DNA from: Actinomadura sp. DC4
Lineage (GTDB): Bacteria > Actinomycetota > Actinomycetes > Streptosporangiales > Streptosporangiaceae
Assembly: GCF_030406325.1 (NCBI RefSeq)
Contig: NZ_JAUEQY010000028.1
Coordinates: forward strand, 62,001 to 126,000
Length of the DNA: 64,000 bases
Direction of reading: 5' to 3'
Shown here piece by piece: positions 1 to 64,000 of the stretch (position 1 is its first letter; every line of letters begins with the position of its first letter). The notes below the pieces were generated by a model. The model was given only the letters and a program-made list of their open reading frames with translations, was not told the origin of the DNA and did not search any database. The position numbers were made by a program, and so were the translations under genes.

Positions 1-114
1 CGTCGGCGCCCAGGGCGGGAGTGCGGCCGGCGGAGTGGCGGGACCCCACCCGGCGGGCGGAGACGACCAGGGGTCCTCGGGTGGCGGGTCCGCGCTCGGC
101 TCTTCGTCAGGCAT
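1..114 (-). CDS. N-terminus of a proline-rich protein, cut by the window edge
   Basis: Reading leftward from an ATG at 112-114, the frame stays open for 38 codons to the edge. It begins MPDEEPSADPPPEDPW and continues Pro/Ala/Trp-rich (WSSPPAGWGPATPP). Such cytoplasmic tails are common at the N-termini of actinobacterial membrane proteins and kinases, but the functional part lies outside the window, so no role can be given. No clear ribosome binding site precedes the ATG; a TAGGCA hexamer about 7 bases upstream would suit a leaderless transcript. The reading rests on the open frame and composition only. Confidence 0.4.
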   Translation of the reverse strand, partial: MPDEEPSADPPPEDPWSSPPAGWGPATPPAALPPWAPT

Positions 115-314
115 GTCGTGCCTAGTCACGCTCACCCTCCCCGTGCATCGCCGTCCAATGGCGACCCCCCGCGACGCGACCCTCGACCATAAGAAAGCCG
201 TGGCGGCATCTTATCGGGACAAAGTGGTCAAGTGGGCTCTTCGTAGCACGGTGTGACCTATCCGCTAACCATTCTCCGGAGCCGATTACCGCCCACGCAC
301 TTTCGGTGACCGCG
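115..314. other. Non-coding stretch upstream of the left-edge gene
   Basis: About 200 bases with no convincing gene. The centre (about 188-245) is less GC-rich than its surroundings and includes TAAGAAAG and TCTTATCGGGAC. It probably holds the promoter of the leftward gene that starts at 114. No repeat or hairpin stands out. Confidence 0.3.
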
Positions 315-680
315 TCACGTCATGAATGGCCGCTCGACGTACGCGGCGAGCGTCGGCCGATGGCTCATGCCGGGCTTCCGGTAGAGCCGTATCGCGGCCG
401 TGTTCCCCGCGTCGACCATGAGGGCGCCGCACCCGTGCCGCCGTGGCGTCTCGGCGAGGACGCGGCCGCAGGCGGCGCTCCCCAGGCCACGGCCCTGGGC
501 GTCCGGGTGCGCGGCCACTCCGGCGATCAGGCCGGCCGACGGCGCGGACCAGGCGAGCGCGGCCGTGGCCACGAGCCGTCCCGCGCCGTCGCGGACGCCG
601 GCCCGCGCTCGATCCCGGCACGCCCGGCATGGCGTTCGAGCCCGGGGCGGCGACGCTCCCACTCGCCCATGCTCGCCCAT
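315..680 (-). pseudogene. GNAT acetyltransferase remnant
   Basis: The C-terminal half reads as a GCN5-related N-acetyltransferase: RLVATAALAW, the acetyl-CoA loop GVAAHPDAQGRGLGSAACG (Q-x-x-G-x-G), then NTAAIRLYRKPGMSHRP and a normal end AYVERPFMT. The first ~35 residues (MGEHGRVGASPPRARTPCRA) are Arg/Pro-rich and look like read-through of non-coding DNA. The N-terminal strands and helices of the fold are therefore missing. The break lies near an inverted-repeat element (706-861) and a short tandem repeat (GCTCGCCCAT about three times, 661-690), so truncation by rearrangement is likely. A diverged intact small GNAT is less likely because helices 1-2 are absent. Confidence 0.55.
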
Positions 681-705
681 GCTCGCCCGCGCCCGTTCAG
701 GGCCT

Positions 706-861
706 GGGCCTGTCTCGAGGTCCCGCTGTCCTGCTGCGCGGCGCCCAGGCGGCTCGCCGCGTTGTCCTCAGTCGGCAGCCAAACCAGGCTGCCTCCTTCG
801 TCCGCCGTGCGAGGCACCACCTGGACACCGCTCGCTACGGACGGGACCTCGAGACGGGCCC
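706..861. repeat. 156-bp element with 19-bp terminal inverted repeats (copy A)
   Basis: The left arm GGGCCTGTCTCGAGGTCCC (706-724) and the reverse complement of the right arm at 843-861 match at 18 of 19 positions. The interior contains GCTGTCCTGCTGCGCGGCGC directly after the left arm, and no open frame. Related copies lie at 8411-8474 (internally shortened) and 63757-63806 (left part only). All three sit between genes, which suggests a MITE-like mobile element or a structured transcript end. Confidence 0.7.
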
Positions 862-961
862 TGGGCCACCCACCGGCAGAGCGAGTCGCCGCCGCACGGC
901 GCCACCGGCTCGTCATGGTCGTCGGTCGCGCGCATCACACGGCGGTCCGCCGGGCGGATCT

Positions 962-1516
962 CTATGCGGCCTCGGCGGAGATGCGCCGGATCACGTCGTC
1001 GCGCAGGCCGGCCAGGTCGGCGCCCGCGTCCACGAGAACCTGGGCCGCGAGGCCCTCGCCCTCGCGGATCAGGCCGAGGAGGATGTGCCCGCCGCCGATG
1101 TGCTTGTGCCCCAGGCGCAGGGCCTCGCGCAGGGAGAGTTCGAGGACCTTCTTGGCGCGTTTGCTGAAGGGGATGTGGCCCGGCGGCGCCGGCTTGTCAC
1201 CGCGGGCGTCGAGCGCGCCGGGGCCGAAGCTCGCCTCGGTGACCCGGCGTACCTCGTCGAGGTCGATGCCGAGTGTCGCGAGCGCCTGCGGATCGAGCTC
1301 GCCGGCGGGCGGCCCGACGACGCCGACGACCCGGCGGCGCAGGTCCGCGGGGTCCAGGCCCCGGTCGCGCAGCGCCTGGGAGCCGGGCCCCTCGGCCGCC
1401 TCCGCCATCGCGAGCAGCAGGTGCTCGGTGCCGATCTGCCGATGGCGCAGCCGGCGGGCCTCCTCCTGCGCGTTCTGCACGACCTCGCGTGCCTCTTCCG
1501 TGAACCGTTCGAACAT
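962..1516 (-). CDS. ClpC N-terminal-domain protein without ATPase (ClpC2-like decoy)
   Basis: The 184-aa protein has two Clp-N repeats: MFERFTEEAREVV..RQIGTEHLLLAM (residues 1-35) and IPFSKRAKKVLELSLREALRLGHKHIGGGHILLGLI (about 110-150). It then ends, with no AAA+ module. Clp-N domains are the substrate and adaptor docking part of ClpC and the target of cyclomarin-type antibiotics; mycobacterial ClpC2 is a stand-alone version that titrates such ligands. The ATG at 1514-1516 is chosen because GGAGCGGTAGGA precedes it, and a longer frame upstream overlaps the HTH gene. The start lies two bases after the stop of that HTH gene, so the two are co-transcribed and probably translationally coupled. 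The decoy role is inferred from domain content and context. Confidence 0.85.
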   Translation of the reverse strand: MFERFTEEAREVVQNAQEEARRLRHRQIGTEHLLLAMAEAAEGPGSQALRDRGLDPADLRRRVVGVVGPPAGELDPQALATLGIDLDEVRRVTEASFGPGALDARGDKPAPPGHIPFSKRAKKVLELSLREALRLGHKHIGGGHILLGLIREGEGLAAQVLVDAGADLAGLRDDVIRRISAEAA

Positions 1517-1518
1517 TC

Positions 1519-1761
1519 CTACCGCTCCTTTCCGAGAATCCGCCGGCCGCCGTGCTTCTTGTGGACGGCCTGCCGGCTCACGCCGAGACAGACCGCGATC
1601 TCCTGCCAGGACCATCCCTGGTCGCGTGCGCTCTGGACCTGCAGCGCCTCGAGCCGCTCGGCGAGCTCGCGCAACGCGCGGACCGCCCGTAGCCCGACCG
1701 CCGGGTCACGGCTGCTCGCCTCCTGGGCGAGCTGTACTCCATCGCTCATGGCTGTCAACAT
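1519..1761 (-). CDS. Small HTH transcriptional regulator of the ClpC-N cassette
   Basis: An 80-aa protein (76 aa if the second ATG at 1747-1749 is used). The C-terminal half is a helix-turn-helix, WSWQEIAVCLGVSRQAVHKK, of the sigma-region-4/MerR-like kind; the N-terminal helix (LRAVRALRELAERLEALQV) may dimerise. It has no ligand domain. It is the first gene of a two-gene operon with the ClpC-N protein, and two GTCAAC-N4-GTTGAC palindromes overlap or precede its start, so autoregulation is likely. The first ATG lies inside palindrome 1, and no good Shine-Dalgarno precedes either ATG. A leaderless start is possible. Confidence 0.8.
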   Translation of the reverse strand: MLTAMSDGVQLAQEASSRDPAVGLRAVRALRELAERLEALQVQSARDQGWSWQEIAVCLGVSRQAVHKKHGGRRILGKER

Positions 1762-1797
1762 AGGTTGACGCGAGACTCCTTGTCAACCAAGGTTGAC
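1754..1797. promoter_or_regulatory. Double palindromic operator GTCAAC-N4-GTTGAC
   Basis: Two perfect inverted repeats share the same half-sites: 1754-1769 (spacer ATAG) and 1782-1797 (spacer CAAG), with centres 28 bp apart. They lie between the leftward HTH/ClpC-N operon and the rightward gene at 1886. Identical half-sites in two copies at a divergent promoter are the usual layout for a dimeric repressor. The HTH protein encoded next to them is the obvious candidate binder (inference). Confidence 0.75.
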
Positions 1798-1885
1798 GAC
1801 GCCTGGATCGAGCCGGCCGCCACCGCCGTGCGTACTCCCGGGTGCCGGGCCCGCCGAGGCCCGCCGACCATCAGGGAGAAGCCGC

Positions 1886-2173
1886 ATGTTCAAGCCCCGT
1901 GCCAGCCGCCTGCGTGAGAGCGAGGGGAAGGATCTCCGTGCCCTGACCGAGCGCCACCGCGCCGCCGAACCGGCCGAGACGCTCGCCGGGGAACGCGCCG
2001 TCGTCGAGCGCCTCGCCGGGCTCACCTCGGCGCTGGACGACCCGTGGGCCGCGGCCACCGTCCTGTTCGGCGGCTCGCCGCGGGAGGCCGATCCCGCGCC
2101 GCCGCCGCGTGTCCGGGCCCGGCCGCGCCGGCGGCTCGTGCGGGCGAGGCCGGGCGCGATGTCCACCGAATGA
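1886..2173 (+). CDS. Small hypothetical protein
   Basis: A 95-aa frame starting MFKPRASRLRESEGKDLRALTERHR after GGGAGAAGCCGC. A longer frame back to 1793 would run through the operator and is less likely. The middle is helical (ETLAGERAVVERLAGLTSALDDPWAAATVLFGG); the tail is Pro/Arg-rich and disordered. I recognise no family. It starts 89 bp from the double palindrome and may share regulation with the HTH/ClpC-N operon, or it may simply precede the carboxylase operon, which begins about 100 bp downstream. Confidence 0.5.
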   Translation: MFKPRASRLRESEGKDLRALTERHRAAEPAETLAGERAVVERLAGLTSALDDPWAAATVLFGGSPREADPAPPPRVRARPRRRLVRARPGAMSTE

Positions 2174-2276
2174 GATTCGACTCACCGGGGTGGATCTTCC
2201 CCTCCGGCCCGCCACTTGGCCATACTCGTCGGACGGGGCGTCCGTCCGGGCGGCCCGAAGCGGCGGAAGGCGAGGG

Positions 2277-3875
<1,599 letters not shown>

Positions 3876-3879
3876 GCGA

Positions 3880-5805
3880 ATGATCTCCAGACTGCTGGTG
3901 GCGAACCGGGGCGAGATCGCCCGGCGGGTCTTCCGTACCTGCCGCGACCTCGGCATCGAGACGGTCGCGGTGTTCTCCGACCCGGACGCCGGGCTGCCGC
4001 ACGCGGCCGAGGCCGACCGCGCGGTGCGCCTGCCGGGCGCGACGCCCGCGGAGACCTATCTCGACCAGAAGGCGGTCCTGGCCGCCGCCCGTGCGGCCGG
4101 CGCCGACGCCGTCCATCCCGGTTACGGCTTCCTGTCCGAGAACGCCGGCTTCGCCGAGCTGGTCACGGGTGCGGGCCTGACCTGGGTGGGCCCGCCCGCA
4201 CGGGCGATCGGCGCGATGGGCCTCAAGGTCGAGGCCAAGCGGCTGATGCGCGCGGCGGGTGTGCCCGTGCTGCCCGACCTCGACCCCGGCGCGATCACCG
4301 AGTTCCCGGTGCTGGTCAAGGCCTCCGCCGGCGGAGGCGGCCGCGGCATGCGGGTCGTACGCGAGGCGGGCGACCTGGAGGAGGCGGTCGCGTCGGCGCG
4401 GCGGGAGGCCGAGTCGGCCTTCGGCGACCCGGCGGTGTTCTGCGAGCCGCTGCTGACCGGCGCCCGCCACATCGAGGTGCAGGTGCTCGCCGACGACCAC
4501 GGCACGGTCTGGACGCTGGGGGAGCGGGAGTGCTCCATCCAGCGGCGCCACCAGAAGGTCATCGAGGAGGCGCCCTCGCCGGCCGTCGACGCCGAGCTCC
4601 GCCAGCGCCTGTGTGAGGCGGCCGCCGCCGCGGCCCGCGCCATCGGCTACACCGGCGCCGGCACCGTGGAGTTCATGCTCTCCCCGGACGGCGGCTTCTT
4701 CTTCCTGGAGGTCAACACCCGGCTGCAGGTGGAGCATCCGGTCACCGAGTGCGTCTACGGCGTCGACCTGGTCGCGCTGCAGATCGAGGTGGCCGAGGGC
4801 GCCGCGCTGCGCGACCCGCCCCGGCCCTCCGGCCACGCGATCGAGGCCCGGCTCTACGCCGAGGACCCCGCCGAGGGGTACCGGCCGAACAGCGGCACGC
4901 TGCACGCCTTCGCGGTGCCCGGCGTCGACGCGGAGTTCCGTGCCCCGGCGGTGTACGGCCTGCGTCTGGACGCCGGCGTGACCTCCGGCAGCGTGGTCTC
5001 CACGCACTACGACCCGATGCTCGCCAAGGTCGTCGCGTACGCGCCGACCCGGTCCGCCGCCGCCCGCCGGCTGGCCGCCGCGCTGGCCGGCGCGCGAGTC
5101 CACGGCCCGGTCACCAACCGCGACCAGCTCGTCAACGTCCTGCGGCACGAGGCGTTCCTGTCCGGCGCGACCGACACCGGCTTCCTCGACCGCCACGACA
5201 CGACCGCCGCGCTCGCCGGCGAGGAGGCCGTACGCCTGTCGGCGCTGGCCGCCGCCCTGGCCCAGGCCGCCGCGAACCGCGCGTCCGCACGCGTCCTCGG
5301 CGGCCTGCCGAGCGGCTGGCGCAACGTCTCCTCCCAGCCGCAGCACGCGGCGTTCGAGGAGGCCGAGGTGGCCTACCGCATCACCCGGGACGGTCTGGTC
5401 GCGGAGGGGCATGAGGACACCGTGGTCGCCGAGGCCGGCCCGTCGGAGGTGGTCCTGGAGACCGGCGGCGTACGCCTGAGGTTCGCGGTCGCCAGGTACG
5501 CCGGACGCGTCCACGTCGACTCGGCGCTCGGCGCGGTCACGCTCACGCCCCTCGAACGCCTGCCCGACCCCGCCGAGCGGATCGCGCCCGGCACCCTGCT
5601 CGCGCCGATGCCCGGCTCGGTCATCCGCGTCGCGGTGAGCGAGGGCGACACGGTCGAGCGGGGCCAGCCGATGCTGTGGCTGGAGGCGATGAAGATGGAA
5701 CACCAGATCCTCGCCCCGGCGGACGGCGTCGTGGCCACGTTGCACGCCGAGGTCGGAAACCAGGTCGAGACCGGCGCCGTGCTCGCCGTCGTCACCGAGG
5801 AGTAG
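3880..5805 (+). CDS. Acyl-CoA carboxylase alpha subunit (biotin carboxylase-BCCP)
   Basis: A 641-aa protein. Its N-terminal biotin carboxylase (about 1-445) shows LLVANRGEIARR, the ATP-grasp loop KASAGGGGRGMR, the active-site stretch FFLEVNTRLQVEHPVTE and IEARLYAEDP. A linker leads to a biotinyl carrier domain with EAMKMEH (602-608; biotinylated Lys605). It carboxylates its own biotin with ATP and bicarbonate and feeds the beta subunit encoded just upstream. Length and order match acyl-CoA carboxylase alpha chains of leucine or isoprenoid breakdown. The next gene follows after 2 bp, so the three form one operon. Confidence 0.93.
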   Translation: MISRLLVANRGEIARRVFRTCRDLGIETVAVFSDPDAGLPHAAEADRAVRLPGATPAETYLDQKAVLAAARAAGADAVHPGYGFLSENAGFAELVTGAGLTWVGPPARAIGAMGLKVEAKRLMRAAGVPVLPDLDPGAITEFPVLVKASAGGGGRGMRVVREAGDLEEAVASARREAESAFGDPAVFCEPLLTGARHIEVQVLADDHGTVWTLGERECSIQRRHQKVIEEAPSPAVDAELRQRLCEAAAAAARAIGYTGAGTVEFMLSPDGGFFFLEVNTRLQVEHPVTECVYGVDLVALQIEVAEGAALRDPPRPSGHAIEARLYAEDPAEGYRPNSGTLHAFAVPGVDAEFRAPAVYGLRLDAGVTSGSVVSTHYDPMLAKVVAYAPTRSAAARRLAAALAGARVHGPVTNRDQLVNVLRHEAFLSGATDTGFLDRHDTTAALAGEEAVRLSALAAALAQAAANRASARVLGGLPSGWRNVSSQPQHAAFEEAEVAYRITRDGLVAEGHEDTVVAEAGPSEVVLETGGVRLRFAVARYAGRVHVDSALGAVTLTPLERLPDPAERIAPGTLLAPMPGSVIRVAVSEGDTVERGQPMLWLEAMKMEHQILAPADGVVATLHAEVGNQVETGAVLAVVTEE

Positions 5806-5807
5806 AG

Positions 5808-6560
5808 ATGGATCCGCTCGTACGGCTCGCCGATGACGGCGGCGTCGCGACGATCACCATGGACTCGCCGCGCAACCGCAACGCCCTGTCGCGGCGGCTC
5901 GTGGCCGAGCTGCGCGAGGCGCTCACCGCCGCGCTCGGCGACGACGGCGTACGCGTCGTGGTGCTCACCGGGGCGGGCACGGTGTTCTGCGCGGGGGCCG
6001 ACCTGAAGGAGCAGTCGGCCGGCGGGCCGCCGCCGGACGTGCCCGGCCTCGTCCGCCTCATCTGGGACAGCCCCAAGCCCGTCGTGGCGCGACTCAACGG
6101 CCCGGCGCGGGCCGGCGGGCTCGGCCTGGTCACCGCGTGCGACCTGGCCGTCGCCCCGGACACCGCGACGTTCGCCTTCACTGAGGTACGGCTGGGCGTC
6201 GTGCCCGCGATGATCGCGGTCACGTGCCTGCGGCGCATGGACCCGCGGGCCGCCGCGGAGTACTTCCTGACCGGCGAGGTCTTCGACGCGCGGCGCGCCC
6301 AGGAGATCGGGCTGGTCAACCGCGCCGTGCCGGCCGGGGAGCTGGACGACGCGGTCGCCCACTACACCGGGATGCTCCTGCGCGGCGCGCCGGAGGCCCT
6401 TGCCATCGCCAAGCGGCTGCCGCGCGTCGTCCCGGCGCTGGACGTCGAGGAGGGCTTCGCGCGGATGACGGAGCTGTCCGCCGAGCGCTTCGGCTCCGAG
6501 GAGGCCAAGGAGGGCATCGCCGCCTTCCTGGAGAAACGCGACCCGCGCTGGCTCCCGTAG
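5808..6560 (+). CDS. Enoyl-CoA hydratase/isomerase family protein
   Basis: A 250-aa crotonase-fold protein with DSPRNRNALS near the N-terminus, the first oxyanion-hole motif FCAGADLKE (about 63-71), the second NGPARAGGLGLVTACDLAVA, and FAFTEVRLGVVPAM. The usual Gly-Gly-Gly of the second motif is ARAGGLG here, a mild divergence. The start ATG at 5808 overlaps a GAGGAG Shine-Dalgarno made by the end of the carboxylase gene. In context it should hydrate the glutaconyl-type product of the carboxylase (3-methylglutaconyl-CoA in leucine catabolism, or an isoprenoid equivalent); the exact substrate is inferred. Confidence 0.88.
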   Translation: MDPLVRLADDGGVATITMDSPRNRNALSRRLVAELREALTAALGDDGVRVVVLTGAGTVFCAGADLKEQSAGGPPPDVPGLVRLIWDSPKPVVARLNGPARAGGLGLVTACDLAVAPDTATFAFTEVRLGVVPAMIAVTCLRRMDPRAAAEYFLTGEVFDARRAQEIGLVNRAVPAGELDDAVAHYTGMLLRGAPEALAIAKRLPRVVPALDVEEGFARMTELSAERFGSEEAKEGIAAFLEKRDPRWLP

Positions 6561-6611
6561 CCCCTGCTAACGTGCGCGTGTGACAATCCCCGGCCGGCTC
6601 AGTCGCGCGGC

Positions 6612-7385
6612 GTGACGCTCACCCCTGAGGCGCCCGCGCTCGACCGGCGGCTGCTCACCGCCGAGATCTGGGTCGTCTTCGCGCTCTCGCTCGGCGCCAG
6701 CGGCGTGTCGGCGCTGCTGCAGCTCATCGCCTCGCTCACCGCGCCCAAGTCGCTCTCCCACCAGCGGGCGCTGCTCGTCGGCTCGCTCGCGCCGGGGCGG
6801 CCGTGGATCGACCTGATGTTCCAGCTGTTCAACCTGGCGGCCGGCGTGGCCCCGGTGGCGCTCGTGGCCTACCTCCTGGTGCGCTCGGGGGAGTCGCTGT
6901 CGACCCTGGGCGTCGACCGGCGCCGGCCGGGGCAGGACGCCCTGCGCGGCGCGATCCTGGCAGCGGTGATCGGCGGAGCGGGCCTGGCGCTGTACCTCGG
7001 CGCATATCACGCCGGCGCCAACCTCAACGTCGTGCCCGCGCAGCTGCCCGCCGTGTGGTGGCGCATCCCGGTGCTGATCCTGGCCGCCGCGCAGAACGGC
7101 GTGCTGGAGGAGGTGCTCGTCTCCGGCTACCTCCTCCACCGGCTCAACCAGCTCGAGTGGCGGCCGAACCGGGCCCTGACCGTCAGCGCGCTCCTGCGCG
7201 GCTCGTACCACCTCTACCAGGGCTTCGGCGGGTTCGCCGGCAACGTCGCGATGGGCCTGATCTTCGGCCGCGCCTACCAGCGCTGGGGACGCGCGGCGCC
7301 CCTCGTCGTCGCCCACACGCTCATCGACGCGACCACGTTCGTCGGTTACACCCTTCTGCACGGGCATGTCTCATGGCTCCCGTGA
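6612..7385 (+). CDS. CPBP-family intramembrane metalloprotease
   Basis: A 257-aa membrane protein with about seven hydrophobic segments (e.g. WVVFALSLGASGVSALLQLIA, AILAAVIGGAGLALYLGAY). It carries the CPBP/Abi signature: the glutamate pair E166-E167 in NGVLEEVLVSGYLLHRL, then RGSYHLY (H200) and LVVAHTLID (H235). These residues coordinate the catalytic metal in Rce1-like glutamyl proteases. Actinobacterial members are mostly uncharacterised, so the substrate is unknown. GTG at 6612 is the first start of the frame. It stands alone between the carboxylase operon and ppx, about 50 bp from each. Confidence 0.85.
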   Translation: MTLTPEAPALDRRLLTAEIWVVFALSLGASGVSALLQLIASLTAPKSLSHQRALLVGSLAPGRPWIDLMFQLFNLAAGVAPVALVAYLLVRSGESLSTLGVDRRRPGQDALRGAILAAVIGGAGLALYLGAYHAGANLNVVPAQLPAVWWRIPVLILAAAQNGVLEEVLVSGYLLHRLNQLEWRPNRALTVSALLRGSYHLYQGFGGFAGNVAMGLIFGRAYQRWGRAAPLVVAHTLIDATTFVGYTLLHGHVSWLP

Positions 7386-7424
7386 GATGGCGGTATCTGC
7401 CGAAAAGGACATGGGATGAACCGA

Positions 7425-7430
7425 TAGCGT
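7425..7430 (+). promoter_or_regulatory. Probable -10 element of ppx (TAGCGT)
   Basis: TAGCGT fits the TANNNT -10 pattern and ends 7 bases before the ppx ATG. The transcript would start at or next to the start codon, and no Shine-Dalgarno is present between them. The mRNA is therefore probably leaderless, as is common in Actinobacteria. Confidence 0.5.
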
Positions 7431-7437
7431 CTAAGGC

Positions 7438-8373
7438 ATGAGACTCGGTGTCCTCGATGTGGGCTCCAATACCGTGCATCTGCTGGTGGTGGACGCGTAC
7501 CAGGGAGCGGCGCCGCTGCCGGCCTTCTCCCACAAAGACGAGTTGCGGCTCACCGCCCACCTGGAGGACGGCAACCGGCTGTCCGACCTCGGCGCACGGC
7601 GCCTGCGCGCGTTCGTCGACGACGCACTGCGCATCGCCGAGGACAAGGGCGTCGAGGAGGTCGTCGCCTTCGCGACCTCGGCCATCCGCGACGCGGTCAA
7701 CGGCGAGGAGGTCCTCGACGGCATCCGGGACAACAGCGGCATCGACATCCCGGTGCTGTCCGGCGAGGACGAGGCGCGGCTGACGTTCCTGGCCGCGCGC
7801 CGCTGGTTCGGCTGGTCGTCGGGGCGGCTGCTCGTCCTGGACATCGGCGGCGGCTCGCTGGAGATCGCCTCCGGCGCGGACGAGGAGCCCGACTCGGCGG
7901 TGTCGGTGCCGCTCGGCGCCGGCCGGCTCACCCGCGACTGGCTCAGCGCCGACCCGCCGCCCCCCGAGGAGGTCCGCCAGCTCCGCAAGCACGTCCGTAC
8001 GACGATCGCCCGTGAGGTCGGCGGCATCCTGCGCTACGGCGCGCCCGACCATGCCGTGGCCACCTCCAAGACGTTCCGGCAGCTCGCCCGCATCACCGGC
8101 GCGGCGTCCTCGAACCAGGGCCCGCTCGTACGCCGGGTGCTGTCCCACGCCGCGGTCACCGAGTGGGCCGGGCGGCTCCCGGCGATGACCGCCCACGAGC
8201 GCGCGGGGCTGCCCGGAGTGTCCGAGGGCCGGGCGCCGCAGCTCCCCGCCGGGGCGATCGTCGCCGACGCCGCCATGGACCTCCTGGACGTCAGCGAGGC
8301 CGCCGTGTGCCCGTGGGCGCTGCGCGAGGGCGTGATCCTGCGCCGCCTGGACCTCCTGCCCCAGGCGCGCTGA
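7438..8373 (+). CDS. ppx: Exopolyphosphatase, Ppx/GppA family
   Basis: A 311-aa protein starting [20 protein letters not shown], almost the text-book N-terminus of mycobacterial PPX1. The sugar-kinase/Hsp70-like fold is shown by phosphate loop 1 (DVGSNTVH), the conserved [23 protein letters not shown] with the catalytic Glu, and loop 2 [13 protein letters not shown]. It lacks the C-terminal HD-like domain of the 500-aa E. coli enzymes, as expected for short actinobacterial PPX1 (releases phosphate from short-chain polyphosphate, cytoplasmic). It ends shortly before repeat copy B, which may terminate its transcript. Confidence 0.92.
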
Positions 8374-8410
8374 ACCGGTGGCCGACGGGCCACCGGCCCG
8401 TACGCGCCCA

Positions 8411-8474
8411 GGACCTGTCTCGAGGCCCCGCTGTCCGGCTGCGCCACCAACGGGGACCTCGAGACAGGCCCTAG
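8411..8474. repeat. Interspersed inverted-repeat element (copy B, shortened)
   Basis: The left arm GGACCTGTCTCGAGGCCCCG (8411-8430) and right arm 8451-8471 share CCTGTCTCGAGG with copy A and face each other across about 20 bp. The left arm is again followed by GCTGTCC-GCTGCGC, so this is copy A with most of the interior deleted. It sits between convergent ppx and the GH8 gene. The final CTAG (8471-8474) supplies the TAG stop codon of the GH8 gene. The folded form could act as a terminator in both directions. Confidence 0.7.
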
Positions 8475-9676
8475 CTCACCGGGGACCAGTAGTCGCCGGC
8501 CATGACGAGGTAGACGAGCATCTTGATCGTCTCGCCGTAGTAGGTGTCTTCGTAGGGGTTGGACGCGAGGAAGTTCCAGAGCGCGTCGGTCCAGGCCTGG
8601 TCGCCCGCCGCCATGGCGGCGACGCCGACCGGGTCGTTGGCGGCCTCGCTCTGGTCGTCGGTCTGCGCCGGCGTCCCGTCGAGCCTGGTGTGCGGGTAGA
8701 TCTCGGCCGGGTCGCCGCCCGCGTGACTCTTGTAGCTCGCCGACTCCTTCTTCGCGACGCCGAGGCTGACCGGGGCGCCGTACACCAGCGCGTCGGTGCC
8801 CATGTGCCACGGGACGCGCACGGAGTTGTAGCCGACGATGTTGTCCGGCTGGTCCTCCTGGTAGTCCGCCGGAGCGGGCTTGGGGCTGTTGCCGTTCGCG
8901 CCGACGACGAAGTCCGACAGCAGGTTCGCGGTGGGGGAGTAGGCGGCGGTGAACGCCGTGACGACCGCCTCGGTCCGCGTGATGACCTTGTTCCAGTCGT
9001 GGGCCGTGTCGTAGGCCGCGAACGCGCGCAGGTGGTCGAGCATGAAGTCCGAGGGCCGGGTGTCGGTGCTCGGCCCGTCGTCCTCGCACTTCAGGTGCCC
9101 ATCGGAGGCGACGTCGGCCGCGTAGAGCCTGGCCAGCCAGTCCTTGGCGGCGGCGGTGTAACCGCCCCACTGCCGGTCGGCCAGGATGAGGCCGTACCCG
9201 ACGTCGAGGTCGCCGTCGGTGGCCCCGTCCGGTGTGCCCGAGTCGGCGTACGCGCACGACTTGCCGTCCAGGATCCACTGCATCATGCCCTTGGCGTCGC
9301 GGTGGGTGGAGACGACGTGCCACAGGCCGTCGAACTCCGCCTTGGCGTCGGCGTCGTAGCCGGCCATGAGCGGCACGATGTTCATGCCGTAGCCCTGCGC
9401 CTCGGACACGGTGCCCTTGTTGGGCGCGTCGCCGGTCGCGTAGACGAGGTGGCCGCCGCACGCGGCGCGCAGGTAGTGGCTCTTCCACGAGTCGTACTGC
9501 CTCTTGACGGCGGCGTCCCGTGTGGCCTGGCTCGCCGAGGGCATGACGCCGGTCTTGTAGGTGACGTGGGCGGGGAAGGGGCGCGCGGCCGTGTCCGCGG
9601 CGTCGGCGTGAGGGGCGGGCACGGCGGCCGCGACCGCCAGCGCGACGACGGCCGTCAGGACCTTTCGTCTGAGCAT
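8471..9676 (-). CDS. Secreted glycoside hydrolase family 8 (endo-beta-glucanase-like)
   Basis: A 401-aa preprotein with a Sec signal peptide, MLRRKVLTAVVALAVAAAVPAPHADA with likely cleavage after the ADA/AD region near residue 27. The mature part is an (alpha/alpha)6 barrel with the GH8 general acid in SEAQGYGM (Glu92) and the conserved ATDGDLDVGYGL (about 152-163). Such enzymes cut cellulose, beta-glucan, chitosan or xylan; the substrate cannot be told. No binding module is attached. The start at 9676 is favoured by GAGGAG 7 bp upstream and by the signal peptide. A palindromic operator lies 31 bp before the start. The stop codon belongs to repeat copy B, so the original C-terminus may have been altered. 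Confidence 0.88.
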   Translation of the reverse strand: MLRRKVLTAVVALAVAAAVPAPHADAADTAARPFPAHVTYKTGVMPSASQATRDAAVKRQYDSWKSHYLRAACGGHLVYATGDAPNKGTVSEAQGYGMNIVPLMAGYDADAKAEFDGLWHVVSTHRDAKGMMQWILDGKSCAYADSGTPDGATDGDLDVGYGLILADRQWGGYTAAAKDWLARLYAADVASDGHLKCEDDGPSTDTRPSDFMLDHLRAFAAYDTAHDWNKVITRTEAVVTAFTAAYSPTANLLSDFVVGANGNSPKPAPADYQEDQPDNIVGYNSVRVPWHMGTDALVYGAPVSLGVAKKESASYKSHAGGDPAEIYPHTRLDGTPAQTDDQSEAANDPVGVAAMAAGDQAWTDALWNFLASNPYEDTYYGETIKMLVYLVMAGDYWSPVS

Positions 9677-9706
9677 GGAGGAACTCCTCGGGGGCGGAGA
9701 ACACTC

Positions 9707-9725
9707 GTTAGGAAGGTTTCCTAAC
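9707..9725. promoter_or_regulatory. Perfect palindrome GTTAGGAAGGTTTCCTAAC upstream of the GH8 gene
   Basis: An 8-bp inverted repeat (GTTAGGAA / TTCCTAAC) with a 3-bp spacer lies in the 5' region of the glucanase gene, spanning -31 to -49 from its ATG. It is AT-richer than its surroundings and symmetric, as expected for a dimeric sugar-responsive repressor site. A TetR-type gene (9974-10594) lies upstream, but LacI/ROK-type regulators elsewhere are equally possible binders. Confidence 0.65.
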
Positions 9726-9973
9726 AAGGCCAGAGGATGATCGCGCATCGCGCTTCCGTCAAGAGGTGTCGGCGAATCCTGACGAGATCTGTCATCGACC
9801 CGTGTCGAGTCGCCGCGCCGATCGGGAGAACGCCGGGGTCCTCCTGAGGCGAAAAAGAAGACGCAGCTCAGGAATGTCCGAGGAACATATCAGGGCCATC
9901 GTCGACCCCGTTCACCGGCGCGAGGAAAACGCTTATCACGGCCGATGGAAATGCCAGGACCTTACGGCGACGG

Positions 9974-10594
9974 TCAGGTCGCCCAATGGCGGGTGATCTC
10001 CTCGCGTGCCGGGGGCGGGCCTGGGAGAGGATCGGCCGGGCTCATGCGCAGGGCGTCGAGCATCAGGGCCAGGGACCGCTCGCGCAGGAGCCGCGTCCGC
10101 TGCTCGTCCGCCAGCCGCACCGCCGCGACCTGTTCGAAGACCAGGGCGATGTCGTCCAGCACGACGTCGGGCCGGATCGCGCCCGCCGCGCGAGCGCGCT
10201 CGAACAGCCGTGTGCTCAGGTCCTGGGCCCTCAGCGCCTCGCGGCGCAGCTCCGCGTCCGGCGTGAAGCTCCCCGCGAGCCGCAGCGTCAGCGCGTACAG
10301 GTCCGCGGCCACCACGCGCCGCATGAAGCGGCGGAACATCGCCCCGTGGTCGCCCCCGTCGGCGAGGGCGGCCTCCGCCTCGCGGTTGTAGAGCCGTACG
10401 GCGTCCGCGCAGAGCCGGCGGAGGAGCTCCTCCTTGGAGGTACAGCGCCGGTAGAGGGCGCTGATGCCCACCCCCGCCCGTTCGGCGACGGTCGCGATCG
10501 GGGCGGCCGGATCGGCGGCGAAGACGGCGCGCGCGGCAGCGAGGATGAGCTCGTCGTTGCGCACCGCCTGAGCGCGGCGGCCGTTCAGCGGCAC
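9974..10594 (-). CDS. TetR/AcrR-family transcriptional regulator
   Basis: A 206-aa protein. The N-terminal HTH spans about residues 15-60: ELILAAARAVFAADPAAPIATVAERAGVGISALYRRCTSKEELL. The C-terminal ligand/dimer domain is all-helical and ends with a Pro-rich tail. The recognition helix carries a Cys (YRRCTSKEE) where Phe/Tyr-x-S-K is usual. It is transcribed in the same direction as the GH8 gene, but about 300 bp separate them, so they are not clearly one operon. The regulated gene is unknown. Confidence 0.88.
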   Translation of the reverse strand: MPLNGRRAQAVRNDELILAAARAVFAADPAAPIATVAERAGVGISALYRRCTSKEELLRRLCADAVRLYNREAEAALADGGDHGAMFRRFMRRVVAADLYALTLRLAGSFTPDAELRREALRAQDLSTRLFERARAAGAIRPDVVLDDIALVFEQVAAVRLADEQRTRLLRERSLALMLDALRMSPADPLPGPPPAREEITRHWAT

Positions 10595-10714
10595 GGACCG
10601 GCCTCCATCCGCTCAGCATATGAGGATCGAGGCGTTCCGTCGGGGCGCGGACTCCGCAGGCGTTCGACGCCGTACGGAGCCGGAGGCATCGCGGTCACGG
10701 CCGTGCGGCGGCCG

Positions 10715-10861
10715 TCAGTGGTGGCGGACGACGTGGTGCACGACGTGGTGGTGGACGACGTGGTGATGGACCACGTGATGGGAGTGGCCTCCGCAGGCCG
10801 TGAGCGCCAGAACCAGGGCCGCACCGATCACGCCCGCCGAACGAAGCCGCTGAACCTTCAC
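10715..10861 (-). CDS. Tiny histidine-rich lipoprotein (48 aa)
   Basis: GTG at 10859-10861 is preceded by a strong GGAGGGG Shine-Dalgarno at 7 bp. The product starts VKVQRLRSAGVIGAALVLAL and reaches the lipobox LTAC (Cys23) followed by GG, a canonical lipoprotein signal peptide. The mature part is only 26 residues and is almost all His and Val, in VHHHVV-type repeats (13 His, 8 Val), ending VVRHH. This suggests a surface-anchored metal-binding (Zn/Cu/Ni) or pH-sensitive peptide. I know no named family. It lies between the TetR gene and the TPR-HTH regulator, insulated from the latter by a perfect hairpin (10941-10982). An inverted repeat at 10896-10920 sits in its promoter region. Confidence 0.7.
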   Translation of the reverse strand: MKVQRLRSAGVIGAALVLALTACGGHSHHVVHHHVVHHHVVHHVVRHH

Positions 10862-10895
10862 GTCTTTCCCCTCCGATTTTCAGGTCTTCTCCAGC

Positions 10896-10920
10896 GCACG
10901 TCCAGAGACCTTGGACGTGC
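10896..10920. promoter_or_regulatory. Inverted repeat in the promoter region of the His-rich lipoprotein
   Basis: GCACGTCCA (10896-10904) and TGGACGTGC (10912-10920) form a perfect 9-bp inverted repeat with a 7-bp spacer. It spans -35 to -59 from the GTG of the lipoprotein gene. Its size and symmetry fit an operator, and a metal sensor would make sense given the product. It could also fold as a small hairpin. Confidence 0.5.
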
Positions 10921-10940
10921 GTACAAGACAAGAGACGTGA

Positions 10941-10982
10941 CGCGAGGACGCGCGGTTCCATCGGGAACCGCGCGTCCTCGCG
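10941..10982. terminator. Perfect 19-bp stem with ATCG loop
   Basis: CGCGAGGACGCGCGGTTCC (10941-10959) is exactly complementary to 10964-10982 across a 4-nt loop. It lies 48 bp after the stop of the leftward TPR-HTH gene and before the lipoprotein gene. No T-run follows, so termination would depend on hairpin strength alone, as is common in high-GC Actinobacteria. Confidence 0.75.
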
Positions 10983-11029
10983 TGGTCCTGCGGGGGCGTC
11001 CGGGCGGGGGGACGCCCCTCAGCGTGGGG

Positions 11030-12328
11030 TCAGAGGTCCATGCAGGACAGCGCCCGCTGGAACGCCGCCTTCTGGCCGTCGGGCTGGCCGGCCGCGCCGA
11101 GCAGCTCGGCCAGGTCGAACCACGTGCGGGCGGCGGGGCGGTGCGCCTCCATCTTCTCCAGGTAGTCGACCGCCTGCGACAGGGCGTTCACCGCCTCCTC
11201 GCGCTGGCCGAGCCCTTCGTAGGCCTCGCCGAGGACCGTGTACGCCTGGGCGATGGCATGGCCGGCGGTGTCCTTCAGAAGGTCGGTCGCGCGTGTGGCG
11301 AACGCGGCCGCCTCGACGGGCCGGCCCAGCGCGAGCTCGGCCCGCGCCTGGATGGTGAGGCACCAGGCCATGTCGACCGTGCTCGCCGAGCTCGACTCGA
11401 GCTCGCGCTCGGCCTTGAGGAGCACCTCGCGCGCCCGCTCCGCGTCCTGCGGACGGGCGATCAGGAGGAACAGCGCGTAGGCCGTGCGCAGGCGGCTGAG
11501 GTTACGCGGGTCGTTCTCCTCGCCGAGCAGCGCGATGGCGCGTTCGGCGAGCCGCAGCGCGGCGTCGAACTCCCCGCGCTGCTCCGCGACCAGACCGGCG
11601 TTCCAGTACGCGGCCATCAGCGCCCGCGGGGTGCCGATGGCCTCGGCACGCTCGATCAGCGCCTGGGCGAGCTGGTTGGCGTACGCCAGGTCGCCGCGGA
11701 AGTAGTACGCCGCGAGCACCGTGGCGCCGAGCATGACCATGGAGTCGCTCCACTGGCCGCCGCCCTCGGTGAGTCGCTCCAGCGCCTCCTCCCCGGCGCG
11801 GATGCTCGCCGCGAGGTCGCCGCGCTCGCGGAGACAGCGGCTGAGCGCCGTGTGGAGCTCGGCCCAGTGGTCCGGGTCGGCCTGCGCCGAAGTCAGCTCT
11901 GCGGCCCGCTCAAGCTCGACGATGGCCTCTTCGAGGGAGCCGGTCGCCTCCAGTGCCAGGGCGTGTCCCCAGCGCGCCTCGTGGGCGAGCGCCGGCAGGT
12001 CGGCGAGCGCCGGATGGGACAACACCTCGGCGAAGCAGGTACGGGCCTCGTTGGTGGCACCGTTCTGCAGGGCGATCTGGGCGTACCTCATCGTCTCCTG
12101 GAGGCCGGTCATCGCCTCCTCGGTCACGCCCGTCGTGAGGTAAGCGGTCGAACAATCTAGCTTCCGTGCCAGCAGAGCCACCATGCTGGGGGCAGGCGTG
12201 CGCTTGCCGCTCTCAATGAGTGACACATAGCTGTCGGAGAGCTCCGGCCACGCTAGCTGGGCCTGAGACATGTTCTTCCTCAAGCGCAGGTTACGTATCC
12301 GTTCGCCCAGCGATTCTTGACTTGGCAT
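11030..12328 (-). CDS. XRE-family HTH regulator with TPR sensor domain (RRNPP-like layout)
   Basis: A 432-aa protein. The N-terminal Cro/XRE HTH (about 7-62) reads LGERIRNLRLRKNMSQAQLA..SYVSLIESGKRTPAPSMVALLARKL. It is followed by roughly nine helical hairpins of TPR character (about 75-430), e.g. AHEARWGHALALEATGSLEEAIVELERA and AYTVLGEAYEGLGQREEAVNALSQA. This is the build of peptide-sensing RRNPP regulators (PlcR, PrgX, NprR, Rap). It is divergent from a 48-aa exported peptide gene only 52 bp away, the usual place for the cognate signal. The ATG at 12326-12328 is chosen because the HTH begins there and AGAGGTGG precedes it. Peptide binding is inferred, not visible. It ends before a strong hairpin. 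Confidence 0.85.
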   Translation of the reverse strand: MPSQESLGERIRNLRLRKNMSQAQLAWPELSDSYVSLIESGKRTPAPSMVALLARKLDCSTAYLTTGVTEEAMTGLQETMRYAQIALQNGATNEARTCFAEVLSHPALADLPALAHEARWGHALALEATGSLEEAIVELERAAELTSAQADPDHWAELHTALSRCLRERGDLAASIRAGEEALERLTEGGGQWSDSMVMLGATVLAAYYFRGDLAYANQLAQALIERAEAIGTPRALMAAYWNAGLVAEQRGEFDAALRLAERAIALLGEENDPRNLSRLRTAYALFLLIARPQDAERAREVLLKAERELESSSASTVDMAWCLTIQARAELALGRPVEAAAFATRATDLLKDTAGHAIAQAYTVLGEAYEGLGQREEAVNALSQAVDYLEKMEAHRPAARTWFDLAELLGAAGQPDGQKAAFQRALSCMDL

Positions 12329-12380
12329 CCCGCCCACCTCTACAAGAAAGTGACAGAACCACACGAAAGGATAGAAAAGA

Positions 12381-12527
12381 ATGTCACACCTTCGCAGGGC
12401 CGTGGCCTTGATCATTCTGGCGATGATGGGCTGGTTCTTGGCGTTCGGTTCCATCGGAGCGGGCATCACGGCCGCGTCCGCCGCTTCTACCACCGCGAAC
12501 GAGACCGTGCCGATCGCCTGCTGCTGA
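12381..12527 (+). CDS. Small exported peptide, candidate signal for the TPR-HTH regulator
   Basis: A 48-aa frame with AAAGGA nine bases before ATG. It shows a positively charged start (MSHLRR), a hydrophobic core (AVALIILAMMGWFLAFGSIG) and a signal-peptidase-like site around ITAASA/AST (A32-S33-A34). That leaves a 13-14-residue tail ending TTANETVPIACC with a terminal Cys pair. A strong hairpin begins 9 bp after the stop. Position (divergent, 52 bp from a TPR-HTH gene) and design (signal plus short C-terminal peptide) match pro-peptides of quorum-sensing pairs. Alternative readings are a small secreted bacteriocin-like peptide or a membrane microprotein. Confidence 0.65.
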   Translation: MSHLRRAVALIILAMMGWFLAFGSIGAGITAASAASTTANETVPIACC

Positions 12528-12536
12528 CCGCACTGA

Positions 12537-12560
12537 CCTGCTGACTTTCTGGTCAGCAGG
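12537..12560 (+). terminator. Terminator after the exported peptide gene
   Basis: CCTGCTGAC (12537-12545) pairs perfectly with GTCAGCAGG (12552-12560) over a TTTCTG loop, starting 9 bp after the peptide stop codon. This makes the 48-aa frame a discrete monocistronic unit and supports it being a real gene. Confidence 0.7.
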
Positions 12561-12855
12561 GCTGTCGGTCGAGGGCGTACCGGCGACGGTGCGCCCGACC
12601 GGGATCGACGCTTCGGCGGCCCGCGAGCGCCGGATCGTCGATCCCGGGCACATCGCAAGAAGCCGGGAGTGGCCTAGAGCGGCCACAGCCGGACGGTGCC
12701 GAGACCGGTTCCCGCAGGTGGAGACCGCGGCCTCGGACCGCCCGCGGTGGCGTCGTGCCTCTGCGGGGAGCCGCGGAATTGCGGCCACCGCTCCGCTGTT
12801 GTCGGTGGGGCGGTGACACGGAGGCGCCGCGTCTTCGACCCAGGGAGCTGAGGAA
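12561..12855. other. Gap between peptide terminator and thioredoxin gene
   Basis: About 295 bases without a supportable gene. Frames open on both strands (e.g. 12589-12816) are Arg-rich, have no ribosome binding site and no family resemblance. It presumably holds the thioredoxin promoter, but I see no clear hexamers. Confidence 0.3.
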
Positions 12856-13215
12856 ATGGCCACGACGACACTGACCGCCGCCAACTTCGACCAGACGGCA
12901 GCCGGTGAGGGCATCCTGCTGGTCGACTTCTGGGCGAGCTGGTGTGGCCCGTGCCGCATGTTCGCGCCGGTGTACGACCGGTCGTCGGCCAAGCACGAGG
13001 ACATCGTCTTCGGCAAGGTCGACACCGAGGCCGAGCAGGACCTGGCCGGACGCTTCGAGATCACGTCGATCCCCACGATCATGGCGATCCGCGACGGCGT
13101 CATCGTCTTCGCCCAGCCCGGCGCGCTGCCCGAGCAGGCGCTGGAGAGCCTGATCGAGCAGGTCCGCGCCCTCGACATGGACGACGTGCGCAGCAAGCTC
13201 GCCGCCCAGTCCTGA
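12856..13215 (+). CDS. Thioredoxin
   Basis: A 119-aa thioredoxin fold with the redox motif FWASWCGPCRMFAP (Cys30, Cys33), Asp24 in LLVDFWA, and the cis-proline in TSIPT (Pro73). It has no signal peptide or membrane anchor, so it acts in the cytoplasm as a general disulfide reductase fed by thioredoxin reductase (not in the window). The start follows GAGGAA. The helix after the active site (YDRSSAKHEDIVFGKVDTE) matches actinobacterial secondary thioredoxins rather than the trxA next to trxB. Confidence 0.93.
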   Translation: MATTTLTAANFDQTAAGEGILLVDFWASWCGPCRMFAPVYDRSSAKHEDIVFGKVDTEAEQDLAGRFEITSIPTIMAIRDGVIVFAQPGALPEQALESLIEQVRALDMDDVRSKLAAQS

Positions 13216-13225
13216 CCCGCGCCGC

Positions 13226-14233
13226 TCAGACGAGTATCGGGATGAGACAGACCGCGAACAGGCCGTAGAACGCCGCGGCCCAGGTCAGCGTCCTCCCGGT
13301 GAACCTCCCCGAGGTGAGCGCGATCAGCAGGAACAGCATCGCGACCACCGTCACGATCCCCGAGAGCAGCAGCGGGCCGTCGAACCGCCACGGCGTGAAC
13401 AGGATGCCCAGCCCCGAGGGGACGGTCGCCTGGATCATCATGGCGCCACTGATGTTCGCCAGGGCGAGATGCGTCTTGCCCTGGCGAACCCAGATGATCG
13501 CGTTCATGATCTCGGGCAGCTCGGTCGCGATGGGGGACAGCAGCAGCGCGGTGACGGCGGCCGGCAGGCCGAGCATCGGGCCGATGGCCTCCAGCGCGTG
13601 CACGAAGAGCTGCGAGGCCACGAAGATGACCGCGAGGGTGACGACGGCCTGCGTGACGACCGCCCACGTGGCGGGCCTTTCGCGACGCGGCTGCAGCTTG
13701 AGCGGCTCGACGTCGACGGTGCCGCCCTCGTCCCCGGTGTCGCCGTCGGCGCGCAGCTCACGCCAGAAGTAGACCCCGTACGCCGCGAAGAACAGCAGCC
13801 CGAGCCAGGGCTTGAACGCGAAGCTCAGCAGCCCGAGCGTGACCTTCACCGCGAAGATCACCAGGAACCAGCGCTGGTCGCGCGCGAGCTTGGCCGTGTC
13901 GCCGAGCCGCTCCGCCCCGGTCTCGGCCCGTCGCCGGCGGCTCGTCACCAGCATGAAGCCGGTCACGCCGTACGCGGCGGTGGCGAGGGCGAGCGGGCCG
14001 CCCATCGCGGCGCCGACCCCGATGTCCTTCTGCTCCGGTCCGGCGCCGAACACGACCGCGACGAACGTCACGACGCTCTCCGGCAGCGCGGTGCCGAAGG
14101 CGGCCAGGACCGTGCCGACCGCGAGCGGGCCGACCTTGAGGCGCAGGCCCAGCCACTCGACCGCGTTGACGAACCACTCACAGGAGAGGTAGATCGCGAC
14201 CGCGCAGGCCAGCAGGATCACCACGTGCAGCAT
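13226..14233 (-). CDS. Sodium/calcium exchanger-family membrane protein (CaCA)
   Basis: A 335-aa protein of about ten membrane segments with two inverted alpha-repeats: TVLAAFGTALPESVVTFVA in the first half and LLLSPIATELPEIMNAIIW in the second. Both carry the ion-binding LPE signature. A charged cytoplasmic loop (about residues 160-175 and 205-235) separates the halves. Such proteins move Ca2+ or another cation across the plasma membrane in exchange for Na+ or H+. The ATG at 14231-14233 is taken because the first helix begins at once (MLHVVILLACAVAIYLS); the longer frame upstream is Arg/Ser-rich and lacks a start signal. It converges with the thioredoxin gene 10 bp away. Confidence 0.87.
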   Translation of the reverse strand: MLHVVILLACAVAIYLSCEWFVNAVEWLGLRLKVGPLAVGTVLAAFGTALPESVVTFVAVVFGAGPEQKDIGVGAAMGGPLALATAAYGVTGFMLVTSRRRRAETGAERLGDTAKLARDQRWFLVIFAVKVTLGLLSFAFKPWLGLLFFAAYGVYFWRELRADGDTGDEGGTVDVEPLKLQPRRERPATWAVVTQAVVTLAVIFVASQLFVHALEAIGPMLGLPAAVTALLLSPIATELPEIMNAIIWVRQGKTHLALANISGAMMIQATVPSGLGILFTPWRFDGPLLLSGIVTVVAMLFLLIALTSGRFTGRTLTWAAAFYGLFAVCLIPILV

Positions 14234-14472
14234 GAAATTCCTTCGGTCATGCGCCGTGGGACGGATCGGATGAGACTTCGGCCCACGGCGACGGACAGAC
14301 GTCACCATTTGCCGAAGGTCTCGTCCACCCCTGAGCGGGGCCCGGGCACCGGGAGCGCGCGCGCTCCAGCATGTCGATGACCGGCGGGCGGGACTACTCC
14401 CCTTCGCCACGGTCAGCCTACCTGCTCGAAACGACCCCACGCCGCGAGGTGTGGATCGGTTACCCTGGGGGC

Positions 14473-14535
14473 ATGGCAGCCGTGTTCGCGACGACGACGC
14501 CGGGGCGACCCCGGCGCATCGGCTGCACGCACTGA
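14473..14535 (+). CDS. thrS leader peptide with three consecutive threonine codons
   Basis: A 20-codon frame, [20 protein letters not shown], starts at 14473, has ACG ACG ACG at codons 7-9 and another Thr at 19, and ends just before a strong hairpin upstream of threonyl-tRNA synthetase. A TACCCT -10-like hexamer at 14461-14466 would make it leaderless; GGGGG upstream could also serve as a weak ribosome site. Uncharged tRNA-Thr would stall a ribosome on the ACG run, the classic attenuation design. Its role is regulatory rather than as a product. Confidence 0.65.
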
Positions 14536-14577
14536 CTCACGCAGCATCGAGGCCCCGGGAGCGATCCCGGGGCCTCG
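14499..14577 (+). promoter_or_regulatory. Threonine attenuator of thrS
   Basis: Hairpin 1, GCCGGGG-CGA-CCCCGGC (14499-14515), starts on the last Thr codon of the leader peptide. Hairpin 2 is a perfect 13-bp stem, CGAGGCCCCGGGA (14548-14560) with TCCCGGGGCCTCG (14565-14577), closed by a GCGA loop; it is the presumed terminator. CCCCGG of hairpin 1 can also pair with CCGGGG of the terminator arm, so a ribosome stalled on the Thr codons could free an antiterminator pairing. No T-run follows hairpin 2. Confidence 0.6.
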
Positions 14578-14701
14578 GCGTTCCGGCCTCGTGACCGCTC
14601 CCGCGAAACAGGAGTGGATCATGGAGAGCGAGGAGTCCGGCGGCGGCGAGCAGTCGGTAGCATTCGATCGCGACAACACCCATCACCTTCGAGGAGCATC
14701 A

Positions 14702-16675
14702 GTGCCTGAACTGCGCATCACCCTCGGCGGAAGCGAGCGTGTGGTGGCGGCGGGCACCACCGTCGGAGAGGCGCTCGACGCCGACGGCCGCACCGTCATC
14801 GCGGCACGCGTCAACGGCCAGGCCCGCGACCTCGCGTACGTCCTGAACGAGGGCGACGCCGCCGAGCCCATCGAGGTCGGCTCGGGCGAGGGCCTGTCCA
14901 TCGTCCGCCACTCGGCGGCGCACGTCATGGCCCAGGCCGTACAGGAGCTGTTCCCCAAGGCCAAGCTGGGCATCGGGCCGCCGGTCGACAACGGCTTCTA
15001 CTACGACTTCGACGTGGAGCAGCCCTTCCAGCCCGATGACCTCAAGCGCATCGAGAAGCGCATGCGCGAGATCGTCAAGCAGGGCCAGTCCTTCTCCCGG
15101 CGGGTCGTCACCGACTCCGGCGCGCGCGAGGAGCTGGCCGGCGAGCCGTACAAGCTCGAGCTGATCGGGCTCAAGGGCGCGGCCGGTTCCGCTCCGAGTG
15201 ACGAGGAGAGCGTCGAGGTCGGCGGCGGAGAGCTGACCATCTACGACAACCTCGACGCCAAGACCGGCGAACTGTGCTGGAAGGACCTGTGTCGCGGGCC
15301 GCACCTGCCGAGCACCCGCGCGATCCCGGCGTTCAAGCTCATGCGCTCCGGCGGGGCGTACTGGCGGGGGAGCGAGAAGAACCCCCAGCTCCAGCGCATC
15401 TACGGCACCGCCTGGGAGTCGCGCGACCGGCAGGACGCCTACCTCAAGTTCCTCGAGGAGGCCGAGAAGCGCGACCACCGCAAGCTCGGCGCCGAGCTCG
15501 ACCTGTTCTCGTTCCCGAGCGAGATCGGCAGCGGCCTGGCGGTCTTCCACCCCAAGGGCGGCATCGTCCGGCGGGTGATGGAGGACTACTCACGCGGGCG
15601 CCACGAGCAGTCGGGCTATGAGTTCGTCAACACCCCGCACATCACCAAGGGCGACCTGTTCAACACCTCCGGGCACCTCGGCTGGTACAAGGACGACATG
15701 TTCCCGGCGATGGAGGTCGACGGGGCCGAGTACTACCTCAAGCCGATGAACTGCCCGATGCACAACCTGATCTTCCGTGCGCGCGGACGGTCCTACCGCG
15801 AGCTGCCGCTGCGGCTGTTCGAGTTCGGCACCGTCTACCGCTTCGAGAAGTCCGGCGTCGTGCACGGCCTCACCCGCGTCCGCGGCATGACCCAGGACGA
15901 CTCCCACATCTACTGCACCAAGGAGCAGATGGTCGGGGAGCTGAAGAACCTCCTCACCTTCGTACTCGACCTGCTGCGCGACTACGGCCTGAGCGAGTTC
16001 TTCCTGGAGCTGTCCACCCGCGACGACTCCGAGAAGTTCATCGGCGCCCAGGAGGACTGGGACGAGGCCACCGCCGCGCTCCAGGAGGCGGCCGACGAGT
16101 CCGGCCTCGAACTCGTGGCGGACCCGGGCGGGGCGGCCTTCTACGGCCCGAAGATCTCGGTGCAGGCCAAGGACGCCATCGGCCGCACCTGGCAGCTGTC
16201 CACCATCCAGGTCGACTTCAACCAGCCGAAGCGGTTCGGGCTGGAGTACCAGGCCGCGGACGGCACCCGCCAGCAGCCGGTGATGATCCACCGGGCGCTG
16301 TTCGGCTCGATCGAGCGATTCTTCGGCGTCCTGCTGGAGCACTACGCCGGCGCGCTGCCGCCCTGGCTGTCACCGGTGCAGGTCGTCGGCATCCCGATCT
16401 CCGACGACCACGTGCCCTACCTGGAGCAGGTCGCCGTACGCCTGCGTGAGCGCGGCGTACGGGTGGAGGTCGACTCCTCCTCCGACCGCATGCAGAAGAA
16501 GATCCGCAACGCGCAGAAGCAGAAGATCCCGTTCATGCTGCTGGCCGGCGACGACGACGTCTCCAAGAACGCCGTCTCGTTCCGCTACCGCAGCGGCGAG
16601 CAGAACAACGGCGTCTCGGTGGACGAGGCGGTCGAGGAGATCGCCAAGGCCGTCGAGCAGCGCGTCCAGATCTGA
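14702..16675 (+). CDS. thrS: Threonyl-tRNA synthetase
   Basis: A 657-aa class II synthetase. It has an N-terminal TGS domain (PELRITLGG..), the editing domain with [13 protein letters not shown] and the paired Zn/threonine residues, and the catalytic core with Zn ligands in [10 protein letters not shown] (Cys) and [14 protein letters not shown] (His). Motif 2 is [13 protein letters not shown], and the C-terminal anticodon domain begins near [12 protein letters not shown] at 14702 is preferred: GAGGAG sits 5 bp upstream and the TGS domain begins at once, while the in-frame extension back to 14591 is Glu/Gly-rich filler. The gene lies behind a Thr attenuator; a TAGCAT hexamer at 14658 may give a second, unattenuated promoter. 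Confidence 0.96.
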
Positions 16676-16684
16676 ACCGCGTCG

Positions 16685-16713
16685 CCCGGCCGCGCCTCCG
16701 CGGCGCGGCCGGG
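16685..16713. terminator. Bidirectional terminator between thrS and the Asp23 gene
   Basis: CCCGGCCGCGCC (16685-16696) pairs with GGCGCGGCCGGG (16702-16713) over a 5-nt loop. It sits 9 bp after thrS stop and 9 bp from the stop of the opposing gene, so it can end both transcripts. Confidence 0.75.
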
Positions 16714-16721
16714 GACGGGCC

Positions 16722-17243
16722 CTAACCGATCGTCAGGCGCTCTTCCCCGGCCGCTGCGGCCTCCTTCGCCGTCACCGGCATCCGGACGTCGTCGACGGTC
16801 ACGTTGACCTCGACGACCCGCAGGCCGAGCATGCGGTTGGTCTGGGTGGCGACGTTCGCCTTGACGAGACGGGCCACCTCCATGACGACGTGGCCGTACT
16901 CGATCACGATGGTGACCTCGATGGACACCTCTTGCCCGTCGATGCTGGCCTTGACGCCCTGGTCGCCGCGCCGGTGGCCGACGCCGATGCGCTCGCGGAC
17001 GTTCTCCACCGTACGGGCGACGTCTCCGCCGAGGTCGGCGACGCCCTCCACCTCGGTCGCGGCCAGGCCGGCGACCTTCTCGACGACCTCGTCCTCGATG
17101 TCGATGCGGCCCTTGATCTGATCGGCGGGCTGTCCCGGTTCCGTCGCGAGGGCGGTGACGATGTTGGCCCGTTCGGTGTTCTCTTCCGAGGCCGGCTCGT
17201 CGGCCCGCTCGGGCGGTGGCTTCTCGTCGGCGAGTGCGGGCAT
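16722..17243 (-). CDS. Asp23/Gls24 family envelope stress protein
   Basis: A 173-aa protein. An acidic disordered start (MPALADEKPPPERADEPASEE) is followed by the Asp23 fold: GRIDIEDEVVEKVAGLAATEVEGVADLGGD, then SIEVTIVIEYGHVVMEVARLVKANV and VVEVNVTVDDVRMP. The family is cytoplasmic or membrane-associated and linked to cell-envelope and alkaline stress; the molecular activity is not known. Start ATG follows CTGGAGGCCGCC. It is divergent from the HIT gene and convergent with thrS. Actinobacteria usually carry several paralogues in clusters, but only one is here. Confidence 0.88.
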   Translation of the reverse strand: MPALADEKPPPERADEPASEENTERANIVTALATEPGQPADQIKGRIDIEDEVVEKVAGLAATEVEGVADLGGDVARTVENVRERIGVGHRRGDQGVKASIDGQEVSIEVTIVIEYGHVVMEVARLVKANVATQTNRMLGLRVVEVNVTVDDVRMPVTAKEAAAAGEERLTIG

Positions 17244-17372
17244 GGCGGCCTCCAGTCGTGGGTCGCCTCATTTTGACGGACCGCACCCCCACCTGGCATC
17301 AAAAGCCACTTAAAACCCATAACGCGCGTCCCTGGCCCGCAACCCCGGAGGGGTGCGCCGGCGGCGCGGTCC

Positions 17373-17378
17373 TATGCT
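17373..17378 (+). promoter_or_regulatory. Probable -10 element of the HIT gene (TATGCT)
   Basis: TATGCT fits TANNNT and ends 6 bases before the ATG at 17385, with no Shine-Dalgarno between, so the transcript is probably leaderless. The HIT gene therefore has its own promoter rather than depending on thrS, which converges with the Asp23 gene here. Confidence 0.5.
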
Positions 17379-17384
17379 TCTGGC

Positions 17385-17936
17385 ATGACCGAGCCCAAGC
17401 GTGAGGAGCAGTTCGGCGTCGGCGATCCCGACGCCTTCCAGCGGCTGTGGACCCCCCACCGGATGGCGTACATCAAGGGTGAGAGCAAACCCACGGGCTT
17501 GGGCCCGGACGACGGCTGCCCGTTCTGCGAGATCCCCAAGATGGACGACGAAGAGGGTCTGATCGTACGCCGTGGTGAGCACGCCTACGCCGTGCTCAAC
17601 CTGTACCCCTACAACTCGGGCCACCTCATGGTGTGCCCGTTCCGGCATGTCAGCGACTACACCGAGCTGGAGACGGCCGAGACCGTAGAGGTCGCGCTGC
17701 TCACCAAGCGCTCGCTCACCGCACTGCGCAAGGCGAGCGGCGCCCACGGCTTCAACGTCGGCATGAACCTCGGCACCGTCGCCGGCGCGGGCATCGCCGC
17801 CCACCTGCACCAGCACGTCGTCCCGCGCTGGGGCGGCGACACCAACTTCATGCCGATCATCGGCCAGACCCGCGTGCTGCCGCAGCTGCTCCGCGACACC
17901 CGCCAGATCATCGCGGACGCCTGGCCGCTCGACTGA
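17385..17936 (+). CDS. HIT-family protein, Ap4A phosphorylase-like
   Basis: A 183-aa histidine-triad protein with CPFCEIPKMDDEEGLIVRRGEHAYAVLN, YNSGHLMVCPFRH and the triad AAHLHQHVVPRW. The N-terminal LWTPHRMAYIKG is typical of the mycobacterial Rv2613c group, which splits diadenosine tetraphosphate with phosphate. The Cys-x-x-Cys near the N-terminus may bind zinc. The order thrS-HIT-pgsA-patA-pimA is conserved in Actinobacteria; here about 4.7 kb of extra genes (DUF393, deacetylase, EF-G paralogue) separate HIT from pgsA. Cytoplasmic. Confidence 0.9.
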   Translation: MTEPKREEQFGVGDPDAFQRLWTPHRMAYIKGESKPTGLGPDDGCPFCEIPKMDDEEGLIVRRGEHAYAVLNLYPYNSGHLMVCPFRHVSDYTELETAETVEVALLTKRSLTALRKASGAHGFNVGMNLGTVAGAGIAAHLHQHVVPRWGGDTNFMPIIGQTRVLPQLLRDTRQIIADAWPLD

Positions 17937-17966
17937 GCCCGGCTCTCGACCGAGGAGGCGTCACCC

Positions 17967-18356
17967 ATGGGCCGGCCCATCCTGCTGTACGACGGCGACT
18001 GCGGCTTCTGCACGACGTCGGCACGTTTCATCGAGCGGCGCATCCCGACGAGCGCGAAGATCGTCCCGTACCAGGACGCGGACCTGGAGGCGCTCGGCAC
18101 GACCGAGTCCCGCGCGAGCGGCGAGGTCCTCTGGGTACGTGACGGCCGCGTACGCGGCGGCGCCCAGGCCATAGCGAGCCTCCTGATCGACGCGGGCGGC
18201 CTGTGGTGGCCCCTCGGCGAGCTCATCCGTCTGCCGCCGGTCCGCTGGCTCGCGGCGGGCGTCTACCACGTGGTCACGGTCAACCGTCACCGCCTTCCCG
18301 GCGGCACCCCGGCCTGCGCCCTCCCCGCCGCCGAACGCCCCGGCGCTGAGAGCTGA
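17967..18356 (+). CDS. DCC-family thiol-disulfide oxidoreductase-like protein (DUF393)
   Basis: A 129-aa protein with the DCC signature LLYDGDCGFCTTSARFIE (Asp-Cys-x-x-Cys), a charged middle, and RLPPVRWLAAGVYHVVTVNRHRLPGG, the usual C-terminal helices. The family is thioredoxin-like and predicted to be redox-active; no substrate is known. The ATG at 17967 follows GAGGAGG by 9 bp, 30 bp after the HIT gene, so it is probably co-transcribed with it. The 3' end lies at the border of a repeat-rich, apparently degenerate region. Confidence 0.87.
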   Translation: MGRPILLYDGDCGFCTTSARFIERRIPTSAKIVPYQDADLEALGTTESRASGEVLWVRDGRVRGGAQAIASLLIDAGGLWWPLGELIRLPPVRWLAAGVYHVVTVNRHRLPGGTPACALPAAERPGAES

Positions 18357-18475
18357 CCCTCTTCAGGTCCGGGCTTGGGTGGCCGTGACGGCCGGGGACC
18401 CAGGACAGCGGCGGATCCGAAACCGCACGCCGGAGCAGGCCTCGCAGGGCCACAGGCCACGCGTCATCGGTCTTG

Positions 18476-18620
18476 GGTCACCGGCCACGGGTCACGGGTC
18501 GCGGGCAACCGGCCACGGTCACGGGTTGCGGGCAACCGGCCACGGGTTGCGGGTCGCCGGCTGCGGCTGCGGCTGCGGCTGCGGGCACGGGCCACCGGCC
18601 GCCGGTTGCGGGCCGCGGAT
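18476..18620. repeat. Imperfect tandem repeats GGCCACGGGT / CGGGTTGCGGGCAACCGG
   Basis: About six near-repeats of a GGCCACGG(G)TCACGGGT / GGGTTGCGGGCAACC unit run head to tail and end in a (GGCTGC)n tract near 18560-18580. The frames it opens are Arg/Gly/Pro-rich filler with no start signal. It looks like slippage-prone non-coding DNA at the border of a duplicated segment. Confidence 0.6.
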
Positions 18621-18660
18621 GAACGGCCATGGTGGCTGGGGTCGTAGGGGCCCGGTCCGC

Positions 18661-18950
18661 CTGCCGCCAGTCCGCCCGCGTCGACCTGGCCGACCGTCAC
18701 CGCCCTTCCTCCGTTTACCCGCCCTGACCCGGCGGTCGGCCGCCGGCGTCTACCCGGCCGATCCTCGCCGCCTGCCCGCCGCCTGCCCGCCCCTCACCCG
18801 CCGTGAGCCGCCGGCCGGTCACGGGGCGTCGGGCGTTGGACTTCGCCGCCGTGGCGGCGCGAAGGTCCGGGACGGTGACGAACCGGATCCCGGGGGCAGG
18901 TCGCGGATCATCGCGGGCGGCCCCGCAGTGCCACCAGCCGGCGACGGGTG
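18661..18950 (-). pseudogene. Decayed partial copy of the deacetylase 3' end (tandem duplication)
   Basis: This stretch aligns with 18966-19256 at a constant offset of about 303-307 bp. On the minus strand the old copy still reads IRFVTVPDLRAATAAKSNA, against FEFVTVPDLLAATAAKSKA at the C-terminus of the intact deacetylase. The downstream flank is also duplicated (GACCTGGCCGACCGTCACC, compared with CACCTGGCCGACCGTCACC). Substitutions and small gaps show the duplication is old. No promoter or start remains. Confidence 0.7.
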
Positions 18951-19131
18951 TTGCAGGGATCCCATCTGCGGTCAGTTCGCCTGTGTCCACCTGGCCGACC
19001 GTCACCCGCTTTCCGGCCGCTGACCGCTCCGACTCGGCGGCCGGCGTCTCCCCAGCTGATCGTCAGCGCCTTCTCACCGCTGACCGCCCTGAGTGAGTCG
19101 CCCCCCTGAGAGCAGCGGCCGGTCGCGGGCG

Positions 19132-19980
19132 TCAGGCCTTGGACTTCGCCGCGGTGGCGGCGAGCAGGTCCGGGACGGTGACGAACTCGAACCCGCGGGC
19201 GCGCAGGCCGCGGATCATCGCGGGCAGGCCCCGCAGTGCCACGAGCCGGTCCCGATGACCCGTGTCGTGGGCCAGCAGGATGGTCCCGGGCTCGCACGAG
19301 TCGACGATGTAGTCGACGAGCCGGCTCGGCGGATGGCCGAGGTAGGCCTCGCGCATCTTCAGCGACCACAGCACCACGTGGTAGCCGAGCTGGCCCGCCG
19401 CGCTCAGCGTCGCCCCTCCGATGTTGCCGAACGGTGGGCGCAGCAGCTGCGGCTCCTTGCCGGTCACCTCGAAGATCGCGGCGTGGGCGCGGTACATCGC
19501 CTGCAGCGACTGCTCGTGTGTCATGCGGGACAGGTCGCTGTGGCCCCAGGTGTGGTTGCCGACCGCGTGCCGGTCCATGCGGCCGTGGATCAGCCGGGCG
19601 TTCTTCCGCACCCGCTGCCCGACGAGGAAGAACGTCGCCGGGATCTTGGCCTCGTCGAGGATGTCGTGCGCCATCGGGGTCCAGTTCGGCATCGGACCGT
19701 CGTCGAAGGTCAGGGCGACCAGCTTCTGGGAGGTGTCGACCGCCCACGAGACGTCGACGTGCGCCGGAGCGGGACGCCACGGGCCCTCGGTCGGGACGCC
19801 CGGCGCCGAGACCGGCGTCTCCGGCATCGCGTCGGCGTCGTCCAGCAGCCCGCCCGCCACGACGCCGCCCAGCGTGCCCAGCCCGCCGGTCGCCAGGCCC
19901 GCCACCGTCCCGGCGCCCCCGGCGGTCAGCGCCCGCAGGATCGAGCGCCGCGACGCCTTCTCTCGCTCCGTCATCGCCAC
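19132..19980 (-). CDS. Exported polysaccharide deacetylase (NodB/CE4)
   Basis: A 282-aa protein with a twin-arginine-type leader, SRRSILRALTAGGAGTVAGLA, suggesting Tat export or anchoring. The NodB domain (about 85-265) shows motif 1 LTFDDGP, motif 2 NHTWGHSDLS with the metal-binding H-x3-H pair, motif 3 LLRPPFGN, and the late motifs VLWSLKMREA and ILLAHDTGH. It should remove N-acetyl groups from peptidoglycan, chitin-like or other cell-surface polymers. The family length is normal. Its 3' end has been duplicated downstream (18661-18950). Transcribed leftward, convergent with DUF393. Confidence 0.9.
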   Translation of the reverse strand: MAMTEREKASRRSILRALTAGGAGTVAGLATGGLGTLGGVVAGGLLDDADAMPETPVSAPGVPTEGPWRPAPAHVDVSWAVDTSQKLVALTFDDGPMPNWTPMAHDILDEAKIPATFFLVGQRVRKNARLIHGRMDRHAVGNHTWGHSDLSRMTHEQSLQAMYRAHAAIFEVTGKEPQLLRPPFGNIGGATLSAAGQLGYHVVLWSLKMREAYLGHPPSRLVDYIVDSCEPGTILLAHDTGHRDRLVALRGLPAMIRGLRARGFEFVTVPDLLAATAAKSKA

Positions 19981-20196
19981 TCGCCCACTGAAACCGCCCT
20001 GCGCGCCCCGTACGGCGCCGCTGCGGGCCTGCCGTACGCTCGGCCTGAGCCGCGTTCACCCGGCCCCCCGGAGCGCTCTCTCGCCCGCCTGCGCTCGTCC
20101 CGAGCCCCCGTCTCGCTCATGCTCCGATCATCGCAAACCGCGGGTTAACGCTTCGTCATCCCCCAGGAGGATCATGCGGGCGCCGCGAGGACGAGA

Positions 20197-20241
20197 CGCG
20201 CCGGCCCCGCCTCCCCCCAAGGGAGCAGCGGGGCCGGCGCG
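20197..20241. terminator. Terminator of the EF-G paralogue gene
   Basis: CGCGCCGGCCCCGC (20197-20210) is fully complementary to 20228-20241, with an inner CTCCC/GGGAG in the loop, 10 bp beyond the stop of the leftward EF-G-like gene. It separates that gene from the deacetylase. Confidence 0.75.
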
Positions 20242-20251
20242 ACCGCGGGTC

Positions 20252-22393
20252 CTACGAGTCGGCGGTGACCTTCTCGGCCAGTTGCGCGGGCAGCGGTTCG
20301 TACCGCAGGAAGGTGCGGTTGAACGTTCCCGTGCCGTGCGACATCGAGCGCAGGTCGATCGCGTACCGCGTGATCTCCAGCTGTGGCACCTCCGCCTTGA
20401 TCAGGGACCGGCCGCCCGCGATCGCCTCGCTGCCCAGCACGCGGCCGCGCCGTGAGGACAGGTCCGACATCACCGCGCCGACGTAGTCGTCGGCGACCAG
20501 CACCGCGACCTCGTCGACCGGTTCCAGCAGCAGGACCTTCGTCTTGGCCGCCGCGTCCTTCAGGCCGAGCTGCCCGGCGGTCTGGAACGCCATGTCGGAG
20601 GAGTCCACCGAGTGCGCCTTGCCGTCGTACAGCGTGACCCTCACGTCGACCATCGGGTAGCCGGCGAGCACGCCGCGCTCCATCTGGACGCGTACGCCCT
20701 TCTCGACCGACGGGATGAACTGCCGGGGCACGACACCACCGACGATCTTGTCGTTGAACTCGAAGCCCGAGCCCGAGGGCAGCGGCTCCACCTCGACGTG
20801 GCAGATGGCGTACTGGCCGTGTCCGCCGCTCTGTTTGACGTGCCGGCCGAGGCCCCGCGCGGTCCCGCCGAACGTCTCCCTCAGCGGCACCCGCAGCGTC
20901 ACGGTCTCGACCTCGACGCCGTAGCGGCTGCTCAGCCGCTCGAGCAGCACGTCGGCGTGCGCCTCGCCCATGTTCCACAGCACGAGCTGGCGCGTCTCGG
21001 AGTTGTTCTCCAGCCGCAGGGTCGGGTCCTCGGCCACCAGCCGGGCCAGCGCCTGGGAGAGCTTGTCCTCGTCGGCCTTCGACTTGGCCTGGATCGCCGT
21101 CGGCAGCAGCGGGTCCGGCATCGACCACGGCGCCATCAGCAGCGGATCCTCCTTCGCCGAGATCGTGTCGCCGGTCTCGGCATGGGTCAGCTTGGCGACC
21201 GCGCAGATGTCGCCCGCCAGGCAGGAGGACATCGTCCGCTGGAGCTTGCCCAGCGGCGAGGTCAGCGCGCCGACGCGCTCGTCGATGTCGTGGTCCTCAT
21301 GGCCACGGTCCTCCAGGCCGTGCCCGGACACGTGCACCGTGGCGTCCGGCGTCAGTGTGCCGCTGAAGACCCGTACCAGCGAGATGCGCCCGACGTACGG
21401 GTCGGAGGTGGTCTTGACGACCTCGGCCACCAGTGGCCCGTCCGGATCGCAGGTCAGCTCCCTGGCGGACCTTCCGTCGGTGCCGGTGACCGCGGGGATG
21501 CCGTGCTCCAGCGGCGACGGGAAGGCCTGGGTGATCACCTCGAGCACCTCGAGCATGCCGATCACCGGGCCGGGGTTGTCACCGTGCGGCACCGACGTGG
21601 TGAGCACCGGGTAGAAGCTGCCGCGCGCGACCGCCTTCTCCAGGTCCTCGATGAGGGACTTGACCTCGATCTCCTCACCGGACAGGTAGCGGTCCATGAG
21701 GGTCTCGTCCTCGCTCTCCTGGATGATCCCCTCGATGAGAGCGCCGCGCTGCTCGGACAGGCGGTCCAGGAACTGCTGGTCCGGGTCGCGCTCGGCGCGA
21801 TCGCCGGAGGAGTAGTCGAGGCACTTCTGCGACAGCAGCGCGATCAGCCCGGTCTCACACGGGAAGTAGCACGGGAGAACGCCGTCGCCGAAGGCGTCCT
21901 GGCACTCGGTAAGCACCTCGTCGAAGTCGCCCCGCTGCTGGTCGATCTTGGTGATGACGACCGCGCGCGGCATGCCGACCGCGGCGCACTCGTCCCACAG
22001 CATCCGGGTGACGCCGTCGATGCCGTCCACCGCCGAGACCACGAACAGCGCCGCGTCCGCCGCGCGCAGCCCGGCACGCAGGTCGCCGACGAAGTCGGCG
22101 TACCCGGGAGTGTCCAGCAGGTTGACCTTGACGCCCGAGTGGGCGAAGGACGAGACCGAGAGGTTCACCGAGCGTTGCTGGCGCATCTCGACTTCGTCGT
22201 AGTCACTGACCGTCGAGCCGTCCTCGACGCGACCGGGCCGCTGGATCGTACCGGTCGCAGCGAGCAGCGCCTCGACGAGAGTCGTCTTCCCCGCCCCGGA
22301 ATGGCCGACCAACGCGATATTGCGTATCTTCTCGGGTTGGTCGACCGATGGTGCCCTGCCGGCGGCTCCTTGGGGACCTGTCTTATCCGCCAC
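20252..22393 (-). CDS. Elongation factor G-like protein (FusA2 type)
   Basis: A 713-aa translational GTPase. The G domain shows P-loop GHSGAGKTTL, switch-2 DTPGYADF and ITKID in place of the usual NKxD. Domains II-V follow, with FGGTARGLGRHVKQSGGHGQYA (domain IV) and MSHGTGTFNRTFLRYE near the C-terminus. TKID and the shortened switch region mark it as the actinobacterial FusA2/EF-G2 group, not the main elongation factor next to tuf. Its role is not settled (possibly recycling or stress). The GTG at 22391-22393 is chosen for GGAGG 7 bp upstream and for starting before the G domain. Confidence 0.9.
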   Translation of the reverse strand: MADKTGPQGAAGRAPSVDQPEKIRNIALVGHSGAGKTTLVEALLAATGTIQRPGRVEDGSTVSDYDEVEMRQQRSVNLSVSSFAHSGVKVNLLDTPGYADFVGDLRAGLRAADAALFVVSAVDGIDGVTRMLWDECAAVGMPRAVVITKIDQQRGDFDEVLTECQDAFGDGVLPCYFPCETGLIALLSQKCLDYSSGDRAERDPDQQFLDRLSEQRGALIEGIIQESEDETLMDRYLSGEEIEVKSLIEDLEKAVARGSFYPVLTTSVPHGDNPGPVIGMLEVLEVITQAFPSPLEHGIPAVTGTDGRSARELTCDPDGPLVAEVVKTTSDPYVGRISLVRVFSGTLTPDATVHVSGHGLEDRGHEDHDIDERVGALTSPLGKLQRTMSSCLAGDICAVAKLTHAETGDTISAKEDPLLMAPWSMPDPLLPTAIQAKSKADEDKLSQALARLVAEDPTLRLENNSETRQLVLWNMGEAHADVLLERLSSRYGVEVETVTLRVPLRETFGGTARGLGRHVKQSGGHGQYAICHVEVEPLPSGSGFEFNDKIVGGVVPRQFIPSVEKGVRVQMERGVLAGYPMVDVRVTLYDGKAHSVDSSDMAFQTAGQLGLKDAAAKTKVLLLEPVDEVAVLVADDYVGAVMSDLSSRRGRVLGSEAIAGGRSLIKAEVPQLEITRYAIDLRSMSHGTGTFNRTFLRYEPLPAQLAEKVTADS

Positions 22394-22652
22394 GCGCCCA
22401 CCTCCACTGAGGACCTGGGTGTGACGGGCGCCACACCCGTGGTCACCACCCTTACGGTCTTGGCCACATATCACAAGGGGGTGACAAGCAAACGCTCGAG
22501 TCCTCCTCGGTTCTGCCCTTCCCACCTGCGCCGACGCCACGCACTACGATTGGCCCGCCGGGGGGATCGGTCACGGTAACGGGCGGAAACGGGGTTGCGG
22601 GTCCTTTGACGGATGTCACCAACGCAACCGGATCACGATTACAAGGATGGGA

Positions 22653-23267
22653 ATGCTCAACCAACTACGGCCGGCGCTCTCAAAGGCCACCTCGCCGGTC
22701 GCGCACGCACTGGCCCGTACCGGCGTGACACCCAACACGGTCACGATCATCGGCACGCTCGGATGCGTCGCCGGCGCGCTCGGCTTCTACCCCTTCGGTG
22801 AGTTCTTCTGGGGGACGGTCGTCATCACGGTCTTCGTCTTCTTCGACCTGTTCGATGGGGCCGTGGCGCGGGTGACCGGGAAGACGAGCCGCTTCGGCGC
22901 GTTCCTCGACTCCAACATGGACCGCGTCTCCGACGCCGCGATCTTCTCCGGGCTGATCCTGCGATACGCGGGCAAGGACCACAACGACATGCTCCTGGTC
23001 TGCCTCGCGCTGTTCTGCCTCATCTCCGGGGTGCTGGTGTCGTACGCCCGGGCGCGCGCCGAGGGCATGGGGATCAACGCCACGATCGGCCTCGCCGAGC
23101 GCGGGGAGCGGCTCATCGTGAGCCTGGTCGCCATCGGCCTGGCCGGACTCGGCGTCCCGTACGTCCTCGCCGCCGGGCTCTGGATCCTCTCGATCGCCAG
23201 CGCTATCACCGTGGTGCAGCGCTACATCGTCGTACGGCGTCACGTGGAGGCCGGAGACCTCTCATGA
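22653..23267 (+). CDS. pgsA: Phosphatidylinositol-phosphate synthase (CDP-alcohol phosphotransferase)
   Basis: About 204 aa, six membrane segments, with the CDP-alcohol phosphotransferase signature DLFDGAVARVTGK..FGAFLDSNMDRVSD (about 66-98). It joins CDP-diacylglycerol and inositol-1-phosphate to make phosphatidylinositol phosphate at the inner face of the membrane, the base of PIM glycolipids. The ATG at 22653 is preferred because AAGGA lies 5 bp upstream; an ATG two codons earlier (22647) is possible. It is the first gene of the pgsA-patA-pimA-lemA operon. Confidence 0.93.
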   Translation: MLNQLRPALSKATSPVAHALARTGVTPNTVTIIGTLGCVAGALGFYPFGEFFWGTVVITVFVFFDLFDGAVARVTGKTSRFGAFLDSNMDRVSDAAIFSGLILRYAGKDHNDMLLVCLALFCLISGVLVSYARARAEGMGINATIGLAERGERLIVSLVAIGLAGLGVPYVLAAGLWILSIASAITVVQRYIVVRRHVEAGDLS

Positions 23268-23277
23268 GAGCGCGCGC

Positions 23278-24159
23278 GTGAGAGACGAGATGGCCGACTA
23301 CGCCTACGCCCTGGGCTGGTCGGCCGTCCGCCACATGCCCGAGCCCGTGGCCCGCGAGATCTTCATGCTCATCGCCGACCGCGCCTGGCATCGCCGGGGC
23401 CGCGGCGTACGCCGCCTGGAGTCCAACCTCCGGCGCGTGGTCGGCGACGGGCCCTCGGAGGAGGAGCTGCGCGAGCTGAGCCGCCGGGGCATGCGCTCCT
23501 ACCTCCGCTACTGGCTGGAGTCCTTCCGGCTGCCGTCGATGGGCCGCGAGCGGATCCTGTCCGGCATGCACATCACCGGCGTCGACGCCCTCTACAAGGA
23601 CCTCGACGACGGCCGCGGCGTGATCGCCGCGCTGCCCCACATGGGCAACTGGGACCACGCCGGCGCCTGGATCGCGCTGTCCGGCACACCCTTCACGACC
23701 GTCATGGAGCGCCTCAAGCCCGAGTCGCTCTACGACCGCTTCGTCGCCTACCGCGCCGGCCTGGGCATGGAGGTGCTGCCCGCCTCCGGCGGCGGCGACG
23801 TGTTCGGCACGCTGACCGAGCGGCTGGCCGACGCCCGGCTGGTCTGCCTCGTCGCCGACCGCGACCTCACCGCGACCGGCGTCGAGGTCGAGTTCTTCGG
23901 CCGCACCGCCAAGATGCCGGCCGGGCCGGCGGCGCTGGCTCTGCGCACCGGTGCCGCGCTGCGGCCGGTCACCCTGTGGTACGAAGGAGACGACTGGTGC
24001 GTCCGGGTCCACGACGAGATCCCGGTGCCCGGTGAAGGCGCTCGCGACGACAGGATCCACGCGATGACGCAGTCCCTGGCGCACACCTTCGCCCAGGGTG
24101 TCGCCGCCCACCCGGAAGACTGGCACATGCTCCAGCGCGTCTGGGTGGAAGATCTGTGA
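23278..24159 (+). CDS. patA: Phosphatidylinositol mannoside acyltransferase
   Basis: A 293-aa lysophospholipid-type acyltransferase: ALPHMGNWDHAG (H-x5-D catalytic motif, Pro-His...Asp), MERLKPESLYDRFVAYRAGLGMEVLPASGG, and LVADRDLTATGVEVEFFG. These closely follow mycobacterial PatA (Rv2611c), which acylates the 6-position of the mannose on PIM. It has no long membrane helix and is likely a peripheral membrane enzyme. GTG 23278 is the first start; ATG 23290 after GAGACGAG may be the real one. It follows pgsA by 10 bp. Confidence 0.92.
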   Translation: MRDEMADYAYALGWSAVRHMPEPVAREIFMLIADRAWHRRGRGVRRLESNLRRVVGDGPSEEELRELSRRGMRSYLRYWLESFRLPSMGRERILSGMHITGVDALYKDLDDGRGVIAALPHMGNWDHAGAWIALSGTPFTTVMERLKPESLYDRFVAYRAGLGMEVLPASGGGDVFGTLTERLADARLVCLVADRDLTATGVEVEFFGRTAKMPAGPAALALRTGAALRPVTLWYEGDDWCVRVHDEIPVPGEGARDDRIHAMTQSLAHTFAQGVAAHPEDWHMLQRVWVEDL

Positions 24160-24186
24160 CAGCGACATGAGAAGAGCGAGCGGCCA

Positions 24187-25323
24187 GTGAGGATCGGCAT
24201 CGTCTGCCCCTACACATGGGACGTTCCCGGCGGCGTGCAGTCGCACGTCCGCGACCTGACCGAGGCGCTGCTCGCCTTCGGGCACGAGGTCTCGGTCATC
24301 GCCCCGGCCGACGACGACGCGCCGCTGCCGCCGTACGTCGTGTCGGCGGGACGTGCGGTGCCGGTGCCCTACAACGGCTCGGTGGCGCGCCTGTCCTTCG
24401 GGTTCCTGTCCGCGAGCCGCGTACGCCGCTGGATCCGCGAGGGGCGGTTCGACGTGCTGCACGTGCACGAGCCGGCCTCGCCGTCGCTGGGCGTGCTCGC
24501 GTGCTGGGCCGCCGACGGCCCGATCGTCGCGACCTTCCACGCCTCCTTCGAACGCTCGCGCGCCCTGTCGGCGGCCGGCCCGATCCTGCAGAGCGCCCTG
24601 GAGAAGATCACCGCCCGGATCGCCGTGTCGGAGAAGGCGCGCAAGACGCTGGTCGAGCACCTCGGGGGAGACGCCGTGCTCATCCCCAACGGCGTCACGA
24701 CCGAGCGGTACGCCATGGCGACGCCGCTGCACGGCTGGCCCGGCGACGACGGCGCGCTCGGCTTCCTCGGCCGGATGGACGAGCAGCGCAAGGGCCTGCC
24801 GGTGCTGCTGCGCGCCTTCGAGACCCTCGGCCGCGAACGCCCCGGCCTGCGGCTCCTGCTGGCCGGGCCGGGCGACGCCGACGAGATCCGCGCCAAGATC
24901 TCCCCGGAGCTGCGCGAGCGCGTGGTCAACCTGGGCCTGGTGAGCGAGGCCGACAAAGTACGCGCGCTGCACTCGGTGGACGTCTTCGTCGCCCCCAACA
25001 CCGGCGGCGAGAGCTTCGGGATCGTGCTCGCCGAGGCGATGTCGGCCGGCGCGCCGATCCTGGCCAGCGACATTCCGGCCTTCAACCGCGTGCTGCTCGG
25101 CGGCCGCGCGGGCGCGCTGTTCCCGGTCGGCGACGCGGCGGCGCTGGCCGCCGCCGCGGCCGAGCTGCTGGACGACGCCCCGCGCCGCAAGCAGCTCTCC
25201 GACGAGGCCAGGGCGGCCGTACGCGCCTACGACTGGTCCACGGTCGCCCGCGACGTGGTCCGCGTCTACGAGACCGTCGCGGGCGACACCGGCGTGGTCG
25301 AGATCTCCCAGAGCCGTCCATGA
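24187..25323 (+). CDS. pimA: Phosphatidylinositol alpha-mannosyltransferase
   Basis: A 378-aa GT4, GT-B-fold enzyme. It shows GGVQSH (15-20) at the donor/acceptor cleft, VATFHAS with His118, LGRMDEQRKG with Arg196 and Lys202, and the GDP-mannose motif NTGGESFGIVLAEAM (E-x7-E, Glu275 and Glu283). His118, Arg196 and Lys202 agree in number with the studied mycobacterial PimA. It adds the first mannose to phosphatidylinositol on the cytoplasmic face. It starts with GTG, and its stop overlaps the start of the next gene (ATGA). Confidence 0.95.
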   Translation: MRIGIVCPYTWDVPGGVQSHVRDLTEALLAFGHEVSVIAPADDDAPLPPYVVSAGRAVPVPYNGSVARLSFGFLSASRVRRWIREGRFDVLHVHEPASPSLGVLACWAADGPIVATFHASFERSRALSAAGPILQSALEKITARIAVSEKARKTLVEHLGGDAVLIPNGVTTERYAMATPLHGWPGDDGALGFLGRMDEQRKGLPVLLRAFETLGRERPGLRLLLAGPGDADEIRAKISPELRERVVNLGLVSEADKVRALHSVDVFVAPNTGGESFGIVLAEAMSAGAPILASDIPAFNRVLLGGRAGALFPVGDAAALAAAAAELLDDAPRRKQLSDEARAAVRAYDWSTVARDVVRVYETVAGDTGVVEISQSRP

Positions 25324-25853
25324 TCGAGCTCATCCTCAACATCGCGCTGCTGGTCGCCGTCCTGATCCTCCTGGGCGTCTACGTCTCCTGGCGCGCCACC
25401 CGGCTGGACCGGCTGCACGTGCGGCTGGAGACCGCCCGCGCGGGCCTGGACGCCGCCCTGGTCAGGCGTGCGGCGGTCGCCCTCGAACTCGCCGCCTCCC
25501 GCCAGCTCGACCCGGCCACGAGCCTGCTCCTCGCCGCGGCCGCCCACGAGGCGCGCATCGCCGACGGCGACAACCGGGAGTTCGCCGAGAGCGACCTGTC
25601 CCGGGCCCTGCGCGCGGTGGTCGACCAGCCGGACTTCCGGGCCACGCTCGCGGCCCGCCAGGACGGCCCGGCGCTGATGGAGGACCTGGACGCCGCGGTA
25701 CGGAAGGTCTCCTACGCCCGGAGCTTCTACAACAACGCGGTGACGGCGACCCGCGCGGCCCGGCGCAAACTGCTGCCACGCGTCCTGCCGCTGTCCGGCC
25801 GGGCCCCGCTACCGGAGTTCTTCGAGATCGACGACGCCCCTCCGGAGACCTGA
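25320..25853 (+). CDS. LemA-like membrane protein
   Basis: A 177-aa protein with one N-terminal membrane helix (IELILNIALLVAVLILLGVYV), then a long helical bundle and the LemA-like C-terminus SFYNNAVTATRAARRKL..APLPEFFEIDD. The ATG at 25320 overlaps the pimA stop (ATGA), so it is translationally coupled to the PIM operon. The biochemical role of LemA proteins is unknown; the position suggests an envelope function. It converges with the WXG100-PGT fusion gene, leaving 17 bp between stops. Confidence 0.75.
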   Translation: MIELILNIALLVAVLILLGVYVSWRATRLDRLHVRLETARAGLDAALVRRAAVALELAASRQLDPATSLLLAAAAHEARIADGDNREFAESDLSRALRAVVDQPDFRATLAARQDGPALMEDLDAAVRKVSYARSFYNNAVTATRAARRKLLPRVLPLSGRAPLPEFFEIDDAPPET

Positions 25854-25870
25854 CGGCGCCCCACCGACGA

Positions 25871-27871
25871 TCACTCCGGGGAATCCGGTCGTTCCCGCGG
25901 AACGGGCGGCGTCGCCTTGTGGTCGTGTGACCCGGGGGGCCAGACGTAGACATGTCCGGCCCCTGCGGCGCCGCCGTGCGAACGGTCCCTGACGAACGAC
26001 AGACCGACGTCCAGCGTCTCCTTCACGATCTTCCTGTCGAGCGCGGGGCTCGCGTGGTGGAAGTACTCGATGTCCAGCTCGGCCCGCCGTCGCAGGTACG
26101 CGTCGCTCTGCGGGGCGAGGCCGACGCTCTCGTTGCCGAACATGCTGATCAGCCCCGGCCGGGTGCCCGTGTAGGCCTCGTACCACTCCCCGAACCGGGA
26201 GGGGCCCAGGACACGGGCCATGGTCTCGATGTCGCCCGCCAGCAGGGGGCGTGGCCCGACGAGCGACATCTCCCCCTTGAGGATGTTCGCCAGCTGCGGG
26301 AGCTCGTCGATGGTGAACTTCCGGAGCACCCTGCCGACCGTGGTGGCCCGCGGGTCACCGGAGCCGAGGCTGGCGTCCGTGCCCCTGGCGCTGGTCATGG
26401 TGCGGAGCTTGTGGATCCGGAACGGGACGCCGTCCTTGCCGACTCTCCACTGCGAGAACAACGGCGTACGCCTGTCCTCGAGGAACTTCAGCGACGCGCC
26501 GGCGGCGACCGGAATCCCGCAGATCGGAAGGAGCGCCGTGGTCAGCTTGATGTCCTGCCGCCGCTTCCCGGGGCTGTTCAGCCAGTACGGCCCGGTCGCC
26601 TCCGCCGCCGCGGTGCGCCGGAGTCCGGCCCCGGACACCGTTCCGGCCAGTTCGGCCCCGAAGGCCACGCCGAACCCGGTCTCGGCCGCGTGTTCCAGAT
26701 CCCAGCCGTCGCCGCCGGCCCATCCGGCGGCGGCCACCGTCGCGGTCCCCACGCTCCCGTCGATGACGAGGCGAGGCGCGACGCTCTTCCAGCCCGGCGA
26801 CGCGTACGCGTCGGCCAGGCCGGTCAGCGCCGGCGCTCGCCGCAGCAGCGACGGCAGGCTCGCGTGCGCGCCGCCCATCATGGCCCCCGCGGCCATTCCC
26901 TGCCACACCGCTCCGGCCAGTTCGCGCAGGTCGACGTCGCCGGTGCGGAACAGCTGGTCGATGACGTCCAGGCCGCCGGAGAACGCGGTTCCCAGCGCCG
27001 CCTCGCGAATGATCCGCAAGGTGACGCGCAACGCCAGGCCCTCAAGCCGGATCAACGGTGTCAACGCCGCCCCGGACAGCGGGCCGAGGACACTCGCCGC
27101 CGAGATCAGAGCCAGCACGAACGCCGACGAGGCCAGGAAGTGCCACCGCGCCTTGACGGTCGCGTCGGCCGCCGTCTGGCAGTACGCGGCGAGCCGCCCG
27201 GACCGCCGCCGCAGATCCTCCAGCCACCCGTCCTCGCCGTACACGGCGCGCGCGGCCGACCCGAACGCGTCCGTGGCGGCTCCGGCCCCGCCGGTCGTCA
27301 CCCACCGGGTGTAGGCGGCGACGTCCACGGCCGCCTGGTCGGCCACCCGCCCCATCGCCATCGCGGCGTCCCGCAGCGCGTTCATGCCGTCGAGGTCGCC
27401 GTCGGGCCAGGTGCACCCCACCCCCACCGCCTCGAAGAACCACTGCGCCTGACGCACGAGCGGCGGCGCCGGCACCGTGGACGGCAACCCATGGGGGGTC
27501 TCCGGCAGCGCGTACGGCGCGGGTGCTCGGGGCGGTCGCGGTCCGGCGAGCCGCCGGCCGCCCAGCCCGTCCGCGATCACGCCGTCCGCCTCGGCGTACC
27601 AGGCCCCGGCGTCGGCCAGCCCGGCTCCCATCTCCCGTACCAGGTTCACGGCCGCGACCAGGTCATCCAGCAGGTCGTCCCGCGGTCCGACGAATCCGGG
27701 TGCCCCCGCCTCGCCCTCGAACAGCGCCTTCCCGAGGTCATCGCTCCCGAACGGACACGCCGTCACCGCCCGGCAGAACGCGTCCACGCCGCGCGCCAGG
27801 TCCCCGGAGGCCGCGCCGACCCCTTTTCCCGCGCCGGACCACACCTCGGGCACGACGCTGAATCCCGGCAT
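25871..27871 (-). CDS. WXG100/CpnT-like N-terminus fused to a phosphoglycosyl transferase
   Basis: A 666-aa uninterrupted frame. Residues 1-105 form an ESX-like helical region (FGSDDLGKALFEGEAG, then AGAWYAEADGV). Residues 140-185 are a CpnT-type WXG100-like segment (QWFFEAVGVGCTWPDGDLDGM). Residues 240-335 are hydrophobic helices ending VWQGMAAGAMMGGAHA, as in actinobacterial polymorphic-toxin scaffolds. Residues 435-630 are a monotopic phosphoglycosyl transferase: re-entrant helix TTALLPICGIPVAAG, then RVGKDGVPFRIHKLRTM (476-492), catalytic pair Asp522-Glu523 in TIDELPQLANIL, and MSLVGPRP. The catalytic half normally moves a sugar phosphate onto undecaprenyl phosphate. ATG 27871 follows CAGGGGG. 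A toxin role, or ESX export of an enzyme, is inference; no ESX partner or immunity gene is seen. Confidence 0.8.
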   Translation of the reverse strand: MPGFSVVPEVWSGAGKGVGAASGDLARGVDAFCRAVTACPFGSDDLGKALFEGEAGAPGFVGPRDDLLDDLVAAVNLVREMGAGLADAGAWYAEADGVIADGLGGRRLAGPRPPRAPAPYALPETPHGLPSTVPAPPLVRQAQWFFEAVGVGCTWPDGDLDGMNALRDAAMAMGRVADQAAVDVAAYTRWVTTGGAGAATDAFGSAARAVYGEDGWLEDLRRRSGRLAAYCQTAADATVKARWHFLASSAFVLALISAASVLGPLSGAALTPLIRLEGLALRVTLRIIREAALGTAFSGGLDVIDQLFRTGDVDLRELAGAVWQGMAAGAMMGGAHASLPSLLRRAPALTGLADAYASPGWKSVAPRLVIDGSVGTATVAAAGWAGGDGWDLEHAAETGFGVAFGAELAGTVSGAGLRRTAAAEATGPYWLNSPGKRRQDIKLTTALLPICGIPVAAGASLKFLEDRRTPLFSQWRVGKDGVPFRIHKLRTMTSARGTDASLGSGDPRATTVGRVLRKFTIDELPQLANILKGEMSLVGPRPLLAGDIETMARVLGPSRFGEWYEAYTGTRPGLISMFGNESVGLAPQSDAYLRRRAELDIEYFHHASPALDRKIVKETLDVGLSFVRDRSHGGAAGAGHVYVWPPGSHDHKATPPVPRERPDSPE

Positions 27872-28066
27872 CGGACCCCCTGATCGCTGTAGGACGAAGC
27901 AGCCACGCACCCTAACGTCCCGCGATCGGGAGACACCCCTTCCGGGCCCCTGTGACGGGTGAGCGGAGTGTGGCCTGCCGGCCTCGCCGAGAACGGTCCG
28001 GCCGTCCCGCGCATCGGCTAGCCTCGCGAACGCGGAACGTCTGATTTGTGCGAGGAGGTCCAGCTA

Positions 28067-29089
28067 GTGCGCTGTTCACGCGTCGCGCCGGCGGTCACCG
28101 CCGCGCTTGCAGGCACCACCCTCGTGGCCTGCTCCAACCCGCCGGAAGAGGCCGCCACGGCGCCGCCCCCGGCGGCCTCCGAGCCGGCCCCGACTCCGTC
28201 GGCCACGCCGACCGTGCCGGCCCCGGCGAACCCCTTCACCGGTACCGATGCCACCCCCGGCCCCGTGCTGGCCGTGAAGATCGACAACACCCGGTCCGCC
28301 AAGCCGCAGCTCGGGCTGCGTTCGGCCGACATCGTCTACGTCGAGCAGGTCGAGGGCGGCCTCAGCCGGATCATGGCCGTCTTCTCCTCCAAACTGCCCG
28401 CCCGCGTCGGGCCGGTGCGCAGCGCCCGCATCTCCGACCTGCACCTGCTCCCGCAGTTCGGCAGGCCGGCCTTCGCCTACTCCGGCGTACAGGGCAAGAT
28501 GAAGCCCTACGTGGCCGAGGCGCCGCTGCTCGACGTGTCCCAGGACCGCTCGAACACCGGCTACCTGCGCGCCGGATCGCACCCGGCCCCGTACAACCTC
28601 TACGGCACGCCGAAACGGCTCCTCGCCCGCGCGCACGGCGCCTCGAAGGCCTCCGACATCGGCTTCCGCTTCGGCCCGGCGCCGGACGGCGGGCGTACGG
28701 TCAAGAGCTTCACCGCCCGCTATCCGGCCGCCTCGCTCCGGTTCCGGTGGTCGGCCAAGGACAAGCGCTGGCTGGTCACGCAGGACGGCTCGCCTGACCG
28801 CGCGGCCGAGGGTGGCCGGCTCGGCGGCCAGACGATCGTCATCCAGAAGGCCCACACGACCCGTTCGCAGTTCCACGACTTCCTCGGCAACTACACGCCG
28901 CTGGTCAAGACGGTGGGCAAGGGGAAGGCGACCGTCCTGCGCGACGGCAAGGCCTACGACGCCCGCTGGTCCCGTGCCTCGGAGAAGGACGGCACGACCT
29001 TCACGACCGCGTCGGGGCGGCCGATGACCTTCGCCCCGGGTCAGGTCTGGGTCGTCCTCGTCAACGACGGGAAGCCCACCACGCCCTGA
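28067..29089 (+). CDS. DUF3048 (YerB-like) lipoprotein
   Basis: A 340-aa lipoprotein with signal VRCSRVAPAVTAALAGTT, lipobox LVAC (Cys22), and a Pro/Ala/Thr-rich spacer (about 25-55). Two DUF3048 parts follow: VLAVKIDNTRSAKPQLGLRSADIVYVEQVEGG..MAVFSSKLPARVGPVRSAR, and a C-terminal part with TIVIQKA and TFAPGQVWVVLVND. The family sits on the outer face of the membrane in Gram-positives; its activity is unknown. GTG at 28067 has GAGGAGG 8 bp upstream, whereas the earlier ATG (28046) lacks a site. Divergent from the fusion gene. Confidence 0.88.
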   Translation: MRCSRVAPAVTAALAGTTLVACSNPPEEAATAPPPAASEPAPTPSATPTVPAPANPFTGTDATPGPVLAVKIDNTRSAKPQLGLRSADIVYVEQVEGGLSRIMAVFSSKLPARVGPVRSARISDLHLLPQFGRPAFAYSGVQGKMKPYVAEAPLLDVSQDRSNTGYLRAGSHPAPYNLYGTPKRLLARAHGASKASDIGFRFGPAPDGGRTVKSFTARYPAASLRFRWSAKDKRWLVTQDGSPDRAAEGGRLGGQTIVIQKAHTTRSQFHDFLGNYTPLVKTVGKGKATVLRDGKAYDARWSRASEKDGTTFTTASGRPMTFAPGQVWVVLVNDGKPTTP

Positions 29090-29207
29090 GCCCGTCACAG
29101 TGTCGGTTCACAACCTGATTCTTGACGCATTGGCAGGGGCGAATCGCCCCTTACCTGGCTCTACCATGGAGACGACCGCTTGATCGACATTCTGAAGAGG
29201 TAGCGCC

Positions 29208-30137
29208 GTGTCCACCGCCACTCCTGATGCCACCACCGACCAGTCCAGCGCCGTCCCCGAGACCGGCACCGCCCGGGTCAAGCGGGGCATGGCGGAGATG
29301 CTCAAGGGCGGCGTGATCATGGATGTCGTCACGCCCGAGCAGGCCAAGATCGCTGAGGACGCCGGAGCCGTCGCCGTGATGGCCCTGGAGCGCGTGCCGG
29401 CCGACATCCGGGCCGAGGGCGGCGTGTCGCGTATGAGCGACCCGGACATGATCGACGGGATCATCGCCGCCGTCTCGATCCCGGTCATGGCCAAGGCGCG
29501 CATCGGCCACTTCGTCGAGGCGCAGGTCCTGCAGGCGCTCGGCGTCGACTACGTCGACGAGTCCGAGGTGCTGACCCCGGCCGACTATGACAACCACATC
29601 GACAAGTGGGCCTTCACCGTCCCCTTCGTCTGCGGCGCCACCAGCCTCGGCGAGGCGCTCCGCCGCATCACCGAGGGCGCGGCGATGATCCGCTCCAAGG
29701 GCGAGGCCGGCACCGGCGACGTGTCCAACGCCACCACGCACATGCGGCAGATCCGTCAGGAGATCCGGCGGCTCGGCTCGCTTCCCGAGGACGAGCTGTT
29801 CGTCGCGGCCAAGGAGCTCCAGGCCCCGTACGAGCTGGTCAAGGAGGTCGCGCGGGCCGGAAAGCTGCCGGTGGTGCTGTTCACCGCGGGCGGCATCGCG
29901 ACGCCCGCCGACGCCGCCATGATGATGCAGCTCGGCGCCGAGGGCGTCTTCGTCGGCTCCGGCATCTTCAAGTCCGGCGACCCGGCCAAGCGCGCCGAGG
30001 CGATCGTGAAGGCCACCACCTTCTACGACGACCCGGACGTCCTCGCCAAGGTCTCGCGCGGTCTCGGCGAGGCGATGGTCGGCATCAACGTGGCCTCGCT
30101 GGCCGAGGGCGACCGTCTCGCCGGCCGCGGCTGGTAA
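29208..30137 (+). CDS. pdxS: Pyridoxal 5'-phosphate synthase, PdxS subunit
   Basis: A 309-aa TIM-barrel enzyme making PLP from ribose 5-phosphate, glyceraldehyde 3-phosphate and ammonia. Seen are [20 protein letters not shown] (Asp39), [14 protein letters not shown] (Lys96, substrate Schiff base), [12 protein letters not shown] (Lys164) and the phosphate loops [13 protein letters not shown] and GVFVGSG. The glutaminase partner PdxT is encoded 860 bp downstream, with an unknown gene between. GTG start after GAAGAGG. A small hairpin GGGGCG-AAT-CGCCCC (29136-29150) lies upstream. Confidence 0.96.
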
Positions 30138-30298
30138 CTCCCGGGTGTCCCGTCCCGGCACGAGGCGCACTCAGTGCGTGGTTCGGTGCCTGATGTCGGA
30201 TCTCCTCTCCACAGCGGGGGAGTGGCGGGCTACTCTGGGCGGCGGCTGAGACGACGGCGCCGAGGTACGTCCGCACGCCGCAGGAGGGGACGACGCGC

Positions 30299-30913
30299 AT
30301 GGGTTGGTCGGTCGCGTTGGCGTGTTCGAGCGTGGAGGATCCCGGCCGGGCGTTCCGGTCCGGGCTGGCCCAAGATCCTGATGCCGCCGCGGCGCTGGCC
30401 CGGCGGCTCTACCCCCGGTCCACGGTCGCCGAGACGGGCGACACCGTGCTCGACTTCGCCATGTGGCCGTACGAGGACGAGCTCTTCGTCGGCGCGTACG
30501 GCCACGCGCTCGTCGCCTGCGACCGCCGGCTCTTCGGCGTCGACGACCAGGCGCGCACGCTCGCCGACGAGATCGCCGGGGCGCTTCCGGGCGCCTCCTG
30601 CGGCGTCTTGGTGCTCCACAGCGTCGTGTCCGGCTGCTGGTTCCGCTGGTACGAGGACAACCGGCCCCGGCGCGACGTCTTCGTGACGGCCGACGACGGC
30701 GTGGTCGTCGACCTCGGCGACCGGCTGCCCGCCGAGGCGCCGTTCTGGAAGGCCGTCGACGACGGCGCGTCCGACGTGCCCCTGCCGTTCGACTACGAGG
30801 AGTACGGCCTGGCCCTGGCGCGCGAGCATCTCTTCGGCCGCGACATCGCCGAGCGCGCTCCGGACGGCTTCCTCGCGCTCGAACTCCCGCTGCGCCGGTT
30901 CAAGATCGGCTGA
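30299..30913 (+). CDS. Hypothetical protein between pdxS and pdxT
   Basis: A 204-aa soluble protein (MGWSVALACSSVEDPGRAF..). Features include ELFVGAYGHALVACDRRLFG, GASCGVLVLHSVVSGCWFRWYEDN, a mid-acidic segment and a closing FLALELPLRRFKIG. It has no signal peptide or membrane helix. It may belong to one of the ~200-aa actinobacterial DUF families found near core genes, but I cannot name it with confidence. AGGAGGGG lies 9 bp before the ATG, so expression is likely good. In M. tuberculosis a different gene (tesB2) occupies the same position between pdxS and pdxT. Confidence 0.7.
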   Translation: MGWSVALACSSVEDPGRAFRSGLAQDPDAAAALARRLYPRSTVAETGDTVLDFAMWPYEDELFVGAYGHALVACDRRLFGVDDQARTLADEIAGALPGASCGVLVLHSVVSGCWFRWYEDNRPRRDVFVTADDGVVVDLGDRLPAEAPFWKAVDDGASDVPLPFDYEEYGLALAREHLFGRDIAERAPDGFLALELPLRRFKIG

Positions 30914-30994
30914 GCGCAGGGAAGCCCGGCGGGCGCTTGGAGCGTTGTCACTGACACTAAGCTCAGAGGAACTCCCAACGCGAAGGGCTGGTCC

Positions 30995-31600
30995 GTGGCT
31001 GCTGTCCCGACGGTCGGTGTGCTCGCACTGCAGGGCGACGTCCGTGAGCATCGCCGGGTGCTCGAGTCCTGCGGCGCCGCCACGGCGGTCGTCCGCCGGC
31101 CCGAAGAACTCGACCGCGTCGACGCTCTGGTCATCCCGGGCGGTGAGTCCACCACGATGTGGCGGCTCGCCCGCACGTTCGAGCTCCTCGGCCCGCTGCG
31201 TAAGCGCGTCGAGCAGGGCATGCCCGCGTACGGCTCGTGCGCCGGGATGATCATGCTGGCCGACCGCATCATGGACGGCGTCGCAGGTCAGGAGACTATC
31301 GGTGGCATCGACATGGTCGTACGCCGCAACGCGTTCGGCCGCCAGGTCGACTCCTTCGAGAGCGACGTGGAGATGGACGGCCTCGACACGCCGTTTCACG
31401 CCGTCTTCATCCGGGCGCCGTGGGTCGAGTCGATGGGCGAGGAGGCGCGGACGCTCGGCCGTGCCGCGACCGGCGACTCCGCCGGTAGGATCGTCGCCGT
31501 CCGGCAGGGCCATCTCCTCGCGACGTCGTTCCATCCCGAGCTCACCGGCGACTCGCGCATCCACGAGTACTTCCTCGCGATGGTGAAGGGATCGCCCTGA
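30995..31600 (+). CDS. pdxT: Pyridoxal 5'-phosphate synthase, glutaminase PdxT
   Basis: A 201-aa class I glutamine amidotransferase: [26 protein letters not shown], nucleophile loop [10 protein letters not shown] (Cys82) and [12 protein letters not shown] (His180, Glu182), completing the Cys-His-Glu triad. It hydrolyses glutamine and channels ammonia to PdxS. GTG start at 30995; the Shine-Dalgarno is weak (GAAGGG). Length is normal for the family. Confidence 0.95.
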
Positions 31601-31708
31601 ACTCTCGCTCCCCCGGGGGTGGGGAGCCACGTTCGGGGCGGATTCCCGTCGCGCCCACGCCGCGGCAGTGCAAGCACGACTTTTCTGAGATAGGAGGAAG
31701 GGGCGCAG

Positions 31709-31798
31709 GTGCTTCGGCTGGCCGAGGCCGCGCCCCGCAAACCAGATGAGTGGCCACTCCAAGTGGGCGACGACGAAGCACAAGAAGGCCGCGGTTGA
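31709..31798 (+). CDS. Short upstream ORF overlapping the yebC start
   Basis: A 29-codon frame starts at GTG 31709, right after the best Shine-Dalgarno of the region (AGGAGGAAGGGG, 31692-31703), and reads [20 protein letters not shown] before ending at 31798, inside yebC in another frame. The yebC ATG at 31746 has no ribosome site of its own. The short frame could deliver ribosomes to yebC by re-initiation or could repress it by overlap. It may also be fortuitous. Confidence 0.35.
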
Positions 31799-32498
31799 CG
31801 CGAAGCGGGGCAAGCTCTTCGCCAAGCTCATCAAGAACATCGAGGTGGCGGCCCGCACCGGCGGCGGCGACCCGGACGGCAATCCGACGCTTTACGACGC
31901 CATCCAGAAGGCCCGCAAGAACTCCGTTCCCCTCGACAACATCGAGCGGGCACGCAAGCGCGGCGCGGGTGAGGAGGCCGGCGGCGCGGAGTGGCAGACG
32001 ATCATGTACGAGGGCTACGCGCCCGGCGGCGTCGCGGTGCTCATCGAGTGCCTGACCGACAACCGCAACCGTGCGGCCTCCGACGTACGCACCGCGCTGA
32101 CCCGCAACGGCGGCTCCCTCGCCGACCCCAACTCCGTCTCGTACATGTTCGCCCGCAAGGGCGTCATCATCCTGCCCAAGGAGGGCACGACCGAGGACGA
32201 CGTGATGATGGCGGTCCTCGACGCCGGCGCCGAGGAGGTCAACGACCTCGGTGAGTCCTTCGAGGTGATCAGCGAGGCGGGCGACCTGGTCGCGGTGCGC
32301 AAGGCGCTGCAGGAGGCCGGTGTCGACTACGAGTCCGCCGAGGCCAACTTCCTGCCCAGCGTGAGCGTGCCGCTGGACGAGGAGCACGCCAAGAAGGTCT
32401 TCCGCCTGCTGGAGGCCCTGGAGGACAGCGACGACGTGCAGAACGTCTTCGCCAACTTCGACGTCTCCGACGAGATCATGGAGAAGATCGACGCCTGA
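31746..32498 (+). CDS. yebC: YebC/PmpR family protein (TACO1-like)
   Basis: A 250-aa protein beginning [25 protein letters not shown], the hallmark of the family, with the three-domain fold continuing through [36 protein letters not shown] and [16 protein letters not shown]. YebC proteins help ribosomes through difficult stretches such as poly-Pro and were earlier called transcription regulators. It sits in the conserved pdxT-yebC-ruvCAB order. A hairpin terminator follows. The start has no Shine-Dalgarno, but a short upstream frame with a strong one overlaps it. Confidence 0.95.
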
Positions 32499-32505
32499 CG
32501 CGCGA

Positions 32506-32538
32506 CGCCTCACCCCGCCTTCCGGGGCGGGGGAGGCG
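32506..32538 (+). terminator. yebC terminator
   Basis: CGCCTC-A-CCCCGCC (32506-32519) pairs with GGCGGGGGAGGCG (32526-32538): a 13-bp stem with a single bulged A and a TTCCGG loop, 7 bp after the yebC stop. It separates yebC from the acetyltransferase gene, which must have its own promoter. Confidence 0.75.
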
Positions 32539-32570
32539 TGCGTGACGCCGATGCCGTAGCGTCGTGGCCT

Positions 32571-33713
32571 GTGGAGATCCGTTCACTCGACCCCGGCGAC
32601 ATCGACGCGGCGCACGACCTCCAGGTGCGCGCCTTCGGCCCGAAAAGCGGCGACAACATGCGGGCGCGGACGCTGCGGACCGTCGAAGAGGGCCGCATGC
32701 TCGGGGTCTACGACGGCCCCCGCCTCATCGCTTCGGCCTTCTACCACGCGCTCGACCAGTGGTGGCACGGCCGTCCCGTGCCGATGGGCGGCGTCGCGGG
32801 GGTGTGCGTCTCTCCCGAGGACCGCGGCCGGGGAGTCGGGCGACGGCTCGCCGCCGCCCTGCTCGACCTCATGGAGGGCCGGCCGCTGTCGGCCCTGTTC
32901 CCGGCCACCGCCCCGGTCTACCGCGCGGTCGGCTACGAGCACGCCGGCGCCCAGCACCTGCTCACCCTGCCGCCCGAGCCGCTGCGCACGCTCGCCGCCG
33001 GCCCGGTCAAGGTACGCCGCGCGGGTCCGGCCGACGCGGCCGAGGTCACCGCGCTGATGCGGCGGCTGCACGCCGAGGCGCGCCACAACGGCCCGATCGA
33101 CCGTGGCGAGACCTTCATGCGCCAGGTGCTCGAGGACGAGAAGGTCTTCGCCTACCTGGCCGACGACGGCTTCCTCGCGTACGGCTGGGACGGCGGCCCC
33201 GAGGCGCTGGCCGTGCACCGCTGCGTCGCCGGGTCGCCCGAGACCGCACGGGCGCTGTGGGCCGTGGTCGGCTCCGGGTCCTCGACGGCCCTGACCGTAC
33301 GCGCCTGCGTCGAGCCGGACGACCCGCTGCTGTGGCTGCTCCGCGACCGATCCGAGGACGAGGTCCGCCGCGTCACGTGGATGCTGCGGGTGCTCGACGC
33401 GCCCGCGGCCGTCGCCGCGCGCGGCTTCCCCGAGGGCGTCACGGCGGAGGTCTCCCTGGTCGTCGAGGACGAGACGCGCCCGCGCAACGCGGGCGCCTGG
33501 CGGCTGACGGTCGGCGGGGGAGAGGGACGCCTCGAACGCGACTCCGGGGCGCGTGAGGCCGTACACCTGCCGGCCGGCGGCCTCGCCGCCCTGTACGCGG
33601 GCGTCCCGGTCGCGACGCTGCGCCGCGCGGGCCTCGCCGCCGGCGGCGAGGCGGCCGACCCGGTGCTCGACGCCGTGTTCGCCGGGACGCCGTACATGCT
33701 CGATTACTTCTGA
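32571..33713 (+). CDS. Eis-like GNAT N-acetyltransferase
   Basis: A 380-aa protein with the three-part Eis build. It has an N-terminal GNAT domain (GVAGVCVSPEDRGRGVGRRLAAALLD, acetyl-CoA loop R-G-x-G-V-G; ATAPVYRAVGYEHAG), a second GNAT-like domain (VKVRRAGPADAAEVTALM..), and an SCP2-like C-terminal domain ending MLDYF. The C-terminal Phe carboxylate acts as the catalytic base in mycobacterial Eis, and a terminal Phe is present. Eis enzymes acetylate aminoglycosides and protein lysines; the natural substrate here is unknown. GTG 32571 has no Shine-Dalgarno, so it may be leaderless; GTG 32538 is possible but lies in the terminator hairpin. Confidence 0.85.
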   Translation: MEIRSLDPGDIDAAHDLQVRAFGPKSGDNMRARTLRTVEEGRMLGVYDGPRLIASAFYHALDQWWHGRPVPMGGVAGVCVSPEDRGRGVGRRLAAALLDLMEGRPLSALFPATAPVYRAVGYEHAGAQHLLTLPPEPLRTLAAGPVKVRRAGPADAAEVTALMRRLHAEARHNGPIDRGETFMRQVLEDEKVFAYLADDGFLAYGWDGGPEALAVHRCVAGSPETARALWAVVGSGSSTALTVRACVEPDDPLLWLLRDRSEDEVRRVTWMLRVLDAPAAVAARGFPEGVTAEVSLVVEDETRPRNAGAWRLTVGGGEGRLERDSGAREAVHLPAGGLAALYAGVPVATLRRAGLAAGGEAADPVLDAVFAGTPYMLDYF

Positions 33714-33764
33714 CCTGACCGCGACACGCCGCACCGAGCCGGGCCGCGGAGCGTGCGGGCCGAG

Positions 33765-33789
33765 TAGCCTCGCTGCGAACACATGTTCG
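33765..33789 (+). promoter_or_regulatory. ruvC promoter with LexA (SOS) box
   Basis: CGAAC-ACAT-GTTCG (33776-33789) is a perfect match to the actinobacterial LexA consensus (GAAC-N4-GTTC). It lies directly after a -10-like TAGCCT (33765-33770), so the box covers the transcription start, 30 bp before the ruvC GTG. LexA bound here would block ruvCAB until DNA damage. Confidence 0.85.
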
Positions 33790-33818
33790 GAGCCGGACAT
33801 GGGCCGAGAGGAGTCTTC

Positions 33819-34334
33819 GTGCGGGTGCTGGGCGTCGATCCCGGGCTGACCAGGTGCGGAGTCGGCGTCGTCGACGGCGCGCCGGGAAAGCCACTCCGGC
33901 TGGTGAGCGTGGGCGTGATCCGTACGAGCCCCGGCGACGACATCGGCGTACGGCTGATCGGGCTCGAGCGCGGCATCGAGGAGCTTCTCGACGCCACCAG
34001 CCCGGACGCGGTCGCGGTCGAGCGGGTGTTCAGCCAGCACAACGTCTCCACGGTGATGGGCACCGCGCAGGCGGGCGCGATCGCGATCGCCTGCGGCGCC
34101 CGCCGCGGCCTGCCGGTCGCCCTGCACACCCCGAGCGAGGCCAAGGCGGCGGTGACCGGAAACGGCCGCGCCGACAAGGCTCAGGTGACCGCCATGGTCA
34201 CCCGGCTGCTGCGCCTCGACGCGGCGCCCAAGCCGGCCGACGCGGCCGACGCGCTGGCCCTGGCCATCTGCCACGTGTGGCGCGGCGGCGCCCAGGCCAA
34301 GCTCCAGGCGGCCCGCACACGCCAGGGACGCTGA
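33819..34334 (+). CDS. ruvC: Holliday junction resolvase RuvC
   Basis: A 171-aa RNase H-fold nuclease: [12 protein letters not shown] (Asp6), [10 protein letters not shown] (catalytic Glu) and [13 protein letters not shown] (final Asp pair). It cuts Holliday junctions symmetrically as a dimer with RuvAB. GTG 33819 follows GAGAGGAG by 5 bp; the ATG at 33783 lies inside the LexA box and is rejected. First gene of ruvC-ruvA-ruvB, under SOS control. Confidence 0.96.
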
Positions 34335-34358
34335 CATGAGACACGAAGGGACGCAGGA

Positions 34359-34967
34359 GTGATCGCATTCGTCAACGGCCGGGTCGCCTCGGCGGGCCCC
34401 GACGGGGCCGTCGTCGAGGTCGGCGGGGTCGGGCTCTCGGTCCTGTGCACGCCGGCCACGCTCGCCGGGCTGCGGGTGGGTGACAACGCGCACGTGGCCA
34501 CCTCCCTCGTCGTCCGCGAGGACTCCCTCACGCTTTACGGCTTCGCCGACGACGACGAGAAGACGGTCTTCGAGCTGCTGCAGACCGCCAGCGGCGTCGG
34601 CCCGCGCCTCGCCCTGGCGATGCTCGCCGTGCACTCGCCGAACGCCCTGCGCCGCGCCGTCGCCACCGAGGACGTCACCGGCCTGACGAAGGTGCCGGGC
34701 ATCGGCCGCAAGGGCGCCCAGCGCATCGTGTTGGAGCTGAAGGACCGCCTCGGCCTGCCACTCGAAGGACGCGACGACGACGCGCCCGTGCCGTCCTTCG
34801 CCGCCGCCGCGTGGCGCGCGCAGGTGCACGCCGGGCTGACCAACCTCGGCTGGACCGCCCGCGACGCCGACGCGGCGGTCGACGCGGTCGCCGCCGACAT
34901 CGACGGCCAGGACACCTCCGACATCGCCGCCCTGCTCAAGATGGCGATGAGGAAGCTGAGCCGATGA
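34359..34967 (+). CDS. ruvA: Holliday junction branch-migration subunit RuvA
   Basis: A 202-aa protein with the N-terminal OB fold ([26 protein letters not shown]), two helix-hairpin-helix motifs ([31 protein letters not shown]), an acidic flexible linker, and the C-terminal RuvB-contact three-helix domain ([20 protein letters not shown]). It binds four-way junctions as a tetramer and recruits RuvB. GTG start after GCAGGA, 24 bp downstream of ruvC. Confidence 0.96.
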
Positions 34968-34992
34968 CCGCCGTACGCCACGGAGGCCGCCC

Positions 34993-36030
34993 GTGACCGA
35001 GGACCGCTTCGTCTCACCCGTCGCCGACGGTGAGGAGAAGGTCATCGAGGCGGCGCTGCGGCCCAAGCGCCTCGACGAGTTCATCGGCCAGGCCCGCGTA
35101 CGCGAGCAGCTGTCGCTCGTCCTGCACAGCGCCGTCCGCCGCGGCCGGCCGCCGGACCATCTGCTCATGTCCGGGCCGCCCGGACTCGGCAAGACCACGC
35201 TCGCGATGATCATCTCGAGCGAGCTGGGCATGCCCCTGCGCATCTCCTCCGGCCCGGCGATCGAGCGGGCCGGCGACCTCGCCGCGGTGCTGTCCACGCT
35301 GTCCGAGGGCGAGGTGCTGTTCCTGGACGAGATCCACCGGATGGCCCGCCCCGCCGAGGAGATGCTCTACGTGGCGATGGAGGACTTCCGCGTCGACGTC
35401 GTCGTCGGCAAGGGGCCGGGCGCCACCGCGATCCCGCTCGACATCGCGCCGTTCACCCTGGTCGGCGCGACGACACGGGCCGGGCTGCTGCCCGCGCCGC
35501 TGCGCGACCGGTTCGGCTTCGTCGCGCACATGGACTTCTACGAGCCGTCCGACCTCGAGCGCATCATCGACCGCTCGGCCCGGCTGCTCGACGTGCGGAT
35601 GGAGCCGGCCGGCGGCGCCGAGATCGCCCGGCGCTCGCGGGGCACGCCACGCATCGCCAACCGGCTGCTGCGCCGCGTACGCGACTACGCCGAAGTACGC
35701 GCCGACGGCGTCATCACCGAGGAGATCGCGCACGACGCGCTGTCGCTTTACGAGGTCGACGCCGAGGGCCTTGACAGACTTGACCGCGCGGTTCTCCGCG
35801 CGCTGTTGCGAAAGTTCGGCGGCGGGCCGGTGGGGCTGTCGACACTCGCGGTGTCCGTGGGAGAAGAACCGGAGACGGTCGAGGTCGTCGCCGAGCCGTT
35901 CTTGGTACGAAAAGGCCTGATCGCACGCACTCCGCGCGGCCGGATCGCGACGCCGGGGGCCTGGCGGCACCTCGGAATCACGCCACCACCCACGGTTGAA
36001 GGTACGCTTTTCGAAGTGACGGAGGAGTGA
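34993..36030 (+). CDS. ruvB: Holliday junction DNA helicase RuvB
   Basis: A 345-aa AAA+ motor: Walker [13 protein letters not shown], Walker [10 protein letters not shown], sensor 1 [11 protein letters not shown], arginine-finger region LRDRFGF, and a C-terminal winged helix ([24 protein letters not shown]). It drives branch migration with RuvA and ATP. It starts at GTG 34993, 25 bp after ruvA, in one operon; length is typical. Confidence 0.96.
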
Positions 36031-36184
36031 CGAGGAACTTCCCGGCGTGCTGAGGCGTCACCTCGTTGCCGGGGTTTCGTCAACTCCTTTACACTCCGGA
36101 GCTTGTCGCCGTCGTCAGGCGACACGCCTTTCGCACGCGAATCGTCGGCGGCGGGCTGAACACACATATCGGAAGGATGCCCCG

Positions 36185-36754
36185 GTGCAGGGCAACACAG
36201 AACTAACAGCGCTCACCCAGCTCGCTGCTCAGAAGAGCAATCCGCTGGTCACGCTCTTGCCGGTGATCCTCATCGGCGTCGTCTTCTATTTCCTGCTCTT
36301 CCGCCCGCAGCGCAGGCGGCAGCAGCAGCAGCAACAGATGCAACGGCAGATCGAGCCCGGTCAGCGCGTCATGACGACCGCGGGCATGATCGCCGAGGTC
36401 GTCGTCGTCGAGGACGACGCGATCGTCCTCGAGATCGCGCCGGGGGTCGAGGTCCGTTTCGTGAAGCAGGCCATCGGCCAGGTGCTGCACGACGACGAGG
36501 AGATCGAGGACGAGACCGAGGCCGAGGGCGAGGAGCCGGAGGAGTCCGAGGAGTCCAAGAAGTCCGCCGAGCTCGAGCCCGCCGAGGCGGAGCGTGTCGA
36601 GGCCGAGCGCGATGAGATCCCGGAGGCCCGGGAGACCTTGCAGGACGATGTCGAGGCGAAGACCGAGACTCTTCCCGGCGCGACCGGGAAGAAAGCCGAG
36701 GACACGCCGTTGAGCGAAGGCGAAGACAAGTCCGGCAAGAGGCCTTCGGCCTGA
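36185..36754 (+). CDS. yajC: Preprotein translocase subunit YajC with long acidic tail
   Basis: A 189-aa protein. One membrane helix (LVTLLPVILIGVVFYFLLF, about 21-39) is followed by FRPQRRRQQQQQQ, the YajC core (GQRVMTTAGMIAEVV, DAIVLEIAPGVEVRFVKQAIGQVL) and an unusually long, highly charged C-terminal extension of ~85 residues (DDEEIEDETEAEGEEPEESEES..). The core is the SecDF-associated subunit in the plasma membrane. GTG 36185 with GGAAGGA 7 bp upstream gives the normal N-terminus. Operon yajC-secD-secF. Most YajC proteins are ~90-110 aa, so the tail roughly doubles the length. Confidence 0.93.
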   Translation: MQGNTELTALTQLAAQKSNPLVTLLPVILIGVVFYFLLFRPQRRRQQQQQQMQRQIEPGQRVMTTAGMIAEVVVVEDDAIVLEIAPGVEVRFVKQAIGQVLHDDEEIEDETEAEGEEPEESEESKKSAELEPAEAERVEAERDEIPEARETLQDDVEAKTETLPGATGKKAEDTPLSEGEDKSGKRPSA

Positions 36755-36791
36755 CCAGAGCCTGACCGCAGACAAAGGACGAAAGACGACC

Positions 36792-38597
36792 GTGGCTCCG
36801 CCAAACAGAAACGTTTCGAGACCGGGGCGCGTGCTGCTCACGCTGCTCGTGATTGCCGTAGCCCTGGTGGGCCTGATGTTCTGGCAGGGCCAAAAGACGC
36901 CCAAGCTGGCTCTGGACCTGGCCGGGGGCACCACCGTGACGCTCACGGCGGAGCCCACGAAGGCCGGGGCCAAGATCGGCGACTCCGAGATGTCCCAGGC
37001 GATCAACATCATGCGCGAGCGCGTGAACAGCCTGGGCGTCTCCGAGGCCGAGGTCACCAAGCAGGGCAGCAACGTCATCATCGTCCAGGTGCCCGGTCAG
37101 GGGCAGGAACGCGTCGTCAAGCTCATCGGCACCACGGCCAAGCTGGAGTTCCGGCAGGTCATGGTCGCCGAGCCGGTCGGCGTCCCGCAGCAGGCCGCCA
37201 CGCCGACGCCCACGCCGACCCCGACGGGCAAGGCGTCCAAGGGCGCCAAGACCCCCAAGCCGTCCGGGTCGCCGTCCGCCAAGGCGTCGGCGACCGCGTC
37301 GCCCAAGGGCCGCGCGCTCGCGAAGGCGCTGACCGCCCCGACGCCCAAGCCGTCCGGGTCGGGCAAGGCGGCCACCCCGGCGCCGAGCGCCTCGCAGTCG
37401 CTGACCCCCGAGCAGCAGCAACAGCTCGAGCAGCAGCTCGCTCAGCAACAGCAGCAGCAGGCCGGCGCCGAGGACTTCACCGGCGTCGACCCGGCCGTCA
37501 AGGCGCAGTTCGACAAGCTCACCTGCACGGGCAACGACGTCGGCCAGGGCCAGACGTTCAACCCGGCCAAGCAGGCCGCGGTCTGCGCCCGGCCCGACCC
37601 GAAGACGCACAAGAGCGACTACAAGTTCGTCCTCGCCCCGACGCAGATCTCCGGTGAGCAGGTCACCAAGGCGCAGGCGCTCGCGCCGGACCCGCAGTCC
37701 GGCCGGGTCCAGTGGACCGTCAGCCTCGACCTCAACGGTTCCGCCACCAAGACGTTCGCCGACTTCACCCAGAAGGCCGCGGCGCTGGGCGAGAACAACA
37801 CGCGCAACCACTTCGCCATCGTCCTGGACGGCACGGTCTACTCCTGGCCGAGCGTCAAGGAGGCCATCACCTCCGGCAACGCCCAGATCGAGGGGCAGTT
37901 CACCCAGCAGGACTCCACCGACCTGGCCAACGTGCTGAAGTACGGCGCGCTGCCGCTGAAGTTCAACCAGAGCTCGATCGAGTCGGTCTCGGCCACACTC
38001 GGCAAGGACCAGCTGTCCGCCGGCCTGATCGCGGGCGCGATCGGCCTGGGCCTCGTCGTGCTCTACTGCCTCTTCTACTACCGCGGGCTCGGCTTCGTCG
38101 CGATCTCCAGCCTGGTCATCGCGGGCTGCCTGACGTACGAGGCGGTCGTGCTGCTCGGCAAGTTCATCGACTTCCGGATGTCGCTCGCCGGCATCGCGGG
38201 TGCGATCGTCGCGATCGGCATCACGGCCGACTCGTTCGTGGTGTTCTTCGAACGACTACGTGACGAGGTGCGCGAGGGCCGGAGCCTGCGCACCGCCGTC
38301 GAACGCGGCTGGCACCGCGCCCGGCGTACGATCATCGTCGCGGACGCGGTCTCCTTCATCGCCGCGCTGCTGCTCTACTGGTTCGCCATCGGAGGGGTCA
38401 AGGGCTTCGCGTTCACGCTGGGGCTGACCACGCTCATCGACGTGATCGTGGTGTTCTTCTTCACCAAGCCGCTCGTGACGTTGCTGGCCCGTACGAAGTT
38501 CTTCGGTCGCGGCCACAAGCTGTCCGGACTCGATCCGAGCACACTGGGTGTGGGCAAACGCACCACCGTCCGCCCGACCAGTGCCAAGGAGGCCTGA
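36792..38597 (+). CDS. secD: Protein translocase subunit SecD
   Basis: A 601-aa RND-type Sec accessory protein. TM1 spans about 13-31; the external P1 domain begins LALDLAGGTTVTL; the later GNAQIEGQFTQQDSTDLANVL precedes the TM2-6 bundle (LIAGAIGLGLVVLYCLFYYRG, IVAIGITADSFVVFFERLRDEVREG). It uses the proton gradient to aid late export steps with SecF and YajC. An in-frame Pro/Thr/Ser/Lys and poly-Gln stretch (about 133-225) is inserted in the external domain, a long version of the variable insert known in actinobacterial SecD. GTG start. Confidence 0.95.
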   Translation: MAPPNRNVSRPGRVLLTLLVIAVALVGLMFWQGQKTPKLALDLAGGTTVTLTAEPTKAGAKIGDSEMSQAINIMRERVNSLGVSEAEVTKQGSNVIIVQVPGQGQERVVKLIGTTAKLEFRQVMVAEPVGVPQQAATPTPTPTPTGKASKGAKTPKPSGSPSAKASATASPKGRALAKALTAPTPKPSGSGKAATPAPSASQSLTPEQQQQLEQQLAQQQQQQAGAEDFTGVDPAVKAQFDKLTCTGNDVGQGQTFNPAKQAAVCARPDPKTHKSDYKFVLAPTQISGEQVTKAQALAPDPQSGRVQWTVSLDLNGSATKTFADFTQKAAALGENNTRNHFAIVLDGTVYSWPSVKEAITSGNAQIEGQFTQQDSTDLANVLKYGALPLKFNQSSIESVSATLGKDQLSAGLIAGAIGLGLVVLYCLFYYRGLGFVAISSLVIAGCLTYEAVVLLGKFIDFRMSLAGIAGAIVAIGITADSFVVFFERLRDEVREGRSLRTAVERGWHRARRTIIVADAVSFIAALLLYWFAIGGVKGFAFTLGLTTLIDVIVVFFFTKPLVTLLARTKFFGRGHKLSGLDPSTLGVGKRTTVRPTSAKEA

Positions 38598-39787
38598 TGT
38601 CACGCCTGGGCAACATCGGCGGCCGGCTCCACCGCGGCGAGATCTCGCTGGACTTCGTGGGGCGGCAGAAGACCTGGTACGCCGTATCCGGCCTCATCCT
38701 GGTCGTCAGCATCGCCTCGCTGCTCACCCTCGGCCTCAACTTCGGCGTCGAGTTCAAGGGCGGCACGGTCTTCCAGTTCCCGAGCAAGCCGGGCACCACC
38801 ACGTCGGACGCCCGTAACGCGGTCACCGACGCCGGGGTCGTCAAAGAGGACCCCATCGTCCAGAAGACCGGCACCGGCTGGCGCGTCCAGACCGAGACCC
38901 TGACCTCCGCGGGCGTGACCGCCGTCCAGAAGTCGGTGCAGACCAAGTTCGGGCTCGCCAAGCCCGACGACGTCAGCCCGCAGACGGTCGGCGCCAGCTG
39001 GGGTAAGGACATCTCCAAGAAGGCGCTCGAAGGCCTGGTCGTCTTCCTGATCGCCATCGTGGTCTATCTGTCCATCGCCTTCGAGTGGCGGATGGCGGTC
39101 GCCGCGCTCATCGCGCTCGCGCACGACATCCTGATCACGATCGGCGTCTACTCCCTCGTGCAGTTCGAGGTGACGCCGTCCTCGGTGGTCGGCCTGCTGA
39201 CGATCCTCGGTTACTCGCTGTACGACACCGTGGTCGTCTTCGACAAGGTCCGCGAGAACACCCGTTCGCTGACCACGTCGAACGCCATGACCTACAGCCA
39301 GGCGGCCAACCTGGGCCTCAACCAGACCCTGGTCCGGTCGATCAACACCTCGGTGATCGCCCTGCTGCCCGTGGGCGGCCTGCTGTTCATCGGTGCCGGC
39401 ATCCTGGGCGCGGGCACCCTGAAGGACCTGGCGCTCGTCCTCTTCGTCGGCATGCTGGCCGGCGCGTACTCCTCGATCTGCATCGCCACGCCCATCCTGG
39501 CCGACCTGCAGGAGCGCCAGGACAAATACCGCACCCTCGCCAAGCGGGTGCAGGCCAAGGCGACCAGCTCCAAGCGCCGGTCCAAGGCGGCGACCACCGA
39601 GGTGCCGGGCACCGGCACCGGGGACGAGGCCGGCGAGGAGCCGCAGGACACGGTCCCGGGGGACGACGACACCGGCGAGACGACCTCGGTCGGCGCCGGC
39701 GGCATCCGGCTCGTCCAGCAGGGGCCGCGGCAGCAGCCGCGGAAGGCCGGGACCCGTGGCCGGCCCAGCGGCAAGAAGAAGCGCTGA
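38597..39787 (+). CDS. secF: Protein translocase subunit SecF
   Basis: A 396-aa partner of SecD: TM1 (YAVSGLILVVSIASLLTLGLNFGVEFKGG), an external domain, then TM2-6 with YLSIAFEWRMAVAALIALAHDI and LTILGYSLYDTVVVFDKVREN. A basic/acidic C-terminal tail (about 310-396) ends RGRPSGKKKR. ATG overlaps the secD stop by one base (TGATG) after AAGGAGG, so translation is coupled. A strong terminator follows. Confidence 0.95.
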   Translation: MSRLGNIGGRLHRGEISLDFVGRQKTWYAVSGLILVVSIASLLTLGLNFGVEFKGGTVFQFPSKPGTTTSDARNAVTDAGVVKEDPIVQKTGTGWRVQTETLTSAGVTAVQKSVQTKFGLAKPDDVSPQTVGASWGKDISKKALEGLVVFLIAIVVYLSIAFEWRMAVAALIALAHDILITIGVYSLVQFEVTPSSVVGLLTILGYSLYDTVVVFDKVRENTRSLTTSNAMTYSQAANLGLNQTLVRSINTSVIALLPVGGLLFIGAGILGAGTLKDLALVLFVGMLAGAYSSICIATPILADLQERQDKYRTLAKRVQAKATSSKRRSKAATTEVPGTGTGDEAGEEPQDTVPGDDDTGETTSVGAGGIRLVQQGPRQQPRKAGTRGRPSGKKKR

Positions 39788-39808
39788 CCTCTTCTCGATT
39801 GCGCAGTC

Positions 39809-39851
39809 CGGCGGGCGATACACCCCGATACAAGGGGAGTGTCGCCCGCCG
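39809..39851 (+). terminator. Terminator of the yajC-secD-secF operon
   Basis: CGGCGGGCGATACACCCC (39809-39826) pairs with 39834-39851 over GATACAA: an 18-bp stem with one G-T wobble and one mismatch, 22 bp after the secF stop. Confidence 0.75.
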
Positions 39852-39955
39852 AAGCGTGTACGGTCATAGCGGCGTCCGGGGACTGATCGTTCTTCCTCCC
39901 CGAGGCGCCGAGTTCTCATCGCGCCGGGCCCGGCGAAGTGCCGTCAAGGAGGATC

Positions 39956-40495
39956 GTGACCAGTCGCCCCGTCGACCTGACGCAGCTGATCACCGACCAC
40001 ATCAGGGAAGTCCCCGACTACCCCAAGCAGGGCGTGGTCTTCAAGGACATCACTCCGCTCCTCGCCGACCACACCGCCTTCGCGGCCGTGGTCGACGCCA
40101 TCGTCGCCCACTACGGCAGGGGGACGATCGACAAGGTGGCCGGCGTCGAGGCGCGCGGGTTCATCCTCGCCGCCCCGGTGGCGTACCATTTCGGCGCCGG
40201 GTTCGTCCCGGTCCGTAAGAAGGGCAAGCTCCCGGCGGCCACCTACGCGGAGAGCTACGACCTGGAGTACGGCGCCGAGACGATCGAGGTGCACCAGGAC
40301 GCCTTCGCGCCGGGAGAGCGGGTGCTCATCGTCGACGACGTCCTCGCCACGGGCGGCACGGCGCGTGCCGCCGCCGATCTCGTACGCCGGACCGGCGCCG
40401 AGGTGACCGGGTTTTCGGTCCTGATGGAGCTGGGCTTCCTGCACGGTCGCGACAAGGTCGGCGACCTCGACGTCCACGCCCTGGTGACCGTCTGA
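39956..40495 (+). CDS. apt: Adenine phosphoribosyltransferase
   Basis: A 179-aa salvage enzyme converting adenine and PRPP to AMP. Seen are IREVPDYPKQGVVFKDITPLL, the flexible-loop region GVEARGFILAAPVA and the PRPP motif VLIVDDVLATGGTARAA. GTG 39956 follows AAGGAGG; a GTG six codons earlier is possible. The order secF-apt-relA is conserved in Actinobacteria; here a small membrane-protein gene on the other strand is inserted before relA. Confidence 0.95.
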   Translation: MTSRPVDLTQLITDHIREVPDYPKQGVVFKDITPLLADHTAFAAVVDAIVAHYGRGTIDKVAGVEARGFILAAPVAYHFGAGFVPVRKKGKLPAATYAESYDLEYGAETIEVHQDAFAPGERVLIVDDVLATGGTARAAADLVRRTGAEVTGFSVLMELGFLHGRDKVGDLDVHALVTV

Positions 40496-40497
40496 GG

Positions 40498-40914
40498 TCA
40501 GAGCGCGGCGAGCGCCATCAGCAGCACGACGACGGCCAGGGCGAACAGGGCGAAGCTCCCACGCGCCTTGGCGCCCATGCCCTGATAGCGGTCGTACGGC
40601 TCGTACGGGCTGTCCTCGGACACGACGACGGTCATCGAGTCGCCGCGCTCCTGCGGCACGCTCGACGCGTTGACGATGGTGGCCTCATAGGTGCGTTCGC
40701 CCAGGTGGTAGCGGACGATCGGGGTCACGTCGTACGTTCCGGCGGCCCGGCGGGAGGGGCTCGCGAGAGTGTCGACGACCTGGGCCTGGAGCTCGGCGCC
40801 GGTGCGCCGTGCGCGGAGGTAGGCGAACTCACGGCGGCCGGCACGGGCGACCCCCACGAGAGCGAACGCCATCAGAGTCACGGCGATCACGAGAAAGACC
40901 ATGAACCTGATCAT
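40498..40914 (-). CDS. Small membrane protein, DUF3592-like
   Basis: A 138-aa protein with an N-terminal membrane helix (MIRFMVFLVIAVTLMAFALVG), an external or cytoplasmic beta-rich part with the DUF3592-type pattern (AQVVDTLAS..TYDVTPIVRYHLGERTYEATIVNAS, then VVVSEDSPYEPYDR), and a second helix at the C-terminus (FALFALAVVVLLMALAAL). The function is unknown. The ATG at 40914 starts at the first helix; the longer frame upstream overlaps the relA promoter and is Pro/Arg-rich. No Shine-Dalgarno is seen. Its stop is 2 bp from the apt stop. Confidence 0.75.
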   Translation of the reverse strand: MIRFMVFLVIAVTLMAFALVGVARAGRREFAYLRARRTGAELQAQVVDTLASPSRRAAGTYDVTPIVRYHLGERTYEATIVNASSVPQERGDSMTVVVSEDSPYEPYDRYQGMGAKARGSFALFALAVVVLLMALAAL

Positions 40915-41045
40915 GCACGTACGGCAGCCCGGAAGACGACGGACCCCCGGTTCCGGCGCGTACGGCGGAGGCCCCGGCCCGCGCCGGGCTTCCTGCGGTT
41001 CGGGCCGGAATGGCGGATCGGCGCCGACTGGAATTCCGCGCCCGC

Positions 41046-41051
41046 TAAACT
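41046..41051 (+). promoter_or_regulatory. Probable -10 element of relA (TAAACT)
   Basis: TAAACT fits TANNNT and lies 30 bp upstream of the relA GTG, leaving room for a short leader containing GGGGAGG, 3 bp before the start codon. Confidence 0.5.
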
Positions 41052-41081
41052 GGTCTTCCAATGCAGGCATGGGGAGGCTGA

Positions 41082-43460
41082 GTGCCCGGTGAGGTGGTGT
41101 CAACCGACGCGGCGTCCGATGCCGCTCTGACGCCGCGCATCGAACCCCATACGCTCCCGGCGCCACAGCCGGACGGCACACCCGCTTCCGCAGCGGACGA
41201 GGGTGATCGCTCTCCCTCGAGCCCGACTGCGCCCTCGGCCGCCCGGGTCCGCCGGCGGCTCGCCCGGCTCGGCGCCCAGCGTGGACCCATCATGAACCCT
41301 GTACTCGAACCCCTGATCAAGACGCTCCGGAACACACATCCCAAGGCGGACGTGCGTCTCGTCGAGCGCGCCTACGACGTCGCGGCCCACCATCACCGCG
41401 AGCAGAAGCGCAAGAGCGGCGACCCGTACATCACGCACCCGCTCGCGGTCGCCACGATCCTCGCCGAGCTCGGCATGAACACCGAGACGCTGTGCGCCGC
41501 GCTGCTGCACGACACGGTGGAGGACACCACCTACACCCTCGACCAGCTGCGGGGCGACTTCGGCGACGTGATCGCCGCCCTGGTCGACGGGGTGACAAAG
41601 CTCGACAAGGTCAAATACGGCGAGGCGGCCGAGGCCGAGACCGTGCGCAAGATGGTCGTCGCCATGTCGCGCGACATCCGCGTCCTCGTGATCAAGCTGG
41701 CCGACCGCCTCCACAACATGCGCACCCTGCGTTACCTGCCGCGTCACAAGCAGGAGCGCAAGGCCCGCGAGACGCTCGAGATCTTCGCGCCGCTCGCGCA
41801 CCGCCTCGGGATGAACACCCTCAAGTGGGAGCTGGAGGACCTCGCCTTCCAGACGCTCTATCCCAAGCGGTTCGACGAGATCGCGCGGCTGGTGTCCGAG
41901 CGGGCGCCCCGCCGCGACGTCTACCTCCAGGACGTCATCCAGCACGTCTCCAAGGACCTGCGCGAGGCCAAGCTCAAGGCGACCGTCAAGGGCCGCCCGA
42001 AGCACTACTACTCGATCTACCAGAAGATGATCGCCCGCGAGCTGAGCTTCGAGGACATCTACGATCTCGTCGGCATCCGGGTGCTCGTCGACACCGTCCG
42101 CGACTGCTACGCGGCCCTCGGCACGATCCACGCGCGATGGAACCCGGTCCCCGGCCGGTTCAAGGACTACATCGCGATGCCGAAGTTCAACATGTACCAA
42201 TCGCTGCACACCACGGTGATCGGTCCCGAGGGCAAGCCGGTCGAGCTGCAGATCCGCACCCGCGCCATGCACAACCGCGCCGAGTACGGCATCGCGGCGC
42301 ACTGGAAGTACAAGGAGGAGACCGTCGGCGACGGCGGCCCCTCCGCGGGCAAGGCCGGCGACATGGCGTGGCTGCGCCAGCTCCTCGACTGGCAGAAGGA
42401 GACCACCGACCCGGCCGAGTTCCTCGAGTCGCTGCGCTTTGACCTGTCGGTCTCGGAGGTCTTCGTCTTCACCCCGAAGGGCCAGGTCCTCGCGCTGCCG
42501 CAGGGCGCGACCCCGGTCGACTTCGCGTTCGCCATCCACACCGAGGTCGGCAACCGTACGATCGGCGCCCGCGTCAACGGCCGCCTCGTCCCGCTGGAGT
42601 CCACGCTCGACAACGGCGACACCGTGGAGATCTTCACCTCCAAGTCGCCGGACGCCGGGCCCAGCCGCGACTGGCTCAACTTCGTCAAGAGCGCCCGCGC
42701 CCGCAACAAGATCAAGCACTGGTTCTCCAAGGAGCGCCGCGAGAGCGCCATCGAGCAGGGCAAGGAGTCCCTGGCCCGCGCGATGCGCAAGCAGAACCTC
42801 CCGCTGCAGCGCATGCTGTCCGGCGAGGCCCTGCTGACGCTGGCGCACGACATGCACTACGCCGACGTCTCCGCGCTGTACGCCGCGATCGGCGAGAGCC
42901 ACGTGTCGGCGCAGAACATCGTCCGCAAGCTCGTCGACGCCCTCGGCGGCGACACCGCCGAAGAGCTCGAGACCTCGATCCCGACCCGCAAGCGCCGCTC
43001 CCGCCCGGCGGGCGACCCGGGCGTGGTCGTCGCCGGCGACTCGGACGTCTGGGTCCGCCTGTCCCGGTGCTGCACCCCGGTGCCGGGCGACGAGATCGTC
43101 GGGTTCGTCACCCGTGGCAACGGTGTCTCGGTGCACCGCGTCGACTGCGTCAACGTCACCAACCTGCAGACCCAGCCCGACCGCATGGTCGACGTGAAGT
43201 GGTCCCCGAGCGAGGACTCGGTCTTCCTCGTGGCCATCCAGGTCGAGGCGCTCGACCGCCCGCGGCTGCTGTCGGACATCACCCGGGTCCTGTCGGACCA
43301 GCACGTGAACATCCTGTCGGCCTCGGTGGCGACCAACCGCGACCGCGTGGCGATCAGCCGGTTCAGCTTCGAGATGGGCGACCCGAAGCACCTGGGCCAC
43401 GTGCTCAAGGCGGTCCGCTCCGTCGACGGCGTCTACGACGTCTACCGCGTCACGAGCTGA
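41082..43460 (+). CDS. relA: Bifunctional (p)ppGpp synthetase/hydrolase (Rsh)
   Basis: A 792-aa RelA/SpoT homologue: disordered N-terminus (1-70), HD hydrolase domain with [10 protein letters not shown] (His143-Asp144), synthetase domain with [25 protein letters not shown] domain ([24 protein letters not shown]), and C-terminal zinc-finger and ACT domains ([34 protein letters not shown]). Both active sites look intact, so it should make and degrade the stringent alarmone. GTG start after GGGGAGG. The 3' end overlaps the stop of the opposing ABC permease by 11 bp. Confidence 0.96.
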
Positions 43461-44186
43461 ACAACCGCGCCCCCGCGAACAGGCAGCACGCCGCCAGTGC
43501 CAGTGTGACGGCCGCGCCGGCCGCGACCGTGCCGTTGGCGTAGTGCCCGAGGAACACCTGCCGTACGGCGTCGACCGTGTAGCGGAACGGCACGACGCGG
43601 GAGGCACCGCCCAGCCAGCCGGGGGCGAGCGCCATCGGCAGCAGCAGGCCGGACAACAACATGAGGGGCATCACCGCCGTGTTGACCATCGCGGCGAACT
43701 CCGGCGGCGTCGCGACGCGCATGGCCAGCCCGTACGACAGTGCGGACAGCGCGCCGGCCAGCACGGCGACGAAGGCCAGCCCGGCGAGGACGCCGGCGAG
43801 CGGGGCGCGCAGCCCGAACACGAGGCCGACCAGGACCAGGACGACGGACTGCGCGACGAGCTGGACGACGTCGCGCAGGACGCGGCCGAGCAGGAGGGCG
43901 ACGGGCCGTACGGGCGTGACCCGCATCCGGTCGATCACACCGAGGTCGCGGTCCATCAGCAGGCCGAGCCCCACGAACGTCCCGCCCAGCAGGGCGAGCT
44001 GGACGAGGATGCCGGGCACGAGGGTCTGCCAGGACGAGCCGCTCACGCGGAGGTCGAGGCGGGTCAGCAGCGGGCCGAAGAGCGCCAGGAACAGCAGCGG
44101 TTGGAGCATGCCGAACAGGAGCTGGGCACGGGAGCGGAGCGTCGCCCGCGCGTACCGGCCGAAGACGGTGCCGATGTCGGTGATCA

Positions 44187-44187
<1 letters not shown>
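43450..44187 (-). CDS. ABC-2 type transporter permease (drug-efflux type)
   Basis: A 245-aa membrane protein with six helices (e.g. [55 protein letters not shown]) and the ABC-2 signature loop [32 protein letters not shown]. It is the membrane half of a daunorubicin-resistance-like exporter; the ATPase is encoded upstream with an ATGA overlap. Because the ATPase gene has lost its 5' region and promoter, expression of the permease is doubtful. Substrate unknown. Confidence 0.87.
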
Positions 44188-44888
<701 letters not shown>

Positions 44889-44894
<6 letters not shown>

Positions 44895-45425
44895 GGGACC
44901 GCCGCGGCGGCGGAGGTGTCGGTCAACACCGTCTACAACTACTTCGAGGCCAAGGAGGACCTCATCCTGCCGCCGGACCAGGCGTCCGCGCGGCGGCTCG
45001 CCGACATCGTGCGCGACCGGGCGGTCGGTGAGTCGGCCGCCCAGGCCGTCGTGGGCCGGCTACGCGACGAGGCACGCCGCCGCGACCGCCGCCTGGGCCT
45101 GACCGAGGGATTCGGGAGGGTCTACCGCATGATGCGCGCCGCCCCGACGCTGACCGCCCGGCTGGAGGAGCTCGGCCACCAGATGACGGAGGAACTGGCC
45201 GCGGTACTGGCCGAGGAGACGGCCGCCGAGCCGGACGACCTCCGGCCACGCGTGGTCGCCGCCCAGCTGGGAGCCTGCCAGGCGCTGGTATTCGCCGAGA
45301 TCGGCGAACGCACCGGCGCGGGCGAACCCCCGGACACGATCGCCGCCGCGATCCTGAAGATCCTCGACACGGTCGAGGAGATGCTCGGCGACCCCGTACG
45401 CGACTACGCGATCAAAAAAGCCTGA
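44889..45425 (+). pseudogene. TetR-family repressor lacking its N-terminus
   Basis: The frame holds AAAAEVSVNTVYNYFEAKEDLIL, the second half of a TetR helix-turn-helix, then a full ligand/dimer domain ending DPVRDYAIKKA. The first ~40 residues (helix 1 and most of helix 2) are missing; upstream in the same frame lies the antisense of the ABC ATPase. Head-to-head loss of both 5' ends points to one deletion that removed the shared promoter, with the junction near 44896-44906. The protein could not bind DNA normally. Confidence 0.75.
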
Positions 45426-45820
45426 CAAGACGCGCGGAGCGGCACGTACGAGAGGCCGCCCACGTCTTTTGACGTTTCGCGCTGACGGAAGGGGGAGCGC
45501 CGAGGGCGATCTGGTATCTGGTCCCGCCCTGCCAGGGCCCGGCGAGCAGCACCCGCGGCGCCCCGGCCGGAGGGCCGGCACTACTGAGAGCCGGCCGAAC
45601 GCAGGAGGTCGCGACGCGGCCGCTCTTCGACGGCGTTCACCGAGCTCCGCGCCGGGTGACCGGAGCGTTTGGAGATGGCAAGCCCCCGGCTGGGACGGCC
45701 GCGTCATGGGACAACCGCGCGCGGTCACGCCCTCCGCCCGTACCACGACCGACCCTACGGCCGCGTGAGCCCGGCCACGACCACGCCCCGGCGGCTCAGG
45801 ACGCCCCCGCCGGGGTGCGG
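45426..45820. other. Gap between the TetR remnant and the DUF349 gene
   Basis: About 395 bases with no supportable gene. Frames that cross it (e.g. 45669 onward, + strand) lack ribosome sites and run antisense to the next gene. The sequence CTTTTGACGTTTCGCGC near 45470 could be promoter-like. No tRNA-like fold seen. Confidence 0.3.
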
Positions 45821-47050
45821 TCAGGAGAGTTCGGACAGAGTGTGTTCGGCCTCGGCGAGCCAGGCGCGGCGGGCCGTCAGGGCCTCTTCGGCGTCCTTGA
45901 CGTCCTTGTCGCGGCCCGCGTTGCGCGCCTTCTCCAGCCGCTTCTCCAACTGCTCGATCGAGGAGCGCAGCTGCGCGACCGTGGCCTCGGCGCGGGCGCG
46001 CGCCTCGGGGTTGGTGCGCCGCCACTCCGACTCCTCCGCGGAGCGGACGGCCTCCTCCACCTTGCGGAGCCGGCCCTCCAGGCGCTCGCGCGAGTCGCGC
46101 GGGACCATCCCGATGGCCTCCCAGCGCTCCTGGATCGACCGTAGCGACTGCCGGCAGGTCCGGACGTCCCGTACGGGCAGCAGCCGTTCCGCCTCGGTCA
46201 GGAGCTTCTCCTTGGCCTCGGCGTGCTCACGGAACTCCGCGTCACGCTCGGCGAAGACCGCCGACCGCGCCGAGAAGAACTCGTCCTGGGCGCCCTTGAA
46301 CCGCGTCCACAGCTCCTCCTCGGCGTCGCGGGAGGCCCGCCCGGCCAGTTTCCACTGGCGCATCAGCTCCCGGTACGCCGCCGCCGTCGTGCTCCAGTCG
46401 GTCGAGCCCGACATCGCCTCGGCCTCGGCGACCAGCCGTTCCTTCTCCGAGCGGGCGCTCTCGCGCTCCACCTCGAGGTGGGAGAAGTAGGACTTGCGGC
46501 GTTTGGTGAAGGCGTTGCGTGCCGAGGACAGCCGCTTCCACAGTGCCGTCTCGGTCGGGCGGTCGACCCGCTCGGCGGCCTTCCACTCCTCGACGAGCTG
46601 CCGCAGCCGCTCGCCGCCGTTCTTCCAGTGCGTCTCCTCGGTCGCGATCCGCTCGGCCTCGGCGACGATGCGCTCCTTGACCTCACGCGCCGCCACGCGG
46701 GCGTGGTCGCGGGCGACCTTCAGCTGCTCGCGGCGCTCGCCCAAGAGGGAGTTCAGCCCGTCGAGACGCCGCCCGAGGCCGTCCAGATCGCCGACGGCGT
46801 GCGCGCCGGTCACGGCCTCGCGCAGGCGGGAGATCGTGTGCTCGGCCTGGGACGTGGCCAGATCGGTCGTCTTGATCCGCTGCTCCAGCAGATCGATCTC
46901 GGTCACCAGGGCGTCGTACTTGCGCCGGAAATAGGCGAGAGCCTCCTCGGGCGCGCCGGCCTGCCACGAGCCGACCGTGCGTTCCCCGTCCGCCGTACGC
47001 ACGTAGACGGTCCCGTCCTCGTCGACCCGGCCCCACGGATCAGTGCTCAC
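45821..47050 (-). CDS. DUF349 domain-containing protein
   Basis: A 409-aa almost entirely helical, charged protein. A short N-terminal strand module (DPWGRVDEDGTVYVRTADGER) is followed by a coiled coil (ALVTEIDLLEQRIKTTDLATSQAEHTISRL) and three DUF349 repeats marked by W-K/R-x patterns: EEWKAAERVDRPTETALWKRLSSARNAF, RQWKLAGRASRDAEEELWTRFKGAQDEFF and ERWEAIGMVPRDSRERLEGRL. The biochemical function of the family is not established. GTG 47050 follows GGGGAGG by 7 bp. It lies next to the cyclophilin gene in the conserved relA-to-hisS interval. Confidence 0.88.
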   Translation of the reverse strand: MSTDPWGRVDEDGTVYVRTADGERTVGSWQAGAPEEALAYFRRKYDALVTEIDLLEQRIKTTDLATSQAEHTISRLREAVTGAHAVGDLDGLGRRLDGLNSLLGERREQLKVARDHARVAAREVKERIVAEAERIATEETHWKNGGERLRQLVEEWKAAERVDRPTETALWKRLSSARNAFTKRRKSYFSHLEVERESARSEKERLVAEAEAMSGSTDWSTTAAAYRELMRQWKLAGRASRDAEEELWTRFKGAQDEFFSARSAVFAERDAEFREHAEAKEKLLTEAERLLPVRDVRTCRQSLRSIQERWEAIGMVPRDSRERLEGRLRKVEEAVRSAEESEWRRTNPEARARAEATVAQLRSSIEQLEKRLEKARNAGRDKDVKDAEEALTARRAWLAEAEHTLSELS

Positions 47051-47267
47051 CGTCGGCCTCCCCGGGCAGGAGCGAAACCGCCGCGGGCCGCCGGGCGGCC
47101 TTCGCGACGTCCTCGCCGACACGGCACGGGATTCCCCAAAGGTTCGGTGGCGCTGCGCACCGCTGCCTCCTGTGTCAGAGCCCGAGGCGTCCCCTCACGC
47201 ATCGAGCCCACCATGATGACGACCGTGGGAGAAGCGCTCCCGCAGGCCACCCTAGCCAATCGCATTG

Positions 47268-48098
47268 CTACATCTTCGCGACGGTGAGGTCTTTTATTTC
47301 GATTTTCTTCTTTGGGGCGGTGTTGCCGGTCTGGTCGGCCGGAGCGGCGCCCGCCTTGGCGACCGAGTCGACGACGTCCATTCCCTTGGTGATCTGACCG
47401 AAGACGGTGTAGTCGGCGGGCAGCGGAGAATCGCCGTACACGATGAAGAACTGGCTCCCGTTGCTGTTCGGAGCGCTGCTGTGCGCCATCGCGATGACAC
47501 CACGCTTGTACGTGGCCTGCCCGGACTTGCCGGCCTTCGGGACGTTCTCATTCCCGAAGCCGTACGCCGGGCCGCCGGTTCCGGTGCCGGTCGGGTCGCC
47601 GCATTGCAAAACCTTGATACCCTCGGTGACCAGCCGATGACATTTTGTGTTGTTGAAGAATTTCTTGCTCGCCAGATATTTGAACGAGTTGACCGTGCAC
47701 GCGGCCTTGGTGCCGTCCACCTTGGCGACGATCGTGCCGAGGCTCGTGTCCAGCGTCATCTGATATTTGCCCTTGACCGGCTTCACCGGCGGCTTGCCCA
47801 CGTCCTTGGCGCCCTGAGCGGCCTCGGCGGGCAGCGGCTGGTACGCGCATTCCCCCGGCTTGGCCGACACGCTCGGCGCGGCGCTCGGTGTCGAGGAGGC
47901 CTCCGCGGAGGTCTTCTTCTTGTCCGGCCCGCCCATGGCGAACGCGATGGCGCCGCTGCCGCCCGCCACCACCGCGACGACGACGACCGTCCCGATGATC
48001 TTCATGCGGCGCGCCCGGGCCTGCCGGATCACGCGACGCTGCTGCTGGCGCTCGTAGCGCTGCCGGGCCAGCTCCTTCTTGCGGTCTTTACCCGCCAC
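47268..48098 (-). CDS. Membrane-anchored peptidyl-prolyl cis-trans isomerase (cyclophilin type)
   Basis: A 276-aa protein: a basic cytoplasmic start (VAGKDRKKELARQRYERQQQRR), one membrane helix (IIGTVVVVAVVAGGSGAIAFAM, about 34-55), a Ser/Ala/Pro linker, and an external cyclophilin domain with YQMTLDTSLGTIVAKVD, CHRLVTEGIKVLQCGDPTGTGTGGPAYGF and AMAHSSAPNSNGSQFFIVYGD. It folds proline bonds of exported proteins. GTG 48098 is chosen because AAGAGGTG precedes it. It converges with nothing and is divergent from the MBL-fold gene. Confidence 0.92.
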   Translation of the reverse strand: MAGKDRKKELARQRYERQQQRRVIRQARARRMKIIGTVVVVAVVAGGSGAIAFAMGGPDKKKTSAEASSTPSAAPSVSAKPGECAYQPLPAEAAQGAKDVGKPPVKPVKGKYQMTLDTSLGTIVAKVDGTKAACTVNSFKYLASKKFFNNTKCHRLVTEGIKVLQCGDPTGTGTGGPAYGFGNENVPKAGKSGQATYKRGVIAMAHSSAPNSNGSQFFIVYGDSPLPADYTVFGQITKGMDVVDSVAKAGAAPADQTGNTAPKKKIEIKDLTVAKM

Positions 48099-48304
48099 CG
48101 GTTCGCACCTCTTGATTCGCATCGTGAACTGGGAAACGTGTTGCGCATCGTAGCGGTCCCGGCCGGTATTTTCGGCGTCGCATGGCACAGGCGCCCAAAC
48201 CGGCCGAACATCGGCACGCTTCGTCGCTCCACGTTATGTCGTTCGCGATCGCGCACGTGCCGCCGGTACCCTCAAGCGACCGGCAGCAGTCAGAAAGGAC
48301 GACC

Positions 48305-48988
48305 TTGCTCATCGCCAGTTTCCCTGCGGGAGCCTTCGCGACGAACTGTTACATCGTCGCGCCGGAGGCGGGGGAGGAGTGCGTGATCATCGATCCGGGG
48401 CAGGACGCCGAGGCGATGGTCGACGACGTGCTCCGCGAGCACCGGCTCAAGCCGGTCGCCGTGGCGCTGACCCACGGCCACATCGACCACGTCTGGTCCG
48501 TGGCCCCCGTCTGCGGGGCACGCGACGTCCCGGCCTACATCCACGCCGCGGACCGCGAGCTGCTGTCCGACCCGGTCAAGGGCTTCCCGCCCGCCGTCGG
48601 CAGCCAGCTGCTCGGCGGGCTGACGTTCACCGAGCCGGACGACGTACGCGCGCTGGAGGACGGGCAGGCCCTGACGCTCGCCGGCCTGGACTTCGTCGTC
48701 GACCACGCTCCGGGCCATACACCGGGCTCGGTGACGTTCCGGCTCGCCGCCGAGCCCGTGATGTTCTCCGGCGACCTGCTGTTCGCCGGCTCGATCGGGC
48801 GTACGGACATGCCGGGCGGTGACTACGCCACGATCATGGACAGTCTGGCGCGGGTGTGCCTGCCGCTGCCGGACGAGACGGCCGTGCTGCCCGGCCACGG
48901 CGCCCAGACCACGATCGGCCACGAGCGGACCACCAACCCGTTCCTGCGGGAATCCGCGCCGCTCGACGGCCCGCACAGGGGACTCTGA
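48305..48988 (+). CDS. MBL-fold hydrolase, glyoxalase II-like
   Basis: A 227-aa metallo-beta-lactamase-fold protein: [28 protein letters not shown], metal motif [10 protein letters not shown] (H-x-H-x-D-H), [28 protein letters not shown] and [14 protein letters not shown]. It is likely a cytoplasmic thioester hydrolase of the type encoded before hisS in many Actinobacteria (Rv2581c-like). The start is taken at TTG 48305, five bases after AAAGGA and at the usual N-terminus ([11 protein letters not shown]); a longer frame exists but lacks a signal. Confidence 0.88.
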
Positions 48989-48996
48989 ACGGACAG

Positions 48997-50259
48997 ATGA
49001 GCTCGAACTTCCAGGCCCCCAAGGGGGTCAACGAGTACTTCCCGCCGCGCTCGGCGGCCTATCTCGCGGCGCGTGACGCCTTCGCGGCCGCCGCCACGCG
49101 GGCGGGCTACTCCTATCTGGAGCTGCCGGTCTTCGAGGACACGCGGCTGTTCGCGCGCGGCGTCGGCGAGTCGACCGACGTCGTGACCAAGGAGATGTAC
49201 ACCTTCGAGGACCGCGGCGGGCGCTCGATCACGCTGCGCCCGGAGTTCACCGTCGGCGTGCTGCGCTCGGTGCTCCAGCACGGCCTGCACAAGGGCGAGC
49301 TGCCGGCGAAGGTCTGGGCGACCGGCCCGGCGTTCCGCTACGAACGCGCCCAGGCCGGGCGATATCGGCAGTTCTACCAGGTCGATCTGGAGGCGATCGG
49401 CTCGGAGGACCCGGCGGTCGACGTCGAGACGATCGCGCTGGCCTGGGACTGGTACCGCGAGCTGGGCCTCACCCGGCTCACCCTCAACCTCAACTCCCTC
49501 GGCTGCCGAGAGTGCCGTCCGGTCTACCGCGCCGCGCTGCAGGAGTTCCTGCGCGCGCTGGACCTGGACGAGGACACCCGGGCCCGGATCGAGATCAACC
49601 CGCTGCGGGTGCTGGACGACAAGCGGCCCGAGGTCCGCGCCCAGGTGGAGGACGCGCCGCTGGTCACCGACTACCTCTGCGGCACCTGCAAGGCCCACCA
49701 CGACAAGGTCCGCGAGCTCCTCGCCGACCTGTCGATCCCGTGGGTCGACGAGCCCCGGCTCGTACGCGGCCTGGACTACTACACGCGCACCACCTACGAG
49801 TTCGACCACCCGCTGCTGGGCGCGCAGTCCGGCATCGGCGGCGGCGGGCGCTACGACGGGCTCTCAGAGGACATCGGCGGGCCGGCGCTGCCGGGCATCG
49901 GCTTCGGGCTGGGCCTGGACCGCACGGTGATCGCGATGGAGAAGGAAGAGGTCGCCGCGGCGGCCTCGACCGGCGTGGCCGTCTACGGCGTGCCGCTGGG
50001 CGAGGAGGCGCAGCGCCGCGTGTTCGGCCTCGTCGCCGAGCTCCGCCGCGCCGGGATCGCCACCGACATGGCCTATGACGGAAAGAAGCTGAAGGGCGCG
50101 ATGCGGGGCGCCGACCGGTCCGGCGCCGCGTACGCCGTGATCCTCGGCGAGCGCGACCTCGCCGAGGGCGCCGCGCAGCTGAAGGATCTGCGCAGCGGCG
50201 AGCAGGAGGCCGTTCCGCTCGACCGCATCGCCGGCGTGCTCAAGGAGAAGCTGGGCTGA
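48997..50259 (+). CDS. hisS: Histidyl-tRNA synthetase
   Basis: A 420-aa class II synthetase: [18 protein letters not shown], motif 2 [16 protein letters not shown] and [24 protein letters not shown], the histidine-binding [15 protein letters not shown], motif 3 [12 protein letters not shown], and the C-terminal anticodon domain. ATG 48997 begins the family N-terminus; the ribosome site is weak (GGAC), and the gene starts 9 bp after the MBL-fold gene, suggesting coupling. aspS follows after 42 bp. Confidence 0.96.
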
Positions 50260-50300
50260 GTCCCGGCGCTCGACGACGTTCAAAGAAGGGCTTTGCAGAA

Positions 50301-52109
50301 ATGATCCGCACACATGAGGCGGGTTCGCTCCGCCGCGAGCACGCCGGACAGCAGGTGGTGCTCGCCGGGTGGGTCGCGCGCCGCCGCGACCACGGAGGCG
50401 TGACGTTCATCGACCTGCGCGACGCGTCCGGCATCGCGCAGGTCGTCTTCCGCGAGGAGCAGCTCGTCTCCGCGCACGGAGCTGGGGCGCACGACCTGCG
50501 CGCGGAGTTCTGCGTCAAGGTCACCGGCGAGGTGCGCGTCCGGCCGGCGGGCAACGAGAACGCCGAGATCCCGACCGGCGAGGTCGAGGTCGTCGCCTCG
50601 GAGATCGAGGTGCTGAGCGAGTCGGCGCCCCTGCCGTTCCCGATCGAGACCGACGTGAACGTCAACGAGGAGGTGCGGCTGAAGTACCGCTACCTCGACA
50701 TCCGCCGCGAGGCCCAGGCCCGCGCGCTGCGGATCCGCTCCACCGCCTCCTACCTCGTCCACGACGTGCTGCGCGGCCACGGGTTCGTCAACGTCGAGAC
50801 CCCGACGCTCACCCGCTCCACGCCCGAGGGCGCGCGCGACTTCCTCGTGCCCGTACGCCTCAAGCCCGGTCACTGGTACGCCCTGCCGCAGTCGCCGCAG
50901 CTGTTCAAGCAGCTGCTCATGGTCTCCGGCCTGGAGCGCTACTACCAGATCGCCCGCTGCTACCGCGACGAGGACTCCCGCGCCGACCGGCAGCCGGAGT
51001 TCACCCAGATCGACATTGAGATGTCCTTCGTCGAGCAGGAGGACGTCCTCCAGGTCGCCGAGGACCTCGTCGGCCGCCTCTGGGGCGAGGTCGCGGGCCA
51101 TGAGATCCCGCGCCCGATCCCGCGCATGACCTACGCGGACGCGATGAACCGCTACGGCTCCGACAAGCCGGACCTGCGCTTCGGCAACGAGATCGTCGAG
51201 ATGACGGCGTTCTTCAAGGACACGCCGTTCCGCGTCTTCCAGGCGCCGTACGTCGGCGCGGTCGTGATGCCCGGCGGCGGGTCCCAGACCCGCAAGGAGC
51301 TGGACGGCTGGCAGGACTGGGCCAAGGCGCGCGGCGCGAAGGGCCTGGCGTACGTCCTCGTGCAGGAGGACGGCACGCTCGGCGGCCCGGTGGCCAAGAA
51401 CCTCTCCGAGGCCGAGCGGGAGGGCCTGGCGGCCCACGTCGGCGCCGCCCCGGGCGACGCCGTCTTCTTCGGCGCGGGCAAGCAGCACGCGACCCAGGAG
51501 CTGCTCGGCGCCGCGCGGCTGGAGATCGGCCGCCGCTGCGAGCTGATCGACGAGTCGCAGTGGGCGTTCGTGTGGGTGGTCGACGCGCCGATGTTCGAGG
51601 AGACCGACGAGGGCGGCTGGACGGCGGTGCACCACCCGTTCACCTCGCCGCGTCCCGAGTGGGCCGACTCCTTCCAGGACAAGCCGGGCGAGGCGCTGGC
51701 CAACGCGTACGACATCGTCTGCAACGGCAACGAGATCGGCGGCGGCTCGATCCGTATCCACCGCGCCGAGATGCAGCAGCGGGTCTTCGACACCCTCGGC
51801 CTGGCGCGCGAGGAGGCCGACGAGAAGTTCGGCTTCCTGCTGGAGGCGTTCAACTACGGCCCGCCGCCGCACGGCGGCATCGCCTTCGGCTGGGACCGCA
51901 TCGTCATGCTGCTCGCGGGCCGCGACACGATCCGCGACGTGATCGCCTTCCCGAAGGCGGCCTCGGGCTTCGACCCGCTGACCGCCGCGCCGACGCCGAT
52001 CACCCCGGAGCAGCGCAAGGAGGCGGGCGTCGACGCCAGGCCCGAGGGGCCGGCCGCCGCGCCCAACGAGCCGGGCCACATCGTGCGCCCGGCGCACGAG
52101 CGCTCCTGA
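50301..52109 (+). CDS. aspS: Aspartyl-tRNA synthetase
   Basis: A 602-aa bacterial-type class IIb enzyme: an N-terminal OB anticodon domain ([23 protein letters not shown]), motif 1 region [20 protein letters not shown], motif 2 [25 protein letters not shown], a GAD insertion domain (about 280-420), and motif 3 [16 protein letters not shown]. Actinobacteria often lack AsnRS and use a non-discriminating AspRS; which type this is cannot be told by eye. Followed by a strong terminator. Confidence 0.96.
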
Positions 52110-52117
52110 CGCTTGCC

Positions 52118-52144
52118 GAAGGCCGGGCCATGGGCCCGGCCTTC
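52118..52144. terminator. Bidirectional terminator between aspS and a GNAT gene
   Basis: GAAGGCCGGGCC (52118-52129) and GGCCCGGCCTTC (52133-52144) form a perfect 12-bp stem with a 3-nt loop, 8 bp after the aspS stop. The right arm overlaps the stop codon of the opposing GNAT gene, so one hairpin serves both. Confidence 0.75.
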
Positions 52145-52859
52145 AGGCGTTCTCCTTAACGATGCCGCTCGTCATCGCGCGGTCGACGGTGAAGCCCAGG
52201 CGGTCGTACATCCGCAGGGCGACCGCGTTGTCGGCATAGACGCCCAGCGTCACGACGTCGGCCCCGGCGGCCAGCATCCGCCGCATCGCCCAGGCGGTGA
52301 TCGAGGGACCCAGCGCGCGCCCGCGCGCGTCGGTGTGGACCGCGATCGCCGAGATGTGGCCGACGCCCGCCACGGCCGTCGTGTCGGCCAGGCAGGCGAG
52401 CAGGCGGCCGTCCTCACGTATCCCGGCCCAGCGCCGTACCTTGGCGTCTCCAGGCCAGGCGGAGGTGGCCGGGCTGACGAGCGTCAGCAGCTCCGTGATC
52501 GCCTCCTCGTCCTCCTCCCAGCCGGCCGCGGCCTCCCACGGCTGTGGGGGCGGCGCGCCGAAGGCGGCGCGGAAGTGCCAGCCGGTCGGCTCGGCCATCG
52601 CCAGCGGCGTGCCGCGCGGCACGATCACGCGGATGCCGTCGGGCAGCCGGTCGCGGACGGCGAGCACCAGGGCGGGCGTCTCGTCCGGGGGTCCCAGCGC
52701 GAGCAGGGAGCGGACGCGGCCCTGGCCATCGTGCACTGCGTCGTACCCGGTGAGGGCCACCGCCCGGCCGCTCGCGCTGCGCCAGGCCGGCCCGCGGCTC
52801 CCGCCGCGAACGCCGCGTACGAGGGGATCACCGCCGGTCAGGGCGAGGACGTCTGCCAT
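52143..52859 (-). CDS. GNAT-family N-acetyltransferase
   Basis: A 238-aa protein whose C-terminal half is a GNAT domain: VGHISAIAVHTDARGRALGPSITAWAMRRML (acetyl-CoA loop R-G-R-A-L-G) and LGVYADNAVALRMYDRLGFTVD. The N-terminal half (MADVLALTGGDPLVRGVRGG..) has no motif I know. Substrate unknown. The start is placed at ATG 52859; an ATG eight codons earlier (52883), behind a TATCCT hexamer, could be a leaderless start instead. Divergent from rarA by about 95 bp. Confidence 0.82.
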   Translation of the reverse strand: MADVLALTGGDPLVRGVRGGSRGPAWRSASGRAVALTGYDAVHDGQGRVRSLLALGPPDETPALVLAVRDRLPDGIRVIVPRGTPLAMAEPTGWHFRAAFGAPPPQPWEAAAGWEEDEEAITELLTLVSPATSAWPGDAKVRRWAGIREDGRLLACLADTTAVAGVGHISAIAVHTDARGRALGPSITAWAMRRMLAAGADVVTLGVYADNAVALRMYDRLGFTVDRAMTSGIVKENA

Positions 52860-52954
52860 CGAGCAGGGGGACCAAGAGGGCATGAGCTCCAGGATAAGGA
52901 GCAGGGACCGCGCGTACGTGCCGGGGTGTCCGGGCGGGCCGGTAGTGTCGGCAC

Positions 52955-54304
52955 GTGGCGCGCAGGGACGATGAGCAGGCCGACAGCCTCTTCGACACAC
53001 AGGCCGAGGAGGCCGGGCAGGCGAACGCGCCGCTCGCGGTCCGCATGCGCCCGCGCGGCCTCGACGAGGTCGTCGGGCAGGAGCACCTGCTCGGCCCGGG
53101 CACCCCGCTGCGCCAGCTCGTCGAGCGCGACGCGGCGATGTCGCTGCTCCTGTGGGGCCCGCCCGGCACCGGAAAGACCACCCTCGCGTACGTCGTCAGC
53201 CAGGCCACCGAGCGCCGTTTCGTGGAGATCTCAGCCGTCTCGGACGGCGTCAAGCAGGTGCGCGCGGCCATCGACCAGGCCAAACGCGACCTCGGCATGC
53301 GCGGACGCGGGACGGTGCTTTTCGTCGACGAGGTCCACCGCTTCAACAAGGCCCAGCAGGACGCCCTGCTGCCCGCGGTGGAGAACCGCTGGGTCTCCTT
53401 CATCGGCGCCACCACGGAGAACCCCTTCTTCTCCGTCGTCAGCCCCCTGCTGTCCCGTTCGCTGCTGCTCACCCTGGAGCCGCTGGGCGACGACCAGCTC
53501 CGCGAGGTGCTCCGCCGCGCCCTCGCCGACGAGCGCGGCCTGGCCGGCGCCATGAGCCTCACCGAGCCCGCCGAGGACCATCTCGTACGGCTGGCGGGCG
53601 GCGACGCGCGCCGTGCCCTCACCTACCTCGAGGCCGCGTCCTACGTCGCGCCCAAGGGGGAGCCGATCGGCGTGGACGTGCTGGAGAAGGCGGTCGACCG
53701 CGCGGCGGTCCGCTACGACCGGGAGGGCGACCAGCACTACGACGTCATCAGCGCCTTCATCAAGAGCATCCGAGGCTCCGACGTGGACGCCGCGCTGCAC
53801 TACCTGGCCCGCATGATCGAGGCCGGCGAGGACCCGCGCTTCATCGCCCGGCGCCTCATCGTGCACGCCAGCGAGGACGTCGGCATGGCCGACCCGACCG
53901 CCCTGCAGACCGCGACCGCCGCGGCGCACGCGGTGGAGTTCGTCGGCCTGCCCGAGGCCCGCATCAACCTCGCCCAGGCCGTGATCCACCTGTCCCTGGC
54001 GCCCAAGTCCAACGCCGTCATACGGGCGATCGGCGAGGCCTCCGCGGACGTCAAGCGCGGCCTGGTCGGCCCGGTCCCCGCCCATCTCCGCGACGCGCAC
54101 TACAAGGGCGCGGAGAAGCTGGAGCACGGCAAGGGCTACAAGTACGCCCACGACTTCCCGGGCGGCGTCGCCGAACAGCAGTACGCCCCGGACGTTGTCG
54201 CGGGGCGCGAGTACTACCATCCGACCCGCCACGGCATGGAGTCCCGCTTCTCCGAGGTGGTCGACCGCCTCCGCGCCGTGCTCCGCGGCACCCGGAACGA
54301 CTGA
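52955..54304 (+). CDS. rarA: Replication-associated recombination ATPase RarA (MgsA)
   Basis: A 449-aa clamp-loader-like AAA+ protein: [21 protein letters not shown], Walker [13 protein letters not shown], Walker [20 protein letters not shown], sensor 1 [11 protein letters not shown], then the RarA tetramer domain ([29 protein letters not shown]) and [17 protein letters not shown] near the end. It acts at stalled replication forks. GTG 52955 lies 6 bp after TAGTGT, so the transcript is probably leaderless. Confidence 0.95.
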
Positions 54305-54652
54305 CCTCACGGGGCGGGCGGGCGACGTGGGTCCCGGGCGTACGGAGGCCCGGACCGGCAGGGCCGAAGGGCGCGTTTCGGCCCGCACCCGAGTATTGTC
54401 CGGGTCCGGCGGACTCAGCCGTTCACGCCGCCCCGGCGGCACCCCCGTACGCGCGCCGCGATGTCCCTGACCTCGGCCGCGACCCGCCCGGTGCGGGACG
54501 CCACGCCGGTCGGTGACAGGTGACGGGCCGCGTGCCCGCCACGGCCGTACCGCTTGCGGGCGGACACGTCCGTTCACGTGGCCTCCGGCGGCGTTAGGGG
54601 GACGGTATGGTCTGTCCGACCAGGTTGTCTGCGAGCCGAGGAGAGGGAGCCG
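54305..54652. other. Gap between rarA and the DUF948-alaS cluster
   Basis: About 350 bases without a supportable gene; frames here are Arg/Pro/Gly-rich and start-less. A TATGGT hexamer at 54606-54611 lies about 40 bp before the DUF948 gene and is a fair -10 candidate for the DUF948-DUF6167-alaS-ruvX-mltG-aroE run. Confidence 0.35.
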
Positions 54653-55018
54653 ATGCTGAGTGGCGGACAGGTTGCCGGCCTGATCGTGGCCGTGTTCTGG
54701 GCGATTCTCGTCGCCTTCCTCGCCTTTGTCCTGCTGAGGCTTGCCGCGCTGCTGAAGGAGACCACCAAGATGGTCGCCGAACTCGGCGAGCAGGCCGGGC
54801 CCCTGCTGGACGACATGACCAGCACGGTGACGCGTGCGGGTGAGCAGCTCGACCGGGTCGACCTCATAACCAAGAGCGTCGGCAGCGTCACGCAGAACGC
54901 CGCCGCGGTCACCACGACGGTCACCTCGGTGGTCGGCGGCCCTCTCGTTAAGGCGGCCGCCTTCTCCTATGGTGTTCGTAAGGCGATCGGCTCACGCAAC
55001 CAGGACGGCAAGCGGTGA
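54653..55018 (+). CDS. DUF948 membrane protein
   Basis: A 121-aa protein with one N-terminal membrane helix (VAGLIVAVFWAILVAFLAFVLLRLA) and a helical, probably coiled-coil tail (LLDDMTSTVTRAGEQLDRVDLITKSVGSVTQNAAAV) ending in a basic tip. DUF948 proteins are widespread in Gram-positives; function unknown. ATG 54653 follows GAGGAGAGGGAG. It overlaps the next small gene by 4 bases (GTGA), so the two are coupled. Confidence 0.87.
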   Translation: MLSGGQVAGLIVAVFWAILVAFLAFVLLRLAALLKETTKMVAELGEQAGPLLDDMTSTVTRAGEQLDRVDLITKSVGSVTQNAAAVTTTVTSVVGGPLVKAAAFSYGVRKAIGSRNQDGKR

Positions 55019-55257
55019 TCCGCCGGCTGTTCTGGCTGGTCCTCGGGGTCACGCTCGGCGCCTGGGCCGCCTTCCGGCTCAAGCGCCTCATGCGTGCCCT
55101 GACGCCGCAGGCCCTCGTTCACCAGGCCTCCGGAGTCGGCCAGACCCTGCGTGAGTTCGCCGAAGACGTCAAAAACGCCATGCATGCCCGCGAGGACGAG
55201 TTGCGTGACGCACTCGGTCTCGACGCGCAGATCGAAACAGACAAGGACCACCACTGA
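55015..55257 (+). CDS. Small membrane-anchored protein (DUF6167-like)
   Basis: An 80-aa protein with an N-terminal hydrophobic helix containing a [14 protein letters not shown] pattern ([20 protein letters not shown]) and an amphipathic tail ([26 protein letters not shown]). It fits the short proteins found between DUF948 and alaS in Streptomyces and relatives; role unknown. Start GTG overlaps the DUF948 stop; its own stop lies 1 bp before alaS, so the three are translated as one unit. Confidence 0.8.
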
Positions 55258-55258
55258 G

Positions 55259-57925
55259 ATGGAGTCGGCAGAGATCGCCCGCCGTTATCTCCGCTTCTTC
55301 GAGGAGCGCGGGCACGAAGTGGTTCCCTCGGCCAGCCTGGTCGCCGAGGACCCCACACTGCTGCTGGTCAACGCGGGCATGGTGCCCTTCAAGCCCTACT
55401 TCCTGGGGCAGCGTAAACCGGCCCACCCGCGGGCCACGAGCGTGCAGAAGTGCATCAGGACGCCCGACATCGACGAGGTCGGCAAGACGACCCGGCACGG
55501 CACGTTCTTCCAGATGCTGGGCAACTTCTCGTTCGGGGACTACTTCAAGGAGCAGGCGATCCCCTTCGCCTGGGACCTGCTGACGCGGCCGGAGGCCGAG
55601 GGCGGGTTCGGCTTCCCCGAAGACCGTCTCTGGGCGACCGTCTACCACGACGACGACGAGGCGTTCCGGATCTGGCGCGACAAGGTCGGCGTGCCCGAGG
55701 GCCGCATCCAGCGCCGCGGCATGGCCGACAACTTCTGGTCCATGGGCGTGCCCGGACCCTGCGGTCCCTGCTCGGAGATCTACTACGACCGCGGCCCGGA
55801 GTACGGCAAAGAGGGCGGTCCGATCGTCGACGAGGACCGCTACCTCGAGGTCTGGAACCTCGTCTTCATGCAGTTCGAGCGCGGCCCCGGATCGGGCAAG
55901 GAGGACTTCCCGATCCTCGGTGAGCTGCCCGCCAAGAACATCGACACCGGCATGGGCCTGGAGCGGATGGCCTCGATCCTCCAGGGCGTCGACAACATCT
56001 ACGAGATCGACACCATGTGGCGGATCCTCGACCGCGCGGCCGATCTGACCAAGACCAAGTACGGCCGCGACACCCGGTCCGACGTGTCGCTGCGCGTCGT
56101 CGCGGACCACGTTCGCAGCGGCACGATGATGGTCGGCGACGGCATCGTCCCGTCCAACGAGGGCCGGGGGTACGTCCTGCGCCGCATCCTGCGCCGCAGC
56201 ATCCGCAACCTCCGCCTGCTCGGCGCCGGCGACGAGCGTTACCTCCACGAGCTCACCGCCACCGCGATCGAGGGGATGGGCGAGACCTTCCCCGGGCTGC
56301 GGTCCGACGCCGCGCACATCCACACGGTCATCGACGCGGAGGAGCAGTCCTTCCTGGCCACCCTCCGCACCGGCACCGCGATCTTCGACGCGTCGGCCGA
56401 GGAGGCCAAGCGCCGCAAGGAGCCGGTCGTGTCCGGCTCGCAGGCGTTCACGCTGCACGACACGTACGGCTTCCCGATCGACCTCACCCTGGAGATGGCG
56501 GCCGAGCAGGGGCTGTCCGTCGACGAGCCGGAGTTCCGCCGGCTGATGGAGGAGCAGCGGCAGCGCGCCAAGGCCGACGCCGCCGCCAAGAAGACCGGCA
56601 ACCTCGACGTCTCGGTCCTCGGCGACATGCTCGAACGCTCCGGCACGGTCGTGTTCACCGGCTATGACTCCGTCGAGGCCGAGGCACGCGTCGTCGGCCT
56701 GATCGTCGGCGGCGCCGGCGTGCCGTCGGCCGGCGAGGGCACCGAGGTCGAGGTCGTTCTCGACCGCACTCCGTTCTACGCCGAGGGCGGCGGCCAGCTC
56801 GCCGACCAGGGCGTCATCCGGTTCTCCGGCGGCGCGGAGGTCCAGATCCTCGACGTCCAGACGCCGCTGCCGGGCCTGGTCGTCCACCGCGGGCGCGTAC
56901 GCCACGGCGAGGCGCAGGCGGGCGACACCGCGTACGCCCAGATCGACGTCGAACGCCGCCGGGCGATCTCGCGCTCGCACACCGCGACCCACATGGTCCA
57001 CCGCGGCTTCCGCAACGCGCTCGGCGAGTCCGCCGCGCAGGCGGGCTCGGAGAACGCCCCGGGCCGGTTCCGGTTCGACTTCACCGCGGCCGGCGCGGTC
57101 CCGCCGAGCGTGCTGCGCGACGTCGAGGCCGAGGTCAACGCCACCCTGGTCGACGACCTCGGCGTGCACGCCTCGGTCCATTCCATCGACGAGGCGCGCA
57201 AGATGGGCGCGCTGGCCCTGTTCGGGGAGAAGTACGGCTCCGAGGTCCGCGTCGTGGAGATCGGCGACTACTCCCGCGAGCTGTGCGGCGGCACCCACGT
57301 CGCGCGTTCGGGGCAGCTCGGCCTGATCAAGGTCCTCGGCGAGCAGTCGATCGGCGCCGGTGTACGCCGGGTCGAGGCGCTCGTCGGCATCGACGCCTTC
57401 CAGTTCCTCGCCCGAGAGAACGTCCTGGTCGCCCAGCTCGCCGAACAGCTCAAGACCCGGCGTGAGGACCTGCCCGAGCGCGTCTCCGGTCTGGTCACGC
57501 GCCTGCGCGAGGCGGAGAAGGAGCTGGAGCGCATTCGCTCCCGCCAGGTCCTGGAGATCGCCGGCGAGCTCGCCGGCGGCGCGCAGGACGTCGGAGGCGT
57601 CGCCTTCGTGGCCCACCGCGCGCCCGGCGGCGTCGGCGCCGACGACCTGAGGAGGCTCGCCGTCGATGTACGCGGCCGTCTCACGGGCCGCCCGAGCGTC
57701 GTCGTGGTCGCGGGCGTGCCCAAGGACCGTCCCGTGGTCGTCGTGGCCGTCAGCGACGAGGGCCGCGCCCGCGGGCTGCGCGCCGGGGCGCTCGTCGGGG
57801 TAGCCGCCAAGGCGCTCGGCGGCGGAGGCGGCGGCAAGGACGACCTCGCACAGGGCGGAGGAGCCAACCCCGAGGCGATCGGGGAGGCTCTGGCCGCCGT
57901 CCGCCGATCAGTGGGGAGCGCGTGA
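55259..57925 (+). CDS. alaS: Alanyl-tRNA synthetase
   Basis: An 888-aa enzyme: catalytic domain with [32 protein letters not shown] and MGNFSF-type motif ([17 protein letters not shown]), editing domain with the zinc-binding [13 protein letters not shown] and [10 protein letters not shown], and the C-terminal C-Ala domain with a Gly-rich stretch ([15 protein letters not shown]). Charges tRNA-Ala and clears Ser/Gly-tRNA-Ala. ATG 55259 lies one base after the preceding stop. Its stop overlaps a GTG of ruvX (GTGA). Confidence 0.96.
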
Positions 57926-57948
57926 GACACGCGGGGCAGGAGCAGCGC

Positions 57949-58407
57949 ATGAGACGCGGCGTCCGCCTCGGAGTCGACGCGGGAAGTGTCCGCATCGGCG
58001 TCGCCCGGAGTGATCCCGGCGGCATCCTGGCCTCCCCCCTGGAGACCGTACGCAACGGCAAGGGCGACATCGAGCGCATCGTCCAGCTCGTCGCCGAGAA
58101 CGAGGCCCTCGAGGTCATCGTGGGCCTGCCGACCTCGCTTTCGGGCCGTGAGGGCCCGGCCGCGGGCGAGGCCCGCAGGTTCGCCTCCCGCATCGCCCGG
58201 CGGCTCACCCCCGAGTCCGTACGCCTGTTCGACGAGCGGCTCACCACGGTGACCGCCGAGAGCGGGCTGCGCGAGCGCGGCCTGCACGGCCAGGCACGCC
58301 GCAAGGTCGTCGACCAGGCCGCCGCGGCGGTGCTGCTGCAGGCCGCCCTCGATGCCGAACGCTTGACGGGCCGCCCACCTGGGGAGATTGTCCGGGGGGA
58401 CTCATGA
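57949..58407 (+). CDS. ruvX: Putative pre-16S rRNA nuclease YqgF/RuvX
   Basis: A 152-aa RNase H-fold protein: RLGVDAGSVRIGVARSD (catalytic Asp), VIVGLPTSLSGREGPAA and LFDERLTTVTAESGL with the late catalytic residues in KVVDQAAAAVLLQAAL. It is thought to process the 5' end of 16S rRNA precursor. ATG 57949 is preferred (GGAG 7 bp upstream); a GTG at 57922 overlapping the alaS stop would add nine residues and couple the genes. It overlaps mltG by 4 bases. Confidence 0.93.
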   Translation: MRRGVRLGVDAGSVRIGVARSDPGGILASPLETVRNGKGDIERIVQLVAENEALEVIVGLPTSLSGREGPAAGEARRFASRIARRLTPESVRLFDERLTTVTAESGLRERGLHGQARRKVVDQAAAAVLLQAALDAERLTGRPPGEIVRGDS

Positions 58408-59579
58408 GCGACGCGGACCTGGACTTTCTCCGGCAGCTCGCCGAACGGCAGCGGTCGGCCCATGCGGGCGGCAACGGGGGTGGCCGCGGCGCGCGCGGCC
58501 ATCGCGGGCGACGGCGGAAGAAGAACCGCCGGGGTCGCAAACTCGCGCCCGTCATCGCGATCATCTTTCTCGTCGCGGTGGTGGGCGGCGGCGGTTATCT
58601 CGGGTTCACGATGCTGAGCGGCATCGTCCACCCGCCGGACTACGACGGCCCGGGCACCGGCTCGGTGACCGTCCAGATCCAGGACGGCGACTCCGTGCGC
58701 CAGATGGGCCAGCGCCTGCAGCAGGCCGACGTCATCAAGTCGAGCAGCGCCTTCTACAAGATCGCTAAGAGTGACCCGAAGGCCACGAGCATCCAGCCCG
58801 GTTACTACCAACTGAAGCTGCGCATGTCGGCCAAGGGGGCGTTGGCGCTCCTGTTGAGCCCGGCGTCGCGGACCGGGCGGGTCACCTTCCCCGAGGGCAA
58901 GCGCGCCGCTCAGGTACTGAGCATCCTGGCCGCCCGCACCCACATCCCGCTCAAGAACTTCCAGCGTGTCGCCCAGAACCCCAAGGGTCTCGGCCTGCCC
59001 TCGTACGCGCACGGGCGTCTGGAGGGCTTCCTCTACCCGTTCACGTACGACCCGGCGCCCGACGCTACCGCGACCCAGGTGCTGCGCGCGATGGTCACCC
59101 AGTTCAAGAAGGTCGCGGCCGACATCGACCTCGAAGGAGAGGCGCAGCGCAACCACATGTCCCCGCACGACGTCGTGGTGATCGCCAGCCTCGTACAGGC
59201 GGAGAGCGGCACGAGCGAGGACATGCCGAAGATCTCCCGGGTCATCGACAACCGGTTGCACAACTCGCAGCTGTACCTCCACAAGCTCCAGCTCGACAGC
59301 ACGGTCATGTACGCACTCGGCAAGTACGGCATCGTCGCCAGCGGCAACGACCTGAAGTCGACCAGCCCGTACAACACCTACGCGAACCCCGGGCTGCCGC
59401 CCGGCGCGATCTCCAACCCGGGTGAGGACGCGCTCAAGGCCGCGCTCAACCCGGCGAAGGGTCCGTGGACCTACTTCGTGACGACCGACCCGAAACGCCA
59501 CGTCACGAAGTTCACCGACAACTTCACGGAGTTCGAGAGGTTCCGCCAGGAACTCCAGCAGAACCTGGCGCACGGATGA
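58404..59579 (+). CDS. mltG: Endolytic murein transglycosylase MltG
   Basis: A 391-aa protein: a Gly/Arg/Lys-rich cytoplasmic start (about 1-45), one membrane helix (LAPVIAIIFLVAVVGGGGYLGF), a LysM-like subdomain (VTVQIQDGDSVRQMGQRLQQADVI), then the YceG core with LEGFLYPFTYD and the catalytic region VVIASLVQAESGTSEDMPKISRVIDNRL (the Glu in QAESG stands where EKE is usual). It cuts nascent glycan strands outside the membrane. ATG overlaps the ruvX stop and its own stop overlaps aroE. Confidence 0.93.
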   Translation: MSDADLDFLRQLAERQRSAHAGGNGGGRGARGHRGRRRKKNRRGRKLAPVIAIIFLVAVVGGGGYLGFTMLSGIVHPPDYDGPGTGSVTVQIQDGDSVRQMGQRLQQADVIKSSSAFYKIAKSDPKATSIQPGYYQLKLRMSAKGALALLLSPASRTGRVTFPEGKRAAQVLSILAARTHIPLKNFQRVAQNPKGLGLPSYAHGRLEGFLYPFTYDPAPDATATQVLRAMVTQFKKVAADIDLEGEAQRNHMSPHDVVVIASLVQAESGTSEDMPKISRVIDNRLHNSQLYLHKLQLDSTVMYALGKYGIVASGNDLKSTSPYNTYANPGLPPGAISNPGEDALKAALNPAKGPWTYFVTTDPKRHVTKFTDNFTEFERFRQELQQNLAHG

Positions 59580-60382
59580 CGCGGGCGGCGGTGCTCGGAT
59601 CGCCGATCGCGCACTCGCTGTCGCCGGTGCTCCACCGGGCGGCCTACGACGCACTCGGCCTCGGCTGGCACTACGACGCCGTCGAGTGCCGCGAGGAGGA
59701 CCTGGCGGCGATCCTGGAGCGGTCATGGGCGGGGCTGTCCCTGACGATGCCGCTCAAGCGCGCCGTGCTGCCGCTGATGGACGAGGTCTCCGGCCTCGCC
59801 CGCGCGGTGGGCGGTGCCAACACGGTCGTCTTCGACGGCGGCCGGCGGCTCGGCTACAACACCGACGTGCACGGGATCGTGACCGCGCTCGCCGAGGCCG
59901 GGGTGGACGCCCCGGGCTCGGCGGTCGTGCTCGGCACCGGCGCCACCGCCTGCTCGGCCCTCGCGGCCCTGCGCGACCTCGGCCTGGAGAAGGCCGTCGT
60001 GGTGGCGCGCGAGCCGGGACGCGCCGCCGGCACCGTCGCCGCCGCCACCCGGCTCGGCGTCGGCGCGACGGTCCTGACCTACGCCGACCCGATCCCCGAG
60101 ACCGACCTGGTGATCTCCACGCTGCCCGCCGGCGCCGCCGACGCGCACGCCGAGTCGATCGCGCGGGCCACCGGCGCGCTCCTCGACGTCGTCTACGCCC
60201 CGTGGCCGACCAGGGTGGCCGAGGCCGTACGCGCCTCCGGGGGCGTCATCGCCGACGGCTACGCCATGCTCGTGCACCAGGCCGTACGCCAGGTCGCGCT
60301 GATGACCGGCCGCGACGACGTCCCGGTGGAGGCGATGCGCGCCGCCGGCCTCGCCGAGATCGCCCGCCGCGCCGCCTCCTAG
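59576..60382 (+). CDS. aroE: Shikimate dehydrogenase
   Basis: A 268-aa enzyme: substrate loop LGSPIAHSLSPVLHRAAYDALG, catalytic LTMPLKRAVL (Lys61) and YNTDVHG (Asp97), GGANTV, then a Rossmann domain with VVLGTGATACSALAAL and DGYAMLVHQAVRQV. It reduces 3-dehydroshikimate with NADPH in aromatic amino-acid synthesis. The nucleotide loop is GTGATA rather than GAGGAA, seen in the short actinobacterial enzymes. ATG overlaps the mltG stop (ATGA); the next gene starts right after its stop. Confidence 0.92.
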   Translation: MTRAAVLGSPIAHSLSPVLHRAAYDALGLGWHYDAVECREEDLAAILERSWAGLSLTMPLKRAVLPLMDEVSGLARAVGGANTVVFDGGRRLGYNTDVHGIVTALAEAGVDAPGSAVVLGTGATACSALAALRDLGLEKAVVVAREPGRAAGTVAAATRLGVGATVLTYADPIPETDLVISTLPAGAADAHAESIARATGALLDVVYAPWPTRVAEAVRASGGVIADGYAMLVHQAVRQVALMTGRDDVPVEAMRAAGLAEIARRAAS

Positions 60383-61228
60383 ATGCTCGCCGACGTCCTG
60401 CCCTACCTCCGCTGTCCCGTGTGCGGCGGCGACCTGGCCGGCGGCGAGCGGGTCATCCGCTGTACGGCCGGGCACTCCTTCGACGTCGCGCGGCAGGGGT
60501 ACGCCGGCCTGCTCACCGGCGACGCGCGCGCCGGCACCGCGGACACGGCGGCCATGGTCGCGGCGCGCGTGGAGTTCCTCGACGGCGGGCACTTCGCCCC
60601 GCTCGCCGATCTGATCGCCGAACGGGCCGCCGCGGCGGCCCCGGCCGAGGGCTGCGTGCTGGACGCCGGGGCGGGCACCGGATACCACCTCGGAGCCGTC
60701 CTCGACCGGCTCCCGGGCCGGTACGGCGTGGCCCTGGACGTCTCCAAGCACGCCCTGCGCCGCGCCGCGCGGGCCCACCCCCGTGCCGGCGCCCTCACCT
60801 GGGACGTCTGGCGCCCGCTCCCGGTCCGTACGGGCTCGGTCGGCGTCTTGCTGGACGTCTTCGCCCCGCGCAACGCCGGGGAGTTCCACCGGGTGCTCCG
60901 GCCGGACGGGATCCTCCTCGTCGCCACGCCGGCCGCCCACCACCTGGACGAGCTGGTCGGCCCGCTCGGGCTGCTCACCGTCGACCCGCGCAAGGCCGAG
61001 CGGGTCGCCGATACGCTGGGCGAACGGTTCGCCCCGGCCGGCACCTGGCCGCTGGAGCTGCCGTTGAGACTGACGCACGGTCAGGTCGCCTCGCTCGTGG
61101 CGATGGGGCCGAGCGCCTGGCACACTGATCCCGAGGCCCTCCGGGGCCGGATCACCGCGCTGGCCGAGCCCGTACGGGTGACGGCGGCGTTCGAGGTTCG
61201 CGTTTTCGACTCACGCGACGAAAGCTGA
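60383..61228 (+). CDS. 23S rRNA (guanine-N1)-methyltransferase, RlmA/TlrB-like
   Basis: A 281-aa protein: an N-terminal zinc finger (LRCPVCGGDL..RCTAGHSFD, three Cys and a His), then a SAM-binding Rossmann domain (CVLDAGAGTGYHLGAVLDRL, GVALDVSKHALRRAARAHP, LLDVFAPRNAGEFHRVLRPDGILLVATP). This is the RlmA family that methylates G745 or G748 in helix 35; the G748 type (TlrB) contributes to tylosin/mycinamicin tolerance. Which base is modified cannot be read. ATG follows the aroE stop without a gap. Confidence 0.85.
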   Translation: MLADVLPYLRCPVCGGDLAGGERVIRCTAGHSFDVARQGYAGLLTGDARAGTADTAAMVAARVEFLDGGHFAPLADLIAERAAAAAPAEGCVLDAGAGTGYHLGAVLDRLPGRYGVALDVSKHALRRAARAHPRAGALTWDVWRPLPVRTGSVGVLLDVFAPRNAGEFHRVLRPDGILLVATPAAHHLDELVGPLGLLTVDPRKAERVADTLGERFAPAGTWPLELPLRLTHGQVASLVAMGPSAWHTDPEALRGRITALAEPVRVTAAFEVRVFDSRDES

Positions 61229-61328
61229 TATCTTTAACCGTTGACTGGCCCGGCGTTCAGGCGTCGGGCGCGCAAGCGGAGGTCACCTCCCACCTGATCG
61301 GCCGCGCTCTCCGGAGCGGCGGAGGCTG

Positions 61329-61400
61329 ATGGGTCCCGGTCAGGCACGCGACTCTGTCGTGTGCTCTCCTCGTCGGCCATGCCGTCGAGGTGTCCGGTAG
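61329..61400 (+). CDS. Leader peptide upstream of infC
   Basis: A 23-codon frame begins at ATG 61329 after GCGGAGGCTG and reads MGPGQARDSVVCSPRRPC, then four Arg among its last five residues. Its stop (61398-61400) lies 2 bp before an intrinsic terminator hairpin. That geometry lets a translating or stalled ribosome control the hairpin, so the peptide is probably regulatory. No conservation check was possible. Confidence 0.5.
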   Translation: MGPGQARDSVVCSPRRPCRRGVR

Positions 61401-61402
61401 TG

Positions 61403-61432
61403 GCCCCGCATCGTGAGTCATGCGGGGCTTTT
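61403..61432 (+). terminator. Attenuator hairpin in the infC leader
   Basis: GCCCCGCAT (61403-61411) pairs with ATGCGGGGC (61420-61428) over an 8-nt loop and is followed by TTTT (61429-61432), the only textbook intrinsic terminator in this window. It stands 60 bp upstream of infC and directly after the leader-peptide stop, so it should tune infC-rpmI-rplT transcription. Confidence 0.75.
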
Positions 61433-61491
61433 CGTATGAAGGGCCCGGGGTATGGCCGGTCATGACAAGCGAAGTACCCCAAGGAGGTCCC

Positions 61492-62085
61492 ATCAGCGCC
61501 GAACCGCGTATCAACGAGCGCATTCGCGTGCCCGAGGTCCGACTCGTCGGTCCGAACGGCGAACAGGTCGGCATCGTTCCCATCGCCAAGGCACTCGACC
61601 TTGCCCGGGAGTCCGATCTCGACCTGGTGGAGGTCGCACCGACCGCGCGACCGCCCGTGGCCAAGCTCATGGACTACGGCAAGTTCAAGTACGAGTCCGC
61701 GATGAAGGCCCGCGATGCGCGACGTAACCAGGCGCACACCGTCATCAAGGAGATCAAACTCCGGCCGAAGATCGACCCGCACGACTACGGCACCAAGAAG
61801 GGCCACGTCGAGCGGTTCCTCAAGGCAGGTGACAAGGTCAAGGTCACGATCATGTTCCGCGGCCGCGAGCAGTCCCGACCCGAGCTCGGGTTCCGGTTGC
61901 TGCAGCGGCTGGCCGAAGACGTCGAGGAGCTCGGCTTCGTCGAGTCACGGCCCAAGCAGGACGGCCGAAACATGATCATGGTTCTCGGCCCGCACAAGAA
62001 GAAGAGCGAGGCGAAGGCCGAAACGCAGCGCGCTGCCACCAACAGCCGCGCGCGGCGGCAGCTGGAGAACGAAGCCCCGGCCTGA
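61492..62085 (+). CDS. infC: Translation initiation factor IF-3, probable ATC start
   Basis: About 197 aa with the IF-3 N-domain ([29 protein letters not shown]), linker helix and C-domain ([41 protein letters not shown]). It ends in a charged tail. The perfect Shine-Dalgarno AAGGAGGT (61481-61488) points to ATC at 61492, not to the ATG/GTG codons upstream. infC genes are known for rare start codons (ATT in E. coli), which IF-3 itself rejects, giving autoregulation. First gene of infC-rpmI-rplT, behind an attenuator. Confidence 0.9.
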
Positions 62086-62236
62086 CCGGGGACTTTCCGG
62101 CCGCGACCCTGCTCACGTAGCGGGGTCGTCTCGCGATGAGACATGCACATCGCGCCTTGCCAGGCGTGCGTTGCTCCCTAGTGGAGCCGCCGCGCGCCCG
62201 GATCGAGGCGCTTGGACTAGGGAGACGTCGGCGACC

Positions 62237-62431
62237 ATGCCGAAGATGAAGACGCACAGTGGTGCCAAGAAACGGTTCAAAGTGACCGGCACCGGCAAGG
62301 TCATGCGCCGCCGCGCCAACCGCAACCACCTGCTCGAGCACAAGCCGACCAAGCGCACGCGCCGGCTGGACGGGCCCGTGGTGGTCGACAAGAACGACGA
62401 GAAGAAGATCAAGAAGCTGCTCGGCAAGTAA
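62237..62431 (+). CDS. rpmI: Ribosomal protein bL35
   Basis: A 64-aa basic protein starting [22 protein letters not shown] and continuing [22 protein letters not shown], the standard L35 sequence. It is part of the large subunit. GGGAG lies about 12 bases before the ATG, rather far. The 150-bp gap after infC contains a CGACCC..GGGTCG hairpin (about 62106-62130) that may be a regulatory or processing element. Confidence 0.96.
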
Positions 62432-62479
62432 GCCCGGCACCATCACGATCGCCGGGCTCCGGCGCCCCTGAGGCGCCGG
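62432..62479 (+). promoter_or_regulatory. Two hairpins between rpmI and rplT
   Basis: GCCCGGC (62432-62438) pairs with GCCGGGC (62451-62457), and CCGGCGCC (62459-62466) pairs with GGCGCCGG (62472-62479). They start right at the rpmI stop and precede rplT. L20 is known to bind its own leader in other bacteria; these stems could be partial terminators or an L20-responsive site. Confidence 0.5.
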
Positions 62480-62547
62480 CAGTCCCGTAAGTCCTACGAC
62501 CGGCCGGCGCCCGCCGAGGCCCCGGCCCCCACGAGGGAGTTCGAAAC

Positions 62548-62922
62548 GTGGCACGCGTGAAGCGGGCGGTCAACGCCGCCAAGAAGCGCCGGGTCGTCCT
62601 GGAGCGGGCGAGTGGCTACCGAGGCCAGCGGTCCAGGCTGTACCGCAAGGCCAAGGAGCAGCAGCTCCACTCGATGACGTACGCCTTCCGCGACCGGAAG
62701 GACCGCAAGGGTCAGTTCCGCCGTCTGTGGATCCAGCGGATCAACGCGGCGGCCCGCGCCAACGGGATGACCTACAACCGATTCATCCAGGGCCTGCGCG
62801 AGGCCGGCGTCGAGGTCGACCGCCGTATGCTCGCCGAGCTCGCGGTCAACGACGCCCCCGCGTTCGCGGTACTCGTCGAGACGGCCAAGAAGGCGCTGCC
62901 CGCGGGCACCGCCGCGGCCTGA
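62548..62922 (+). CDS. rplT: Ribosomal protein bL20
   Basis: A 124-aa protein: [38 protein letters not shown], then [37 protein letters not shown] and the C-terminal RNA-binding domain. It starts assembly of the 50S subunit. GTG start after GAGGGAG. A short Ala-rich C-terminal extension ([10 protein letters not shown]) is the only difference from a standard L20. Confidence 0.97.
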
Positions 62923-62943
62923 CCGCGCTGGATAGCCGCGCTG

Positions 62944-63759
62944 ATGGCGGGCCGGGAGCTGAGTTCCACCCGATCACCCAGGGTGAAGGCGGCTCGCCGG
63001 CTCGCCAAACGTGCGTTCCGGCGCCGCGAGAACCGGTTCCTCGCCGAAGGGCCCCAGGCCGTACGCGAGGCGCTGGCGCTGGACGGCGTGCTGACCGAGC
63101 TGTTCGCCACGGCCGAGGCGGAGAACCGTCACCAGGACCTGGTCGGCCGGGCGGAGAAGTCGGGCGTGCCCATCGCCCGGGTGAGCGCCGAGGTGATGTC
63201 CGAGCTGGCCCAGACGGTCACGCCGCAGGGCCTCCTCGCCGTCTGTAAGTTCGTCGACGTCCCCTTGGAGTCGGCCCTTTCCCCCGCCCCGCGTCTGGTG
63301 ACCGTGCTGGCGCACGTGCGCGACCCGGGCAACGCGGGCACCGTCCTCCGTACCGCCGACGCGGCCGGATCCGACTCGGTGATCTTCACCGACGCCTCGG
63401 TCGACCCGTACAACGGCAAGTGCGTACGCGCGTCGGCGGGCAGTCTGTTCCACCTCCCCGTGGTCATGGGACCCCGGTTCGACGTTCTCATCCCGGCGCT
63501 GAAGCAGGCCGGCCTGACCGTGGTCGCCGCCGACGGCGCGGGGGAGTCCTCCCTGGACACCGCCCTGGACGCGGGCACGCTCGACCGCCCCACCGCGTGG
63601 GTGTTCGGCAACGAGGCGTGGGGCCTGCCGGAGGAGATCCTGACCGCCGTCGACGAGGTCGTCCGCGTCCCCATCTACGGCGCCGCGGAGAGCCTCAACC
63701 TGGCCACCGCGGCCGCCGTCTGCCTCTACACCTCGGCCCGGGCCCACCGCGCCGGTTAG
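62944..63759 (+). CDS. SpoU/TrmH-family rRNA 2'-O-methyltransferase
   Basis: A 271-aa protein with an N-terminal substrate-binding domain (RRENRFLAEGPQAVREAL) and the SPOUT core with its knotted motifs: VLAHVRDPGNAGTVLRTADAAGSD (motif 1), WVFGNEAWGLPEEI (motif 2) and VPIYGAAESLNLATAAAVCLY (motif 3, SAM pocket). It methylates a ribose 2'-OH, most likely in 23S rRNA; the site is unknown. It follows rplT by 21 bp as usual in Actinobacteria. Its TAG stop is the first triplet of repeat copy C. Confidence 0.93.
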   Translation: MAGRELSSTRSPRVKAARRLAKRAFRRRENRFLAEGPQAVREALALDGVLTELFATAEAENRHQDLVGRAEKSGVPIARVSAEVMSELAQTVTPQGLLAVCKFVDVPLESALSPAPRLVTVLAHVRDPGNAGTVLRTADAAGSDSVIFTDASVDPYNGKCVRASAGSLFHLPVVMGPRFDVLIPALKQAGLTVVAADGAGESSLDTALDAGTLDRPTAWVFGNEAWGLPEEILTAVDEVVRVPIYGAAESLNLATAAAVCLYTSARAHRAG

Positions 63760-63806
63760 GGCCCGTCTCGAAGGTCCCGCCGCCCTGCTGCGCGACGCTC
63801 GCCTAG
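63757..63806. repeat. Interspersed inverted-repeat element (copy C, left part)
   Basis: TAGGGCCCGTCTCGAAGGTC and the following CCCGCCGCCCTGCTGCGCGACGC match the left arm and inner flank of copy A (706 onward) with an extra A in the arm; no right arm is present. It fills the whole space between two convergent genes. The TAG at its left edge ends the methyltransferase, and the CTAG at its right edge ends the TauE-like gene. Confidence 0.65.
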
Positions 63807-64000
63807 TGCATCGCCAGCGCGACGGCGACGCCGAGGCCGAAGGTGACGATGACGCCGCGCAGGACGGCGGGGGACAGGCGCCGGGCCACCCGCGCGCCCG
63901 CGAAGCCGCCGACCAGGCTCGCCACCGCCATCACCGCGACGGCGTACCAGCGCACCGGGCCGAACAGGGCGAACGCCGCGAACGCCACCGTGTTGATGAC
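63803..64000 (-). CDS. C-terminus of a TauE/SafE-type permease, cut by the window edge
   Basis: The last ~65 residues: ..NTVAFAAFALFGPVRWYAVAVMAVASLVGGFAGARVARRLSPAVLRGVIVTFGLGVAVALAMH. The GG-x-x-GARVARRLSPAVLR pattern and two closing membrane helices are typical of TauE/SafE (sulfite/organosulfur exporter) proteins. The frame is open to the edge; the start lies outside. The stop TAG is formed by the CTAG of repeat copy C. Confidence 0.85.
   Translation of the reverse strand, partial: VINTVAFAAFALFGPVRWYAVAVMAVASLVGGFAGARVARRLSPAVLRGVIVTFGLGVAVALAMH

What the first reader, a model, noticed from the sequence alone, without database searches (positions are those of the whole stretch)
11030..12560. 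RRNPP-like pair: TPR-HTH regulator divergent from a 48-aa exported peptide
Seen: a Cro/XRE HTH plus TPR protein (432 aa) and, 52 bp away on the other strand, a short frame with AAAGGA, a charged start, a hydrophobic core, an AxA site and a 13-14-residue tail ending NETVPIACC, closed by its own hairpin terminator. Known: in Firmicutes, RRNPP regulators (PlcR-PapR, Rgg-SHP, NprR) are encoded next to their signal pro-peptides. Inference: this is a peptide quorum-sensing cassette in an actinobacterium, where such systems are little described. The terminal Cys pair is unusual for an imported signal and hints at a disulfide or other modification.
Basis: partly seen in the sequence, partly recalled or inferred. 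Interest (0 to 1): 0.8.

Follow-up and report, generated by a model that had tools for sequence, protein, structure and literature searches.

The report
Two-cysteine signal peptide with TPR regulator
Next to a DNA-binding regulator, this soil actinomycete carries a tiny gene for an exported-looking peptide ending in two cysteines, and the same pairing recurs in several actinomycete families, which suggests a peptide-signalling system of a kind described mainly from another group of bacteria; the signalling is inferred from sequence and has not been measured.

Summary
A 432-aa HTH + TPR regulator (window 12328..11030, minus) lies 52 bp from a divergent 48-codon frame (12381-12527, plus) with an export-like start and a tail ending CC. 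The frame sits beside the orthologue in 8 of 8 Actinoallomurus genomes. Of 195 regulator homologues compiled, 119 have a divergent short frame ending CC*; a wide-flank recheck of 20 of the others found 8 more (127 of 195, 8 family codes, 118 of 162 genomes). Chance controls give 0-0.8%. The frame evolves as coding DNA with a fast tail. The cysteine pair is the hallmark; residues before it are hypervariable. One derived clade (17 rows) has Cys-less tails. Four regulator residues (T203, A239, N243, N276) go with CC tails and are lost together in the Cys-less clade and often in peptide-less lineages; three map to TPR helix-A positions. PlcR is the best natural HTH+TPR match among solved structures. 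Most likely: an RRNPP-like cassette (export, cleavage, re-import, TPR binding). Import, binding and density dependence are untested. Copper genes or a His-rich lipoprotein often follow the regulator, so metal handling is a candidate output. Ten searches of the open library found no description.

The parts
11030..12328 (-). HTH (Cro/XRE) + TPR regulator, 432 aa, candidate peptide receptor
   Evidence: orthologues in 8 of 8 genus genomes at 72-82% identity besides itself
12329..12380 (.). 52-bp shared promoter region between the two divergent genes, with AAAGGA (12366-12371) before the peptide start
   Evidence: sequence; near-identical in the 8 Actinoallomurus loci
12381..12527 (+). 48-aa exported-looking precursor peptide ending CC; predicted mature tail about 13-14 residues (..STTANETVPIACC)
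   Evidence: coding substitution pattern
12537..12560 (+). hairpin after the peptide gene (no T run)
10715..10861 (-). His-rich small lipoprotein (48 codons, GTG start, lipobox LTAC), codirectional with the regulator and 168 bp behind it; candidate target
   Evidence: a like gene follows the regulator in 6 of 8 genus genomes clearly, G005 gave only a fragmentary hit, G006 none

Best explanation
It is an RRNPP-like peptide-signalling cassette of actinomycetes. SHOWN by sequence comparison: a short coding gene with an export-like N-terminus and a C-terminal Cys-Cys is kept beside an HTH-TPR regulator in several families, and a few TPR residues of the regulator change together with the kind of tail. 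INFERRED: the 48-aa precursor leaves by the Sec pathway; signal peptidase cuts near the AxA site; the tail of about 13 residues collects outside; an oligopeptide importer brings the tail or its C-terminal part back; the terminal Cys-Cys lies against T203/A239/N243/N276 in the TPR groove while the variable residues before it give strain-level specificity; binding changes the regulator's grip on the 52-bp shared promoter and on the genes behind it (a His-rich lipoprotein here, copC-copD/ctaG in many relatives).
For: Pairing: 8 of 8 in the genus; 119 of 195 homologues divergent, plus 8 of 20 rechecked ones in convergent, tandem or slightly more distant places, so the linkage survives rearrangement; chance 0-0.8%. 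Coding: pN/pS 0.45 in the signal part, 0.73 in tail positions -3 to -12, 0.22 in the regulator over 175 overlapping pairs; 0.48, 0.60, 0.18 over 39 disjoint pairs. Tail: 110 different last-ten sequences among 119. Co-variation: of 85 columns conserved in CC rows, exactly 4 (203, 239, 243, 276) are lost in the 17 Cys-less rows, and none of these 4 is on the lost list of any of 34 nested CC-keeping subclades; with corrected labels, independent pairs of CC against peptide-less rows (Cys-less rows left out) go the same way 6.7 times and the other way 0.0 (at least 3 of 4 residues; median p 0.016, range 0.016-0.063). TPR register: 239 = position 2, 243 = position 6; 203 = position 6 (from the alignment). 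Receptor kinship: PlcR. Importers: 17 PF00496 matches in the genome.
Against: The co-variation rests on one Cys-less clade and few independent peptide-less lineages; the test does not reach 0.05 when at least 2 or all 4 residues are required (median p 0.125 and 0.25). Columns 35, 270 and 266, not lost in the Cys-less clade, rank as high as the four in peptide-less rows. 13 of 127 CC rows have E243; 5 of 127 keep only 1 or 2 of the 4 residues, and 5 of 48 peptide-less rows keep 3 or 4. Paralogue B lacks a peptide in 3 of 8 and paralogue C in 8 of 8 genus genomes by the rules used. Synteny with copC/copD is also seen in peptide-less relatives (9 of 35).
Confidence: 0.68

Rival explanations
1. 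The peptide is a secreted metal or redox ligand rather than a census signal: the terminal Cys-Cys binds Cu(I) or is oxidised by copper, and the regulator reads the state of the returned peptide to control copper uptake or delivery (copC, copD/ctaG, His-rich lipoprotein).
For: copC and/or copD-CtaG directly and codirectionally behind the regulator in 31 of 88 loci with 1.5 kb downstream held (18 of 49 CC, 4 of 4 Cys-less, 9 of 35 peptide-less; families PF04234, PF05425, PF09678); His-rich lipoprotein behind the window's regulator and in 6 of 8 genus genomes; CC invariant while the rest of the tail varies.
Against: All 4 Cys-less loci tested keep copC and copD, so the cysteines are not needed for that link; none of the 14 f21-family loci among the 88 shows the copper genes within 1.5 kb, and L297 has hisC-, EamA- and nrd-like neighbours there (named from sequence except EamA); a pure ligand need not have a hypervariable tail; the synteny also exists without a peptide.
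Confidence: 0.13
2. A small membrane-active peptide (toxin or bacteriocin-like) kept in check by the divergent XRE regulator, with no signal recognition.
For: Short hydrophobic peptide beside an XRE-type regulator, a common layout of such pairs (recalled).
Against: AxA-like site and hypervariable C-terminal tail; regulator TPR residues go with the tail type; no toxin or bacteriocin family above chance (NCBIfam and Pfam scans of 18 peptides, best E 0.018).
Confidence: 0.08
3. The peptide acts outside the cell (surface or matrix peptide, or ligand of a membrane receptor) and the regulator merely controls its gene; the TPR domain binds something else.
For: Export-like start is the best supported property; about a quarter of the 195 regulators lack any peptide found here (48 of 195) and so must do without one.
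Against: Regulator positions that track the tail type lie in TPR helix A rather than in the HTH.
Confidence: 0.11

Closest known systems
PlcR-PapR (RRNPP family, Bacillus cereus group)
   Same: HTH followed by TPRs and a small propeptide gene next door; PlcR (2qfc) is the best natural HTH+TPR match among solved structures (E 5.3e-13 over profile positions 3-188)
   Different: different phylum; peptide usually divergent from the regulator; tail ends in an invariant Cys-Cys; 432 aa against a 293-residue PlcR chain; copper genes often behind the regulator
NprR-NprX and Rap-Phr (RRNPP family)
   Same: long TPR domain matched by profile (NprR 4gpk E 2.8e-6; RapH 3q15 E 7e-5); Sec-type propeptides (recalled)
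   Different: I know of no terminal Cys pair in those signals (recalled)
Rgg-SHP and ComR-ComS
   Same: HTH-TPR regulators with short peptides; ComR HTH matched (7n1n)
   Different: SHP-type precursors are smaller and leave by PptAB (passages of PMC9765709); here a Sec-like start with an AxA-like site
NsdA family and FxSxx-COOH system TPR proteins (NCBIfam NF053720, NF040586)
   Same: TPR proteins with weak matches to the regulator (39.8 and 44.9 bits)
   Different: far below the curated cut-offs of 75 and 300 bits, so not members

Membership tests
RRNPP (RRNPPA) peptide receptors | HTH (in most subfamilies) followed by a TPR array | tested here: met
   Pfam HTH_3 and TPR models
RRNPP (RRNPPA) peptide receptors | Sequence kinship to a known RRNPP receptor over HTH and TPR | tested here: met
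   58-row profile to PlcR 2qfc E 5.3e-13, positions 3-188; NprR 119-356 E 2.8e-6. TPR matches are promiscuous: designed TPR proteins and kinesin light chain also match in that call.
RRNPP (RRNPPA) peptide receptors | Propeptide gene next to the receptor gene | tested here: met
   8 of 8 in the genus; CC-ending frame at 127 of 195 homologues, Cys-less one at 17 more
RRNPP (RRNPPA) peptide receptors | Propeptide has an export signal and carries the signal at its C terminus | tested here: inconclusive
   K/R start, hydrophobic core and AxA-like site by inspection and simple rules, variable tail; no signal-peptide predictor and no mature form seen
RRNPP (RRNPPA) peptide receptors | Peptide binds in the TPR groove | tested here: inconclusive
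   Indirect: four TPR-domain positions go with tail type; no model could be made
RRNPP (RRNPPA) peptide receptors | Signal is secreted, processed and re-imported by an oligopeptide permease | not testable with these tools
   17 PF00496 matches in the genome show only that candidate importers exist
RRNPP (RRNPPA) peptide receptors | Response depends on cell density | not testable with these tools
   needs culture experiments
NsdA family regulator (NF053720) | Score above NCBIfam cut-off | tested here: not met
   39.8 bits against 75
FxSxx-COOH system TPR protein (NF040586) | Score above NCBIfam cut-off | tested here: not met
   44.9 bits against 300

The most novel reading that the evidence does not exclude
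A class-wide family of actinomycete peptide signals defined by a free C-terminal Cys-Cys and read by a dedicated groove in HTH-TPR receptors, in which the thiol pair makes the signal conditional: copper or oxidation outside the cell decides whether the peptide can be imported or bound, so that a population signal and the copper or redox state are read together and drive copC-copD/ctaG. One lineage (Streptosporangium and relatives) has escaped the thiol requirement with a W..P-type tail and a matching groove.
Probability: 0.2. Interest if true: 0.92.

Novelty: new variant of a known kind. Interest (0 to 1): 0.8.

Why it matters
Actinomycete signalling is usually described in terms of small molecules; a paper on RRNPP detection says so for the phylum and analysed only Firmicutes and viruses (passages of PMC10075063). 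Here is a gene pair that recurs in 8 family codes of the class, with a defined precursor peptide, a candidate receptor and four named residues to mutate. It makes the question of whether actinomycetes use imported peptide signals directly testable. Streptomyces is known to need an oligopeptide permease (BldK) for development (passage of PMC4398421; its reference list cites a 1996 title on import of an extracellular signal); whether that signal has anything to do with CC peptides is open, and I have no evidence for it. If the Cys pair matters chemically, it would be a signal that carries its own redox or metal check.

Tried and rejected
Leader peptide or chance frame: rejected, because the frame is divergent from the regulator, is conserved, shows a coding substitution pattern and exceeds the chance controls.

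RiPP precursor with modification enzymes: no recurrent gene that I recognised as a modifying enzyme in the neighbour clusters; only 14 clusters were printed and ten neighbour proteins went to Pfam, so this is weak.

Lineage-wide copper function: copC/copD is found in 31 of 88 loci, in peptide-less ones too, so I keep it as a candidate output only.

A shared operator: 8-mers recur in the 117 intergenic stretches far above shuffles (up to 20 stretches against 4-5), but related rows and the regulator's own ribosome-binding site explain much of it; no operator is claimed.

Peptide profile search (A1): beyond the loci already known it gave only weak hits that I did not follow. Phage collection: one match to the regulator in an unannotated metagenomic phage record, not followed. 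Beyond the class: 1 of 23 loci read has a convincing CC frame (L343).

One search read the flanks in the wrong orientation for minus-strand loci; redone. One search crashed on a name error; redone. One search used 56 of 58 rows with a first grouping; superseded. In some searches eight rows were labelled peptide-less that one search then showed to have a CC peptide; one search repeats the test with mended labels.

Literature: ten searches of an open-licence library without preprints; six papers opened, passages only.

Full report
Observation. The window lies in an Actinoallomurus-like genome: named Actinoallomurus records carry the regulator at 72-82% identity, and the window is contig C32:62001-126000 of genome G000. 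The regulator (12328..11030, minus; 432 aa) has an HTH_3 domain and TPRs. The divergent 48-codon frame (12381-12527) has K/R-type start residues, a hydrophobic core, an AxA-like site and the tail ..STTANETVPIACC. The hairpin behind it is stable (z -4.4) but has no T run.

Conservation in the genus. All 8 genomes of the genus held have the orthologue (72-82% to the window's protein in the other seven), and all 8 have the divergent peptide (46-57 aa), starting 51-60 bp from the regulator and ending CC. Paralogue B (50-53%) has a divergent peptide ending HCC in 5 of 8; the other 3 have none in 900 bp. Paralogue C (about 40%) has none in 8 of 8 by the rules used.

Conservation beyond. I compiled 195 regulator homologues from 162 genomes (compiled, genome count). 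By a fixed rule (divergent frame of 28-110 codons, start within 260 bp, ending CC*) 119 of 195 score. A further 17 have a like peptide without cysteine (tails such as ..GWNHPG..GPWGYPI), 3 have ..CCYE or ..CCYN.. variants, and 56 had none. With about 4 kb on each side where the contig allowed, 8 of 20 of the last group proved to have a CC peptide in another arrangement: convergent behind the regulator, in tandem before it, or just beyond the distance limit. The total is then 127 of 195, in 118 of 162 genomes and 8 family codes. Names are known for few: Nonomuraea gerenzanensis has a divergent CC peptide, and Streptomyces goshikiensis, Streptomyces sp. ADI95-16 and Streptomyces sp. NBC_01707 carry annotated hypothetical proteins or frames ending CC behind the regulator on plasmids; that is 4 of 8 such loci read, out of 16 plasmid records matched. 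Outside the class 1 of 23 loci read has a convincing case; two of the 23 are of the same class.

Controls. The same rule finds a CC frame in 2 of 631 window stretches, 6 of 742 stretches of other loci, 0 of 193 reverse strands of the same upstreams and 2 of 1930 dinucleotide shuffles. Over 175 pairs of CC loci with regulators at least 80% identical, codon positions 1, 2 and 3 of the peptide changed 1589, 1131 and 2292 times, and the median pN/pS was 0.55 against 0.22 for the regulator (pairs share rows). Split up, pN/pS is 0.45 for the signal part, 0.73 for tail positions -3 to -12 and 0.22 for the regulator; in 39 disjoint pairs 0.48, 0.60 and 0.18. That the CC codons show no amino-acid change is built in, because rows were chosen by CC. 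No Pfam or NCBIfam family matches 18 diverse peptides beyond chance.

Tail and groove. The 119 tails have 3.5-4.0 bits of entropy at positions -3 to -9, and 110 distinct last-ten sequences. The Cys-less clade is nested among CC rows in a FastTree tree of 195 regulators (label W: 2 changes), so its tail is most simply a derived one. Of 85 columns conserved in at least 88% of CC rows, exactly four have been lost in the 17 Cys-less rows: T203 (mostly Q), A239 (mostly L), N243 (G or A) and N276 (mostly R). Among 34 nested CC-keeping subclades, including one that has lost 23 other conserved columns, none shows any of these four on its list of lost columns. Peptide-less clades lose them again: a 20-row clade has lost 203, 243 and 276, and a 10-row clade 239, 243 and 276. 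In the 56 rows then labelled peptide-less, which were not used to choose the columns, the four rank 1, 3, 5 and 6 of 86 by loss; with mended labels they rank 1, 2, 5 and 7 of 81, with columns 35, 270 and 266 among them. Counted on independent pairs of the tree (CC against peptide-less, Cys-less rows left out), possession of at least three residues goes with a CC peptide 6.7 times and against it 0.0 times, median p 0.016; with at least two or all four residues the test does not reach 0.05. Residue 239 is TPR position 2 and 243 position 6 by Pfam alignment, and 203 is position 6 by alignment to a consensus TPR protein; that such positions line the peptide groove is recalled. The register of 276 was not settled.

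Kinship. A 58-row profile of the regulators matches PlcR (2qfc, E 5.3e-13, positions 3-188), NprR (4gpk, 2.8e-6), the ComR HTH and RapH among solved structures, and also designed TPR proteins and kinesin light chain. It falls far below the NCBIfam cut-offs for NsdA and FxSxx-COOH TPR proteins. No structure could be predicted.

Neighbourhood. In 31 of 88 loci with 1.5 kb downstream held, a CopC and/or CopD-CtaG gene follows the regulator in the same direction: 18 of 49 CC, 4 of 4 Cys-less, 9 of 35 peptide-less. In the window a His-rich small lipoprotein follows the regulator, clearly so in 6 of 8 genus genomes. This suggests a metal-related output, but the synteny also exists without a peptide and is not seen in the family coded f21.

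Reading. The pairing of a coding, exported-looking, CC-ending peptide with this regulator is well supported (I would put it above 0.9). That the tail is the ligand of the TPR domain after re-import is the best explanation (0.68) and rests on co-variation and kinship; that the output is copper handling is a guess supported by synteny. Whether it is a membership case: the RRNPP features that could be tested by sequence were met, those that need biochemistry were not testable, so I call it RRNPP-like. In print: ten searches of the held library showed no description; passages of PMC10075063, PMC13220807, PMC9765709, PMC4748050, PMC4255298 and PMC4398421 were seen, no paper in full.

Noticed in passing
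window 10715-10861 (-): Small His-rich lipoprotein gene behind the regulator, kept in most genus genomes; looks metal-binding.
   Followed up: partly
window 12856-13215 (+): Thioredoxin-like gene (WCGPC motif, recalled) follows the peptide gene; a like gene also follows the decayed second cassette in G001. Whether it is kept elsewhere was not tested.
   Followed up: no
L305, about G001:C1:7347700-7348700: Decayed tandem second copy of regulator and peptide next to the intact cassette, with a GC-rich tandem repeat inside the regulator remnant.
   Followed up: partly
L063, L071, L072, L059-L061: Peptides of other genera share the ending GPRVHCC, unlike the hypervariable tails elsewhere.
   Followed up: no
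L267, L268, L271: Variant peptides in Streptosporangium-type genomes where the CC is followed by YE or a longer stretch, next to a second, diverged regulator copy.
   Followed up: no
window 11030-12658 (-): The regulator's reading frame stays open through the antisense of the peptide gene, giving a 542-codon mechanical ORF.
   Followed up: no
window 18379-19023 (+): Low-complexity open frame rich in G, H, A, T repeats.
   Followed up: no
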